Shown here: positions 1 to 64,000 of the stretch, one piece after another | Layout: each line of letters begins with the position of its first letter | Numbering within the stretch: position 1 is the stretch's first letter | Assembly (NCBI GenBank): GCA_001897605.1 | Contig: MKTL01000006.1 | Coordinates: 287,780 to 351,779 of the forward strand | Length of the DNA stretch: 64,000 nt | Source: Clostridiales bacterium 38-18 | GTDB taxonomy: Bacteria > Bacillota > Clostridia > Peptostreptococcales > Acidaminobacteraceae | Reading direction: 5' to 3' | Program-made: the position numbers and the translations under genes | Notes under the pieces: generated by a model | Told to the model about the DNA's origin: nothing | What the model saw: the letters and a program-made list of their open reading frames with translations, nothing else | Database searches by the model: none

Positions 1-833
1 CGGTTGTAGGAACGGCAAATACCTTACCATTTTTTGATGATAAAAGGATTGTTCTTTTTCAAAACAGTGGCGTTTTAAAAAGCAGTAAAGATGAGCAGGA
101 GGACAAGCTATTAGACCTACTTAAAAATATACCAGATCATTTATATGTTATTTTTGCTGAGGTTGAGATTGATAAAAGAAAAAAAACGTATAAGTATCTT
201 TCAAAGCATAGTCAAATTGTTAATGTTGAAAAACTGTCAAGACAAGAGCTGGTTAAATGGATTTCTAAACGCTTTAAGACCTATGAGAAGGACATTTCTT
301 TGCATATTCTCAATTATCTTATCGAAATGATCAATTATTTAGAAGAATCCAGTGACAAAAATTTGTATGATGTCGATAATATCATTAGAATGCTAAGTGG
401 TTTAGACTCAGAAATTACTGAAGAAGTGATCAATCAATATATTGAAGTCCCGATTGAACAAAATATCTTTAAAATGATGGATGCAATAAGTACCAAGGAA
501 ATTACCAATGCTATTCAAATATTAAATCAGTTAATTAATAATGGAGAAGCTGAGATTAAAATTTTCTTTTTAATCAATCAGCAGTTTAGGAATATTTTAA
601 AGACCAAATTATTATTATCTGAAGGGCACAGCAGTTCAACCATTGCTTCTAAATTAGAAATACATCCTTTCGTTGCAAAAAAAGCAGGGCAGTTTGCATC
701 ACAATTTTCGGTTAAGCAGCTGACTGAAATAATTAGTATGTTAGAAGAGGTTGACACATCCATGAAATCTAGTGGAACAGCACCAACCCTATTAATAGAA
801 AAGGCGATTTTTGACATCGCCTTAATCAAGTAA
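1..833 (+). CDS. holA: DNA polymerase III subunit delta, C-terminal part (5' end outside window)
   Basis: Open frame continues upstream of the listed 300..833 ORF to the window edge (frame from nt 3: VVGTANTLPFFDDKRIVLFQNSGV...); HolA-like C-terminal region; lies next to rpsT, a common arrangement. Confidence 0.85.
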   Translation, partial: VVGTANTLPFFDDKRIVLFQNSGVLKSSKDEQEDKLLDLLKNIPDHLYVIFAEVEIDKRKKTYKYLSKHSQIVNVEKLSRQELVKWISKRFKTYEKDISLHILNYLIEMINYLEESSDKNLYDVDNIIRMLSGLDSEITEEVINQYIEVPIEQNIFKMMDAISTKEITNAIQILNQLINNGEAEIKIFFLINQQFRNILKTKLLLSEGHSSSTIASKLEIHPFVAKKAGQFASQFSVKQLTEIISMLEEVDTSMKSSGTAPTLLIEKAIFDIALIK

Positions 834-878
834 ATTTATAGCAGAACCCAATAGAATAAAACGCATCAAAAAAAGAAG

Positions 879-907
879 AAAGCGTACTTAACTTGTACGC
901 TTTTTTA
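879..907. terminator. Bidirectional intrinsic terminator between holA and rpsT
   Basis: AAAGCGTAC-ttaactt-GTACGCTTT stem with T-run on + and A-rich upstream flank (T-run on -). Confidence 0.75.
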
Positions 908-979
908 ATATTTGATCAAATATTAAATTGACACGGTCTCTTAAATTCGGGGAATCCTAAACTAAGTCAAATTAAACGA

Positions 980-1246
980 CTATTCAGCCGCAGCGTTTAA
1001 TTTTTTTCTTAATCTAGAGATTTTTCTAGCAGCTGCATTTTTATGGAAAAGACCATTTGCAGCGTTTTGAGCCATCTTTTTCTCAAAGAAATTGAATTTC
1101 TCTGTAGCTAAAGCGATGTCACCAGCTTCTAATGCTTCAGTAAATCTTCTTTCAGCAGTTTTGATTGCAGATTTTCTAGATTTATTGATTGCAGTTTTTT
1201 TGTTGATAACGCTAATTCTTTTTTTAGCTGATTTTATATTTGCCAT
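980..1246 (-). CDS. rpsT: 30S ribosomal protein S20
   Basis: MANIKSAKKRISVINKKTAINKSRKSAIKTAERRF... typical S20; RBS ggaggtgaaag on - strand. Confidence 0.97.
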   Translation of the reverse strand: MANIKSAKKRISVINKKTAINKSRKSAIKTAERRFTEALEAGDIALATEKFNFFEKKMAQNAANGLFHKNAAARKISRLRKKLNAAAE

Positions 1247-1442
1247 TCTTTCACCTCCCCAGAATTTTTCAACAGACTTATTTTATCACTTCAAGCGGCT
1301 GTATGCAAGTTTTTTATTTGGCTTGATAGAATTATTTGAGTGTGGTCAGCGTCTATGGTATAATTTATAAGCTAGTCAACTGTTTATAACTTCGAAAGAA
1401 GAGACTATAAATCTAGCTTCATAGTATAAGGAGGCATATTAA

Positions 1443-3254
1443 ATGTCAAGTGAAAGACAAAAGTATATTAGAAATTTCTCCATAATCGCACATATTGATC
1501 ATGGTAAATCGACATTGGCGGATAGATTGATTGAAAAAACTGGACTTTTAACACAACGAGAAATGAAAGATCAAATCCTTGACAGCATGGATCTTGAAAG
1601 AGAACGTGGCATCACGATCAAGTTAAACAGCACACGTTTGGTTTACAAAGCAAAGGATGGTCATGAGTACCTTTTAAATCTCATCGACACCCCTGGACAC
1701 GTAGATTTTACGTATGAGGTATCAAGATCGTTAGCTGCATGTGAAGGGGCAATCTTAGTCGTAGATGCGACACAGGGTGTTGAGGCACAAACATTGGCGA
1801 ATGTGCACTTAGCAGACGAACAAGGCTTAACCATCGTTCCTGTTCTAAACAAAATCGATTTACCTAGCTCTAGACCAGAGGAAGTTATTCAAGAGATCGA
1901 AGATGTTATCGGCATCATCGCAGAGGACGCACCTCGCGTTTCAGCAAAAGAGGGCTTAAACATTGAAGATGTGCTTGAAAAAATTATAACTGATATTCCA
2001 GCACCTGAAGGTGATGAAGAAGCACCGCTAAAGGCACTCATCTTTGACTCATACTATGATAGCTATAAAGGTGCGGTTGCCTATGTCCGTATCGTAGAAG
2101 GCTCAGTTAAAAAGGGCGATAAAATCTTAATGATGGCAACCGGTAAAAAATTTGAAGTGGTTGAGGTCGGCATTAGCGTGCCTGGTCCGCTTCCAGTTGA
2201 TGAACTTAAAGCCGGAGATGTTGGCTATATTACAGCTAGCATTAAAAATGTTAAAGATTGTCGCGTCGGTGATACCATTACCTTTAGTGAGCGAAAGACT
2301 GAAACGGCATTACCGGGCTATAAAAAAGCAACGCCTATGGTTTATTGTGGTATTTATCCTGCTGAAGGACAAAGCTATGATGAAATTAGAGATGCACTTG
2401 AGAAGCTTCAATTAAACGATGCGGCTCTTTCATTTGAGCCTGAAACCTCTGTCGCTCTTGGATTTGGTTTTAGATGTGGATTTTTAGGTTTATTGCATCT
2501 TGAGATAATTGAGCAGAGGATCGACAGAGAATTTGATCTAGATATCATAGCAACTGCACCAAGTGTAATCTATCGTGTGACAAAAACAGATGGTGAGGTT
2601 TTAATGATTCAAAATCCTACCAATTTACCTGCTGTCACAGAAATTAAAATGATGGAAGAGCCTATCGTAAAAGCCAACATTATCGTACCAAATGAATATG
2701 TTGGTAATATCATGGAGCTTTGTCAAAACAGACGTGGCGAAATGATCCATATGGATTATTTAGACCCAAAAAGAGTTGTGCTTCATTACGAACTGCCACT
2801 CAATGAAGTTATTTACGATTTCTTCGATGCATTAAAATCTAAAACACGTGGCTATGGCTCACTCGATTACGAGTTTTTAGAATATCGCGAATCTGATCTT
2901 GTTAAGCTTGACGTATTATTGAATAAGGAAATGATTGACGCATTCTGTATGATTGTTCATAGGTCTAAGGCTGAATCAAGAGGTCGCGTTATTTGTGAGA
3001 GACTAAAGGAAGTAATACCAAGACAGATGTTCCTAATTCCAATTCAAGCTGCAGTCGGCAATAAGGTTATTGCTAGAGAGACCATCAGTGCGCTTAGGAA
3101 GGACGTTCTTGCTAAATGCTACGGTGGTGATATTACTCGTAAGAAAAAACTACTAGAAAAGCAAAAAGAGGGTAAAAAGAAAATGAGACAGCTGGGTAAT
3201 GTTGAAGTGCCACAGCAAGCCTTCTTATCTGTTCTAAAATTCGAAGAAAATTAG
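1443..3254 (+). CDS. lepA: Elongation factor 4 (LepA GTPase)
   Basis: [35 protein letters not shown] motifs; 603 aa. Confidence 0.98.
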
Positions 3255-3277
3255 AAAGTATGATTTTATGAGCTATT

Positions 3278-3305
3278 GGAGCAATCTTCGGATTGCTCTT
3301 TTTAT
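3278..3305 (+). terminator. Intrinsic terminator after lepA
   Basis: GAGCAATC-TTCG-GATTGCTC followed by TTTTTAT; UUCG tetraloop. Confidence 0.85.
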
Positions 3306-3326
3306 CCCTATTATTAAGGAGGGCAT

Positions 3327-4478
3327 ATGAAAGAAAGATTAGGTATTTACATCCATATTCCATTTTGTGCAAGCAAATGTGCCTATTGTGACTTTGTATC
3401 TCATAGAGTCGCTGAGTTTGAAATTAACAATGGTATAGAAGCGTATTTTAATGCTTTGTCACAAGAAATAGAGTTTTATAAAGAAGAAATTCAAAAATAC
3501 GAGATTGGTTCGGTTTATTTTGGTGGCGGGACACCAAGTATCGTAAATGGCAGCTATATTAGTCGAGTTTTAAAGCAACTTAGAAGTGTCACAACCTTTA
3601 CAGACGATGTTGAAATCACATTAGAAGTGAATCCTGGTACATTAACAGAGGAAAAACTCAATTATTATACGGCTTCCGGTGTTAATCGTATTTCAATGGG
3701 TCTTCAGACAACCAACGATGTTTTGCTAAAGCAAATTGGTAGAATTCATTCGACCAACGACTTTCTAACTTCTTATGATGCAATTAAAAGATCAGGAATA
3801 GATAATATTAGCTTAGATCTAATGTTTGGGTTGCCGAATCAAACAATTGATGATGTTAAAAAATCCATTGAGCTAATAAAAACACTTTCACCTAAGCATG
3901 TTTCTACGTATTCCTTAAAATTAGAAGAAGGAACGCCGCTATATGAAAGGTATGTAAATGGTAAGATTGATCTTCCTGATGATGAAATTGAGAGAGAGAT
4001 GTATCATACGATAGAAAATGAACTTGCAGATCTTGGTCTAATGCAGTATGAGATAAGTAATTTTTCATTACCGGGATATGAATCCAAGCACAATCTAACA
4101 TACTGGAAAAACAAACCTTATTTGGGATTGGGACTATCATCGCATTCGAAAATTGGACATAAAAGATTTGCAAACACTGCTGTGATGTCGAGCTATATTG
4201 AGCAATGGCAAGCTTTTAATCCCCAATATGCCGATGAAGCCCTTTTAGATGATAAGGAAGAGCTGTTTGAAACGATAATGCTTGGTTTAAGACTAAATGA
4301 AGGGATTTCATTTGAGAGAATTAACAAAAGCTATAATATTAACTTCAAAGAAAAATACGCAGTGGCATTACATGAGCTTAAAGGCTATGAGCTGATTGTT
4401 GAAACTGAAACACATCTATTCTTAACCCCAAAGGGGAGAGATTTATCCAATCTTGTCTTTTTAAAGTTTATGGATTAG
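3327..4478 (+). CDS. hemW: Radical SAM family heme chaperone HemW
   Basis: GIYIHIPFCASKCAYCDF (CxxxCxxC) and YFGGGTPS; HemW-like; lepA-hemW-hrcA order. Confidence 0.93.
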   Translation: MKERLGIYIHIPFCASKCAYCDFVSHRVAEFEINNGIEAYFNALSQEIEFYKEEIQKYEIGSVYFGGGTPSIVNGSYISRVLKQLRSVTTFTDDVEITLEVNPGTLTEEKLNYYTASGVNRISMGLQTTNDVLLKQIGRIHSTNDFLTSYDAIKRSGIDNISLDLMFGLPNQTIDDVKKSIELIKTLSPKHVSTYSLKLEEGTPLYERYVNGKIDLPDDEIEREMYHTIENELADLGLMQYEISNFSLPGYESKHNLTYWKNKPYLGLGLSSHSKIGHKRFANTAVMSSYIEQWQAFNPQYADEALLDDKEELFETIMLGLRLNEGISFERINKSYNINFKEKYAVALHELKGYELIVETETHLFLTPKGRDLSNLVFLKFMD

Positions 4479-4525
4479 CTGATTCAAACAAAGAGCATCT
4501 TGTCTTACAGATATAAAACAAAATT

Positions 4526-4577
4526 CAAGCCTGTTGATTAGGGGTTACATATAGCCCTTGAGAATACAGGCTTTTTC
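4526..4577 (+). terminator. Intrinsic terminator after hemW
   Basis: AAGCCTGT...ACAGGCTTTTT inverted repeat with T-run. Confidence 0.7.
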
Positions 4578-4623
4578 AATTGTGAATAGAGTGTAAATAG
4601 AGTTTAAAATGAAAAAAAGTCAC

Positions 4624-4652
4624 TTGACAGATAAAAGGTGCTGCTGTAAAGT
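4624..4652 (+). promoter_or_regulatory. Putative sigma-A promoter of the hrcA operon
   Basis: TTGACA (4624-4629), 17 bp spacer, TAAAGT (4647-4652), immediately upstream of CIRCE. Confidence 0.6.
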
Positions 4653-4662
4653 AAATATAGAA

Positions 4663-4689
4663 TTAGCACTCGGCAATATTGAGTGCTAA
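4663..4689 (+). promoter_or_regulatory. CIRCE operator (HrcA binding site)
   Basis: TTAGCACTC-GGCAATATT-GAGTGCTAA, exact match to consensus TTAGCACTC-N9-GAGTGCTAA. Confidence 0.97.
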
Positions 4690-4707
4690 CAAAAGGCAGG
4701 TGAGTCA

Positions 4708-5733
4708 ATGTTATCTGATAGACAGTTGAAAATACTTGAGGCCATTATAAGTGACTTTATTGATACCGCACAGCCTGTTGGGTCAAGAACCATATCAAAA
4801 AAGTATCCACTTGGAATTAGCTCAGCAACAATAAGAAATGAAATGGCTGATCTTGAAGAACTAGGTTATCTTTTACAGCCTCATACTTCTGCTGGTAGAA
4901 TCCCTTCTGATTTAGGGTATCGACTTTATGTTGATTATCTTGTTAGGGAAAACAGTATTTCGATAAGAGAAAAAGAGGTTATTCAAGCTTTATTACTCAA
5001 TCGTATTATTGAGGCAAGTGATATCGCGAAGCAAGCGGTTAAGTTACTTTCAGAGTTTACAAAATTGGTTGCAATCGTTTCAATTCCGAAATTTAACAAA
5101 TGCAAATTGGCAAACCTCAAGCTAGTTAAGGTTTCTGATTCAAAGGTGTTGTTAATTTTAGTGACGGATACTGGGATTGTAAAAAACATTCAGTTGGCGC
5201 TTACCAATACAGAGCAGTATATTCTTGACAGAATATCTGACACTATGGTGGATCACTTAAGTGGTGAAACTATTGAAAATATCGATGTGAGGTCAATTTC
5301 TAAAATCAAAGAAAAATTAGCTGCTTTTGGTGGTATTGTTGATTATTTAATTCCGATTCTGAGAGATGCGCTTAAAGGATTAAATGGAACCGAGCTATAT
5401 GTTGATGGTGTTTCCCATTTATTATCAACCTATGAGTTCTCTGATACTGAAAAGGCTAAATCAATTTTTGAGTATCTAAAGAATGAAAGTCAGTTGGTTG
5501 AGCTTTTAGATGAACTTCCTGAAAACAAGCTTACAATAAAAATTGGTAATGAAATTGGTATTGATGCACTTGACGACTGTAGTATTGTCGCATCCTCATA
5601 TCATGTAGATGGTAATAATGCCGGTAAAATACTTATACTTGGGCCAAAGAGAATGGATTACGGTTCAGTGGTATCGACGGTTAATTATATTAGTAACACA
5701 TTGTCAGATGTTTTTTCAGGCATATATTTATAA
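4708..5733 (+). CDS. hrcA: Heat-inducible transcription repressor HrcA
   Basis: MLSDRQLKILEAIISDFIDTAQPVGSRTISKKYPLGISSATIRNEMADLEE; CIRCE upstream. Confidence 0.97.
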   Translation: MLSDRQLKILEAIISDFIDTAQPVGSRTISKKYPLGISSATIRNEMADLEELGYLLQPHTSAGRIPSDLGYRLYVDYLVRENSISIREKEVIQALLLNRIIEASDIAKQAVKLLSEFTKLVAIVSIPKFNKCKLANLKLVKVSDSKVLLILVTDTGIVKNIQLALTNTEQYILDRISDTMVDHLSGETIENIDVRSISKIKEKLAAFGGIVDYLIPILRDALKGLNGTELYVDGVSHLLSTYEFSDTEKAKSIFEYLKNESQLVELLDELPENKLTIKIGNEIGIDALDDCSIVASSYHVDGNNAGKILILGPKRMDYGSVVSTVNYISNTLSDVFSGIYL

Positions 5734-5750
5734 ACTAGTTGGAGGAACTT

Positions 5751-6326
5751 ATGGCAGGCAAGAAAATGAGTAAAAAAAAGGTAGATGATGAAATGAGCAA
5801 AAAGAAAAGCCATGAAGAAGAGGTCGTAAAAGACGAAGCTGCAGAGGCAACACCAGAAGCTGTAGAGGATACAGGAGCGGATGAGCTAACAAAAATGCAG
5901 GAAGAAATAGGACAATTAAACGATAAGTATTTAAGATTAAATGCTGAGTTTCAAAACTATCGCAAACGTGTAGAAAAAGAAAAAAGTGATATCTTTAAAT
6001 TTGGAACTGAAAAGCTAATGATTGAGATGCTTCCTATTATGGATAACTTTGAAAGAGCACTTCAAGCAAGTGCAGCTGAAAACATGGATAGTAAAGTTTT
6101 AGATGGCATCATCATGATCAAAAAATCACTTGATGAGTTCTTTGACAGAAATGGTGTTAAAAAAATTGAAGCGTTGGGAATGCCTTTTGATCCAATTAAG
6201 CATCACGCCGTTATGACAGTTGAAGCTGAAGATGGTAAAGAAGACCATGTAACAGAGGTTTTCCAAGATGGGTATGAACTTAACGATAAAGTGATCCGAC
6301 CAAGTATGGTTAAAGTATCACATTAA
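5751..6326 (+). CDS. grpE: Nucleotide exchange factor GrpE
   Basis: GrpE-like ...[18 protein letters not shown]...; start moved from TTG 5739 to ATG 5751 because GGAGG (5741-5745) fits as RBS. Confidence 0.95.
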
Positions 6327-6351
6327 TAAAAAAATAAGGAGGATAAAATAT

Positions 6352-8163
6352 ATGGCTAAAATAATTGGTATCGACTTAGGTACAACAAACTCATGTGTAT
6401 CAGTATTAGAAGGTGGGGAGGCAGTAGTAATCCCTAATGCAGAAGGTAATAGAACTACGCCATCTGTAGTTGCATTTACAAAAAATGGCGAAAGATTAGT
6501 AGGTGAAACTGCTAAAAGACAAGCAATAACAAACCCAGATCGTACCATCATCTCAATCAAAAGAGAAATGGGTACGGACCACAAAGTAAAAATCGATGAT
6601 AAAACCTATACACCACAAGAAATTTCAGCAATGATTCTTCAAAAATTAAAAGCAGATGCTGAAAGCTACCTTGGTGAAACTGTAACTGAAGCAGTAATCA
6701 CGGTTCCAGCTTACTTTACAGATGCTCAAAGACAAGCTACAAAAGATGCTGGTAAAATTGCTGGTCTTGAAGTAAAAAGAATTATCAATGAGCCAACAGC
6801 GGCTTCATTATCATATGGTCTTGATAAAACGGATAAACAACACAAAATCATGGTATTTGACTTAGGTGGTGGTACATTCGACGTCTCTATCCTTGAAATC
6901 GGTGATGGCGTGTTTGAAGTATTAGCAACAAATGGTAACAACCATTTAGGTGGCGATGACTTTGATAAAGTTGTAATGGATCACTTGGCTGAAACTTTCA
7001 AAGCAGAACATGGCGTTGATTTAAGACAAGATAAAATGGCGCTTCAAAGACTTAAAGAAGCTGCTGAAAAAGCTAAAAAAGAGCTTTCAAGTACACAATC
7101 GACTAACATCAACTTACCATTTATCACTGCAACTGCTGAAGGTCCACTTCATATGAATTTAGATCTTACGAGAGCTAAGTTTGAACAATTAACAAAACAT
7201 TTAGTAGATATGACCATGGAACCATCTAAAAAAGCATTAAAAGATGCAGGTTTAAATCCTAGTGATATCGAGCAAGTTATTTTAGTAGGTGGTTCTACTA
7301 GAATCCCAGCAGTACAAGAAGCGGTAAAAAGATTCACTAGCAAAGACCCACATAAAGGTGTCAATCCTGATGAATGTGTTGCACTTGGTGCTGCAATTCA
7401 AGGTGGTGTATTATCTGGTGATGTTAAAGACGTATTATTATTAGACGTTACGCCATTATCACTTGGTATCGAAACATTAGGTGGCGTATTCACTAAGTTA
7501 ATCGAAAGAAATACAACAATCCCTACAAAAAAATCTCAGGTGTTCTCTACTGCAGCTGATAATCAAACAGCAGTTGACATTCACGTCTTACAAGGTGAGC
7601 GTCAAATGGCAAACGATAACATCGCATTAGGTAGATTCCAATTAGATGGTATTCCGCCTGCAAGAAGAGGCTTACCACAGATCGAAGTAACATTCGACAT
7701 CGATGCTAATGGTATCGTAAATGTAAGTGCGAAAGATTTAGGTACTGGTAAAACACAGCACATTACAATCACTGCTTCAACTAACTTATCTGACGCAGAT
7801 ATCGAAGCAAAAGTAAAAGAAGCTGAGCTTCATGCTGAAGAAGACAAAAAACGCAAAGAGTTAATTGAAGAGAGAAATAAAGCGGACAACATGATCTATG
7901 AAATTGAAAAATCATTGGATGAAATTGGCGATAAGGCATCAGATTCTGAAAAAGCCGATGTAAAAGCAAAAATTGAAACCTTGAAGGCTTCTATGACAAC
8001 TGATGACGTAGAAACAATCAAGAAGGATTTTGAAGCATTAACGAATGCGTTCCAACCAATTGCTCAAAAACTATATGCGCAAGAACAAGCAGGTGCACAA
8101 CAAACGACTCAAGATGGTGGTCAAGATAATGTTGACGAAGCAGACTACGAAGTGGTAGACTAA
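6352..8163 (+). CDS. dnaK: Molecular chaperone DnaK
   Basis: [42 protein letters not shown]; 603 aa. Confidence 0.99.
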
Positions 8164-8231
8164 ATTTCAGGACATGACAGTAAAAAGGGCATCTAATGAT
8201 GCCCTTCATCAATAGAAAGGCGGTTTGAGGT

Positions 8232-9428
8232 GTGAGCAACAAGAGCGATTATTATGAACTACTGGGAGTGGAACGAAATGCTGATGAAGCTCAATTAAAA
8301 AGCGCTTATCGAAAACTCGCAATGAAATATCACCCTGATAGAAATCCCGACGATAAAGAGGCTGAAGCAAAATTTAAAGAAATCAACGAAGCGTATGAAG
8401 TCTTAAGTGATGCAGAAAAACGTCGTCTTTATGATCAATTTGGGCATGCAGGCGTCAACCAAAATGGTGGTGCTGGTGCAGGATTCGGAGGCTTTGAGGG
8501 ATTCGGTGGTTTCGAAGATATTATCAACGAGATGTTCGGTGGTGGCTTTGGTTTCGGTTCTTCTTCAAGAGGTCGCAACAGTGCAAGAAAAGGTAAGGAT
8601 ATAAGAGTTGACTTAACACTTGAGTTTGAAGAGGCTGCATTTGGTAAGAAGCAAACGATAGAATACCTAAGAACAGAAGATTGTGATGTGTGTCACGGAG
8701 CTGGAAATGAGCCAGGCACTGATACACATAAATGTAGCGCTTGTAATGGTACAGGAGAGATTCGATATTCGCAAAGATCTCTTTTTGGCGAGTCTATTAG
8801 TGTCAAACCTTGTCCAACCTGTAAAGGGAAGGGTGAGACCTTTGATCAAGCATGCCATCAATGTAAAGGTCATGGCATAATCAAGAAAAGATTTAGTAAA
8901 GAGATTGATATCCCTGCAGGTGTTTTCCATGGTGCGCAAATGCAGCTAAGGGGTGAAGGTGACTTAGGTCAAAATGGTGGCCCAAGAGGCGATGTTATAA
9001 TTGTTTTAAGAGTCAAACCACATAAGCACTTTACAAGAGATGGCAACGACATTTACTATGATCTTTGGATTACTTACCCTCAAGCGGTTCTCGGTGCTGA
9101 GGTAATGGTGCCGACTCTAGATGGGAAGGCAAAGTTCACTATCCCTGAAGGGACACCATCTGGCAAACAGTTTAAGCTAAAAGGTAAGGGAATTCCTGTA
9201 CTAAACGGGTATGGTAGAGGCGATCAGTATGTAAAAATCAATGTTGAAATTCCAACAAAGCTTAATAAAAAACAAAAGGAAGCTCTGATGCAATTTGACA
9301 TTGAGCTCACTGGTATTAAAACTTCTACTGCAGATTCAGAAGAAGATACAAATTCGAAGCCAAATACTAAGGGAAAAAAAGGTAATGATAAAAAATTTTT
9401 CGATAAGCTAAAAGATAATTTTAGTTAA
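8232..9428 (+). CDS. dnaJ: Molecular chaperone DnaJ
   Basis: J domain with HPD, G/F region, four CxxCxGxG-type zinc motifs; GTG start. Confidence 0.98.
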
Positions 9429-9446
9429 ATAAATTTGTTTTGATAG

Positions 9447-9487
9447 TCCTGCTATGCACTTGTTTGAAGTGATAGCAGGATTTTTTC
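9447..9487 (+). terminator. Intrinsic terminator after dnaJ
   Basis: TCCTGCTAT...CACTT-gtttg-AAGTG...ATAGCAGGATTTTTT. Confidence 0.85.
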
Positions 9488-9579
9488 ACGATAGACGATA
9501 CCGATGAATTATGATATATTATTTAGGATATCTTAGTATTTAAATAGGGTTTATTTTGAACATAAATAAGGAGTTAAGT

Positions 9580-10521
9580 ATGAGCTGGTATGAAATTAAT
9601 ATTAAAACGTCTGAGGCTGCCATAGATGCAGTTACTAATTTGTTATATGGATATGGTGCTACAGGTGTCATGATTAATAATCCAAATGATGAGGACTTCA
9701 CAAACCAAGAGTTAGGTAAATGGGATTATTATGATCCTCAGAATTTAAAATTAGACTTTGAAGGCGTTCTTATTACAGGATATTTTGACGATTGTAACAT
9801 CGAAGAGGTGGCAATTAATTTAAAAGAGAGCATTGATAACTTAACTGATTTTAATATACCGATTGGATTAAATGAAGTTACTCACAAAGCAATTTATGCC
9901 TCTGACTGGGAAAATGAATGGAAAAAATACTTCAAGCCCTTTAGACTTGGAAATCATATCGTTATTAAGCCTTCCTGGGAGACTTTTGAAACCAAGGATG
10001 AGGATTTGGTAATCGAAATTGATCCCGGCAATGCATTTGGCTCTGGAACGCACGAAACAACTTCTATGTGTATCGAAATGATAGAAAAATATATGAAACC
10101 TTCTGATACGGTAATCGATGTCGGCTGTGGCAGTGGTATTCTTGCTATCGCAGCTGGAAAGCTTGGAGCTAAAGAGGTTATTGCTGTAGATATTGATGAA
10201 AATGCCGTTCTTACTGCGAGAGAAAATCTAAAGCTGAATGGCTTAGAAGAAATCTCAGATGTAAGACATGGTGATTTAATCAAAGTGGTTCCAGAAAAAG
10301 CTGAATTGGTTGTAGCCAATATTATAGCGGATATAATCGTAAAGTTTTCAGATGATGTTGAAAGCATTATGAAGGCAGATGCATTATTTGTTAGTTCAGG
10401 CCTAATTTTAGATAAAGTGGATTGGGTTATTGAAGAGCTAATGAAAAGACAGTTTGAAATTGTTGAAGTAATGAAAAAGGGTGAGTGGGCAGTCGTCGTC
10501 TCTCGAAAGGTTAAAGGATAG
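9580..10521 (+). CDS. prmA: Ribosomal protein L11 methyltransferase PrmA
   Basis: DPGNAFGSGTHETT...DVGCGSGILAIAAGKLGA; ATG 9580 preferred over TTG 9556 (RBS aaggag). Confidence 0.95.
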   Translation: MSWYEINIKTSEAAIDAVTNLLYGYGATGVMINNPNDEDFTNQELGKWDYYDPQNLKLDFEGVLITGYFDDCNIEEVAINLKESIDNLTDFNIPIGLNEVTHKAIYASDWENEWKKYFKPFRLGNHIVIKPSWETFETKDEDLVIEIDPGNAFGSGTHETTSMCIEMIEKYMKPSDTVIDVGCGSGILAIAAGKLGAKEVIAVDIDENAVLTARENLKLNGLEEISDVRHGDLIKVVPEKAELVVANIIADIIVKFSDDVESIMKADALFVSSGLILDKVDWVIEELMKRQFEIVEVMKKGEWAVVVSRKVKG

Positions 10522-10524
10522 TAT

Positions 10525-11265
10525 ATGCATCGTTTTTTTTTAGAATCAGAAGATAGGATTAGTAGCAATGAGGTTATACTTAACAACGAAGAGAGTGTAA
10601 CCCATTTAATTAAGGTTTTAAGAGCTAAGAATGGTGAGTCTATAGAGCTTATTTCAGAGACAGATCTCATAATAGCTAAAATAAATGTGATGAATACTAA
10701 TTCTGTTAGTTTAATAATTGAAAGCATACAGACTTTATCTAATGAGTCAGCAGTTCAAGTAGACCTTTTTCAATGCTTGCCCAAAGGCCCAAAGCTAGAG
10801 CTGATTTTACAAAAAAATGTTGAACTAGGCATTCACGACTTTTACCTGGTTCAATCAAAACGATGTATTGTTGATTATAAGCCTAAGGATGTGCCTAAAA
10901 AGCTTGAACGACTAGAACGTGTGATTAAAGAGGCTGCTAAGCAATCAAAGAGAGAAAGAATTCCAAGCCTGCATGGCATTATGAAAATTAGTGAGATTGA
11001 AGAGGTGATTACGAGTTACGATGCTTTTTTTATCTTATATGAAAAAGAAAAAAACGCTTCTTTAAAGCAACACATGCAGACTTTTACTGGTAAAAGAATT
11101 GCAATTTTAGTAGGTCCTGAAGGTGGATTTGAAGCATCTGAGGTCGAGAGGATAGTTATGGCTGGCGCCAAATCAGTTACACTTGGAAGCCGTATATTAC
11201 GTACAGAAACCGCTGGATTTGTTGCGACAACATGTATCCAATATGAAATCGGCGAGTTAGATTAA
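10525..11265 (+). CDS. rsmE: 16S rRNA (uracil1498-N3)-methyltransferase RsmE
   Basis: RsmE-like; ...ILVGPEGGFEASEVE...LGSRILRTETAG. Confidence 0.93.
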   Translation: MHRFFLESEDRISSNEVILNNEESVTHLIKVLRAKNGESIELISETDLIIAKINVMNTNSVSLIIESIQTLSNESAVQVDLFQCLPKGPKLELILQKNVELGIHDFYLVQSKRCIVDYKPKDVPKKLERLERVIKEAAKQSKRERIPSLHGIMKISEIEEVITSYDAFFILYEKEKNASLKQHMQTFTGKRIAILVGPEGGFEASEVERIVMAGAKSVTLGSRILRTETAGFVATTCIQYEIGELD

Positions 11266-11275
11266 GGAGTATTTG

Positions 11276-12574
11276 ATGAATAAAGTTGCATTTGTCACAC
11301 TTGGTTGTAAAACCAACCAATATGAAACAGATGCCTTAATGGATCTTTTTTATAAAAATAGATATGAAATTGTGGACTTTGATGACTTTGCAAATGTGTA
11401 TGTAATTAACACATGTACTGTAACAAGTATCAGTGATAAAAAGTCACGACAAATGATTAGACGTGCAAAGAAAAGCAACCCAAACGGTATCGTCGTTGTC
11501 GTTGGCTGCTACGCGCAAATTTCTCCTGATGAAGTTAGTGCAATAGAGGATGTTGATATTGTCGTTGGAACAGATGCAAGAACATCCATTCTCAGTTATA
11601 TTTCAGATTATATGAGTGGGATCACACCTAAACCTTACGTTATCGTAGAGGATATTTCAAAAATTAAGGTTTTTGAAGAAATGAGTGTTTCCAACATTAC
11701 CACACATACAAGAGCTTTTGTTAAAATTCAAGAAGGATGTAACCAATTCTGTACTTATTGTATTATCCCTTATGCAAGAGGTAGAGTAAGAAGTAGAACG
11801 CTTTCACATGTTGTTGAAGAAATTGAGCAGTTGACGAAAAAAGGTTATGTCGAATTTGTTTTAACTGGCATCCATATTGGATCGTATGGTCTGGACCTAG
11901 ATCATGTCGCCCTAATTGATTTAATTGAATCCATTCACGCAATTGAAGGGGTTAAACGTATTCGTCTAGGGTCTATTGAACCAAGGCTTATTTCTGCTTC
12001 TTTTGTCGAGCGTCTCGTCACACTTGAGAAGGTATGCGATCATTTTCATCTATCACTACAGAGCGGTTCAAACACAGTCTTAAAAAGAATGAACCGTAAA
12101 TATACATCTGAAGAATTTTATGAATCGGTTGAAAGGTTAAAATCGATTTATAACGCACCCTCTTTAACAACGGATATTATAGTTGGCTTCCCTGGAGAAA
12201 CTGAAGAAGAATTCCTCGAAACGATGGCGTTTGTTGAAAAGGTTGGCTTTAGCGAGATTCATGTATTTCAATTTTCAAAGCGCGAAGGAACACCTGCAGC
12301 TGACATGAAGGATCAAATCGACGGAAAAATTAAGAAATCTAGAAGTGAACAGTTAATTGCAAAAGCTAGTCAGCTAAACCGAAATTATCAAGAGCTATTT
12401 ATGAATAAACAGCTCGAGGTCCTTTTTGAGGAGAATAAAGACGGGCAATCACAAGGGCATAGTACCAATTATCTTAATGTTATGGTTAAGGACCAAGTGA
12501 AACCGGGTACATTACTAAAAGTTGTCGTTACTGATATCTCTGAGAATAAGCTGATTGCTACAATTGAGCTTTAA
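11276..12574 (+). CDS. mtaB: tRNA t6A37 methylthiotransferase MtaB (radical SAM)
   Basis: MNKVAFVTLGCKTNQYETDAL; FVKIQEGCNQFCTYCIIPYARG; C-terminal TRAM-like region; adjacent to rsmE. Confidence 0.93.
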   Translation: MNKVAFVTLGCKTNQYETDALMDLFYKNRYEIVDFDDFANVYVINTCTVTSISDKKSRQMIRRAKKSNPNGIVVVVGCYAQISPDEVSAIEDVDIVVGTDARTSILSYISDYMSGITPKPYVIVEDISKIKVFEEMSVSNITTHTRAFVKIQEGCNQFCTYCIIPYARGRVRSRTLSHVVEEIEQLTKKGYVEFVLTGIHIGSYGLDLDHVALIDLIESIHAIEGVKRIRLGSIEPRLISASFVERLVTLEKVCDHFHLSLQSGSNTVLKRMNRKYTSEEFYESVERLKSIYNAPSLTTDIIVGFPGETEEEFLETMAFVEKVGFSEIHVFQFSKREGTPAADMKDQIDGKIKKSRSEQLIAKASQLNRNYQELFMNKQLEVLFEENKDGQSQGHSTNYLNVMVKDQVKPGTLLKVVVTDISENKLIATIEL

Positions 12575-12683
12575 TATTTATTTGTAAGAATATTTACTTT
12601 ATTTGGTTTTTACACTTAATTTTGAGTAAAAAGTTTGATATAATAGTTTAGTATTATGATTGCATGAAAGGAGGTGTTAAAAG

Positions 12684-13025
12684 ATGGATTGTATATTTTG
12701 TAAGATTATAAACGGAGACATTCCCTCGACGAAAGTCTATGAGGACTCACAGGTTTACGCATTTAAAGACATCAATCCCGAAGCGCCTGTTCATGTATTG
12801 ATAGTACCTAAACAACACATTGAATCGGTCGCTCATCTAGATGACACTCATAAAGATTTAATAGGGCACATACATTTAGTTGCCAAGCAATTAGCAGAGG
12901 AAGCTGGCATTGATCAAAGTGGTTACCGTTTACTTACAAATATCGGTAAGGAAGGTGGTCAGTCAGTATTCCATTTGCATTATCACATGCTTGGAGGACG
13001 TCAACTAAAATGGCCACCAGGCTAA
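12684..13025 (+). CDS. hinT: HIT family protein (histidine triad)
   Basis: MDCIFCKIINGDIPSTKVYED...QSVFHLHYHMLGGRQLKWPPG. Confidence 0.92.
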   Translation: MDCIFCKIINGDIPSTKVYEDSQVYAFKDINPEAPVHVLIVPKQHIESVAHLDDTHKDLIGHIHLVAKQLAEEAGIDQSGYRLLTNIGKEGGQSVFHLHYHMLGGRQLKWPPG

Positions 13026-13043
13026 AAAATAGTAAGTTTATTA

Positions 13044-13072
13044 TTGCTTTTTAGCCGTACCTAGTATATAAT
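13044..13072 (+). promoter_or_regulatory. Putative rpsU promoter
   Basis: TTGCTT (13044-13049), 17 bp, TATAAT (13067-13072). Confidence 0.6.
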
Positions 13073-13139
13073 AACAAGGTATGTTCTAGGTACATTCCTC
13101 TGTACTTAAAGAATCTAATAACGGAGGGAGGGAATGTGA

Positions 13140-13322
13140 ATGTCTGGCATCAAAGTTGGAGAAAATGAAAGTATTGATAGTGCTTTAAAAAGATTTAAAA
13201 GAGAAACATCTAAAGCTGGCGTAATGGCTGAGATTAAGAAAAGAAGACATTACGAGAAGCCTAGCGTAAAGCGTAAAAAGAAATCTGAAGCAGCTAGAAA
13301 GAAAAAGAAAAAGCAGTTTTAG
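13140..13322 (+). CDS. rpsU: 30S ribosomal protein S21
   Basis: [45 protein letters not shown]. Confidence 0.97.
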
Positions 13323-13337
13323 TGAAGAGGTGAAAAG

Positions 13338-13781
13338 ATGTCACTAAAAGAGTTGCTCATGGATGATTTGAAAGTAGCGATGAGAGACAAGGAAACGGTT
13401 AAGAAGTCTGTAATCACGATGCTTCGTGCTGCTGTTAAGCAAGTGGAAGTAGACGAGAGAAGAGAGCTTGACGATGAAGCTGTTATTGAGATCATTACGA
13501 AACAAATCAAACAGAAGAATAATGCCATTGTAGAATTCAAGAATGGCGATCGTCAAGATTTGGTTGAATTGACGGAAAAAGAAATCGAATTTCTTATGAA
13601 ATATATGCCTGAACAGCTTTCAGTTGAAGAAGTTCAAAAAATTGTTGTAGATGCAATCGCAACAGTTGGCGCAACATCTATGAAAGATATGGGTAAAGTA
13701 ATGGGAATCGTTTCGAATGCTACTAAAGGCAAAGCAGACGGCAAGCTAGTTGCTGATCTCGTTAAAAAAGGTCTTTCGTAG
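13338..13781 (+). CDS. yqeY: GatB/YqeY domain-containing protein
   Basis: MSLKELLMDDLKVAMRDKETVKKSVITMLRAAVKQVEVD; rpsU-yqeY-phoH synteny. Confidence 0.93.
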   Translation: MSLKELLMDDLKVAMRDKETVKKSVITMLRAAVKQVEVDERRELDDEAVIEIITKQIKQKNNAIVEFKNGDRQDLVELTEKEIEFLMKYMPEQLSVEEVQKIVVDAIATVGATSMKDMGKVMGIVSNATKGKADGKLVADLVKKGLS

Positions 13782-13799
13782 ATTTTAACCTAAAGTTAA

Positions 13800-13833
13800 A
13801 TGGCACACCCTGCGGTGTGTCATTAATTTTTTT
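13800..13833 (+). terminator. Intrinsic terminator after yqeY
   Basis: ATGGCACACC-ctgc-GGTGTGTCAT then T-rich run. Confidence 0.8.
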
Positions 13834-13915
13834 TGATACAATTATAACCTGGATTGAGTGATTTAATGATTAAATTATGTTAAAATAAATGTAACTTTCC
13901 CCAAATGGAGGATCT

Positions 13916-14950
13916 ATGACAGCTAGCACAGTAAAAAAGGTCATTTTAAATGATTTCAGCGCATTCCATCTTTTGTTTGGTAATTTAGATGAAAACATCT
14001 TATTACTTGAAAAAGCATATCATGTTAACATTACCTCTAGAGATGGTGAAATTAGCATTAAAGGTGAACCTGAACAGATTAAAAAAGTAGAAGAGGTCAT
14101 TTCAATATTAATTAAAAATATCCAAGCTGGTGAGATAGTTGATAAACAACGTGTTAACTATGTAATTCAGTCTGTAGAAAATGGCGTAGGCAATCAGCTT
14201 GATGATCTAAGCAAGTCATTTATATGTGTCACAAACCGTGGAAAGTATATTAAACCAAAGACGATTGGTCAGAATAACTATATAAAAGCAATTCAAAGTA
14301 GAGATGTCGTGTTTGGAATAGGGCCAGCTGGTACTGGTAAAACCTTTCTTGCCGTTGCAATGGCAATTCGAGCGTTTAAAAATAATGAAGTCTCACGTAT
14401 TATTATTACGCGACCAGCGGTTGAAGCAGGGGAAAACTTAGGCTTTCTACCTGGTGATCTTCAAATGAAGGTAGATCCATATTTGAGACCACTTTATGAC
14501 GCGATGTTTGACATACTTGGTGTTGACACCTTTAATTCATTTAGAGAACGGGGCCTTATTGAAATAGCGCCACTCGCCTATATGAGGGGCAGAACCCTCG
14601 ATAACGCCTTTATTATCCTAGATGAAGCACAAAATACCACACGAGAGCAGATGAAAATGTTTTTAACGCGATTTGGCTATAATTCTAAAGTTGTAGTTAA
14701 TGGAGATACAACTCAAATAGATTTACCAAATGGCAGAAAATCTGGATTGATACATGCAATAGAAGTCTTAAGAAGTGTAGAAGAAATCGGTTTTGTTTAC
14801 TTTAATGAAAAAGATGTTGTTAGACACGAACTCGTAAAAAAAATCATCCTTAGTTATGATCGATACGAGAAAGAGAATAAGGACGTGAAACATGGCTCAA
14901 AGCAGGAATTCAAGCAAGAAAACAAAAAAGACGACCAAAAAGAATCGTAA
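13916..14950 (+). CDS. phoH: PhoH family ATPase
   Basis: GIGPAGTGKTFLAVAMA; ITRPAVEAGENLGFLPGDLQMKVDPYLRPLYDAM. Confidence 0.95.
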   Translation: MTASTVKKVILNDFSAFHLLFGNLDENILLLEKAYHVNITSRDGEISIKGEPEQIKKVEEVISILIKNIQAGEIVDKQRVNYVIQSVENGVGNQLDDLSKSFICVTNRGKYIKPKTIGQNNYIKAIQSRDVVFGIGPAGTGKTFLAVAMAIRAFKNNEVSRIIITRPAVEAGENLGFLPGDLQMKVDPYLRPLYDAMFDILGVDTFNSFRERGLIEIAPLAYMRGRTLDNAFIILDEAQNTTREQMKMFLTRFGYNSKVVVNGDTTQIDLPNGRKSGLIHAIEVLRSVEEIGFVYFNEKDVVRHELVKKIILSYDRYEKENKDVKHGSKQEFKQENKKDDQKES

Positions 14951-17039
14951 GCGCTTTGGAATTGAAATACGAAGCAAAAACCTTTTAGTAAATAATTTAA
15001 TCATGCTAGCATCCTTTGTTATCATCTTCTTAATGATGAACAATGCCTCTTTTTATGGGATATATAATTATTTACCAGGCGATCTGATTAAAGAGGATAT
15101 TTTTTTAAAAAATGACTTAATCGATTATGATGCGACAGATGCACTTAAAGAACAGAAGACTTTAGAAATTGAGCCTATAATGTATGTTGATTTTTCAAAG
15201 CAGGTTGAATCTAAGAAGAATCTGACAGAATTTTTTTCACGCCTTGCTGAAATTAAGACAGATTATGGTAATGATGTTGAGTTGATGAAAAAGGTTTATG
15301 CTGGAATTGAGAGACGAAATACCTATGGTCTTGACGATACAGAATTAATGAGTCTCGTTGTATTATCAAATGAAAAGCTAAATCTAATTCAAAATTATGC
15401 AGTAGATATAACTGTAGAGAATATGTCCAACGGCCTAACCGCATCAGAAATCACTACTGCAATTCAATCAATAGAAACCTATATAGCATCTCAAACAGAC
15501 ATTAATGACTTTGAAAAGAGCATCCTTTTAAAATTGATTAGTGGTGCTGTTGTTGAAAACAAGTTTGTCGATGCTGCAAAAACACAAGCTAAGATAGATA
15601 ATGAGCTTGCTAAAGTAGACGACGTCACATATAACAAGGGAACTTTGTATCTAGCAAAGGGCAACACACTTTCACAAAGTGATTATGAGCTGCTTAAAAG
15701 TGGTGGTGTCATTTTAGAGTCCAAAATGGATAGCTTAATTATGAAGCTTGGACTAGTCGTCCTATTAGGATTGCTATGGTTTATTCTTCATATTTATTTG
15801 TGGTATTTTGAAATTGATATCATCAAATCGAACAAAAAATATGGTATCTTAATGAGCTTGTTTTTAACCTTTTTCGTTAGCTCAGGTTTCTTTTATGAGA
15901 TATCACCTTATATAATACCATTGCCAGCGTTTTCTATACTCGCTAGTATCATGCTAACACCGACCATTGCTTTGTTTTTTGGGTCGGGTCTTTTGATACT
16001 AGTAAGCTTACATTCAGGAATTGATGGTTTTACCTTAATTGCTTATCTATCAACAATTATGATTTCTAGAGCGCTTGTTAAAAATATTAAACAAAGATCT
16101 CAATTAATCAGTATTGGTCTTTATGTGTCGTTGGTTTTAATGATCTTCGTTCTTTCTGAATGGCTAATTTTTAAAACAGAACCAACAAATTTAGCATATG
16201 ACCTTGCTTTTTCAGCTTCAAATGGCGTACTTAGTGCAATTCTTACAATTGGTATTATGCCATTCTTTGAGAGCTTCTTTGTGGTGTTAACGCCATTTAA
16301 GTTGCTTGAGCTTTCCAATCCGAACAGACCTTTATTAAAGCGGTTATTGATCGAGGCACCTGGAACCTATCATCATAGTATTTTAGTTGGCAATTTAGCC
16401 GAAACTGCTGCACATGACATTGGAGCAAACAGTCTACTAACAAGAGTTGCCGCCTTCTATCACGATGTGGGGAAGCTTGAGAGACCATACTATTTTAAAG
16501 AAAATCAGGTTGGTCATGATAATCCACATGATAAACTCCCACCTCAGGTTAGTGCTAATTTCATAAAAAATCATATGACAGTGGGTGCTGAGCTACTTGA
16601 AAAAAACAAGCTACCAAAGGAAATCATAGATGTTGTAAAGGCGCATCACGGGACTTCTCTTATAAAGTATTTTTATCACCGTGAACAAGTCAATAATCCG
16701 GATGTAGATGTCACAAAATTTCTTTATACCGGCCCTAAACCAGATACGAAAGAAGCGGTCGTCCTCATGCTGGCTGATTCTGTTGAGGCTGCAGTAAGAA
16801 GCCTAGATGAACCGACAAAGGATTCTATAACAGAGCTGATTGACAAGATATTTAATCAAAAAATTTCTGAAAATCAATTTTCGAATGCAAACATTACATT
16901 TAAAGAACTTGAAAAAATTAAAGCCTCATTCTTAAAGGTTTTGAGTGGGATTTTCCATGAGCGTATCGCTTATCCTGAAGTAAATCTAGATCAAATCTCC
17001 AAGTCGGCATTTGATCAATCTGAAGCAAAGGAGAACTAA
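14892..17039 (+). CDS. pgpH: Membrane HD-domain phosphodiesterase (7TMR-HD; PgpH-like c-di-AMP hydrolase)
   Basis: N-terminal TM and extracellular domain, multiple TM, then ...EAPGTYHHSILVGNLAE...FYHDVGK; sits between phoH and ybeY; overlaps phoH by 59 nt. Confidence 0.9.
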   Translation: MAQSRNSSKKTKKTTKKNRKRFGIEIRSKNLLVNNLIMLASFVIIFLMMNNASFYGIYNYLPGDLIKEDIFLKNDLIDYDATDALKEQKTLEIEPIMYVDFSKQVESKKNLTEFFSRLAEIKTDYGNDVELMKKVYAGIERRNTYGLDDTELMSLVVLSNEKLNLIQNYAVDITVENMSNGLTASEITTAIQSIETYIASQTDINDFEKSILLKLISGAVVENKFVDAAKTQAKIDNELAKVDDVTYNKGTLYLAKGNTLSQSDYELLKSGGVILESKMDSLIMKLGLVVLLGLLWFILHIYLWYFEIDIIKSNKKYGILMSLFLTFFVSSGFFYEISPYIIPLPAFSILASIMLTPTIALFFGSGLLILVSLHSGIDGFTLIAYLSTIMISRALVKNIKQRSQLISIGLYVSLVLMIFVLSEWLIFKTEPTNLAYDLAFSASNGVLSAILTIGIMPFFESFFVVLTPFKLLELSNPNRPLLKRLLIEAPGTYHHSILVGNLAETAAHDIGANSLLTRVAAFYHDVGKLERPYYFKENQVGHDNPHDKLPPQVSANFIKNHMTVGAELLEKNKLPKEIIDVVKAHHGTSLIKYFYHREQVNNPDVDVTKFLYTGPKPDTKEAVVLMLADSVEAAVRSLDEPTKDSITELIDKIFNQKISENQFSNANITFKELEKIKASFLKVLSGIFHERIAYPEVNLDQISKSAFDQSEAKEN

Positions 17040-17040
17040 T

Positions 17041-17523
17041 ATGCAAATTGAGATACTCAATGAAACAGATATTGAATTATCAGAAGAATTAGAGTCATTA
17101 ATCGTCAAAGCAAGTGATAAAGTTCTTGAATATGAGGACTTTGATATTGAGGGAGAGGTAAGTGTCCTCTTTGTAAGTGATAATAGAATTAAAGAGCTCA
17201 ATAGAGAATATAGAAATAAAGACACAGTGACAGATGTCTTGTCCTTTCCTCAGTATGATTCAATCATTGAAAATGGTGTAAATGATCCTTTTATTTATCT
17301 TGGAGATGTTGTGATTTCACTTGAACAGGCACAAAGACAGGCTGAGGAATTTGGACATTCGTTAGAACGTGAAATCGTCTATTTGACCGTACACAGTATG
17401 CTTCATCTATTTGGCTACGACCATATGACTGATGAAGATAAAGGCGTAATGCGATCAAAAGAAAAGCAGGTCCTAGGAGCATTAAAAATCTTCAAAGGCA
17501 CATCTTTAGGAGATGTGATATGA
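17041..17523 (+). CDS. ybeY: Endoribonuclease YbeY (rRNA maturation)
   Basis: NREYRNKDTVTDVLSFPQ; HSMLHLFGYDH metal motif; ATG 17041 preferred over 17011. Confidence 0.95.
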   Translation: MQIEILNETDIELSEELESLIVKASDKVLEYEDFDIEGEVSVLFVSDNRIKELNREYRNKDTVTDVLSFPQYDSIIENGVNDPFIYLGDVVISLEQAQRQAEEFGHSLEREIVYLTVHSMLHLFGYDHMTDEDKGVMRSKEKQVLGALKIFKGTSLGDVI

Positions 17524-18623
17524 ATAAAAAATATATAGCAGCAGCTGGAATCGTTGGTATTATTGTTCTTTCAGTTATCATCGGCATCGTAATCAAAAAA
17601 GCTTCTATTGATAAGGTACAAGCGACAGAAGAAACAACTGTACTTATCACAACAGAGGCTACTGAAAATACAATTGAAACTGAGCAAGAAGAAACAACAG
17701 ATGGCGTTAAATACGAAAGTCATTTTAACCCGTATACTGGCTTATACTCAGACTCAGAGCTCACAGATCGAAGACCTATCGTCGTCATGTTAGACAATCA
17801 ATATCTAGCAAGACCTCAGGCTGGTTTAGATGAAGCTGATGTTATATATGAAATCCTTGCAGAAGGACTAATAACACGTTATATGGCGGTATTTTATGGT
17901 GATCTTCCCGATCATATTGGTCCAGTTAGAAGCTCAAGACCTTATTTTGTAGAAAAGGCATATGAATTTGACCCGTATTATGTGCATGTAGGCGGTTCGA
18001 TGCAGGCTTTATCTGATATTCGAAAATATAGTCTTGCAGATATTGACGGTTTAACAAGTGGCGCATTTTGGCGTGAAAAGCACAAGAGCATACCACATAA
18101 TATGTATACCTCAAGCGAAGCCATTATTAAAGATGGCAATCGGTTAGGCTACAAAACTTCAATTAACCCTAACTTCATCAAATTTAACGAATCTTTTACC
18201 GAACTAAAGGGTTCAAACGCAAAGGAAATTACATTTGTTTACAAAGACCCTGTTAAAACCGACCCTACAGGTTATTACACTTCGTATATATATAACGATG
18301 AAGAAAAAGTATATTATCGATATACTAATGGTAGTCCCCATAATGATGAGGATTCTAAAACTCAATTGACCTGCACAAACATTTTAGTTCAATACGCCAA
18401 AACAGCTGTCATTGACAATGAAGGTCGACTCGATATTGATTTAACTACCACTGGAACGGGTAAGTACTATACAGGTGGCAAGTTTATCGAGGTTGCTTGG
18501 TCTAAAAAAAGTGTAGATGCATTGACTGAGTTCTTTGATTTAGATGGCCAACCCATTCAACTCAATCCAGGTAAAACTTGGATTCAGGTTATGAAGATTG
18601 GCAGGGAAGAAATAATTAAATAG
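17520..18623 (+). CDS. DUF3048 (YerB-like) domain-containing exported/membrane-anchored protein
   Basis: Single N-terminal hydrophobic helix, Thr/Glu-rich linker, ...LTDRRPIVVMLDNQYLARPQAGLDEADVIYEILAEGLITRYMAVF...GPVRSSRPYF. Confidence 0.8.
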   Translation: MNKKYIAAAGIVGIIVLSVIIGIVIKKASIDKVQATEETTVLITTEATENTIETEQEETTDGVKYESHFNPYTGLYSDSELTDRRPIVVMLDNQYLARPQAGLDEADVIYEILAEGLITRYMAVFYGDLPDHIGPVRSSRPYFVEKAYEFDPYYVHVGGSMQALSDIRKYSLADIDGLTSGAFWREKHKSIPHNMYTSSEAIIKDGNRLGYKTSINPNFIKFNESFTELKGSNAKEITFVYKDPVKTDPTGYYTSYIYNDEEKVYYRYTNGSPHNDEDSKTQLTCTNILVQYAKTAVIDNEGRLDIDLTTTGTGKYYTGGKFIEVAWSKKSVDALTEFFDLDGQPIQLNPGKTWIQVMKIGREEIIK

Positions 18624-18634
18624 CGAGGTATAAT

Positions 18635-19024
18635 ATGACATATCATGAACTAGTTGAAAAAGCTTATGAAGCAATGCAATTTTCCTACTCACCATACTCA
18701 AACTTTAAAGTAGGCGCTGCATTACTTACCACTTCTGGAAAAGTTTATACCGGATGCAATGTCGAAATTGCTTCTTTTGGTGCAACAAATTGTGCTGAAA
18801 GAACGGCAATTTTTAAAGCAATATCTGAAGGCAATCACGATTATTCAGCGATAGCTGTTGTTTCTTCAAGTAGAGATTTTACGTATCCATGCGGGATCTG
18901 TCGACAAGTTATTGTTGAGTTTGCTAAAGATATTGACATCATCGTCGCTAAAGACTATGATTATGAAGTCTATAAAATAGACGAGCTATTACCAAAATCA
19001 TTTACTCAAATTGATCTAAAGTAG
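18635..19024 (+). CDS. cdd: Cytidine deaminase
   Basis: YSPYSNFKVGAALLT...NCAERTAIFKA...YPCGICRQVI. Confidence 0.96.
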   Translation: MTYHELVEKAYEAMQFSYSPYSNFKVGAALLTTSGKVYTGCNVEIASFGATNCAERTAIFKAISEGNHDYSAIAVVSSSRDFTYPCGICRQVIVEFAKDIDIIVAKDYDYEVYKIDELLPKSFTQIDLK

Positions 19025-19061
19025 GATCAATCTAGATAGTATTTTTAGAAATGGAGGCGCT

Positions 19062-19952
19062 ATGCAGTTTAAATCTGGTTTTGTGACCATTATAGGTAGA
19101 CCGAATGTAGGAAAGTCAACATTGCTAAATCAGATCGTCGGTGAGAAAATTGCCATAATGTCGAGCAAGCCACAAACCACTCGTCATAAGATATCAGGGT
19201 TTTATAATGATGAGGACAGCCAGATAATTTTTGTAGATACGCCTGGTATCCACAGACCCAAAAACAAACTTGGTGACTTTATGGTTAACAGTGCTAAGAG
19301 TGCTGTAAAAGATGTAGATGTTGTCATTTTAATGGTTGACCACTCTTTGAAAATCGGACCTGGGGATGAGTATTTAATTGATTTTATTAAAGAAGCTAAG
19401 GTAAAGGTTATTTTGGCAATTAATAAAGTTGACTTAATTAGTCCAGATGAGTTTAAAATGATTTATGATCGCTATATGACATATGATTTTATTGAAACTG
19501 TCATTGGGTTATCTGCAATCAACTCAAAAGGTGTAGAGAAATTATTACAAGCGATTAAGTTGAAATTACCTTTAGGACCGGCCTTTTATCCAACCGATCA
19601 TCTTACGGATCAAACTGAAAGAACCATTGTATCAGAAATTGTTCGTGAGAAGGTTTTACTTTATATCGACGAAGAAATACCTCATGGTGTTGCTGTGGAG
19701 GTACAGAGCTTTAAGAAAAGAAACAATAAGGAGCTGTATGACATTGAAGTAGATATTATCTGCGAAAAGCAATCTCATAAAGGAATAATCATCGGTAAAG
19801 AGGGCAGAAAATTAAAAGGGATAGGCAAAAGTGCGAGACAAGATATTGAGAGATTATTACAATGCTCCGTTAACTTACAGCTTTTTGTCAAAGTAAGAGA
19901 AGGCTGGCGTGACAATCAAAACTTCTTAAAAAGTATTGGCTATAAGGAGTAA
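19062..19952 (+). CDS. era: GTPase Era
   Basis: GRPNVGKSTLLNQIVGEKIAIMSSKPQTTRHKISG; KH domain IIIGKEGRKLKGIGKSAR. Confidence 0.98.
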   Translation: MQFKSGFVTIIGRPNVGKSTLLNQIVGEKIAIMSSKPQTTRHKISGFYNDEDSQIIFVDTPGIHRPKNKLGDFMVNSAKSAVKDVDVVILMVDHSLKIGPGDEYLIDFIKEAKVKVILAINKVDLISPDEFKMIYDRYMTYDFIETVIGLSAINSKGVEKLLQAIKLKLPLGPAFYPTDHLTDQTERTIVSEIVREKVLLYIDEEIPHGVAVEVQSFKKRNNKELYDIEVDIICEKQSHKGIIIGKEGRKLKGIGKSARQDIERLLQCSVNLQLFVKVREGWRDNQNFLKSIGYKE

Positions 19953-19967
19953 TTTGTATCGTAACCA

Positions 19968-19998
19968 AAAGGTAAGTGACAACACTTACCTTTTTTTA
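19968..19998 (+). terminator. Intrinsic terminator after era
   Basis: AAAGGTAAGTG-acaa-CACTTACCTTTTTTT. Confidence 0.85.
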
Positions 19999-20023
19999 GT
20001 ATTATCGGCAAATGGAGGTAGCC

Positions 20024-21394
20024 ATGAGCTTACTTATGTTTTACGAATATCTGTCAAAAGTTGAACGACTTCTTGAAGAAAATAATGAAGTTGAGCTTCA
20101 TGTCTATCTTGAAGACATGCATGCTGCAGATATTGCAGAGGTTTTAGAAAATCTTGAGGACGATCAGCAGGAAATCGTCTTTGGACTCTTATCGACAGAA
20201 AAAGCGACCGAAGTTCTTGAGGAGATCAATTCAGAGCAATTCAGTGATATCTTGAAGAATTTGACATATGAAAAAAAGGTCGAACTGTTGGAAAATATGT
20301 CGCAGGATGATATCGTCGACAAGCTTAGTGAACTCCCTGAAAGTCGTCAACAGGAAATCATTGCATTTTTGGATTACGAGGATGCTGCTGACGTCAAAGA
20401 GCTACTTATATACGAAGAGGGAACCGCTGGTCGTAGTATGACGAAGGATTTTGTTTCTGTTAGAAAAAATTTCTCTGTCTACTATGCTATAGAAACGCTT
20501 AGAGCAATTGCGCCTGATGCAGAAACGATATACTATGTCTATGTTACAGATAATAGCGATCGATTGGTGGGCGTTATTTCTCTTAGAGAGCTAATCATAT
20601 CCTCACCTAATAAGCCAATTGACGCCATTATGAACGAAAATCTTATAACCGTTAACGTACATGACGATCAGGAGGATGTTGCAAAAGTTGTATCTAAATA
20701 CGACCTCTTAGCAATTCCAGTTGTAGATGATGATAACGTTTTAAGAGGCATTATTACCATTGATGACGTTTTGGATATATTAGAAGAGGAAGCGACAGAG
20801 GATATCTTTAAGTTTGCCGGAGCCTCAGAAACAGAGATGTATGAAAATGATGATACTTTGTTCGAGCGCGTTAAAAATTCTGTTGTATCTAGATTGCCTT
20901 GGCTAATTATAACCATCTTTGGCGGTTTGTTATCAGCAAGTGTTCTTGCAAAGTTTCAAGGTACCATCAGTGCGAACGCCACATTAGCCATGTTTATGCC
21001 ACTATTAACAGGTATGGGGGGAAATGTAGGGACTCAATCCTCGACAATTACTGTAAGAAATATTGCAACTCACGTCATTGAGGGAACGGGTATACTAAGA
21101 ACCTTAATACATGAGATATCAGTTGGTTTATTCGTTGGAATTGTCTGCTCCGTTTTGGTTGGAATAGCAGCAATTATAATGAAGGCAGAATTTCACATCG
21201 CGATAATTGTTGGCATTTCCATGTGGGCAAATATGACTACTGCGGCAACTATTGGTACAATTGTTCCGCTTGTATTTAAAAAAATTGGCATTGACCCTGC
21301 AGTTGCCTCTGCGCCATTTATCACAACAACCATTGACCTAACTGGACTTTCTATTTACTTTTCACTTGCTACGTTTTTAATGACTAGCTTATAA
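20024..21394 (+). CDS. mgtE: Magnesium transporter MgtE
   Basis: MgtE N domain, CBS pair, TM domain with MPLLTGMGGNVGTQSSTI; ATG 20024 preferred over 20012 (ggaggt RBS). Confidence 0.95.
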   Translation: MSLLMFYEYLSKVERLLEENNEVELHVYLEDMHAADIAEVLENLEDDQQEIVFGLLSTEKATEVLEEINSEQFSDILKNLTYEKKVELLENMSQDDIVDKLSELPESRQQEIIAFLDYEDAADVKELLIYEEGTAGRSMTKDFVSVRKNFSVYYAIETLRAIAPDAETIYYVYVTDNSDRLVGVISLRELIISSPNKPIDAIMNENLITVNVHDDQEDVAKVVSKYDLLAIPVVDDDNVLRGIITIDDVLDILEEEATEDIFKFAGASETEMYENDDTLFERVKNSVVSRLPWLIITIFGGLLSASVLAKFQGTISANATLAMFMPLLTGMGGNVGTQSSTITVRNIATHVIEGTGILRTLIHEISVGLFVGIVCSVLVGIAAIIMKAEFHIAIIVGISMWANMTTAATIGTIVPLVFKKIGIDPAVASAPFITTTIDLTGLSIYFSLATFLMTSL

Positions 21395-21410
21395 CTGGAT
21401 AGGAGATTCT

Positions 21411-22187
21411 ATGTACTTTGATACAGATGCGTTAGTGATAAAATCAACAAAATCATTAAACAACGATATATTTCTAACCTTATTCAGTCGTAAATCAGGA
21501 AAAATGGAAGTCGTTGCGAATGGCGCTAAGAGTTCTAAATCTCAGCTGTCAGCAAGCTCCAAGCCCTTTGTATATGGTACATTTACTATTAACACATCAA
21601 ATAAGATACCAAAGGTCATTGCATGTGAAATTATTGATTCTCATTTTAGAGTGACGAATGATCTTGAAATTTTGGCATACGGTAATTATTTTATTGAGCT
21701 TTGCAATTTGACGACGGTACCAAATGTAGTAGATTATCCACATTATCAATTAATCGTTGAATTGATTTCTATTCTTTCAAACGCTGGACGGGAAGTAGCT
21801 ACTCTTGATTTGGATACACTTGATTTACTGAGAGCTGCCTACTTGATTAAGCTTTCAAGGATTACTGGTCATCAAGCAAATATTTCCTCTCATTGTACTT
21901 CATGTGGCTGCAATTTAGAAGAGACTATATATTTTTCACCTCATGCAGGTGGCCTGATTTGTGGCAACTGTGAAAAAAGTAAATATAGAGGCTACAAAAT
22001 TAACCAAACGTATATTAATCTGATTCAGTATTTATTAATTAAGGATCCAAGGGTGATTATAAAGACTAAAATACATCCCAATTATATCCAGAGATTGTGT
22101 AGTTTTTACGAAGAATTAATAATTTACCATAATCAAATAAAGGAAATTAAGTCTAAAAATTTTTTAGAAGATATCAAAAAACATTAG
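21411..22187 (+). CDS. recO: DNA repair protein RecO
   Basis: DALVIKSTKSLNNDIFLTLFSRKSGKMEVVANGAKSSKS; Zn finger CTSCGC...CGNC. Confidence 0.93.
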   Translation: MYFDTDALVIKSTKSLNNDIFLTLFSRKSGKMEVVANGAKSSKSQLSASSKPFVYGTFTINTSNKIPKVIACEIIDSHFRVTNDLEILAYGNYFIELCNLTTVPNVVDYPHYQLIVELISILSNAGREVATLDLDTLDLLRAAYLIKLSRITGHQANISSHCTSCGCNLEETIYFSPHAGGLICGNCEKSKYRGYKINQTYINLIQYLLIKDPRVIIKTKIHPNYIQRLCSFYEELIIYHNQIKEIKSKNFLEDIKKH

Positions 22188-22263
22188 CAATTCAAATACT
22201 TGCAAATCTACAATATTTTTTATATAGATTTTAAGTTGTAAATATATAGCTTTTGGTTGACAA

Positions 22264-22289
22264 GAAGGTGTCTATACACTTTCTTTTTT
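22264..22289 (+). terminator. Putative intrinsic terminator downstream of recO
   Basis: GAAGGTGT-ctat-ACACTTTC then TTTTTT. Confidence 0.6.
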
Positions 22290-22369
22290 CTTGTCTAATT
22301 ATATGTTAGAATAATACAACTGTGGGGGTATATTATACTTAGACTATTTGTTTTTGGGGAGGAAGGCTT

Positions 22370-24355
22370 ATGAGAAAATTCAGTTTAAGAGCAAAATTGA
22401 TTCTCGCTTTTATTCTAGTTATTACCATTCCGATGGTGACTCTTGGGGGAATCATTTACAAGGTTTCGAAAGATTCATATTACAACAATATGAAGGAATC
22501 ATCTTTAGAAATTTCAGAACAGGTTAAAAATAGTGTTACCAATTATATGATGATTTATGAAAGAGCGACCAAATTGACGGGGAGAGATCCGAATTTAGGA
22601 ACTGCACGTACCGATGAGCTAAGTCGTGAAAGAATGCTCGTTGCATTCAATAGCTTTATTTCAGAATATAGTGAAGTTAAAAATGTGTATGTTGGCTATA
22701 AAGATAAATCATTTTATATTTGGCCAGAGGTAGAGCTTCCTGCTGATTATGATCCAACTGGCAGACCATGGTATACAGAGGCTCAGGATAAAGATGGCTT
22801 TATTTGGACGCCACCATATACCGATGCAACAGACAAATCAATCATTGTTATATCTGCAGCGCTTCCAGTAAAAAGTCCGTCAGGTAGCTTTGAAGGGGTC
22901 ATGGCACTTGATTTAGATATTTCGAAGGTAGCTGCTAGCTTGAATGATATTCTAATAGGTAAGTCAGGCTACGTAACCGCTATTGATAGTAACAATCTTG
23001 TAATGACACATCCAAATAGTGATTTAGTAGGTTCTGAAATCTCTGTACCAGAATTAAATACCTTTGTAAAAAGTAATACGACAGGCACGCTTGAATATTC
23101 CTTCAATGGTGTCAAAAAAATTGCATTTCTTACAACTATTGATTCCTTGGGATGGAAATTGCTTGCTGTAGTAGATGAAAGTGAAATTGCTGATCAAACA
23201 AGATCACTTGTGCTTACTTTACTTTTCTTCTCAAGTATATTATTAGCAATTGCAATTATCGTCGCTATAGTATTCTCTAATTTAATTCTCAAAAATATTA
23301 AAAAAATCAGTACATTTATTAGTGAAGTTAGCCGTGGTGATTTAAGCCATAGAATTCACATTAAAGCAAAAGATGAAATTGGTCTTCTATCACATGATCT
23401 TAATGATATGTTAGATAATGTCTCTGGGCTATTAAGAAATGTAGATGACGCAACTTCAAAGGTTCTTGAGTCCTCAACTGGATTAGTGGGCTTGTCTGAA
23501 AGGTCAACGCAAGCAGCTAGAGAGGTTGCTCATGCAGTAGAAGAGGTTGCTGTAGGTGCATCTAAACAGGCGATGGACAGTGAAACCAGTAGTAAGGTTG
23601 CAACTGAAATGGGTAACAACATCAAAACACTCACCGAGAACATTGTCTCAATGATTGACCAAACGACCAAAGCAAGTCAGATTAATAAGAGTAGTGTTGC
23701 TGCAGTAAATGTTTTAAGACAAAAGAACGTTGAAAATAATGACGCCACGCAAAAAACAGAAACTGCAATTTTAGAGCTTGCTAATCAATCTCAAGCGATT
23801 GGCAGCATCGTGCAAGCAATTAGTACCATCGCTGAACAGACCAATCTACTTGCACTTAATGCATCTATTGAAGCAGCTAGAGCAGGTGAGCATGGTCGAG
23901 GCTTTGCTGTAGTTGCAGATGAGATTCGTAAGCTTGCTGAGGAGTCAAGTAAAGCAGCTGATGAAATCAAGAGCATCGTCAATTCGATTCAACAGGGCTC
24001 ATCGCACACAGTTACAATCATGCAAGAGGTTAAACTCCGCTCTAACGATCAAAATATTGCAGTTCAAAAGGTTGAAGAAGCATTCAACAGTATTTTTACA
24101 GCCATCACGAGCATTCAAAGTGTCATTGATGCCGTATCTAAGGATATTGAAGTCCTTGACGCTAGTAAGGTTGAAATATTAGATAGCATATCAAGCATCG
24201 CAAGTGTCTCTGAAGAAGCTGCTGCAGCATCTGAGGAGGTTAGTGCGTCAATGCAAGAGCAAACGGCTATAGTAGAAGAGGTTGCATCTTCAGCAGAAAA
24301 ACTTAGAGAATTAGCGATACACCTCGAAGAAAATATTACTAAATTTACCATTTAA
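22370..24355 (+). CDS. Methyl-accepting chemotaxis protein (Cache sensor, HAMP, MCP signalling domain)
   Basis: TM-Cache-TM-HAMP; [40 protein letters not shown]. Confidence 0.95.
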
Positions 24356-24392
24356 CAAATGAAGGCTTTAAATTATCATTGATGATTAACCT

Positions 24393-24435
24393 AAACCCGC
24401 CTAATTTCGTCAAAAACGAGCTTTGGCGGGTTTTG
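24393..24435 (+). terminator. Intrinsic terminator after MCP gene
   Basis: AAACCCGCC...GGCGGGTTTT. Confidence 0.75.
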
Positions 24436-24570
24436 TATTAACGTTAGAATTTAATTAAAAACCGGATATAAATCCGAAAAAACGAAACAAAGTTATAAAT
24501 GTAGTGGTATAATATTTTTATAAAATTGAAACTTATTATATGATTATAAATATACAGAAGGGAGAGTATT

Positions 24571-25095
24571 ATGAGAATCACTTTAGAAATGGTCGATGAG
24601 GTTATTAGTAGAACTGGCGCAACTTATAAAGAAGCAAAAGAGGCTTTAGAGCTATATGAGGGAGATGTCTTACAGGCAATCGTATATCTCGAAGAAAAAA
24701 CTGCACCAAGAAGATCACCTGGACAAGATACAATTGAGAAGCTGAAAGCTTTAGTCAATGAAGGACTTGTTAGTCAAATTATCATTCAAAAAAATGGCAA
24801 AACGATTTTAGATTTACCTATCGTTGCAGGGGCAATAAGTGCAGTAATCTTTACCGTTCCAACGGTTGCCGGTATAATAGCTGCTATTGCAACCGGCTGT
24901 GAAATTAAAATCATTAAAAAAGATGGTGAAGAGGTTAATTTTAATGAAATGACCCAAACAAAATTTGAGGATTTTAAAAATTTTATCAATAGAGAAAAAT
25001 CGAAGATGAATAGGGAAGAAACTTCACAATCAGCTTCAGAGGAAAACATTTTTGAAGAGGATATATTTGAAGAGGAAGACAAATACGAGAAATAG
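24571..25095 (+). CDS. UBA-like plus DUF4342 domain protein
   Basis: N-terminal TS-N/UBA-like helix set (VDEVISRTGATYKEAKEALELYEGDVLQAIVYLEE) then a glycine/alanine-rich hydrophobic DUF4342-like segment and acidic tail. Confidence 0.65.
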   Translation: MRITLEMVDEVISRTGATYKEAKEALELYEGDVLQAIVYLEEKTAPRRSPGQDTIEKLKALVNEGLVSQIIIQKNGKTILDLPIVAGAISAVIFTVPTVAGIIAAIATGCEIKIIKKDGEEVNFNEMTQTKFEDFKNFINREKSKMNREETSQSASEENIFEEDIFEEEDKYEK

Positions 25096-25137
25096 CGACA
25101 TTCTTTCTAGGTTGTATGAAAATACTCTAGTTCAGCC

Positions 25138-25166
25138 TTTACACTATTTTATATTTGTGGTAAAAT
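25138..25166 (+). promoter_or_regulatory. Putative promoter of glyS leader
   Basis: TTTACA (25138-25143), 17 bp, TAAAAT (25161-25166). Confidence 0.65.
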
Positions 25167-25185
25167 CAAAAAAAATATATACTGC

Positions 25186-25373
25186 TGCGATGAAAAAGAG
25201 GAGTAATTTGTTCTATTTTTTAGAGAGTTGATGTCAGGTGGAAATCAACATTTAGAATAAATGAAGGCGCTTTCGAGCTATGCATACTAAAGTGGGTCAT
25301 TTTGACCAACTAGGGTGGAACCGCGGAATAATCTTTCGTCCCTTTTGGGATGAAAGATTTTATTTTTTTTGTC
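25186..25373 (+). ncRNA. T-box riboswitch leader (tRNA-Gly responsive) with terminator
   Basis: T-box core TAGGGTGGAACCGCGG (25311-25326), terminator AATCTTTCGTCCC-ttttg-GGATGAAAGATT plus T-run, AGAGAGTTGATG element, directly upstream of glyS. Confidence 0.93.
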
Positions 25374-25422
25374 AATAAAGTTGACAAATGTAAGAAATTC
25401 ACACAACAAGGTAGGAGGCATT

Positions 25423-26811
25423 ATGGAAAAGGTAACGATGGAAAAGGTTGTTTCTTTATCAAAATCAAGAGGATTTATTTTCCCAGGTTCAGATATTTAC
25501 GGTGGACTTGCAAACACATGGGATTATGGTCCATTAGGCGTTGAGCTTAAAAACAATGTTAAACAAGCTTGGTGGAAAAAATTTATTCAGGGATCGCCAT
25601 ACAATGTAGGGATTGACAGTGCAATACTCATGAATCCAGAGGTTTGGGTAGCATCAGGCCATGTTGGGGGCTTCAATGACCCTTTAATGGACTGTAAGTC
25701 GTGTAAAACAAGATATAGAGCAGATCAGTTAATCGAAGCACATATGATGGCAAAAGGAGAAACGCCAGAAGCTCTAGATGCTTGGGGCAACGAAAAAATG
25801 GAAAAATACATCGATGAAGAAGGAATTGTTTGCACAAACTGCGGAAAAAAGGATTTTACTAGCATCAGACAGTTCAATCTAATGTTTAAGACATTCCAAG
25901 GGGTTGTTGAGGATTCATCTACTGAAATTTTTCTTAGACCTGAAACTGCTCAGGGTATTTTTGTTAACTTTAAGGCAATCCAAAGAGCTGCAAGAAAGAA
26001 AGTTCCTTTCGGTATCGGTCAAATCGGTAAATCCTTTAGAAATGAAATAACACCGGGCAATTTTACATTCAGAACAAGAGAATTTGAACAAATGGAGCTT
26101 GAATTTTTCTGTGAGCCAGGTGAAGATTTAAAATGGTTTGCTTACTGGAAAGAGTTCTGCATGAGCTGGCTATTAAAACTTGGCATGAATCCTGCTAATG
26201 TAAAGTTCAGAGATCATGATGCAGAGGAGTTATCACATTACTCTAATGCAACGACTGATATCGAGTATAAATTCCCATTTGGTTGGGGAGAGCTATGGGG
26301 AATTGCTGATAGAACCGATTTTGACTTAAAAGCACATATGACACATGCTAAAACCGATTTATCCTATCAGGATCCGATTACTAACGAAAAATATGTCCCA
26401 TACTGTATAGAACCATCTCTTGGCGCGGATAGAGTTACACTGGCATTTTTAGTTGACGCATATGATGAAGAAGCGTTGGATGATGGTACATCAAGAATCG
26501 TAATGCGCTTCCATCCAGCACTTGCACCTTATAAAGCTGCTATTTTCCCACTATCAAAAAAATTAAACGAAGGTGCAGAGAAAGTATTTGCTGATTTGGC
26601 TGAGCATTTTAATGTCGATTTCGATGACTCAGGTAGTATTGGAAAACGCTATAGAAGACATGATGAAATTGGTACACCTTTCTGTATCACATATGATTTT
26701 GAATCTGAAGAGGATCATAGCGTTACCATTCGTCATAGAGATTCTATGGAGCAAGAACGTGTAAAAATTGATGAGCTAGAAAATTATATCCGTACGAGAC
26801 TCAAGTTCTAA
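25423..26811 (+). CDS. glyS: Glycyl-tRNA synthetase (dimeric class II)
   Basis: [33 protein letters not shown] 25423 with aggagg RBS. Confidence 0.97.
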
Positions 26812-26920
26812 AATATGATATAATATTGTTTGAATATTCGAACATTTCTGATAATTTTTTAGTTTTAGAAATAAATATTTGGATATAATTATTATGATGT
26901 ACTAATTCTAGGAGGTTTCA

Positions 26921-27739
26921 ATGGACAATCGGTATTATATATTTATCCTATCCGATTCGTTAGGTGAGACAGCTTCGCATGTTGCAAGAGCTGCAATGAA
27001 CCAGTTTATCAATAAAGACTACGTCGTAAAAAAATACAATTATGTGAGAGATGCGGATGCCGTTGAGGAAATCGTCGTGGAAGCATCGAAGCATAAATCC
27101 ATGATTTTATTTACAACCGTTATAGAAGAATTGACAAATAGCATTGTCTCTCTGTGTGCGAAACACAATGTGCTTTGCCATGATATCCTGTCACCAGTTC
27201 TGGGACAGTTTTCATCCTTCTTTGATGATTCTCCAGTGAGAAAGCCGGGAACGATGTATAAACTGGATGATGATTACTTCGAGAGGGTGGCAGCAATCGA
27301 GTTTGCTGTAAAGTATGACGACGGTAAGGACTTAAGAGGCTTAAAGTATGCGGATATTGTGCTTTTAGGTATTTCGAGAACTTCTAAAACCCCTTTAAGC
27401 ATGTATTTATCCCATAAAAATGTAAAAGTAGCAAATGTACCATTGGTACCTGAGATTCAGGTTGCTAAAGAAATATTTCAAGTTCCAAAGAACAAATTAA
27501 TCGGACTTACAAATTCACCTGAAAAGCTCAATGAGATTCGTATTGAACGTTTAAGAGCACTTGGTTTATCAGCCGATGTAGAGTATGCGAACTTCGATAG
27601 AATTCTTCATGAGCTTGATTATGCAGAAAAAGTTTATAAACAATTAGGATGTCCAGTTATCAATGTTGCGAATAAGGCAATCGAGGAGACTGCAAGTATT
27701 ATTCTCGAAATTACTGGTCTTAATATCAAACTTAAGTAA
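26921..27739 (+). CDS. Pyruvate, phosphate dikinase regulatory protein (DUF299 kinase/phosphorylase)
   Basis: YYIFILSDSLGETASHVARAA; ILLGISRTSKTPLSMYLS; directly upstream of ppdK. Confidence 0.94.
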   Translation: MDNRYYIFILSDSLGETASHVARAAMNQFINKDYVVKKYNYVRDADAVEEIVVEASKHKSMILFTTVIEELTNSIVSLCAKHNVLCHDILSPVLGQFSSFFDDSPVRKPGTMYKLDDDYFERVAAIEFAVKYDDGKDLRGLKYADIVLLGISRTSKTPLSMYLSHKNVKVANVPLVPEIQVAKEIFQVPKNKLIGLTNSPEKLNEIRIERLRALGLSADVEYANFDRILHELDYAEKVYKQLGCPVINVANKAIEETASIILEITGLNIKLK

Positions 27740-27771
27740 GCATCATCAAATAAATAACTTTTAGGTAAATG

Positions 27772-27806
27772 ACCCATAGTAAGTTTCGATTTACTATGGG
27801 TTTTTT
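27772..27806 (+). terminator. Intrinsic terminator between the PPDK regulator gene and ppdK
   Basis: ACCCATAGTAA-gtttcgat-TTACTATGGGTTTTTT. Confidence 0.85.
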
Positions 27807-27834
27807 ATAAAATTCTTTGTGAGGGAAGGTTTTT

Positions 27835-30459
27835 ATGATGAAAAAGTATGTTTATGCCTTTGAAGAAGGAAACAAGGAAATGAAAGCATCACTCGGCGGT
27901 AAGGGTGCAAATCTAGCTGAAATGAAAAAAATCGGCCTCCCTGTACCAGATGGATTTACTATTACTACTGAAGCCTGTAATCAATACTATGTAGATGGTA
28001 AAAAAATCTCTGAAAATATTCAGGGCCAAATTCTAGATTATCTCGAAAAATTGGAAGCCAAAACGGGCAAACTACTTGGTGATCCAAAAGATCCACTTTT
28101 AGTTTCTGTTAGATCGGGTGCTGTTTTCTCAATGCCTGGTATGATGGATACAGTATTAAATCTTGGCTTAAATGATGCATCTGTAGAAGGTCTTGCAATT
28201 CTAACGGATAATAGAAGATTTGCATATGACTGTTATAGAAGATTTATCCAAATGTTTGGCGATGTTGTACTTGAAATACCTAAGTACAAATTTGATAGAG
28301 TCTTAGATGGTCAAAAGGAAAAAATGGGCTATGAGCTTGACACACAGCTTAATGTTGAAGACTTTACACATATCATTCAAGAGTACAAAGCAATCGTAAA
28401 AAGAGAAAAAGGATTTGATTTCCCAATGAACCCTAGAGAGCAAATGATGTTTGCTATCGAGGCGGTATTCAATTCATGGAACAATGATCGCGCAAGAGTT
28501 TATCGTAATTATAACGATATCCCTCACGACCTTGGAACTGCAGTCAATATTCAATCCATGGTATTTGGAAATATGGGAAATACATCTGGAACAGGTGTTG
28601 CATTTACTAGAAATCCATCAACTGGTGAAAATGTACTATTTGGTGAATTCCTAATTAATGCGCAAGGTGAGGATGTCGTTGCTGGTATTAGAACCCCTCA
28701 AAAAATTGATGAGCTGAAGGATGTAATGCCTGACGTATATGTTCAATTTACTGAAGTTGCAGATAAGCTTGAGGCACATTATAAAGATATGCAGGATATC
28801 GAATTTACCGTTGAACGTGGTAAGCTCTTTATGCTACAAACCAGAACTGGAAAAAGAACTGCTTTTGCAGCAGTTAAGGTTGCCGTTGATATGGTTGAAA
28901 GTGGCGTTATATCTAAAGAAGAAGCATTACTACGAGTTATGCCGTCTCAACTAGATCAGCTCTTACATCCAATGTTTGACCCAGCAGCTATAAAAGGTGC
29001 TAGTCCAATTGCAAAAGGACTTCCAGCATCACCTGGTGCAGCATACGGAAAGGTCTTCTTCCATTCAGAGGATGTTGCAAGACATAAGGAAAATGGTGAT
29101 GAGTGTATCTTAGTTAGAACTGAAACATCTCCTGAGGACATCGAAGGGATGGTTGCAGCTAATGGTATCCTAACAGCGCGAGGTGGTATGACGTCACATG
29201 CTGCAGTCGTTGCTAGAGGCATGGGAAAATGCTGTGTTGCCGGCTGTAGTGAAATTTTTGTCGATGAAGAAGAAAAATATTTTAGAGTGGGAGATGTCAT
29301 CTATAAAGAAGGCGATTATATTTCATTAGATGGTAACTCAGGTAACGTCTATAGTGGTAAGCTAGACACGGTTGAGGTTGCATTAACTGGCGACTTTGCA
29401 CTTTTATTATCTTGGGCAGATGACGTGAGAACGCTCGGCGTTAGAACCAATGCGGATACACCTAGAGATGCTGAGACCGCTGTTAAGTTTGGAGCAGAAG
29501 GTATCGGTCTTTGCCGTACTGAGCATATGTTCTTTAGTGAGGAAAGAATTCTCAACGTTAGACGTATGATTCTATCTGGGACTTTACAGGAGCGTCTAGA
29601 AGCATTAAAGCTATTGCTACCTTACCAAAGAGAAGATTTTATCGGTATCTTTAAGGCACTTGGTGAAAGACCTGTAACGATCAGACTTTTGGACCCACCG
29701 TTACATGAGTTTGTTCCTCATAAAGAAGACGAAATCAGAAATTTAGCTGAAGATCTCGGCCAAACCTATGAGTTCGTTAAGTACAAAATTGATAATCTAA
29801 TGGAAATCAACCCAATGCTAGGTCATAGAGGCTGTCGTCTTGCGATGACCTATCCAGAAATCTATGAAATGCAATGTATCGCAATATTTGAGGCCGCTGT
29901 TCATTGTAAAAAGGATCTTGGAATAGACGTTAAGCCAGAAATCATGATTCCACTTGTTGGTCATATGAAGGAGTTCACAGAATTAAAAGGACTCGTTAAA
30001 AAAGTAGCTGATCAAATAATCGGCGAAACCGATTTAACTTTAGATTATAAGATCGGTACGATGATTGAAGTGCCTAGAGCAGCACTTATCGCAGACGAAA
30101 TTGCTAAGGAAGCTGAATTTTTCTCATTTGGTACAAATGACTTAACTCAAATGACACTTGGTTTTTCTAGAGATGACTCTGGTAAATTCTTACCTGAATA
30201 CTTGAAGAAAAATGTATTTGAAAAGGATCCATTTGAAACCATCGATCAAAATGGCGTAGGTAAACTCGTTAAAATGGCTTGTGAGCTCGGTAGAAATACA
30301 AACGCAACCTTAAAGCTTGGTATTTGTGGTGAGCATGGTGGTGATCCAAAATCCATTGATTTCTGTCATAAAACTGGTCTAAACTATGTTTCATGTTCAC
30401 CTTATCGCGTGCCAATCGCTAGATTAGCTGCTGCACATGCGGCGATTAAAAACAAATAA
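27835..30459 (+). CDS. ppdK: Pyruvate, phosphate dikinase
   Basis: KYVYAFEEGNKEMKASLGGKGANLAEMKKIGLPVPDGFTITTEAC; GGMTSHAAVVARGMGKCCVAGC. Confidence 0.98.
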   Translation: MMKKYVYAFEEGNKEMKASLGGKGANLAEMKKIGLPVPDGFTITTEACNQYYVDGKKISENIQGQILDYLEKLEAKTGKLLGDPKDPLLVSVRSGAVFSMPGMMDTVLNLGLNDASVEGLAILTDNRRFAYDCYRRFIQMFGDVVLEIPKYKFDRVLDGQKEKMGYELDTQLNVEDFTHIIQEYKAIVKREKGFDFPMNPREQMMFAIEAVFNSWNNDRARVYRNYNDIPHDLGTAVNIQSMVFGNMGNTSGTGVAFTRNPSTGENVLFGEFLINAQGEDVVAGIRTPQKIDELKDVMPDVYVQFTEVADKLEAHYKDMQDIEFTVERGKLFMLQTRTGKRTAFAAVKVAVDMVESGVISKEEALLRVMPSQLDQLLHPMFDPAAIKGASPIAKGLPASPGAAYGKVFFHSEDVARHKENGDECILVRTETSPEDIEGMVAANGILTARGGMTSHAAVVARGMGKCCVAGCSEIFVDEEEKYFRVGDVIYKEGDYISLDGNSGNVYSGKLDTVEVALTGDFALLLSWADDVRTLGVRTNADTPRDAETAVKFGAEGIGLCRTEHMFFSEERILNVRRMILSGTLQERLEALKLLLPYQREDFIGIFKALGERPVTIRLLDPPLHEFVPHKEDEIRNLAEDLGQTYEFVKYKIDNLMEINPMLGHRGCRLAMTYPEIYEMQCIAIFEAAVHCKKDLGIDVKPEIMIPLVGHMKEFTELKGLVKKVADQIIGETDLTLDYKIGTMIEVPRAALIADEIAKEAEFFSFGTNDLTQMTLGFSRDDSGKFLPEYLKKNVFEKDPFETIDQNGVGKLVKMACELGRNTNATLKLGICGEHGGDPKSIDFCHKTGLNYVSCSPYRVPIARLAAAHAAIKNK

Positions 30460-30513
30460 ACTATTAAATATATTACTATCGGTTTAACTATAGTTTATAA
30501 GTAAGACTTACTA

Positions 30514-30560
30514 AAAGGGTATTGTCTATTCTCCCATATAGACAATATCCTTTATGTTTG
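30514..30560 (+). terminator. Intrinsic terminator after ppdK
   Basis: AAAGGGTATTGTCTAT...ATAGACAATATCCTTT. Confidence 0.7.
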
Positions 30561-30717
30561 ATAACTGTAGAAGCGTATACATATTATTTAGATTACAAAT
30601 GAGTATTACCTTTGAAAGAAATTCTCATTTAACATATAATTAAAGAGTAATAAGCTTACAAGGTTCTAAAACAGATCTACCAAATAAAGATATAAAGTAA
30701 AGTGAGGTAATCAAAAT

Positions 30718-31275
30718 ATGAAAACTGAAAAAGAAAAAATGTTAGCTGGTGAGTATTACTACGCAAGTGATGAGCAGTTGACTCTGGATAGAGAAAAAGC
30801 AAGAATGTTGACGCATGAATTTAATCACCTTAAACCTACAGATATGTCTTATGGAAAAGAGCTTATTAAAAAGCTTATTCAAGCTAAGGGCGAATTTAAC
30901 TTAGAACAGCCCTTTTACTGTGATTACGGCTATAACATCGAAGTGGGCAACCATTTTTTTGCAAATTTTGGTTGTACCATCTTAGATGTTTGTAAGGTGA
31001 CGATTGGTGATAATGTCTTGTTCGCACCACATGTTCAAATTTATACTGCAACGCACCCTATAGATCCTATTGAAAGAAGTAGTGGTAAAGAATATGCAAA
31101 ACCAATCACAATAGGAAATAATGTATGGATTGGTGGTAATGCAGTCGTATGTCCAGGCGTGACCATTGGTGATAACACAATCATAGGCGCTGGAAGCGTG
31201 GTTACTAAGGATATTCCAGCCAATGTTATAGCTGGAGGCAATCCATGTAAAGTAATTCGTTCAATTTACGAGTAA
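30718..31275 (+). CDS. maa: Maltose/galactoside O-acetyltransferase family (left-handed beta-helix)
   Basis: [27 protein letters not shown]; hexapeptide repeats; GGNPCKVIR. Confidence 0.92.
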
Positions 31276-31303
31276 AATAGATGAATTCTATTTAGGAGGA
31301 AAC

Positions 31304-32317
31304 ATGGAAAATTATAGACTAATTCAAGAAGCTGAAGAATTTAATCGTTTAAGTCCATTCGCTCAAAAGGTTGCAGAAAGTAATGGCAGACGTGTATATG
31401 AAGAACCATGTCCCATCAGAACAGATTATCAACGTGATCGAGATCGTATTCTACATTCAAAATCATTTAGACGATTAAAGCATAAAACACAAGTTTTTTT
31501 ATCACCAGAGGGCGACCATTATCGTACTCGGTTGACGCATACCTTGGAAGTCTCTCAGCTTTCAAGAACGATTGCTAGAGCGCTTAGGTTAAATGAGGAC
31601 TTAACAGAAGCCATCTGTTTGGGTCATGATTTAGGTCATACACCATTTGGACATTGTGGTGAAGATCGTCTCAACAAAATCCATCCGGGCGGGTTCAAAC
31701 ACAATGAGCAGAGCTTAAGAGTGGTTGATTATTTAGAACGCCGAAAAAATAGTAAATTTGGTTTAAATTTAACTGAAGAAGTACGAGATGGTATTTTCCA
31801 TCATGGCTCAAAGGGAACGCCTAGCACGCTTGAGGGTGCTATTGTAAGTAAATGTGATCGTATCGCTTATTTAAACCATGATATTGATGATGCAATACGT
31901 GCCAATGTGCTCTTAGCAAGTAGTATTCCTTCGGAGCTTGAAGCTATTTTAGGCGCATCTCACGGTGAGCGCATTAATACAATGATTATGGACATTATTA
32001 AGCACAGTGAAGGAAAATCATCAATTCTTATGAGCTCTGAAATTGAAGAGGCCTTTAATGCGCTCCGTGGCTTTATGTTTGAAAATGTTTATTATAATAA
32101 AGAAGCAAAAAAAGAAGAGGAAAGAGCGGAGTATATCGTCGAAACACTTTATACTTATTATAAAGATCATCCTGAACAAATGCCTGATGAACGATACGTC
32201 GACTTTAACAATGGCGATGGATTAAATGCAGTAAAGGATTTTGTTGCAGGTATGTCAGATCGTTATGCGGTTAATTTGTACAAAGAGCTTTTCATACCAA
32301 AATTTTGGGTTTATTAG
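31304..32317 (+). CDS. dgt: Deoxyguanosinetriphosphate triphosphohydrolase-like HD protein
   Basis: [57 protein letters not shown]; precedes dnaG. Confidence 0.92.
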
Positions 32318-32404
32318 GATATAAACTTTTGTTAATAAAGAAGGATTTTTCGAATTAATGTCGAAATAATTAGAGTCTCTTAATAATTTAAGAAAGGTGA
32401 TGAA

Positions 32405-34195
32405 ATGAGCATAAAAAATGATGGGAATATATTCGACTACATTCTAGAGCATGTCAATCTAGTCGATGTCATTTCCGGATATATTACGGTAGAACGTTCC
32501 GGTAGAAATTATAAAGCTTTGTGCCCATTTCATAATGAAAAGACAGCATCGTTTATTATTTCAGAAGAAAAACAGCTTTTTCACTGTTTTGGTTGTGGTG
32601 CAGCAGGAAATGCTATTGGATTCATAACTCAATATGAGAATTTAGATAGTATTGATGCTGTAGAATTTTTAGCAGATAAGTACAACATCGATATTTCACA
32701 GTTTGCACGAGGTGGTCAAAAAAACACTGGTCAATTAACAAGGTATTATGATATATTAAGAGACGCGGCTGTTTTTTATTATAAGAATCTTAGATCACAC
32801 CCAGAAGCATTAAAGTACTTGGAAAATAGAGGCTTGCATTTAGATGTAATCAAGCAATTTGGTATAGGCTTTTCAAGTGATGCATGGGCAGATTTGTTGA
32901 AATCACTATCACAAAAATACAGTCAAAAAGATTTAGAAAGTGTCGGATTGATTATTCCCAATAAAGATCATAGTAGTTATTATGATCGATTTAGGAATAG
33001 AGTCATTTTTCCAATTATCAATCCGAAGGGGAAAGTAATCGGTTTTGGCGGTCGAGTTATGGATCAGTCCTTACCAAAATATTTAAATTCTCCAGAAACT
33101 GAAGTTTTTAATAAAAGCCAAACCTTATATGGATTAAATCTTGCTAAAAATAATTTGGCTGACAAAAAACAGTTGATTATCGCAGAAGGATATATGGACG
33201 TTATTGCGCTTCACACCTATGGTTTTACAAATGCTGTTGCGACTTTAGGAACAGCCCTTACGACAGAGCATGCAAGATTAATGCGTCGATATGCAGATGA
33301 AGTTATCATATGCTATGACTCAGATTTTGCAGGACAAAAAGCAACGCTACGAAGTCTTGATGTTCTTGAGGGCATCATCGATAAGGTACGAATTATTGTG
33401 CTAGGTGAAAATTTAGACCCAGATGAATTTTTAAAGAAATATGGCAACGACCGATTTAAAGAAAAAATCGATACTGCAATTACGGCAACAGAATATCGAC
33501 TTAATCATTTAATGCAGGGCTTTAATCTAAATAATGATCAAGAAAAAATTGAATTTCTTTCAAAAGCGGTTGTAGTCATTGGAAAACTAGCAAATGCTTT
33601 TGAGAAAAATCTATATATCGATAATTTGTCCTCCCAGTTAAACGTCAGTCGAGAACTAATTGCCCAAGAGGTTTATAAGGACAATTATAATGCCAATATC
33701 CAATATGGGTTTAGGGGTAAATCAGTTGCTCAAGAGCCGATTACAAAGCTGACAAATGACAAGAAGGCTTATCTAGAAAAACAGTTAATCACTTACTTTG
33801 TCAATCGATATGACGAATTATCTGATATTCAAAAGAAGTTAATCAGTTCTTTTAGATTTACTGAAGATTTGCAAAACATTGTTGATACGGTTGTCACTTA
33901 TTTTGAAAGAAACGAACAATTTTCACTTCAAAATATTATTGAAAATGCAGATATAGATGTATCAACTGGCCTAATTGATCTTATGAACAATCAATTGGAA
34001 TCGTATGAACATTATGATATTGAACTTATCTTAAATAATCTAATAGCCTTAACACTAGACGAAGAAATTAATACGCTTAAATCGAGGTTAAAAGAATCAG
34101 AGGAGCCATCGAAGATTCAACAGCTGATTCAGCAAAAAATCATTGAAAAACAGGCAATAACATTAAAAATCAGAAACCATAAATTAAAAAATTGA
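32405..34195 (+). CDS. dnaG: DNA primase
   Basis: CPFHNEKTASFIISEEKQLFHCFGCGAAGN zinc finger; TOPRIM IIAEGYMDVIAL. Confidence 0.97.
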   Translation: MSIKNDGNIFDYILEHVNLVDVISGYITVERSGRNYKALCPFHNEKTASFIISEEKQLFHCFGCGAAGNAIGFITQYENLDSIDAVEFLADKYNIDISQFARGGQKNTGQLTRYYDILRDAAVFYYKNLRSHPEALKYLENRGLHLDVIKQFGIGFSSDAWADLLKSLSQKYSQKDLESVGLIIPNKDHSSYYDRFRNRVIFPIINPKGKVIGFGGRVMDQSLPKYLNSPETEVFNKSQTLYGLNLAKNNLADKKQLIIAEGYMDVIALHTYGFTNAVATLGTALTTEHARLMRRYADEVIICYDSDFAGQKATLRSLDVLEGIIDKVRIIVLGENLDPDEFLKKYGNDRFKEKIDTAITATEYRLNHLMQGFNLNNDQEKIEFLSKAVVVIGKLANAFEKNLYIDNLSSQLNVSRELIAQEVYKDNYNANIQYGFRGKSVAQEPITKLTNDKKAYLEKQLITYFVNRYDELSDIQKKLISSFRFTEDLQNIVDTVVTYFERNEQFSLQNIIENADIDVSTGLIDLMNNQLESYEHYDIELILNNLIALTLDEEINTLKSRLKESEEPSKIQQLIQQKIIEKQAITLKIRNHKLKN

Positions 34196-34210
34196 AAGGA
34201 GGCAATTCAA

Positions 34211-35443
34211 TTGAGCGAAAAATTGAATGCCAAAAACCAAGAATTAGTAAAAGCACTTATTAAAAAGGGAAAGAAAAATGGTAGCTTATCCTACAAAGAG
34301 ATACAAGACAAGCTTTCAGAACTTGAAATCGATAAAGATCAAATCGAAGAAATTTACGAAGCGTTTAGTGCTATGGATATTACTATCATTTCTGACGACG
34401 ATGAGGATGAAGACAGCTCTGATCAGGATGACGATATAGATGATATAGATCTTGATGATTTAGAAGAAATCGAAGATTTAGATGATTTAGATGATTTAGA
34501 TGATCTTGATGATTTAGATGATCTCGATGATATAGATAATTTAGACGAAGATGAATCCGATGAGGACGAAGACGACGAGGATAAGGCAATCGATATTTCT
34601 GTGCCAAAAGGTATCAATATCGATGACCCAGTTCGTATGTATTTGAAAGAAATTGGAGAGGTGGCACTATTATCAGGCGATGAAGAGGTTGAACTCGCAA
34701 AACGCATGGCAAATGGCGATGAAGATGCTAAGAAGAAGCTTTGTGAAGCGAATCTTCGACTTGTAGTAAGTATCGCTAAAAAATATGTTGGTAGAGGAAT
34801 GCTTTTCCTTGACTTAATTCAAGAGGGTAATTTGGGCCTTATCAAAGCAGTTGAAAAATTTGACTGGACGAAAGGGTTTAAGTTTTCAACCTATGCAACC
34901 TGGTGGATCAGACAAGCGATTACACGTGCAATAGCAGACCAAGCAAGAACCATTCGTATTCCTGTCCACATGGTTGAGACCATCAATAAATTAATTCGCG
35001 TTCAAAGACAACTCCTACAAGAGTATGGTCGTGAACCACTTCCAGAAGAGATTGCAAAGGAAATGGACATGACAGTAGAAAAGGTAAGAGAGATTTTAAA
35101 AATTGCTCAAGAGCCAGTATCTTTGGAAACACCAATAGGTGAGGAAGAGGATTCACATCTTGGTGACTTTATTCCGGATAATGACGCACCAGCGCCTGCT
35201 GATGCTGCGGCGTTTTCTATGCTAAAGGAACAATTAATGGAGGTACTTGAAACGTTAACGCCTAGAGAACAAAAAGTTCTTAAGCTACGATTTGGGCTTG
35301 AGGATGGTAGAGCGCGTACACTTGAAGAGGTGGGCAAAGAATTCGATGTAACACGTGAAAGAATAAGACAAATCGAAGCAAAAGCTCTTAGAAAGCTTAA
35401 GCATCCAAGTAGAAGTAAAAAACTCAAAGATTATTTAGAATAG
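34211..35443 (+). CDS. rpoD: RNA polymerase primary sigma factor (RpoD/SigA)
   Basis: [57 protein letters not shown]; follows dnaG. Confidence 0.98.
34474..34545 (+). repeat. 9-bp in-frame tandem repeat (GATGATTTA-like; encodes (LDD)n) inside rpoD
   Basis: gatttagatgatttagatgatttagatgatcttgatgatttagatgatctcgatgat. Confidence 0.9.
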
Positions 35444-35469
35444 ATGCATCGACAATAGCTTTAATGATC

Positions 35470-35504
35470 AATAGAATTTGAGTTCGCTCAAATTCTATTT
35501 TTTT
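35470..35504 (+). terminator. Intrinsic terminator after rpoD
   Basis: AATAGAATTTGAG-TTCG-CTCAAATTCTATTTTTTT. Confidence 0.9.
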
Positions 35505-35531
35505 AAATTCATTAATACAATGAGGTGAAAC

Positions 35532-36350
35532 TTGGAAAGAATAAAAGTATCTAATAGAATCAAAAAACTTGCCAATCAGATTGAACAGCTACCGATAACG
35601 ATATCAAGATTTGCTGACATAGGAACTGACCATGGATATCTGCCGTTTGAATTGCTAAATAGAGGGGTAATAAAATCAAGTATTTTGTGCGATGTAAATG
35701 AGGGGCCACTTCAAAATGCAAAGCAAACCTTTAAAGGGTCGAAATCTTCAACTGACTTTCGACTTGGATCAGGGCTTGAACCATTAAACAAGGGCGAAGT
35801 GGATGCCGTTGCAATTGCAGGTATGGGTGGCGGTTTAATCATTGATTTATTAAGCTGTGATTTAGAAAAAACGAAATCCTATCCCATTTTGCTTTTACAG
35901 CCTATGACAGAGCAGGATCGATTAAGAGCATGGTTACTTGAAAATAGATTCATCATTTTATGGGATAATTTCTTTATAGATTTGAACAAGCAATATGAGG
36001 TCATCATGGTTTATAATCCCGATTGCACTCTTGAAGATGTTGGATCGAGCACAGCCAATATAAGCCTAAGTGCATCGCATTTAAGAACCGTTTTTAGTAA
36101 CATCAATGACAATCAATTTAAAAATCCGACTGAGGATTTGGAATTTGGTTTTAGCATTAACTTGGCAGAAGTTGAAAACTATCGTAGTTTTTTAGTGTTT
36201 AAGAAACAAAAGTATTTCAATGTTCTCTCAAAAATATCAAAAGAGGAACATGGAGAGATATACACTGCTACTCAAAAGAAGCTAGATACGATCGACCAAA
36301 TAGAAAAAGCGTTAGATATCATCAAAATAACTAAAGATGAATCCTCATGA
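35532..36350 (+). CDS. trmK: tRNA (adenine(22)-N1)-methyltransferase TrmK
   Basis: RIKKLANQIEQLPITISRFADIGTDHGYLPFELLNRG; AIAGMGGGLI; TTG start with RBS gaggtg. Confidence 0.9.
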   Translation: MERIKVSNRIKKLANQIEQLPITISRFADIGTDHGYLPFELLNRGVIKSSILCDVNEGPLQNAKQTFKGSKSSTDFRLGSGLEPLNKGEVDAVAIAGMGGGLIIDLLSCDLEKTKSYPILLLQPMTEQDRLRAWLLENRFIILWDNFFIDLNKQYEVIMVYNPDCTLEDVGSSTANISLSASHLRTVFSNINDNQFKNPTEDLEFGFSINLAEVENYRSFLVFKKQKYFNVLSKISKEEHGEIYTATQKKLDTIDQIEKALDIIKITKDESS

Positions 36351-36364
36351 AAAGGAGTATAATT

Positions 36365-37144
36365 ATGAACGTAACTGTAGCAGACATATTAAAAGCCATC
36401 GATCAAATAGCGCCTTTTTCAACTGCAGATGATTGGGATAATTCAGGTCTCCTAGTGGGTGATCCAAATAAAATAGTCAATAACGTTCTTTTATCCTTAG
36501 ACGTTACAGAGGAAGTCGTCAATGAAGCGATAACAGGCGGTTATGATTTGATCATCTCACATCACCCTCTTATATTTAAAGGGCTTAAGACGCTAGTTTC
36601 AACAACTTCGCCTGCCAATAGCATTATCAAGCTAATTAAATCAGATATTTCAATTATTTCAGCACATACCAATCTTGACCTTTCTTTTGAGTATGGAATT
36701 AACCGATATCTTGCTGATCAATATGAGCTGAAGGATTTGAGTCGGCTAAACGATGAACAAGGCTATGGGATTATCGGAGAATTCAGTAAAGAGATTTCAG
36801 TAAAAGTGTTTCTAGACAAAACAAAATCAATATTCAACATTCAGACGATCAAATGCACCAATCTAAATGCGACTGAGATTAGTAGGGTTGCTTTATGCTC
36901 TGGTGCTTCAGCTGACTTTATTTCAGATGCCATTCGAAATAGTGTCGATGCATATATTACATCTGATATTAAATATCACGAAGCTCAATCGGTTATTGGA
37001 ACTAAGGTAGCTTTATTTGATGTAGGGCATTTTGAAAGCGAGTTTGTATACTTACATTTTTTAGGAGAAACACTCTCAAAGTGCATAAAAAATGTAGAGT
37101 TTAGTGTTACAACGGCAGAAAAACCATTATTCAGCTATTTGTAA
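36365..37144 (+). CDS. Nif3-like dinuclear metal centre protein (YqfO family)
   Basis: AFSTADDWDNSGLLVG-type motif (APFSTADDWDNSGLLVGDP); SHHPLIFKGLK; ATG 36365 preferred over 36347. Confidence 0.92.
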   Translation: MNVTVADILKAIDQIAPFSTADDWDNSGLLVGDPNKIVNNVLLSLDVTEEVVNEAITGGYDLIISHHPLIFKGLKTLVSTTSPANSIIKLIKSDISIISAHTNLDLSFEYGINRYLADQYELKDLSRLNDEQGYGIIGEFSKEISVKVFLDKTKSIFNIQTIKCTNLNATEISRVALCSGASADFISDAIRNSVDAYITSDIKYHEAQSVIGTKVALFDVGHFESEFVYLHFLGETLSKCIKNVEFSVTTAEKPLFSYL

Positions 37145-37184
37145 GTTAATTTGTTGATTAATTGACAACAGTTATGGAAATATA

Positions 37185-37218
37185 AAAGTGTAAGGAGTAA
37201 AATCCCTATACTTTTTTT
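37185..37218 (+). terminator. Putative intrinsic terminator after Nif3-like gene
   Basis: AAGTGTAAGGA...TCCCTATACTTTTTTT imperfect stem with T-run. Confidence 0.6.
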
Positions 37219-37346
37219 ATATTTAAGGGTATTTCCAATTATCATAGTAATACCGAGATACGGATTTTTATATTAGAAAAAGCTTTAAATGCATATATAA
37301 ACATTTTAAGGATATATATAGCTTAGAATAAGAAAGAGGTGACATT

Positions 37347-37814
37347 ATGTCAAAAAAAATGTGTAAACTTTACTCACTTGCTGAAAAGGAGACTAAGACA
37401 TATACAAAGTATGTATTGCCTGCTAAATATGTCTGTAAAAAATGTGGACGCGTTGCTAACTCAGATGGTTTGCTTTGCAGTCCTAAGGCGATAGAATTAA
37501 AAGAGCATAATGATCAGTCAAAAGATAAAGTTAAGCATAAAAAGACGAAAGACAAGGACGCCGAGGGATGCGATAGAAAGCACAAAAAACACAAAAAACA
37601 CAAAAAACACAAAGAGGATAAGAAGCATAAAAAGCATCAGACTGATCTTAAAGTACAAACTGATATATCGCCTTCAGCACAACCAGCATTGCCTACTTCA
37701 TCTTCATCAATAGAAGCAGAAGCTTTACACAAATATATCATCAAAGCGACATCGGGTCCAAACTCCAAAGAGAAGAAAAGAATAAAAGTGCCAAAATCCA
37801 AGGTTATAAAGTAA
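37347..37814 (+). CDS. Hypothetical Lys/His-rich protein with N-terminal Cys knuckle
   Basis: 155 aa; YVCKKCGRVANSDGLLC then RKHKKHKKHKKHKEDKKHKKHQ; good RBS (aagaggtg). Confidence 0.8.
   Translation: MSKKMCKLYSLAEKETKTYTKYVLPAKYVCKKCGRVANSDGLLCSPKAIELKEHNDQSKDKVKHKKTKDKDAEGCDRKHKKHKKHKKHKEDKKHKKHQTDLKVQTDISPSAQPALPTSSSSIEAEALHKYIIKATSGPNSKEKKRIKVPKSKVIK
37577..37614 (+). repeat. 9-bp in-frame tandem repeat encoding (KKH)n
   Basis: aagcacaaaaaacacaaaaaacacaaaaaacacaaag. Confidence 0.9.
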
Positions 37815-37905
37815 AATTTGTGTAAAGTGCTTAGCTTAAGATACTATTTGTATCAATATAAACGTATAATAGGTTTATAACAAGTCTCTCATATAGGAGT
37901 TCATT

Positions 37906-39417
37906 ATGAATCATCTTTTCGCCGCAATCGATCTGGGATCGAATGCGTTAAAGCTTAAAATTGTACAAGTGATCAATAACCAAATGGAAACCTTGGAGGA
38001 CATCTCTGTACAAATTCCATTAGGAGATGAGGTTTTTCTATCCAATACCATTCAACTCGAAACGGTTAAAGAAGCGGTAGAAACGTTGATTTATTTTAAA
38101 CAGGTGATGGAATCCTATGGCATCGTCGCTTATAAGGCTGTGGGCACAAGTGCTTTTCGTGAAGCAGAAAATGCAAAGAATTTTATAGAAATCATACGTA
38201 TGAAAACGGGTCTTGAGGTTGAAGTCGTAGAAGACACGATGGAGAAATTTCTTACCTATAAATCGATTAGAGATAATGTGTCCAATTATAAGGATATTCG
38301 AAAGAGTGCTTTACTAGTAGAAGTTAACTCTGGTAGCTGTGATGTGAGTATTTATAGTCAGAATAAGCTAATCAAAAATGATGAGATTCGATTGGGGACT
38401 AAGACACTTAAGTACATGCTAATTGAGCTTGAAAAACGTGCAATTAATTATCCTTATGTCCTTAGAGAAATTATTGAGACGCGTACCTCTCACATTTGGC
38501 CAAGTATAGAGGCTAAAAGAATTAAACATTTTATCGCTATTGGCGGAGAGGCTAAACAGGTTAAAGAGATTCTGTTTGGGTCTAAGGCTAATATCTCAAT
38601 GCAAGATTTTAAAGCACTATGTGTGAAGGCGCTTAACAACGATTACGAGCTCCGAAAAAAAGTTGAAGCCAAAGCGGTAAACTGGTATGAATTTTTAGCG
38701 ACCATGGTTTTATACGATGTATTTACTGACTTAGTTGATTCAGAATATCTAACTGTTCCCAATATCTCATTAAGAGATGGTATTCTGGCAGTGCTAATAG
38801 AGCAGGCATACGACTTAAATCGATATAAACACTTTAACAATGATATCTATCATCTTGCCTATGAGATCAGTAAACGATACAAAAGCAGCGAGAGTCATAT
38901 TAAAAATATAGAACATAATGCCTTTATGCTTTTTGAAGGTTTGAAAAAAACGTTTTCATTTAACGAAAGAGATGAAATGCTTTTACGGCTAAGTGCTATA
39001 CTACATGAAATTGGTAAATACACACGTATGAGAGATTATCTTATTACCAGCTATGAAAAGCTCAGTTCTATGGATATCTTTGGTGTAAAGCATAACGAAA
39101 TGCTCATTATCGCACATATTTGTAGACTTATTTCAAGCTCTGAAACAAAGCTGTATCAATTGCCACCAAATAACTTAACTGAGGATGAGCAAATACGTGT
39201 TTTTAAGCTTGCATCTATACTATCCATTTCAGACTCATTAGATAAAGGGAAGAAGCAGCGTATTGAAGTTATTGATACTGTAATCAATGATGATTATTTT
39301 TTCATCAATGTAAAAAGACACTCTGAAACCATACTAGAGGATTGGAGCTTTGAATTTACTATAGACAATTTTGCTAATACCTTTGGAATAATACCAGAAA
39401 TTAAGGATGTGGACTAA
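37906..39417 (+). CDS. Ppx/GppA-like protein with HD-like C-terminal region (possibly degenerate)
   Basis: FAAIDLGSNALKLKIVQV; VGTSAFREAENAKNFIE; full-length 503 aa but altered motifs. Confidence 0.82.
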   Translation: MNHLFAAIDLGSNALKLKIVQVINNQMETLEDISVQIPLGDEVFLSNTIQLETVKEAVETLIYFKQVMESYGIVAYKAVGTSAFREAENAKNFIEIIRMKTGLEVEVVEDTMEKFLTYKSIRDNVSNYKDIRKSALLVEVNSGSCDVSIYSQNKLIKNDEIRLGTKTLKYMLIELEKRAINYPYVLREIIETRTSHIWPSIEAKRIKHFIAIGGEAKQVKEILFGSKANISMQDFKALCVKALNNDYELRKKVEAKAVNWYEFLATMVLYDVFTDLVDSEYLTVPNISLRDGILAVLIEQAYDLNRYKHFNNDIYHLAYEISKRYKSSESHIKNIEHNAFMLFEGLKKTFSFNERDEMLLRLSAILHEIGKYTRMRDYLITSYEKLSSMDIFGVKHNEMLIIAHICRLISSSETKLYQLPPNNLTEDEQIRVFKLASILSISDSLDKGKKQRIEVIDTVINDDYFFINVKRHSETILEDWSFEFTIDNFANTFGIIPEIKDVD

Positions 39418-41474
39418 TGTATTTTAATAGAGAGCTGAGCTGGCTTGAATTTAATAGAAGAGTGTTATATGAAATGGAGGATTTGAAGCAACCATTACTA
39501 GAACGACTTAAGTTTAGTGCTATTTTTTCAACAAACCTAGATGAATTTTTTATGGTCCGTGTTGCTGCGATTAAGAATCAAATTAGTTCAGGCTATGAAG
39601 ATCCAGATCAAACAGGCTATACAGCAAAGCAAAAGCTTGATCTTATTAACGAAAAGGTTTCTGAGCTGGTCACTTTGCAATATGAAAAAACCATGATTCA
39701 GCTTGAAGCTCTAGCTACGAGTGGTATCAAAATCATTCATAAAACTCAGTTCACCTCAGAAATCATCACACAGCTTGAACAAAAATTCAACTTTGAAATT
39801 TTTCCGGTGCTTACACCTATGGCAGTTGACTTTTCTCGTCGTTTTCCATTAATTTCAAATAAAAGTATCTATATCGGTGTACGCCTTATGATCGGTATGG
39901 AATCTAAATTTGCCCTAGTACAGGTTCCAAATGTGCTTGAACGACTGATTAAGGTTACAAGCTGTAAGGAAAGCACCTGCTTTGTCCTTCTTGAGGATGT
40001 TATAGAAACATTTATCGATAAGCTATTTATCGGTCATCAGGTCATGTCAACCTGTCAATTTCGTGCAACAAGAAACGCAGATCTCAACATCGTTGAAGAT
40101 GAAGCTGAGGACCTGTTAATGGTCATAGAAGAAGCAATTAAGCTCCGTAAGTGGGGAGAAACAGTTCGCCTTGAAATTACGGACAGTTCACAGGATCCTT
40201 GGTTAATGAAGGTGCTAGAGGATGCTTTGCAACTTGATCCAACTCAAATATTTAGAGTGAATGGCATGCTGGATTTAACTTTTTTGATGAAGCTAAAGCC
40301 GCCAAAGGGAAATACTGAGCTTATACGTATGCCCTATAAGCCTAAAAAATATCCACCTATTGATAAAAAGAATCTGTTTAAAGCGATCAAGGATAATGAT
40401 ATTCTATTACACCATCCATTTGAAAGCTTTGATTTGGTCGTCGATTTTATAAAGCAGGCGAGTAAGGATCCACATGTATTGGCGATTAAGCAAACGCTAT
40501 ATCGCGTCAGTGGTGATTCACAAATAATAAAGGCATTAGCAGAAGCAGCAGATAAAGGTAAACAGGTCACCGTTTTAGTTGAGCTAAGAGCAAGGTTTGA
40601 TGAAGAAAATAACATCAACTGGGCTAAAAAGCTCGAGCAAAGAGGGGTTCATGTCATATATGGTATCTATGGCATCAAGACACATTCGAAAATCACACTG
40701 GTTGTAAGGCGTGAGAAGAACAAGATCAAAAGATACTTGCATCTTAGCACAGGTAATTACAATGATCAGACTGCTAAGGTCTATACAGATATGGGGTTAT
40801 TTACTTGTAAGGAATCCTTTGGTACAGATGCTTCTATCTTTTTTAATATGGTATCTGGCTTTGTCACTTCAGTTAATACGAATATTATGAGCGTTGCACC
40901 TTATACACTGAGACAAAAATTCTATGATTTAATCAATCGAGAAATAGGGCATGCAAAGGCTGGAAATACTGCACGTATTGTTGCTAAGATGAACGCATTA
41001 GTAGATCAAGAATTGATCGCTAGGCTGTATGAAGCCTCGAGGGCAGGTGTTAAGATTGAGTTAATGGTGCGAGGTATCTGTACTTTAGTTCCTGGAGTGG
41101 TTGGACTTAGTGATAACATCGTCGTAAAAAGTATCGTAGGTGAGTTTCTTGAGCATAGTCGAATCTTTTATTTTCAAAATCACCGATCACCAGAAATCTA
41201 TTTATCTAGTGCGGATTGGATGACTCGAAATTTAAGCAGACGTGTTGAATTGCTTTTTCCAGTTGAGGACCCAGTTCTTTTTAAAAGAATTTGGTTAACG
41301 CTACAGCTTTATTTTAAAGACAATCAAAAATCATGGACGCTCCTTTCAAACGGAAGCTATAGTAAAACGGTTGCTGAAAAAAATCCTGTACAGGTTCACG
41401 AAGTATTAAAGCATCTGATCTATGAGGACGATGCGGATTACAATAAAAAAATTCAAACTCTATTAGAAAGCTAG
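39417..41474 (+). CDS. ppk1: Polyphosphate kinase 1
   Basis: YFNRELSWLEFNRRVL; IKQTLYRVSGDS; GIKTHSKITLVVRRE; STGNYNDQTAKVYTD; start overlaps previous stop. Confidence 0.96.
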   Translation: MYFNRELSWLEFNRRVLYEMEDLKQPLLERLKFSAIFSTNLDEFFMVRVAAIKNQISSGYEDPDQTGYTAKQKLDLINEKVSELVTLQYEKTMIQLEALATSGIKIIHKTQFTSEIITQLEQKFNFEIFPVLTPMAVDFSRRFPLISNKSIYIGVRLMIGMESKFALVQVPNVLERLIKVTSCKESTCFVLLEDVIETFIDKLFIGHQVMSTCQFRATRNADLNIVEDEAEDLLMVIEEAIKLRKWGETVRLEITDSSQDPWLMKVLEDALQLDPTQIFRVNGMLDLTFLMKLKPPKGNTELIRMPYKPKKYPPIDKKNLFKAIKDNDILLHHPFESFDLVVDFIKQASKDPHVLAIKQTLYRVSGDSQIIKALAEAADKGKQVTVLVELRARFDEENNINWAKKLEQRGVHVIYGIYGIKTHSKITLVVRREKNKIKRYLHLSTGNYNDQTAKVYTDMGLFTCKESFGTDASIFFNMVSGFVTSVNTNIMSVAPYTLRQKFYDLINREIGHAKAGNTARIVAKMNALVDQELIARLYEASRAGVKIELMVRGICTLVPGVVGLSDNIVVKSIVGEFLEHSRIFYFQNHRSPEIYLSSADWMTRNLSRRVELLFPVEDPVLFKRIWLTLQLYFKDNQKSWTLLSNGSYSKTVAEKNPVQVHEVLKHLIYEDDADYNKKIQTLLES

Positions 41475-41480
41475 GCACTT

Positions 41481-42992
41481 ATGAAAAAAACCATCGCAAT
41501 TATCGACTTAGGATCAAACTCAATACGCATGAACATCATAGGCATTAACGAATATGGTGGTTATAGTATTTTCGATCAGGCTAGTGAAATGGTTAGGCTA
41601 AGCGAAGGAATGGGCACAGCGCTGATTCTTAGAGAAGAACCTATGCGTAGAACGATTGAAGCACTAAAATACTTTAAACAGTTAATCAAATTAAACGATA
41701 CGAAAGAGGTATACGCTCTTGCAACTGCTGCCGTAAGAATGGCAAAAAATAAAGAAGCCTTTCTATCACTTGTTAAGGAAGAGGTTGGACTAGAATTCAA
41801 AGTTTTAACTGGTAAGGAAGAAGCCTATTATGATTATTTGGGCGTCGTCAACTCTATGGAGCTGAAAACGGCATTGCTGCTCGATATCGGTGGTGGTAGC
41901 ACTGAAATTATATATATGGTAGATCGCGTACTAAAAGAATCTATTAGTTTGCCCTTTGGTTCAGTAACCTTAACGGAAAAATTTGCCGATCAAAAATCTA
42001 AGAAAAAGAGAATTGAAGCATCAACCAAATTTATTCAGGATCATTACGATAAGCTAAAATGGCTTGATCAAGTGAAAAACATCCCTATCATAGGGCTAGG
42101 TGGTGTCATCCGTACTATTGGAAAAATTGACCGTGATCGAAATGGCTATCCTATTGAAAATATGCACAACTACAAACTTCACGATTCAGAAATTGAAAGA
42201 TTATTTGATCTGATCCTTAACACTGAAGAGAAGGATCTCGATAAAATCAGTGGTATCAGTAAAAAGCGTGCAGACATCATCACTTTGGGCTTGCTACCAT
42301 TTAAGTGTTTGTTTGAACGAGTCGACGCACCTGAAGTTAGAATAAGTGGTAGTGGCCTAAGAGATGGCGTCTTCTATGAGAAATATTTTCCAAGTGTCGG
42401 TATGCCAATTATCTTAGAAGATGTCCTTATACAAAGTAAACAGAATATGATGCGTCGATTTGAGGTTAATGAAAAGCATGCAAGGCAAGTACAATCCTTG
42501 GCACTTGGTTTATATGAAGGCTTAAAATCATTGTTAAACGAAGGGCCATCAGATATCAAAGTTTTGAGTACTGCTGCATTGCTTCATGATATTGGGATTC
42601 ATATAGAATACTACGATCATCATGTTCATGGCTTTTATCTCATTCTAAACGGTCGCTTGGAAGGGTTGACCAATACAGAGCGTATCTCTGTTGCCTATTT
42701 AGTTGGCTCACATAGAGAAGCAGGTATTAAAGCTAAAATGACCGATTTTGAAGGCTTATTATCAAAATCCGAGCTAAATCGATTAGGTCAGCTGGTTGTC
42801 ATTATGAATTTAGCTGAGCATCTAGATCGTGCAGAGAATGGTGTCGTAAAGACCATTTCAGTCGAAATTTTTAAGGATGAGGTTGTATTACACCTTGAAG
42901 GCGAAGGAACATTTGAACTAGAAAAGAAATCGGTTATGAGATTTACAGAAAGATTTGAAAAGCAATTTTCGAAACGATTAACAGTAATTTAA
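41481..42992 (+). CDS. ppx: Exopolyphosphatase Ppx/GppA with HD-like C-terminal domain
   Basis: IAIIDLGSNSIRMNI; FKVLTGKEEAYYDYLGV; ALLLDIGGGSTEIIYM; ALLHDIG. Confidence 0.92.
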   Translation: MKKTIAIIDLGSNSIRMNIIGINEYGGYSIFDQASEMVRLSEGMGTALILREEPMRRTIEALKYFKQLIKLNDTKEVYALATAAVRMAKNKEAFLSLVKEEVGLEFKVLTGKEEAYYDYLGVVNSMELKTALLLDIGGGSTEIIYMVDRVLKESISLPFGSVTLTEKFADQKSKKKRIEASTKFIQDHYDKLKWLDQVKNIPIIGLGGVIRTIGKIDRDRNGYPIENMHNYKLHDSEIERLFDLILNTEEKDLDKISGISKKRADIITLGLLPFKCLFERVDAPEVRISGSGLRDGVFYEKYFPSVGMPIILEDVLIQSKQNMMRRFEVNEKHARQVQSLALGLYEGLKSLLNEGPSDIKVLSTAALLHDIGIHIEYYDHHVHGFYLILNGRLEGLTNTERISVAYLVGSHREAGIKAKMTDFEGLLSKSELNRLGQLVVIMNLAEHLDRAENGVVKTISVEIFKDEVVLHLEGEGTFELEKKSVMRFTERFEKQFSKRLTVI

Positions 42993-42995
42993 CAC

Positions 42996-43024
42996 TTGAA
43001 ACTACCTTCACATTTGTATATAAT
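42996..43024 (+). promoter_or_regulatory. Putative promoter of helD-like gene
   Basis: TTGAAA (42996-43001), 17 bp, TATAAT (43019-43024). Confidence 0.65.
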
Positions 43025-43094
43025 ATTTAAGTCGCTTTTGACCTACGGATAGTTATCACGAGATGACTATCCTTCTTCTTTTGTGGAGGTAGTT

Positions 43095-45323
43095 ATGAAC
43101 GCAAACCAGCATCCCCAGTTTCATCAGGAAAGTGATCGACTGGACAAGACACTTAAACATGTGCATCTAACCATCGATGCTGTAGATCGCTTTACTGAAA
43201 GATCCAAAGACAATCTACGCGATGCGATGAGTGAAATTGATACGCAGGAAGCTTCTTCAAGCTATATTGATGCCATGATTTCAACTCAATTCATCGAAAT
43301 TGCAAATCGTAACTATGACAGCCTGATGCGAGCAAAGGACAAACCGTATTTTGCGCGCATCGATTTCATTCAAAGTGGTAAGGAAAGTATTGAAAGCTTC
43401 TATATAGGAAAGACATCCATCCTTAAAGACGGTGATTTTACACCTCTCGTAGTGGATTGGCGTGCTCCAATCGCGTCTTTATACTATGAAGGTCGCATCG
43501 GTGATAATCATTATGAAAGTGAAGGTGACACATACAGTGGGGAATTGACTCTTAAAAGACAATTTGCTATTGAAAAGGGTGTGCTTGGAGATATCACAGA
43601 TGTAGATATAACAACTAACGATGCATTTTTACAAGCCTCTCTTGAAGCAAATGCAGATAAGAGACTAAAGGATATCGCTTCCACCATACAAGCAGAGCAA
43701 AATAAAATTATACGTGCAAGCATGAGAAAACCTCTGATCGTACAAGGCGTTGCTGGATCTGGTAAAACGACGATTGCGCTTCATAGAATCGCCTACTTTA
43801 TCTATACCTATGAAAAGACCTTTAGACCGGATTCTTTTATGATTATTGCTCCAAACCGACTTTTTATTAACTATATTTCTGAAGTTCTTCCTGAACTCGG
43901 GGTAGAAAATGTCAACCAAACAACCTATCAGGATTTAATGTTTTCTATCTTAGGAAAAAAATTGAAGCTACATGCTAAGCATACCGTTTTAGTCAACCTA
44001 ATCAATCATAGTGATAACGCTGAGATTGAAGCAGAAGTCGCTAAAATCAAAGGATCAATCGAATTTGTCAAAGCGCTAGAGGCCTATTTAACGCTTTATG
44101 AAAAAGACATAACACCAACCGTTCATTGTGACTTTTTTGATGAAAGAGTCGCTTCAAGAGTAGAGGTTAGATCCTGGTTTCTTAGTCATTTTGCGCATTT
44201 ACCATATTCGCAGCGTATAAAAGAAATTCAAAAATTACTTGAGAATAGACTTAAGTCCATTTATAAGGAGCGATTAAAGCAGCTTCAAGAAAATTATGAC
44301 GCTAAAATTGATCATATCCTAAGAAAAGAAGCACCTTCCGATGAAAGAAGAGAAAAAGTTGTCAGCTTAATGATGAAAAGGGATCTACTTTTAGAAGAAA
44401 CAAAACAGCTTAATAAATCGTTGATAAGAGATTATATGCGTTTGTTTAAAAAATCTGATCCATTCTTACTTTATTCAGATTTTTTAAAGTCAATCGATAA
44501 TTATTTGGAAAATGTACCTAGGTTAAAGTCTGGTTTAACTAAAAATGACACCTTTGACCTTGAGGATGTTAGTCCGTTGACCTTAATAGGCTATAGATGT
44601 CATGGTTCTGTCGCAGATATCGATATCTCCACTGTTGTGGTGGATGAGGCGCAGGACTTTAGCTCTGCAGAATTTTACGTATTAAAAATGGTATTGAAAA
44701 CAAGTCGAATGACTCTATTAGGTGATCTATCACAGGGGATATTGGCTTATCGAGGGACTCAAAACTGGCAAAAGATGATGCACGATGTTTTTCCTGAGGA
44801 TGAACCAAACTACATGACTTTGGTACAAAGCTATCGAACGACAGTAGAGATTATGACTGAGGCAAGTCTTGTATTAAATCGTCTGAATCAAGAGGATTTG
44901 GTGACTGCCAAGCCAGTTATCAGACACGGTGAAGCACCAATAAAGTGTCACTTTCATAGTGAAAAAGAGCTTATAAAAGCTTCTATACTAAAGATTGAGG
45001 AGTGGCAGGCAAAGAAATTTAAATCCATGGCAATAATTGCAAAGACTCAAAATGAGTGTCTTCATATTCAACATGAACTAGCAAAGAGCAGCATCAAAAC
45101 TGAAATACTTACGGATCAATCACTTATTTACAATGCAGGTGTCGTTATCGTGCCATCATATCTTGCAAAAGGTCTTGAATTCGATGCGGTTTTAGTGGTA
45201 AGTTTATCTCAGAGCTATACGGATTCTGAGCGTGATATTAAGTTGCTCTATGTTGCAATGACAAGGGCATTACATCAACTTGATCTTTACTATATTAAAG
45301 GTAACATTCAAGCGTTTGAATAA
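43095..45323 (+). CDS. HelD-like UvrD/Rep family helicase (RNA polymerase recycling motor family)
   Basis: VQGVAGSGKTTIALHRIAYFIY; VVDEAQDFSSAEF; C-terminal LLYVAMTRALHQLDLYY; N-terminal coiled region typical of HelD; ATG 43095. Confidence 0.88.
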   Translation: MNANQHPQFHQESDRLDKTLKHVHLTIDAVDRFTERSKDNLRDAMSEIDTQEASSSYIDAMISTQFIEIANRNYDSLMRAKDKPYFARIDFIQSGKESIESFYIGKTSILKDGDFTPLVVDWRAPIASLYYEGRIGDNHYESEGDTYSGELTLKRQFAIEKGVLGDITDVDITTNDAFLQASLEANADKRLKDIASTIQAEQNKIIRASMRKPLIVQGVAGSGKTTIALHRIAYFIYTYEKTFRPDSFMIIAPNRLFINYISEVLPELGVENVNQTTYQDLMFSILGKKLKLHAKHTVLVNLINHSDNAEIEAEVAKIKGSIEFVKALEAYLTLYEKDITPTVHCDFFDERVASRVEVRSWFLSHFAHLPYSQRIKEIQKLLENRLKSIYKERLKQLQENYDAKIDHILRKEAPSDERREKVVSLMMKRDLLLEETKQLNKSLIRDYMRLFKKSDPFLLYSDFLKSIDNYLENVPRLKSGLTKNDTFDLEDVSPLTLIGYRCHGSVADIDISTVVVDEAQDFSSAEFYVLKMVLKTSRMTLLGDLSQGILAYRGTQNWQKMMHDVFPEDEPNYMTLVQSYRTTVEIMTEASLVLNRLNQEDLVTAKPVIRHGEAPIKCHFHSEKELIKASILKIEEWQAKKFKSMAIIAKTQNECLHIQHELAKSSIKTEILTDQSLIYNAGVVIVPSYLAKGLEFDAVLVVSLSQSYTDSERDIKLLYVAMTRALHQLDLYYIKGNIQAFE

Positions 45324-45334
45324 TGGAGGCAAAT

Positions 45335-46075
45335 ATGAGAATCTTAACCAAAAAGAGAGTAGTCATATCCATCGTTTCTATTCTATTTATTGCAATTTTA
45401 GGAATGGGGGTATGGTTTACGAATTCTTACGCACCTGATGAGCAAGCTTTAGACGCATTAAATGGGAATTCTGAAATCACAGTTAGTGATACAGCGGATT
45501 ACATTTATTTTAATCCAAATTCAGCACTGTCTAAAGGCATTGTGTTTTATCCTGGAGCAAAGGTTGCACCAGAGGCATACAATGTTCTTGCACTTGAAAT
45601 TGCAAAGCACCATATCCCAGTTGTAATCGTTAAAATGCCCTTAAATTTTGCCATATTCGATATAAACAAAGCAGATGCTATTAAATCAAAATTAGGAATA
45701 TCTCAGGATTGGGTATTAATGGGACATTCATTGGGTGGCAGTATGGCCGCTAAATACCTCTATGATCATCCCGAAAGCTTTAGCGGCATAATATTCTTAG
45801 CTTCATATTCAGCAAGTGACTTGTCACAAGCTAATATAGACGTGTTAAGTATCTGGGGTACTAAAGATGCATTTGTAACTCAGGAAAAAATTGAAGCTAC
45901 AAAAGATAAGCTTCCTGCAGGTTCAATTTTTCAATCTGTTGAGGGGGGAAATCATAGTCAATTTGGTAATTATGGCTTTCAAAATGGAGATAATGAAGCA
46001 GATATAGATAGTAGTGAGCAAAGATCAATTATTGTAGATGCCATAGTAACCTTTATGACCGATATTATCAAGTAG
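45335..46075 (+). CDS. Alpha/beta hydrolase, membrane-anchored
   Basis: N-terminal TM; VLMGHSLGGSMAAKYLYDHPE nucleophile elbow; ATG 45335. Confidence 0.85.
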   Translation: MRILTKKRVVISIVSILFIAILGMGVWFTNSYAPDEQALDALNGNSEITVSDTADYIYFNPNSALSKGIVFYPGAKVAPEAYNVLALEIAKHHIPVVIVKMPLNFAIFDINKADAIKSKLGISQDWVLMGHSLGGSMAAKYLYDHPESFSGIIFLASYSASDLSQANIDVLSIWGTKDAFVTQEKIEATKDKLPAGSIFQSVEGGNHSQFGNYGFQNGDNEADIDSSEQRSIIVDAIVTFMTDIIK

Positions 46076-46086
46076 GACGGTAGGCT

Positions 46087-47349
46087 ATGAAAATAGGGCA
46101 GTTTGCGAAGCATAATAACGTCAGTATCGATACCATTCGACATTATATCGATTTAAACTTAATCTTTCCCGAGAAAATTTCAAGCTATTATAACTTTGAT
46201 CAAGCTTGTCAAAATGATTTTGATGACCTCATCCATCTCAAAGCACTTGGATTTACATTAGGTGAAATTAGTAAAATTTTGCTCTATAAGAGAATCGGTA
46301 ATTTAACGGATGTTGAAAAGAGAGATTCATTTCTGTCATTTTTTAAAACAAAATACGATTGGGTTAATAGAGAAATTGAATCCTTACTTACAACCAAGGA
46401 AGGACTTCAAGAGGCGATAGAGAAATTTAGTGAATCCAAGCCTTCCACAAAAAGAGTGAAGGGGCTGTCACTTCAAGGACTTGATCTGCTCTATTGTCCA
46501 CACTGTCAGACAAAATTGATAACTGAGTCCGGTCAGATCGTTCATAATACAATTTTTAATGGCCGTTTGATTTGTCACGGCTGTGATGAAGCCTATCAGC
46601 TTGAAATAATCGATGGTATATTAATATCTACAGAGCTTATTCCAGACACAGCCATAGACTTAACTCATTTAGCTTCAGATGCAAGCGAAACCTATATTGA
46701 TCAATATTTGAGATCAACTGATTCGGATTATCTTCAGAAGCTTTATGCCAGTTTGCAGTGGTCCGCTAGACACAATTGCTTTGATCATCTAAAAGATGGA
46801 GACGTCTCTCTAGAGCTAGGTTCAGGTCACGGCTATTTTCTCAGATATCATCTTGAGCTTTTTAATAAAGATATGTTCTATGTAGCGGTGGATCACGATA
46901 TTGAAAAACTCATTTGGTTAAAGTCGATATTGGATCAGCAAGAAACTAGGCTCAAAATCCTCTATATTTGCTCTGATTTCAAAGAAATTCCCTTAGCCAA
47001 TCAATCTGTCGATCTTTTACTAGATATTTCTGGTTCGAGTAATTACGCTTTTGATCACACTGACTTTTTATTAAACGATTTAGTGCCTATGCTTAAAAAT
47101 CAAGCAATGTTTCATGGCTATTATATACTTTTTGAGAAATTTGCAAAAAATTCTACGGTTGCGCTCGCAGCTAGATCAAACTTTAAGCTTGAATCCGTGA
47201 AATTGGCATTGGCACAGCTTAATTTGGATCTTATTAACGAATATATATCTCCACCCGTTACAAAGGGTGGACCAATGGAGAATTACTTTGTGTCAGGTGA
47301 AAGTGTATTTACTTATATCGTTAATGGTAAGTTTAAACCATTGGGTTAG
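46087..47349 (+). CDS. MerR-family HTH + zinc-ribbon + SAM-dependent methyltransferase fusion
   Basis: MKIGQFAKHNNVSIDTIRHYIDLNLIFP (MerR HTH); CPHC...CHGC; LELGSGHGYFLRYHL (SAM motif I). Confidence 0.82.
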   Translation: MKIGQFAKHNNVSIDTIRHYIDLNLIFPEKISSYYNFDQACQNDFDDLIHLKALGFTLGEISKILLYKRIGNLTDVEKRDSFLSFFKTKYDWVNREIESLLTTKEGLQEAIEKFSESKPSTKRVKGLSLQGLDLLYCPHCQTKLITESGQIVHNTIFNGRLICHGCDEAYQLEIIDGILISTELIPDTAIDLTHLASDASETYIDQYLRSTDSDYLQKLYASLQWSARHNCFDHLKDGDVSLELGSGHGYFLRYHLELFNKDMFYVAVDHDIEKLIWLKSILDQQETRLKILYICSDFKEIPLANQSVDLLLDISGSSNYAFDHTDFLLNDLVPMLKNQAMFHGYYILFEKFAKNSTVALAARSNFKLESVKLALAQLNLDLINEYISPPVTKGGPMENYFVSGESVFTYIVNGKFKPLG

Positions 47350-47362
47350 CCCAATGGTTTTA
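47335..47362 (+). terminator. Intrinsic terminator overlapping stop codon of MerR-MTase gene
   Basis: AAACCATTGGG-ttag-CCCAATGGTTTTATTATTT. Confidence 0.75.
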
Positions 47363-47395
47363 TTATTTATGTCATAAAAATCTTAATTATATAGC

Positions 47396-47426
47396 TTGCC
47401 ATCGGTCATACGCCATCCTTTACAAT
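47396..47426 (+). promoter_or_regulatory. Putative MerR-type promoter (19-bp spacer) of MFS gene
   Basis: TTGCCA (47396-47401), 19 bp, TACAAT (47421-47426). Confidence 0.5.
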
Positions 47427-47444
47427 AATTATAACGAGGTGATT

Positions 47445-48701
47445 ATGATGAAAAAAAATAAATTTGGTAAGTATAATTTAAGCCTATTCTTCATGGGGAA
47501 GGGTGTTTCTGTAATTGGTTCTTCTATCTATAACTTTGCCGTCGGTCTGTATGTGCTTAAGCTGACGGGTTCAGCTTTAAATTATGGGATAACCCTAATG
47601 CTATCTATTTTGCCACTTATTCTAATAAGTCCCTTTGGCGGTGTAATAGCAGATCGGTTTAACAAAAAGATAATTGTCGTCAGTATGGATATCATCAATG
47701 GGTTGTTGTTTATCGCCATCTATCTGCTAACAGAAAAAATGAATTTTTCTCTAGGTCTGGTCTATCTGACGACAATTCTGCTCAATAGCTTTGGTACTCT
47801 GTTTGCCATTAGTATTGAAGCTGCAAAGCCAAATCTAGTAAAAGAGGACAGGCTTATAAAAATCAATGCATATAGCAAGCTAATCGATTCTATATCGTCT
47901 GTTTTGGGTCCAATCGTTGGTGGTATTATTTATGCACTATTTGATATACGCGCTTTTGTTTTATTCAATGGTATTTCTTTCTTAATTTCAGCATTGAGTG
48001 AGTCCTTTATGGATTTTAATTATTATACTAAAGAATCTCATGTAAAAATAAACACATCCTTTAGAAACGATTTTAAAGAGGGGATACATTATTTTTTTAA
48101 AAATAAAGCAATCGTCGAGTATTTCTTTATATTTGCTACCCTAAATTTTCTACTCGGCTTTTCAGTTAACGTACCGGCACCTTATTTGATTAATGAAGTA
48201 TTCAAGCTTTCGTCTGCTCAGTTTGGGTTAATCAATGGCCTTTTTCCAGTTGGATTGATTATTGGTTCATTGACCATTGAGTCACTTTTAAAAAAATTCA
48301 CATATAAAAAAGTATTACTAAGCATGAACTTATTTTTGGCCATTTTGGCAGGAATGATTGGCTTGCCATATCAGGTTTTGACAAGTTCAGTTCAATTGAC
48401 AATTTTTTATGGTTTGAATTTTTGTCTTATGGGGCTTGCAATTGCATATGTTGATGTCCCAATTACAACCCTGCTTCAGCAAGAGGTTCCCTCACACTTA
48501 TTGGGACGAGTAATGAGTATACTAATGAGTCTCGTGAAGGTTGTATTGCCTATTGCATTGGTCGTATCTGGAGCAGCAATTTCGGTAATGCCAATTAAGC
48601 TGATACCTATAATAGGTGCACTTGCTTCTGCAGGGTTTACCTTATATCTTATGAATAAGGAACATCAATTAAATAAATTGAATTTTGAAAATATTGAGTA
48701 G
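47445..48701 (+). CDS. MFS transporter
   Basis: About 12 hydrophobic segments; FGGVIADRFNKKIIVVSMD motif; ATG 47445. Confidence 0.9.
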   Translation: MMKKNKFGKYNLSLFFMGKGVSVIGSSIYNFAVGLYVLKLTGSALNYGITLMLSILPLILISPFGGVIADRFNKKIIVVSMDIINGLLFIAIYLLTEKMNFSLGLVYLTTILLNSFGTLFAISIEAAKPNLVKEDRLIKINAYSKLIDSISSVLGPIVGGIIYALFDIRAFVLFNGISFLISALSESFMDFNYYTKESHVKINTSFRNDFKEGIHYFFKNKAIVEYFFIFATLNFLLGFSVNVPAPYLINEVFKLSSAQFGLINGLFPVGLIIGSLTIESLLKKFTYKKVLLSMNLFLAILAGMIGLPYQVLTSSVQLTIFYGLNFCLMGLAIAYVDVPITTLLQQEVPSHLLGRVMSILMSLVKVVLPIALVVSGAAISVMPIKLIPIIGALASAGFTLYLMNKEHQLNKLNFENIE

Positions 48702-48839
48702 TATTGAATGATTTGTTGCACAATTGTTCGAATTTTCATACATTTATGTTTTGATTTTTGTACAGTTTATGGTACACTATATCTAGTGGGACTTGAAACG
48801 ACCTAATTATCCTACTAATAATCGAAAAGGAGACTTTAT

Positions 48840-49151
48840 ATGCACAAAATGGATTTATTCTCAGCAATTTTTGATTACTATGAACATTTGTTTTCTAAAA
48901 ATTTGAGCGACGCTGAAAAGCAATCTATTATGGAATCGTTTGAAAGAATGGATATTGAGGATGGCATTGAACGTGCAATTCGTTCTATAGAATCTGGATT
49001 GCATATCAAATTACCCTATGATCTTTTCGTTGAAACTAGAGGCTCATATCACGATGATCCAATAGACAGGATTTTACATCGATTCAATTTTCAAGCTTCA
49101 ATGTGGACAAATGAACATTTGAAGGAGAACTTTATCAATGAGATGGCCTAA
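48840..49151 (+). CDS. Hypothetical protein (103 aa)
   Basis: ORF with RBS aaaaggag and ATG, own intergenic spaces; no family recognised. Confidence 0.65.
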   Translation: MHKMDLFSAIFDYYEHLFSKNLSDAEKQSIMESFERMDIEDGIERAIRSIESGLHIKLPYDLFVETRGSYHDDPIDRILHRFNFQASMWTNEHLKENFINEMA

Positions 49152-49176
49152 AATTCAATATATAAAAATCGGTCAT

Positions 49177-49220
49177 AATTCCCTTTATTTAAAATAAAAT
49201 AGAGGGAATTTTGGTTTTTT
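49177..49220 (+). terminator. Intrinsic terminator
   Basis: AATTCCCTTTATTT...AAATAGAGGGAATT followed by T-rich run. Confidence 0.7.
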
Positions 49221-49257
49221 GGTGAATAATTACATATGAATTAATGAAGGAGGCTAT

Positions 49258-49905
49258 ATGAATCGATATGAACTAAAAATGAGGGCAAAGGAAGCGCTTC
49301 ATGGCAAATGGATAATCGCCGTTGCTGTAACTATTATTGCACTGATTCTTAACAACATCCATTTATCCACTGGTACGTCTATTTTTAGGTTCAGCAGTGG
49401 TTGGATGACGAATCTCAGAGTCTTATCGCCTTTAAGCTCGGCTTCGTCCAGCATTTCATCTTTAATCAACTTTATATTATCAGGACCAGTCGCTTTAGGC
49501 ATCGCTTTTTTTTATTTAAATCTTCTTCGAGAGGATGAGGCTAGGGTAGAGTCACTGTTTCATGGATTTAAAAGATTTTTAGATGCATTAATCTCGCATA
49601 TCTTAATTACTATTTTTACATTTTTATGGTTTTTGTTACTAATTGTACCAGGAATTATTGCAGGATTGAGCTATTCCATGACCTATTACATTCTTATTGA
49701 CCATCCAGAGCTGTCTCCAATTGAGGCAATACGTCTAAGTAAGGAACTTATGAATGGACATAAGGGTGAGCTGTTTATATTATGGTTAAGCTTTATTGGC
49801 TGGTTTTTCCTTGGAATAATTACCTTTGGCATAGGATTACTTTATGCAATACCTTACTTTAATACGACATTGGCTGAGTTTTATCTGAATATTAAAGGCG
49901 AATAG
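49258..49905 (+). CDS. DUF975 family membrane protein
   Basis: MNRYELKMRAKEALHGKW-type N-terminus; multi-TM; ...IGLLYAIPYFNTTLAEFYLNI. Confidence 0.8.
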   Translation: MNRYELKMRAKEALHGKWIIAVAVTIIALILNNIHLSTGTSIFRFSSGWMTNLRVLSPLSSASSSISSLINFILSGPVALGIAFFYLNLLREDEARVESLFHGFKRFLDALISHILITIFTFLWFLLLIVPGIIAGLSYSMTYYILIDHPELSPIEAIRLSKELMNGHKGELFILWLSFIGWFFLGIITFGIGLLYAIPYFNTTLAEFYLNIKGE

Positions 49906-50126
49906 AATGTAAATGGCTTTCGAAACATCGTTTAGGAATTATAAGACGTTGTTTGGGAAGTCATTTTTATTTACGCTGCTTAATTGTCGTATAATAAGCT
50001 ATCAACCACATATATAGGAAGAACAAAATAGATATTTATTATAAACAGTCTGATCCATTAATCAATATAGATTTCTACCATTTTGTTTCTACCATTTCAG
50101 TTTTCTACTTTAAAAGGAGTGATTTC

Positions 50127-50357
50127 TTGAGATACTTTATTACATTTGCTTTATTTACTATTATGGCATTTACAAGCTTCTGGGGGTTAACCAACGTTCA
50201 TGGTCTATTGGTCTGGTTCGAAAGACGAGTTGAGAGATATAGCGCTACGTATTCCATGTATTTACATAGTTTTCAGTTTACGGTTATACTTAAAACCATA
50301 TTGTTCTTGATATTTTTTGTTAGTTTATTTACTTTATTGACACTAATTATTTTATAG
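50127..50357 (+). CDS. Small hypothetical membrane protein (76 aa)
   Basis: TTG start with RBS aaaggagtg; two hydrophobic helices. Confidence 0.55.
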   Translation: MRYFITFALFTIMAFTSFWGLTNVHGLLVWFERRVERYSATYSMYLHSFQFTVILKTILFLIFFVSLFTLLTLIIL

Positions 50358-50369
50358 GAGGTAAAAAAA

Positions 50370-50573
50370 GTGCTATCAATTCCAATGCTTATAAACTTAG
50401 TCAATCTATCAACACTATTGGCCATTATTTTTGGTGTGCCTTATTTGCTATATCGATTACTACAATACATATTAAAAACAAATTCAAAACTGAAGCGTGT
50501 TGAAAGAGACATAAGGCTGCTAACCTTGGAAAAGGAAGTTGCCGTCTCTAAATTGAGAAACAGCTTAAAATGA
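50370..50573 (+). CDS. Small hypothetical membrane protein (67 aa)
   Basis: GTG start with RBS ataggagg; N-terminal TM then charged helix. Confidence 0.55.
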   Translation: MLSIPMLINLVNLSTLLAIIFGVPYLLYRLLQYILKTNSKLKRVERDIRLLTLEKEVAVSKLRNSLK

Positions 50574-50580
50574 AATTCGT

Positions 50581-50608
50581 AAAAGGCCACATTTAGTGGC
50601 TTTTTATT
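50581..50608 (+). terminator. Intrinsic terminator
   Basis: AAAAGGCCAC-attta-GTGGCTTTTT. Confidence 0.8.
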
Positions 50609-50665
50609 TTTGTATCTTGTTACATTGTCTCGGCTAAGGGTACTTATGATTTAAAGGAGGTAAGT

Positions 50666-51088
50666 ATGGAAAAATTTGAAAAAATTACGATTTCAACCGT
50701 AATAGATGCAACTCTAGAAACGGTCTGGCAAGCTTTTACCTTGCCAGAGCATATAACAAAATGGAACTTCGCATCTGATGACTGGCATTGTCCAAGTGCG
50801 ATTAACAACCTTGTAAGCGGGGGCGCATTTTCGTATAGAATGGCTTCAAAAAAAGAAGATATTGGTTTTGATTTTGGTGGTACTTATTTAAAGGTTGAAC
50901 CACTAAATCATATCAGCTATGAGCTTGGTGATGGTAGAGTTGTATCTATTGATTTTAAGAGTCTTGATGCTTCTAGCGTTCTTGTAGAGGAGACCTTTGA
51001 TGCTGAAAAGCTTAATCCCTTAGAATTACAAAGAAACGGTTGGCAGGCCATATTGAATAATTTTAAAAGTCACGCTGAATCGTTATAA
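50666..51088 (+). CDS. SRPBCC / AHSA1 domain protein
   Basis: ISTVIDATLETVWQAFTLPEHITKWNFASDDWHCP; VEETFDAE. Confidence 0.88.
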   Translation: MEKFEKITISTVIDATLETVWQAFTLPEHITKWNFASDDWHCPSAINNLVSGGAFSYRMASKKEDIGFDFGGTYLKVEPLNHISYELGDGRVVSIDFKSLDASSVLVEETFDAEKLNPLELQRNGWQAILNNFKSHAESL

Positions 51089-51093
51089 ATTTA

Positions 51094-51143
51094 AAAAGAG
51101 AGCAGTCACATATCTGATATAGATATCGTAACCGCTCTCTTTT
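51094..51143. terminator. Bidirectional terminator between convergent genes
   Basis: AAAAAGAGAGC...GCTCTCTTTT. Confidence 0.8.
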
Positions 51144-51166
51144 GATTAATAGATGAACCTATTTAA

Positions 51167-52780
51167 TTATGCAAAGGATACATTGTCAGCAACAATTCTT
51201 ACTAAGTTACAGGAAAGATCTGAAATCCTTTCAAGATTGTTTACCATTTCTAGATAATAAACACCAGCTTCTGTACTACATTCATTTGAGTTAAGTCTTG
51301 AGAAATGATCACGACGTGCATCTCTTTGTAATTGATCCATTTCCTGTTCGAGACTGATAACTGAATCTATCATTTGTTGATCTGGTTTTTCTAAGACCTC
51401 TAGTGCCATTTCATAGGTTTCTTTAGTTTTGTTATACATGATTAACAAAGCTTTTTTAGAGACGTCTGATAAAGCAATACGATTATCATTCATGGTCATT
51501 ACTAGCTCAGCTATATTATCCGCATGATCACCAATTCTCTCAATATCATTTACACTATTAAATAAACCATCAAGATATTTTCTATCTGTATCCATTATGT
51601 CTCTATTCGAGAGCTTCACAAGATATTCAGTAATTAATTCTTCAAGCTTATTGACATCTTTTTCATATTCAAAGGTTTTCTTTACTTTATCTAGCTGATC
51701 CTCAAATAGTCCGTCCATGGCAGATACAAGACTTTTCTTAGCGATATCACCCATATTGATGGTCTCGTTGATAACACTTTTAATTGCAATTGTTGGTGTT
51801 TCAAGTATACGCTCATCAATATATTTGGTTAATTTGATTTGTTCTTCACCTTTATCAGGAATAATCCACATCGCTATTTTAATCAAAACAAAAGCAAATG
51901 GAAACTGAAGTATAACGTTTGTTACGTTAAAAATTGTGTGCGCATTAGCAATTTGTCTGCCTACGTCTGTTGGATCAAGCTTGGTTACAATAGAAGTAAT
52001 CGGATGACTTAATACCAGGACAAACAGAAGGGTACCAATCGTATTGAAGGATAAATGAATAATTGCTGCTCTCTTAGCATTTTTACTTGCACCGATTGAT
52101 GATAGTAGAGCAGTTGTACAGGTTCCAATGTTATCACCATAAAGAATTGGTAAAGCAGCTGCAAGTGGCAAAGCACCTGCTGATGCCAATGCGATTAACA
52201 TACCAATAGATGCACTCGAGCTTTGAACGATAAATGTAAGGCCAAAACCAACAAGTACACCTAAAATTGGATTGTGACCGATACTTGTCATCAAATCTTC
52301 AAAAGCCTGAAGCTCTCTAAGAGGCTTTAATGAATCCTTTAAAAACTCCATACCAATAAATAGGATACCTAAACCTATAAGGATTTCTGCTAAGTTTTTA
52401 TGGGAGCCCTTTTTAGATAGCATCCAAATAATCATACCAACGCCAACCGCAATTGGAGCGATTTCATCGATTGATAATGAAACGATTTGACCGGTTACCG
52501 TTGTACCTATATTTGCTCCTAAAATGACGCCGACAGCTTGTGAAAGCTTCATAATACCTGCATTTACAAATCCGACAACCATTACTGTCGTGGCACTAGA
52601 GCTTTGAATTACACCTGTAACGATGACACCCACTAAAACGCCCATAAAACGATTAGTCGTTAAAATTTCAATTATACGTTCTAATTTTTTACCAGCGGCT
52701 TTTTGCAAACCAGCTCCCATCAGCTGCATTCCAAAAAGGAAAAGCCCAAGACCGCCTAAAACACCAATTGCTACTGACAT
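51167..52780 (-). CDS. Na+/phosphate cotransporter with C-terminal PhoU-like domain (NptA/YjbB family)
   Basis: Two QSSSA(T/S) repeats (VIQSSSATTVMVVGFVNAG; IVQSSSASIGMLIALA); C-terminal PhoU-like helical region. Confidence 0.92.
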   Translation of the reverse strand: MSVAIGVLGGLGLFLFGMQLMGAGLQKAAGKKLERIIEILTTNRFMGVLVGVIVTGVIQSSSATTVMVVGFVNAGIMKLSQAVGVILGANIGTTVTGQIVSLSIDEIAPIAVGVGMIIWMLSKKGSHKNLAEILIGLGILFIGMEFLKDSLKPLRELQAFEDLMTSIGHNPILGVLVGFGLTFIVQSSSASIGMLIALASAGALPLAAALPILYGDNIGTCTTALLSSIGASKNAKRAAIIHLSFNTIGTLLFVLVLSHPITSIVTKLDPTDVGRQIANAHTIFNVTNVILQFPFAFVLIKIAMWIIPDKGEEQIKLTKYIDERILETPTIAIKSVINETINMGDIAKKSLVSAMDGLFEDQLDKVKKTFEYEKDVNKLEELITEYLVKLSNRDIMDTDRKYLDGLFNSVNDIERIGDHADNIAELVMTMNDNRIALSDVSKKALLIMYNKTKETYEMALEVLEKPDQQMIDSVISLEQEMDQLQRDARRDHFSRLNSNECSTEAGVYYLEMVNNLERISDLSCNLVRIVADNVSFA

Positions 52781-52842
52781 TATTTAATGCCCCCTAATTT
52801 TAAAGATTTTTAAAAATTGTATACACGATAAATTCCTATCCT

Positions 52843-52848
52843 ATTCTA
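52843..52848 (-). promoter_or_regulatory. Putative extended -10 element of the Na/Pi transporter promoter
   Basis: TGTTAGAAT on - strand (TAGAAT 52848-52843). Confidence 0.45.
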
Positions 52849-52868
52849 ACATAAAATAGATTTTACAA

Positions 52869-52907
52869 TGTTAAATCTATGTAAAGTCGACGTAATTTAG
52901 ATGTAAA
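52869..52907 (-). promoter_or_regulatory. PhoP-box-like tandem hexamers
   Basis: On - strand: TTTACA-N5-ATTACG-N5-TTTACA-N5-TTAACA, exact 11-bp phasing. Confidence 0.7.
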
Positions 52908-52988
52908 AGTGGCTTGAAATCCTTACAAAAATGAAACTGACTGTATTCTACTTAATTTTATGCTAAAATATTATAAGGGGGAATTAAT

Positions 52989-53840
52989 ATGATATTAAGC
53001 ATAAGTAGACGTACCGACATACCCGCATTTTATAGCGAGTGGTTTTATCAGAGAGTAGAGGAGGGATACCTCATCACTCAAAATCCAATGAATCCAAAAC
53101 AGAGACGTAGAATTGAGCTAAATGATCAAATTAGTTGTCTCGTATTTTGGAGTAAAAATCCTGAACCAATGGTTGAAAGGTTAAAAGAAATTGATCATTT
53201 TAACTATTATTTTCACTTTACATTAAATGCATATGGTACAGATATAGAGCCAAATTTACCATCATTAGATAGTAGAATAAAAACTTATATTGATTTGGCT
53301 AGAAAAATTGGAAATAAACGAGTTATATGGCGCTATGATCCAATATTGTTAAATGGTCAGTATAGTACTGAGTTCCATATAGATAGCTTTGCAAAAATAG
53401 CAAAGTCATTATCGCCTTATCTTTCGAAATGTGTTATCAGTTTTATCGATACATATCCAGTAAATAAGAAAAAACTGGAGCAGCATAGCATTCATGCACC
53501 AAGTGCAGATGAAATTAAAACGATTGTAAATGAATTAACTAAAATTGCATTTGAATATGATTTCTTAATAGAAACATGTGCTGAACAATCGTCACTTGAA
53601 GACTTTGGTATCTGTCATGGACACTGTATTGATAAAAAATTAATAGAATCAGAATTTAATGTAAAGCTAAACGAAAAAAAAGACAATTATTTGAGAGAAA
53701 ATTGCGGCTGCGTACAAAGTATAGATGTTGGTGCCTATAGCACTTGTTTAAATCAATGTATTTACTGTTATGCCCAACATAACCAAAACAAATCAAAATA
53801 TTGCTTTGTAGATTCACCATTAATGTGTGGCGTAGAATAA
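52989..53840 (+). CDS. DUF1848 family protein
   Basis: MILSISRRTDIPAFYSEWFYQRV; LVFWSKNPEPM; C-terminal CGCVQSIDVGAYSTCLNQCIYCYA. Confidence 0.88.
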   Translation: MILSISRRTDIPAFYSEWFYQRVEEGYLITQNPMNPKQRRRIELNDQISCLVFWSKNPEPMVERLKEIDHFNYYFHFTLNAYGTDIEPNLPSLDSRIKTYIDLARKIGNKRVIWRYDPILLNGQYSTEFHIDSFAKIAKSLSPYLSKCVISFIDTYPVNKKKLEQHSIHAPSADEIKTIVNELTKIAFEYDFLIETCAEQSSLEDFGICHGHCIDKKLIESEFNVKLNEKKDNYLRENCGCVQSIDVGAYSTCLNQCIYCYAQHNQNKSKYCFVDSPLMCGVE

Positions 53841-53853
53841 TCATACAGAAAAA

Positions 53854-53876
53854 AGAGAGTGCTTATCGCACTCTCT
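53854..53876 (-). terminator. Intrinsic terminator of the rsgI-like gene (- strand)
   Basis: AGAGAGTGC-ttatc-GCACTCTCT; T-run only on - strand side. Confidence 0.75.
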
Positions 53877-53887
53877 AACTATTTATA

Positions 53888-55120
53888 TTAGTTTCCTTTA
53901 GTATTTCCTTTAGTGTTACCTTTATTAGTGTTTTCCTTATCACCCTTGTTGTTCTTTGGCACTATGGGTTTGCCTGATGGGTTTTTAGTTTCTGGCTCAG
54001 TTGATGGCTCTGTGGTTAACTCAGAAGGAGATTCTATTGATTCACTTGTTGGCTCAGTGGGTTTAACTTTATCCTTATTTTCACTATTATTCTTACCATT
54101 GCTGCCGTTATTTTTGCCTCCGCTATTATTGTTATCATTATTATGCTTCATATTATCATTTGAAGTTTCAGGACTTGAAGGTGACACATTTGTTTCATTT
54201 TCTTGCTGTTCTATAAAGCCCTTTAGCTCCTCAATCAATGAATCATAGTTTACATCAGCTAGAGCAAGTTTAGCTCTAAAAGCTGATATATCAACATTTA
54301 ACGTTTCAAGTGTGTTTAAAAGTTTGTTAATCTCATTAACCTTAGCTTGATCACTCTTTTGAATGATGGTACCAAATCGTTCAAACTGATTAATCATAGC
54401 TTCTTCAGAGAAATATTCTTTAACATTAGTCTGATCTGAACCCTGATCTAAAACATATAGTCCAACAGAAACTGATTTATCTTTAGCAGCTTTTAAATCA
54501 TCTTTGGTTGCTTTATTATATGCAACATTTACTTCTTGAAGAATTTCTGAATCAGTAATCTTTTCTTCTAATTTACTTTCAATATTTGAAACTGTAACGT
54601 CATTTTTTAGACTACGTTTTACTGGTATCGTGGTTACAAGTACATAATCATCTATTAAATCCTCAGAATCGATAAAACCGTTTTCAATTGCTAGTGAAAC
54701 GACAGTCTCAACAGCGTCCTCAACCGACATCCCCTTAATGGCCTCTAGAGCTAGAGAGGCAGCGTCCTCATTAAGAGCAGTATACCTTAACACCTTATCA
54801 TTTGCATTTAACTCAAGCTGAACACTTGGATTAATATCAATTGTGACCACCGTTGCCGTCGCATAACTCATTTGATATAGATTAAGTCCAAAAAGACTCG
54901 AAAAAACAATTGCAATTAAAGCTGCCGCAGCAACTATCGATCTTCTATTAAACATGGATATAATGTTATTATTAGCTGTATATAAATCTTCACTATTCAC
55001 CCAGATTTTTTGACCGACCAATAAACCTGCTTTATTTTTTATCCTTTTATATTGATTATCATTTGTTAAAATAATAGAATAGTTTTCATGAACACTTAAA
55101 ACGATTCCTTTGTATAACAT
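53888..55120 (-). CDS. Anti-sigma factor RsgI-like (RsgI_N) single-TM protein with Asn/Gly/Lys-rich C-terminus
   Basis: MLYKGIVLSVHENYSIILTNDNQYKRIKNKAGLLVGQKIW; TM; ATATVVTIDINPSVQLELNANDKVL typical of RsgI family. Confidence 0.85.
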   Translation of the reverse strand: MLYKGIVLSVHENYSIILTNDNQYKRIKNKAGLLVGQKIWVNSEDLYTANNNIISMFNRRSIVAAAALIAIVFSSLFGLNLYQMSYATATVVTIDINPSVQLELNANDKVLRYTALNEDAASLALEAIKGMSVEDAVETVVSLAIENGFIDSEDLIDDYVLVTTIPVKRSLKNDVTVSNIESKLEEKITDSEILQEVNVAYNKATKDDLKAAKDKSVSVGLYVLDQGSDQTNVKEYFSEEAMINQFERFGTIIQKSDQAKVNEINKLLNTLETLNVDISAFRAKLALADVNYDSLIEELKGFIEQQENETNVSPSSPETSNDNMKHNNDNNNSGGKNNGSNGKNNSENKDKVKPTEPTSESIESPSELTTEPSTEPETKNPSGKPIVPKNNKGDKENTNKGNTKGNTKGN

Positions 55121-55285
55121 CGCCGCACCTTCTTTCTCTTATGTAATATTATACGATTTTTCTTCAAAAATTAGGTGACAAATCCTTATTTTTTTATAGT
55201 TTATTCCATTCATTTTTAATCTTAAGAAATGATATTATTAATTATGGGTAACTATATATTACTAAATTATATATAGGAGGCTTAC

Positions 55286-56161
55286 ATGAAAAAAATTATA
55301 CCACATATTTGGTTTGACAAAGAAGCTCTTGAAGCAGCTCAAAGATACGTATCAGTTTTTGAAAATGCTGAAATTAATCACACAACTGTACTTGAAGATA
55401 CTCCGTCAGGCACGGCACATCTCGTAGAGCTCACATTAGCAGGACAGCCCTTTCAGTTCATCTCTGCAGGTCCTTTCTTCACACCAAATCCAACAATTTC
55501 CTTTCTCATCAATTGTATAACGAAAGAAGAGGTTGATCGGTTTTACAATTGCTTTATCGAAGGTGGATTTGAGCTAATGCCTTTGGGGAACTATCCATTT
55601 AGTCCTTATTATGCGTGGGTTGAGGACAAATTTCATGTGTCGTGGCAAATCATGCTTAACCATGCGCCTAAATCTGACCAAAAGATAATACCAACACTAA
55701 TGTATGTTGGCAAACATCTCGGAGAATGTGAGCAAGCTATAACTCATTATATAAACACATTTGATGGTTCACTGAAAGGTGAAATAACTCGTTATTTCGA
55801 AGAAGCACCAAATCCAGACAACAGCGTCAAACACGTTAATTTTATTATTGACGACTTGATGCTTGGTGCCATGGACAGTGGCTATGATCATAACTATCAA
55901 TTTAATGAAGGCGTTTCATTTATAATCCCTTGTGATACACAAGAAGAAATCGATCATTATTGGTCAAAATTGTCTCATGATCCTGAAGCTGAGCAATGTG
56001 GCTGGTGTCGAGATCAATTTGGTGTCTCTTGGCAAATAGCACCTACTATAATGGGTGAACTATTAAATACAGATAATCAAGAAATAAAATCTAACGTAAT
56101 TCAAACCTTTTTAGGTATGAAGAAATTTGATATTAATCAGTTAAAGAAGGCAGCTGAATAA
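55286..56161 (+). CDS. VOC superfamily protein (PhnB / 3-demethylubiquinone methyltransferase-like), tandem domains
   Basis: [26 protein letters not shown]; repeated VSWQI motif in each half. Confidence 0.88.
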
Positions 56162-56183
56162 AAGCTTCGATTGGAGGAATGTA

Positions 56184-57662
56184 ATGTTATCAAATGTACT
56201 ATTTTTGCTACTCTTTGTTTTGGTTGGAAGCGTGATAGGTGGCTTCATAATAAATATTCGTCACCAAAAAGCTTTAAAGAAGATGAATCATTCCTTAGAG
56301 CTTCTAACTAAAGGCAACTATAAAGTCTCTTTTGATGTAAAGAATAAGCTGATAAAGGAGACAAGTGCATTATTAACGCAGTTAAGCGAAAATTACGAAC
56401 GCACATTTGAGGAACTTCTCATTACCTCTTTAAAAACTAACACGCTTTCAGATGAGCTTACAGAATTCATGTCAAAAAATGCAAGCAGAATGAATGAAAT
56501 GGTAGAAAATGTCGATACGATTTCAAATTCTTCTCAAAGTTATCTTTTGAATATTACTTCAACTAACGATGATATTACAAGTGTTGCCAATTATGTAAAT
56601 GAAATCACGGACAGTATGAAGCAAGCAAAAATTGCATCCGGTGAGACCTACAATCGATCAAAACGATCTATGGCTGAAGTTCAAGCGACTATGAGCACTG
56701 TTGAGACAATGGCTGAATCAACGAACCGATTTGTAGAACAAATCGATAATTTAGTAACCTTTGCAAATGCAATCAACCAAATTACCGATACAATTGAATC
56801 GATTTCATCTAACACCAGCTTGCTTGCACTTAATGCGAGTATTGAAGCTGCTCGTGCTGGGGAAGCTGGTCGAGGCTTTTCTATCGTTGCTGATGAGATT
56901 AGAAAGCTTGCTCAAAGTACTTCTGAGTCACTGACAGATATCGTATCAAGCGTGTCGGCTATTACTACAGCGCTTAAAGCGACTGAACAAGAGACTGAGA
57001 AAAGCTCAGAAATGAGTGAGTCTGTTAAAACACAAGTCTTCGGAACAAGTAAAATCTTCGAAGCAATTTCATCTGATTCTAAATTGACTGAAGATCGCGT
57101 TGAACATGCCTTTACAGCTTTAGACAGACTTTCGAATGCCGTACATGCAATTGAAAAAAAGATTGAAGCGATTTCTGAGCATACATCGACTAATAATCAA
57201 ACGGTTTTAACCACCAAAGCAATTGTTACAACCATGCGTTCTGAAATCGATAAGCTTAAAACATCTGCTTTAAACCTAGGCGACATAAACGAACGCTTTT
57301 ATCAAACGATTTCTTCTAAAAGCATTGATGTGATTTTAACACAGCAGCTAGAGTTCTTAATAAAGGAATACCAAGCAAAACGTTCGGTCGAAGAAGCTAA
57401 GAGCTTTGCAAAGCAACACAAAATATCGAATTATCAAATACTCGATCAAACTGGTAAAATAATTACGGCAACTGAGTCTGAAAGTATTGGACTCAACTTA
57501 TTTGATATATATCCACCATATAAGGAATACTATAATTCTAAATCAAGTTCCTATCTACTAACACCTATTGTAAAAAGATTAGATGGCTATTATGCTAAAT
57601 TTGCTGCTGTAAGAAAGGAGAAGGCTCTGATCATTATTGAGTACTCCTTTAACATTAAATAA
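56184..57662 (+). CDS. Methyl-accepting chemotaxis protein with C-terminal sensory-like domain
   Basis: [34 protein letters not shown]; one N-terminal TM; extra C-terminal domain. Confidence 0.88.
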
Positions 57663-57680
57663 ATATTTAGTAATGAAGGG

Positions 57681-57717
57681 AATATGCGGATTCAATAGTG
57701 AATTCGCATATTTTTTT
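57681..57717 (+). terminator. Intrinsic terminator after MCP
   Basis: AATATGCGGATTCA-atag-TGAATTCGCATATTTTTTT. Confidence 0.88.
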
Positions 57718-57862
57718 ATATTCACCACATTCTCATTTGTAGTATTATCTGATAATTTAACCTATATAGATTTTTAATTAAAGGATTTTAACAGTGAATG
57801 TAGAAGTTATAATAGGGTAAGTATAGAAGGACAGTTTTTCACATATAAATACAGGAGGCTTT

Positions 57863-58405
57863 ATGACACAATCAAAAGTTGTCGTATATATTGCGATGTC
57901 ATTAGATGGCTTTATCGCAAAACCAGATGGAGATTTGACTTTTTTATCATTGGTTGAAAGGGAAGGCGAAGATTATGGGTATCATCAATTTCTAACAACC
58001 GTCGGCTCTGTGCTAATGGGCAGAAAAACTTATGAAAAAGTCATGTCCTTCGGTATACCCTTTCCACATCAGGATGTGCCTTGCTATATCATTACATCAA
58101 AAGAGAAGAATACAAGCGATGGCCCAGAGTTTTATAATGGAGACCTTAATGCACTGATTCAAAGGTTAAAGACTTTGGAGGGCGATGTTTTCGTAGATGG
58201 TGGTGCTGAGCTAGTGAATACACTTCATATAATGGATTTGATTGATAGATGGATCATTTCTGTAATTCCAACCTTTATAGGTGAAGGCGTTAGATTATTT
58301 AAAGAAAAATCCATGGATCAAGTTTTAAATCTCGTCAAAGTAGAATCCTTTCAGACAGGATTGGTACAGCTCACATATGATAGAAAGGAGAATCAATATG
58401 TCTAA
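57863..58405 (+). CDS. Dihydrofolate reductase family protein (RibD C-terminal-like)
   Basis: VVVYIAMSLDGFIAKPDGDLTFL; GSVLMGRKTYEKV; VDGGAELV. Confidence 0.9.
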   Translation: MTQSKVVVYIAMSLDGFIAKPDGDLTFLSLVEREGEDYGYHQFLTTVGSVLMGRKTYEKVMSFGIPFPHQDVPCYIITSKEKNTSDGPEFYNGDLNALIQRLKTLEGDVFVDGGAELVNTLHIMDLIDRWIISVIPTFIGEGVRLFKEKSMDQVLNLVKVESFQTGLVQLTYDRKENQYV

Positions 58406-59345
58406 ACCCTTTAAAACTGGCTTAACCGTTGGCAAATTCGCACCCTTTCACAATGGACATCAATTCCTTATAGAATCATCCCTCAAAGAGGTCGAAAAGC
58501 TTTTTGTTATCGTATACGATGCGCCAAAACACACGCACATTCCGTTAACGGTTAGAGCAAACTGGATCAGGATGCAATATCCAGAAGTGACTGTTATAGA
58601 AGGATGGCATGTGCCTACTGATGTTGGCTGGACAGATGAAATTCAACAAAAGCATGTGGATTTTATCATAGAACTATTAGCTGGACAAAAGATTGATGTT
58701 TTCTTTTCAAGTGAAGCGTATGGCTTTAGAATGAGTCATGCTCTAAATGCAGAAAATAGAATCGTAGACATCGACCGTAAAGAAATTCATGTAACCGGAA
58801 CCGATATAAGAAGCAATCCTTATGCCAACCGTAACTTTGTACCACCAGCGGTGTATAGCGACTTCATTACAAAAGTAGCATTTCTTGGCTTCAATCGTGA
58901 AATGACATTTAGATTGGTTAAAAAGCTTAGCGAAATTTATCAGACAGAGCTAGTCACCCCTTATAATAACGTCTTTGAAATAGAAGAAATAGGTTTGGCC
59001 ATTCATAAAGTTGCCACTGAAATAAGGTCTAAAACCAGCGATGCCAATCAATTTTTATTTATACAAGCTGGATTGTATGAGCTTAACTTGATGTATCGTC
59101 AAAAGCATCATGTGGATCATCCAGAATTCTTAAGCATTCAAGCGGATCATATGCTACAGCCGGATGTTGTATTTATCGTGATGAGTGAAGATACCATAGA
59201 AAATCGTAAGTTGATAGGTGAATTTCAGATGCGCAATTTACCTTATATTGCGTTAGTTGGGAATATGGAAAACCAATTGGTCAAAGTAGATAATATCCTG
59301 AAACTCTATAAAAAATTTACCAACCCATTAACCATAGAACTATAG
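58398..59345 (+). CDS. NadR-like protein: NMN adenylyltransferase domain + degenerate kinase-like domain
   Basis: GLTVGKFAPFHNGHQFLIE; HVTGTDIRSNP; C-terminal half resembles NadR ribosylnicotinamide kinase without a normal Walker A. Confidence 0.8.
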   Translation: MSKPFKTGLTVGKFAPFHNGHQFLIESSLKEVEKLFVIVYDAPKHTHIPLTVRANWIRMQYPEVTVIEGWHVPTDVGWTDEIQQKHVDFIIELLAGQKIDVFFSSEAYGFRMSHALNAENRIVDIDRKEIHVTGTDIRSNPYANRNFVPPAVYSDFITKVAFLGFNREMTFRLVKKLSEIYQTELVTPYNNVFEIEEIGLAIHKVATEIRSKTSDANQFLFIQAGLYELNLMYRQKHHVDHPEFLSIQADHMLQPDVVFIVMSEDTIENRKLIGEFQMRNLPYIALVGNMENQLVKVDNILKLYKKFTNPLTIEL

Positions 59346-59366
59346 AATACTAAGTTGGGGGATCAT

Positions 59367-60245
59367 ATGAACGTAATCGAACTGAATCAACTTACAAAAT
59401 ACTACGGAAAATCAAGAGGCATCGAACAAGTCACTTTGGATGTAAAAGAAGGCGAGATTTTTGGATTTATCGGCCCAAATGGCGCTGGAAAGTCTACCAC
59501 TATTAGAACCATGCTTGGATTATTATATCCAGACTCTGGTACGGCGAAAATTTTTGGTAAAGACTGCTTTATGTCTGGACCAGAAATACGTCAGGAAATA
59601 GGTTATTTGCCATCTGAGGTTTTCTACTATGATAAGATGAAGGTCATCGATTTACTGAATTATACCGCAGGCTTTTTCAAAAACAAAAATTCTAAAGTTA
59701 AAATGCGCGAGCTTGCAGAAATCATGGAGCTAGACCTTAAAAAGAGAATTGAGGATCTTTCTTATGGTAATAAGAAAAAAGTCGGTATCGTACAAGGACT
59801 CATGCATTCACCTAAACTGATCGTCCTTGATGAACCTACGAGTGGTCTCGACCCCTTGATGCAGCAAAAATTCTTCGATATCATAAAAAAAGAAAATCAA
59901 AATGGTGCGAGTGTCTTTTTCTCATCGCATATTTTAGCAGAGGTTCAAAGTCTATGTAATCGAGTTGCGATCATAAAAGATGGTCAAATTATTAAAGTGG
60001 ATGATATAAAATCCATGAGAGAGGACAACTATAAAAAAGTAACACTAAAAGGCAATCAGATCCCATCAGATCAGTTTATCAACCTTCAAGGTGTAACCAA
60101 TATTCATCATGTTGATCGCGAACTTAAATTTTTCTATAAAGGAGATATCAATCAATTAACGCATCTCGTCAGTCAAAACAGCCTCAAAGACGTTCTAATA
60201 GAAGAACCGACGCTTGAAGAAATCTTCATGCACTATTATCGTTAG
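59367..60245 (+). CDS. ABC transporter ATP-binding protein
   Basis: GFIGPNGAGKSTTIRTMLGLL; LSYGNKKKVGIVQGLMHSPKLIVLDEPTSGLDP; ATG 59367. Confidence 0.95.
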   Translation: MNVIELNQLTKYYGKSRGIEQVTLDVKEGEIFGFIGPNGAGKSTTIRTMLGLLYPDSGTAKIFGKDCFMSGPEIRQEIGYLPSEVFYYDKMKVIDLLNYTAGFFKNKNSKVKMRELAEIMELDLKKRIEDLSYGNKKKVGIVQGLMHSPKLIVLDEPTSGLDPLMQQKFFDIIKKENQNGASVFFSSHILAEVQSLCNRVAIIKDGQIIKVDDIKSMREDNYKKVTLKGNQIPSDQFINLQGVTNIHHVDRELKFFYKGDINQLTHLVSQNSLKDVLIEEPTLEEIFMHYYR

Positions 60246-60254
60246 GAGGCACTG

Positions 60255-61061
60255 ATGTTAAATATATTAAAATATGAGCTTAAGCTGCATTTGAAATCAC
60301 TCATTATATGGGGCATCTCATTAGTCATTTTAGCAGCTTTACTTATGCTGTTTTATCCAACATTTGGTGACGACGTGGCACTTGTTGATAAGATGCTAGA
60401 GAACTATCCAAAAGAGCTTCTACAGGCATTTGGAATGGGTGGTCAATTATCACTTGCGACGGTTCCAGGCTACTTTTCATTTGTGTTTGTCTTTCTTCAG
60501 CTCATGCTTGCTATCCAAGCCTCCAATTATGGATTTTCCATACTTTCCGTTGAAGAAAGAGAGCTGACTGCAGATTATTTAATGACCAAACCGGTGTCTA
60601 GAAGCGAGATTTATATCTCTAAGTTCTTAGCATCCGTTATCATCATGATTCTATCCAGCGGTATCGCAATTGTTGCATCTTTGATTTCAATAGAGGCGTT
60701 CAGAAACGGACACCCTTATGATCAAGAGCGTATGGTTCTATTACTTTTAACATTATTACCACTATCACTATTGTTTTTATCTCTGAGTCTCTTTATTTCA
60801 ACACTACTTAAAAAGGTGAAGTCCGTGCTTAGCTTATCACTTGGTTTGTGCTTTGGCCTTTACATCGTGAATAGCGTTCAAACCATCGTCGGTGGCAAAT
60901 GGGTGAGTGGACTGATTCCATTTCATTATTTTGAACCCAATTATATCCTAGAAAATGGGGAGCTTAATACTAATTACTTTATGATGTACTTTATCATCGT
61001 TGTCGTTTCAATTGTCGTTTCCTACAAAACGTATTTGACCAAGGACATTCATTCTGTATAA
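60255..61061 (+). CDS. ABC-2 type transporter permease
   Basis: Six-TM ABC-2 permease pattern; adjacent to ATPase. Confidence 0.88.
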   Translation: MLNILKYELKLHLKSLIIWGISLVILAALLMLFYPTFGDDVALVDKMLENYPKELLQAFGMGGQLSLATVPGYFSFVFVFLQLMLAIQASNYGFSILSVEERELTADYLMTKPVSRSEIYISKFLASVIIMILSSGIAIVASLISIEAFRNGHPYDQERMVLLLLTLLPLSLLFLSLSLFISTLLKKVKSVLSLSLGLCFGLYIVNSVQTIVGGKWVSGLIPFHYFEPNYILENGELNTNYFMMYFIIVVVSIVVSYKTYLTKDIHSV

Positions 61062-61076
61062 ACAAAGGGGCAAAGT

Positions 61077-61871
61077 ATGCACATATTAAAATGGGAAATT
61101 AAAGCACAGTTTAAAACATTGCTCATCTGGAGTGTGGTCTTTATCGTCTTAATTTTTATGATGACCTCTGAGTTTTCTGCGTATTATGATAATCCAGAGA
61201 TGAGCGATGTTCTCGAAGCCATGCCAGAAGGGATGCTCAAGGCATTTTCTATGGAGAACGCCAACTTAACCACTACGACAGGCTATATTAGTTTGGTGGC
61301 ACTTTACTTCTATATTATGGTTGGTGTTTACGCTGTACTGCTGGGAAATGGCATTATAGCAAAAGAGGAGAGAGATAAAACGGCTGAATTTCTACTTACT
61401 TTACCCGTTTCCAGAAGGAAGCTACTATTTATAAAGTGGCTTGCAGCACTTATCAATACGATCCTCCTATCATTGGTTATTTTTGCCGCAACCACTGCAG
61501 CAATGCAGCCCTATGATCTCGATCAAGCGTTTTTCAAATTTTTAACTCAGATTACGGTTTCTTGTTTCATCATCATGCTGATATTCTTATCAATAGGCTA
61601 TCTCATGGCAAGCGTCTTAAAGCGATATAAAAGTAGCGGAAAGCTCTCAGCAGTGCTTGTTTTTTTCTTATACCTCGCTAACGACATTATGGCATTAAGC
61701 GACAAGCTAGAATTTATGAAGTACTTAACACCGTTTAAATATTTTGAAGCACAGAAGATATTAAAAGAAGGCAGCTTAGACACGACCTATCTCATAATTT
61801 CAGGTGGTATCGTCATAGTTTCGATGATAACTGCTTTTATCATTTATCCAAAGCGAGATATAAAAATATGA
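61077..61871 (+). CDS. ABC-2 type transporter permease
   Basis: Six-TM, EERDKTAEFLLTLPVSRRKLL motif; paralogue of preceding gene. Confidence 0.88.
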   Translation: MHILKWEIKAQFKTLLIWSVVFIVLIFMMTSEFSAYYDNPEMSDVLEAMPEGMLKAFSMENANLTTTTGYISLVALYFYIMVGVYAVLLGNGIIAKEERDKTAEFLLTLPVSRRKLLFIKWLAALINTILLSLVIFAATTAAMQPYDLDQAFFKFLTQITVSCFIIMLIFLSIGYLMASVLKRYKSSGKLSAVLVFFLYLANDIMALSDKLEFMKYLTPFKYFEAQKILKEGSLDTTYLIISGGIVIVSMITAFIIYPKRDIKI

Positions 61872-61961
61872 CTCAAAACTATACAACTTCAATTACTACA
61901 CTCTATATTTCATATCCACTTTAATATGTGTGATAAACATAATTTGTGCTAAATTTATTAG

Positions 61962-61990
61962 TTGACAGTGTAGAAATAATCGATTATTAT
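61962..61990 (+). promoter_or_regulatory. Putative promoter of riboswitch/P-type ATPase transcript
   Basis: TTGACA (61962-61967), 17 bp, TATTAT (61985-61990). Confidence 0.75.
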
Positions 61991-62000
61991 ACATGTAATA

Positions 62001-62131
62001 GACATAGAGGGAGTAACGACCGTAAAGGGACTGCTATCGTCAATACGACGAAAGTTCGGTAGTAGTGATACATTTGTGTATTCAGTGAGACTCAATGGAA
62101 GCCAAAGGCTTTTATTGAGTCTTTTTATTTT
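62001..62131 (+). ncRNA. Candidate yybP-ykoY (Mn2+) riboswitch with overlapping terminator
   Basis: P1 CATAGAG(62003-62009)/CTCAATG(62091-62097), GGAGTA and GUGAGA junction sequences, internal helix CTGCTATCG/CGGTAGTAG, terminator AGACTCAAT...ATTGAGTCT-TTTT. Confidence 0.7.
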
Positions 62132-62154
62132 TTAATTTAAAGGAGTGATAGTTG

Positions 62155-64000
62155 ATGAGATTTTACAAAGAAGATATTAATAATGTTATTAGAGTATGTA
62201 AAAGTAATCTTTCAGGTTTAAATGAAAAAGAGGTACTGAATAACCGAATTGAATTTGGTTTGAATCAATTAGAAGAAACAAAACAAATACCTTGGTATAT
62301 TATTTTTATCAATCAATTCAAGGATTTCCTTGTTCTATTGTTAATTATTGCAGCATTCGTATCTGCAATGATGGGAAAATTTGAAAGTACAGTCGTCATC
62401 TTTGCGGTACTGATTCTAAATGCTGTTTTAGGTACGGTTCAACATATTAAAGCTGAACAATCATTAAAGAGCTTGAAAGCACTATCAGCGCCAACAGCAA
62501 AGGTGCTTAGGGCTGGAATTGTAACACAAATTCCCTCTATTGATGTTGTAGTAGGAGATATATTAATCATCGAAGCTGGTGATTTCATATCTGCTGATGC
62601 AAGGTTGATTGAAGCTAATAGCCTGCAAGTGGGAGAAAGTGCATTAACAGGTGAATCTACCAGCGTTGATAAAACAATTGATACAATAAATGAAATCGAA
62701 GTTGCAACTGCTGATCAACGCAATATGATATTTTCTAGCAGCCATGTTACCTATGGTCGTGGAAAGGCAGTTGTGACACATGTAGGCAAAGAGACTGAAA
62801 TTGGAAAAATTGCTACTCTATTAAGTACTGCAAAGGAAAAAAGTACACCACTACAAGAAAACTTGGACGATTTTGGAAAGAAACTAGCTCTTATTATATT
62901 GATCATTTCATCTTTTGTATTTATATCAGGAATAGTAAAAGGAACGCCAATTATGGATGCCTTAATGTTTGCAATATCATTAGCAGTTGCAGCCATTCCT
63001 GAAGCTCTTAGCTCAATTGTAACGATCGTTCTCGCATTGGGTACGAAAAAAATAGCAGATAATAATGCAATCATAAGAAAACTCCACGCTGTGGAAATGC
63101 TTGGCACTATTTCTGTCATTTGTTCAGATAAAACAGGTACATTAACTCAAAATAAAATGACTGTTCAAAGCATATACACGGATCATCTCTTAGTAAAAGT
63201 TGATGATATTGATATATCTAACAAACTACAACATCAAATAGTACTTTCAGGCTTATTATGTAGTGATGCTGTAACCGTTCAGGATAAAGAAATAGGTGAT
63301 CCAACAGAAGTTGCACTCATTAATTTAGGAGAAAAATTTTCTATGGATGAGTTGATTCAGAGGAAACAAACTCCACGAATTTCTGAACTTCCATTTGACA
63401 GTGATCGTAAACTAATGAGTACGTTACAATTCATTGGACATAAAAAAACGGTATTCACTAAAGGTGCATTAGATGTACTAATTAAACGATCAAAATATAT
63501 TGAAACCTCGGATGGCGTAAGAGAATTATCTGATGCTGATAAACAAAAATTCTATGATATAAACTTTGATCTTTCAAATCAAGGACTGAGGGTCTTAGCT
63601 TTTGCGTGGAAAAATATCGAAGAGAATGCGTTGAGCTTAAATGATGAAAATGAGATGACAATTTTTGGATTAGTTGCAATGATGGATCCACCAAGAGTAG
63701 AGTCTAAGTCTGCAGTCCAACAGTGTATTAATGCAGGTATTAAACCAGTTATGATTACGGGTGATCACAAGATAACTGCATCAGCTATTGCACGAGAAAT
63801 TGGAATTCTAAAAGAAGGTGATTTGGCAGTTGAAGGAATTGAAATAGAAAATCTTACAGAATCACAGCTTCAGGAGTTAGTACCGAAAGTATCTGTTTTC
63901 GCTCGAGTTTCTCCTGAGCATAAGATAAGAATTGTAAGTGCTTGGCAAGACTTAAATCATGTTGTTGCTATGACAGGTGACGGTGTAAACGATGCTCCAG
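62155..64000 (+). CDS. P-type (P2) cation-transporting ATPase, N-terminal portion (continues beyond window)
   Basis: MRFYKEDINNVIRVCKSNLSGLNEKEVLNNRIEFGLNQLEE; GESALTGES; AAIPEALSSIVTIVLALGTKK; ICSDKTGTLTQNKM; MITGDHKITA; open to window edge, absent from ORF list because no stop in window. Confidence 0.95.
   Translation, partial: MRFYKEDINNVIRVCKSNLSGLNEKEVLNNRIEFGLNQLEETKQIPWYIIFINQFKDFLVLLLIIAAFVSAMMGKFESTVVIFAVLILNAVLGTVQHIKAEQSLKSLKALSAPTAKVLRAGIVTQIPSIDVVVGDILIIEAGDFISADARLIEANSLQVGESALTGESTSVDKTIDTINEIEVATADQRNMIFSSSHVTYGRGKAVVTHVGKETEIGKIATLLSTAKEKSTPLQENLDDFGKKLALIILIISSFVFISGIVKGTPIMDALMFAISLAVAAIPEALSSIVTIVLALGTKKIADNNAIIRKLHAVEMLGTISVICSDKTGTLTQNKMTVQSIYTDHLLVKVDDIDISNKLQHQIVLSGLLCSDAVTVQDKEIGDPTEVALINLGEKFSMDELIQRKQTPRISELPFDSDRKLMSTLQFIGHKKTVFTKGALDVLIKRSKYIETSDGVRELSDADKQKFYDINFDLSNQGLRVLAFAWKNIEENALSLNDENEMTIFGLVAMMDPPRVESKSAVQQCINAGIKPVMITGDHKITASAIAREIGILKEGDLAVEGIEIENLTESQLQELVPKVSVFARVSPEHKIRIVSAWQDLNHVVAMTGDGVNDAP

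Follow-up and report, generated by a model that had tools for sequence, protein, structure and literature searches.

A small four-cysteine protein family encoded beside polyphosphate genes in several phyla, with a Lys/His-tailed member in Clostridiales bacterium 38-18

Introduction

To our knowledge, few dedicated non-enzymatic polyphosphate (polyP) factors are known, namely CHAD proteins, AlgP and PhaM/PptA. CHAD proteins are basic polyP binders encoded in polyP gene clusters (PMC6537752). AlgP of Pseudomonas aeruginosa has a basic tail that is required for granule spacing (PMC9239181). In E. coli, disordered segments rich in lysine are able to bind polyP (PMC12345225), the contact with lysine tracts being held non-covalent in recent work (discussed in PMC12345225). 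The PASK motif is defined by D/E/S/K making up at least 75% (15/20) of a 20-residue window that includes one K (PMC12345225). His-rich proteins bind polyP as well (PMC11094774).

Here we analyze a 64,000-nt stretch of DNA (the window) from Clostridiales bacterium 38-18, whose genome is of the Fusibacter type. In this stretch, a protein with four conserved cysteines and a Lys/His-rich tail is encoded next to polyP genes.

Results

Organization of the locus

An initial annotation had pointed to a 155-aa ORF with a Cys motif and a Lys/His (K/H) tract, lying upstream of ppx-like, ppk1 and ppx genes in the same orientation. Reading of the sequence and Pfam/NCBIfam searches confirmed this arrangement, the relevant features of which are as follows.

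37178..37224, + strand: possible terminator, a hairpin with a U-run between nif3 and the four-Cys gene
37333-37342, + strand: likely ribosome-binding site AAAGAGGTGA, read in the sequence
37347-37814, + strand: four-Cys gene, 155-aa ORF with ATG start, called from the sequence
37347..37502, + strand: four-Cys core, residues 1-52, with Cys 6, 30, 33 and 44 (alignments A1 and A2; AlphaFold)
37503..37811, + strand: Lys/His-rich C-terminal tail, residues 53-155 (composition; low pLDDT for most of it)
37577-37613, + strand: 9-bp tandem repeat AAAACACAA x 4.1, inside the K/H tract (repeat search)
37578..37640, + strand: K/H tract KHKKHKKHKKHKEDKKHKKHQ, residues 78-98 (sequence, composition)
37906..39417, + strand: ppxL, Ppx/GppA-family protein with degenerate active-site motifs (Pfam PF02541, 1.4e-16)
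39417..41474, + strand: ppk1, polyphosphate kinase 1 (TIGR03705, 849 bits, over the cut-off)
41481..42992, + strand: ppx, canonical exopolyphosphatase/GppA family (PF02541, 1.5e-53; DIGGGS motif present)

The four-Cys gene is preceded by dnaG, rpoD, a trmK-like gene and nif3 and followed by ppxL, ppk1 and ppx, all on the + strand. The RpoD protein (34211-35443) carries a long acidic Asp-Asp-Leu repeat stretch close to its N-terminus. Elsewhere in the window, a 420-aa ORF (46087-47349) seems, as judged by eye, to join a MerR-type N-terminus to a zinc-ribbon-like segment and a methyltransferase-like domain.

Two transcription signals proposed in the initial annotation stood in part. Where a terminator had been placed (37185-37218), a hairpin at about 37178-37224 carries a U7 run and is more stable than shuffled sequences (-13.1 kcal/mol, z = -2.5), but a consensus terminator scan made no call; termination upstream of the four-Cys gene is plausible, not certain. 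The ppx-like gene had been described as lying 92 bp downstream with its own -10 element. The gap is 91 bp, and TATAAT is indeed present upstream of ppxL (37865-37870), but a promoter scan found no -35 to match it. The spacing between the two genes is 3-4 bp at the loci of four relatives.

In the ppxL product, alignment places VEVNSGS at the position of DIGGGS and EDTMEKF at that of G-x-EEA, and the Fusibacter orthologues keep the same degeneracy; the protein is possibly a sensor or a binder. A degenerate Ppx also adjoins ppk1 in Propionigenium maris (L062:2095-3630, - strand). The conserved loss of these motifs and the similar pairing in P. maris suggest a pseudo-exopolyphosphatase that is conserved and pairs with PPK1.

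A conserved four-Cys core

Relatives of the window protein align to its first 50-70 residues or so and to nothing beyond. Homologues are mostly 50-65 aa long, stopping shortly after the Cys domain, and the closest ones measure 53-81 aa. The family consensus reads K-x-LCK...Y...LV..p.yvCKKCGRvA....LCKPKKI, and the window protein fits the corresponding signature (Cys 6, 30 and 33, Cys/His 44, CxKCxR motif), its fifth cysteine being a stray C75. Across 63 members (alignments A1 and A2), C6, C30, C33 and G34 are invariant, while position 44 is C in 58 members and H in five, the latter change being confined to one polyP-linked clade of the tree. Since zinc coordination tolerates replacement of Cys by His at this position, the core likely binds a metal, putatively zinc, through a Cys4/Cys3His site. 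AlphaFold predicts two helices and, after them, short strands that surround the Cys residues, with pLDDT about 80-94 over residues 1-50.

Residues 1-52 had no match in Pfam or NCBIfam, and scans of all 63 members against both collections gave scattered weak zinc-finger matches at most. No relative was found by PDB sequence search or Foldseek (best E 5.1; all E above 5). The RCKP-type rubredoxin-like domain (NF045720), for which an NCBIfam match over the cut-off was required, was considered and rejected: only two of the 63 members match it (best E-value 0.0043), and the window protein is not one of them. Literature searches returned no description of a small four-Cys family of this kind, so that neither the models nor the papers we searched describe it.

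Linkage to polyP genes within the family Acidaminobacteraceae

Among 41 genomes of the window's taxonomic family, 15 contain the four-Cys gene (one via a weak match), and in 12 of these the gene lies just upstream of ppxL-ppk1. The adjacency also holds in genera without the upstream dnaG-rpoD-nif3 block, indicating that it is not mere inherited synteny of that block. The gene is present in 14/26 ppk1-positive genomes versus 1/15 ppk1-negative ones (Fisher p 0.003, uncorrected for relatedness). One genome from the same genus as the window (G003) has neither the four-Cys gene nor ppk1; two others in the family (G019 and G031) have ppk1, yet carry the four-Cys gene away from it. In two Fusibacter genomes, a CHAD gene is found immediately upstream of the four-Cys gene.

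Linkage in other lineages

A broad scan of 84,980 species genomes produced 71 loci, ten of the Fusibacter type and 61 others. Twelve of the 61 sit in polyP clusters, as confirmed by Pfam analysis of the neighbours. These linked relatives occur in Fusobacteriota, Deferribacterota, another Bacillota lineage and several desulfobacterial/deltaproteobacterial lineages, with genes for PPK1, PPK2, PPX, CHAD, CYTH or SixA beside them. The P. maris cluster comprises ppk1, the degenerate ppx, ppx, CHAD and Cys4; in a Deferribacteraceae genome (L071) the Cys4 gene is convergent with ppk1, and a Bacillota genome (L083) has the order PPK2-ppx-ppk1-Cys4. Three loci (L066, L074 and L103) read Cys4-PPK2-ppx, and one (L095) reads ppk1-CHAD-ParA-Cys4-SixA-Lys-rich protein. 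Neighbours at the desulfobacterial/deltaproteobacterial loci are PPK2, SixA, CYTH, ParA-like, CHAD or ppk1.

The initial annotation held that homologues lying mostly away from ppk/ppx and lacking the K/H tract would speak against a polyP role. In the broad scan, 49 of the 71 loci have no polyP linkage, yet 12 of the 15 gene-bearing genomes of the window's family and loci in several phyla do show it, so that the link extends beyond a chance neighbourhood. A partly independent sample of 146 genomes, taken from the order to which the L095 genome belongs, was also analyzed. Here, 8/21 strong matches are polyP-linked within 1.5 kb (6/19 without two already known loci), as against 0/9 weak matches, which are other Cys proteins. 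Three of the strong matches had been missed by the motif search and, on direct reading, carry a CxKCxR variant of the domain. Given an assumed background, itself an estimate, of 1-3% per locus, the linkage is far from chance.

On a weakly resolved tree built from 57 columns, the linkage label needs 10 changes versus 22 in shuffles. One clade, which includes the C44H change, is linked in 8/8 members and another in 3/3, and an 18-member clade has none. This clustering indicates that linkage is a trait of certain lineages, not of the whole family. A random even draw across the phylum found members in 5/399 genomes, including the window's own; two of the others are convincing. At two loci (L058 and L100) the family member is flanked by a serine hydroxymethyltransferase-like gene on one side and an MFS transporter gene on the other, a second conserved context, which is not related to polyP.

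The Lys/His tail and separate lysine-rich proteins

The tail of the window protein is predicted to be mostly disordered (AlphaFold, low pLDDT). Residues 53-100 include 19 K and 8 H, and the K/H tract has K or H at 18/20 residues. The DNA pattern of the tract has no second occurrence in the 3.4-Mb genome. No homologue has the window protein's tail, and the tract is limited to one species. The co-occurrence of K/H repeats with ppk1, proposed as a check in the initial annotation, did not materialize; the tract is, among the sequences compared, a species-specific embellishment. Two relatives from the same genus (L015 and L018) have modest Lys-rich tails, shorter than that of the window protein. 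A comparison across all members did not bear out K-rich tails as a general feature of polyP-linked ones: K/R-rich tails are not significantly commoner in linked members than in the others (p about 0.06-0.09).

The broader lysine-rich theme of the initial annotation fared better, as Lys-rich proteins recur in four-Cys polyP clusters. In seven of the eight members of the C44H clade (loci L078, L089, L090, L095, L122, L123 and L124), the Cys4 gene has beside it, or close by, a separate gene for a Lys-rich AlgP-like protein of 58-152 aa. Short AlgP/H1-like Lys-rich ORFs (L095:7720-8178, L090:7709-8029, L078:731-937 and L089:7300-7551) share polyP clusters with CHAD, ParA-like, SixA or PPK2 genes. 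Some desulfobacterial PPK2 proteins have long Lys-rich N-terminal tails (L078:2533-3543, L089:8891-9817 and L095:11394-12395). The window protein looks like a Cys4 core with a basic polymer-binding element attached; however, its tail has no detectable similarity to the separate desulfobacterial Lys-rich protein, and such a "fusion" is therefore an analogy, not a homology. We also abandoned the idea that the tail simply makes up for a missing CHAD protein, since other contigs of the same genome encode a PPK2 as well as a weak CHAD protein.

Comparison with described polyP binders

One of the closest likenesses is to AlgP, which has a folded N-terminal part, a disordered, repetitive Lys-rich tail and a tie to polyP (PMC9239181). 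By prediction and composition the window protein has the AlgP/H1-like layout, a disordered Lys-rich C-terminal tail behind a folded N-terminal domain, and would resemble AlgP in the way it works only. AlgP differs in its helical N-terminus of 124 aa, its KPAA repeats and its lack of a Cys4 domain, whereas the window protein has no KPAA repeats and no Pfam match to an AlgP/PhaF-type family. Moreover, AlgP was identified by granule proteomics, whereas the polyP link of the window protein is known from genomes alone. CHAD proteins (phosins, PptA) are related through context, their genes adjoining the four-Cys gene at some loci, but the CHAD domain is helical, spans 228 profile positions and has conserved His, and the Pfam scan found no CHAD (PF05235) match in the 155-aa protein.

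The initial annotation had also invoked PASK-type motifs and histidine repeats, and neither description applies to the tract. A disordered Lys-rich segment is common to the window protein and to PASK or other lysine-rich polyP binders (YihI, RNase R), but the tract reaches a maximum of 14/20 D/E/S/K, below the 15/20 required. With histidine-repeat polyP binders it has a His-rich segment in common; its His residues, however, alternate with Lys (K-H-K-K) rather than being consecutive, no HH occurring anywhere in the protein.

Discussion

The recurrence of core relatives beside polyP genes in several phyla makes the window protein a probable, hitherto unrecognized part of the polyP system. Gene neighbourhood supports the initial annotation's guess of a polyP-related protein, chiefly by way of the Cys core and not of the K/H tract. 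As to how the window protein might act, we would give about an even chance to its being an accessory protein of this system, in which a zinc core docks and a basic tail binds polyP non-covalently. In polyP-linked lineages, the putative zinc-binding core (residues 1-52) would dock on the Ppx-like protein, on PPK1 or on the granule, PpxL, with active-site motifs that are degenerate in the Fusibacter orthologues, being a good candidate partner. The disordered Lys/His tail would then bind the polyP chain electrostatically, as the AlgP tail or the CHAD domain does, and might tether, space or buffer polyP near Ppk/Ppx, possibly at granules. More tentatively, and with somewhat less confidence, the four-Cys domain may be an undescribed zinc module that is dedicated to polyP in several phyla, and as such a novel kind of phosin, paired with a basic polymer-binding element; this element would be a CHAD protein, a Lys-rich protein of AlgP type encoded separately or, here, the protein's own Lys/His tail.

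Several findings weigh against the accessory-protein reading: the K/H tract is confined to one species, K/R-rich tails are not significantly commoner in polyP-linked members, 49 of the 71 broad-scan loci lack polyP linkage, the gene lies away from ppk1 in G019 and G031 and is convergent with it in L071, and the structure search found no relative. Alternatively, the core could be the working part in polyP metabolism, for example as a small protein that regulates PpxL/PPK1 or helps in their assembly, with the tail a recent, near-neutral expansion of low-complexity sequence by slippage. That the tail is unique to one species and made in part of AAAACACAA repeats, that the closest relatives function at 53-81 aa and that tails are not significantly tied to polyP linkage all fit such a scheme, but the 103-residue tail is not repeat throughout, and the modest Lys-rich tails of L015 and L018, as well as the Lys-rich partners in distant polyP clusters, tell against it. 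We consider this alternative rather unlikely.

Less probable still is that the protein is a small zinc protein acting on nucleic acids, either on the nucleoid in the manner of AlgP/histone H1 or on RNA or the ribosome, and placed in a polyP operon by chance. Basic four-Cys proteins commonly bind nucleic acids, many family members adjoin non-polyP genes, and the best fold matches, very weak and not significant, are small ribosomal proteins in eukaryotic 80S structures; against chance placement stands the linkage to PPK1, PPK2, PPX, CHAD or SixA, repeated in several phyla. Least probable of all, and in our view a long shot, is a metal-handling protein whose His-x-x-His tract and Cys site would act as a buffer for Zn/Ni/Co or transfer metal to polyP, a known metal chelator: the protein has His at every third residue of the tract, five Cys and a Cys4 site, but the His tract is missing from all relatives, polyP-linked ones included, and no metal transporter or metalloregulator was recognized among the conserved neighbours.

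The more interesting object is the small four-Cys family rather than the K/H tract. The Lys/His tail would lend itself to testing whether mixed K/H tracts, which neither published motif covers, bind polyP. How bacterial polyP granules are organized, and how Ppk and Ppx are recruited or restrained, are largely open questions, for which a tiny conserved zinc-finger-like protein inside the polyP clusters of several phyla provides a cheap and testable handle.
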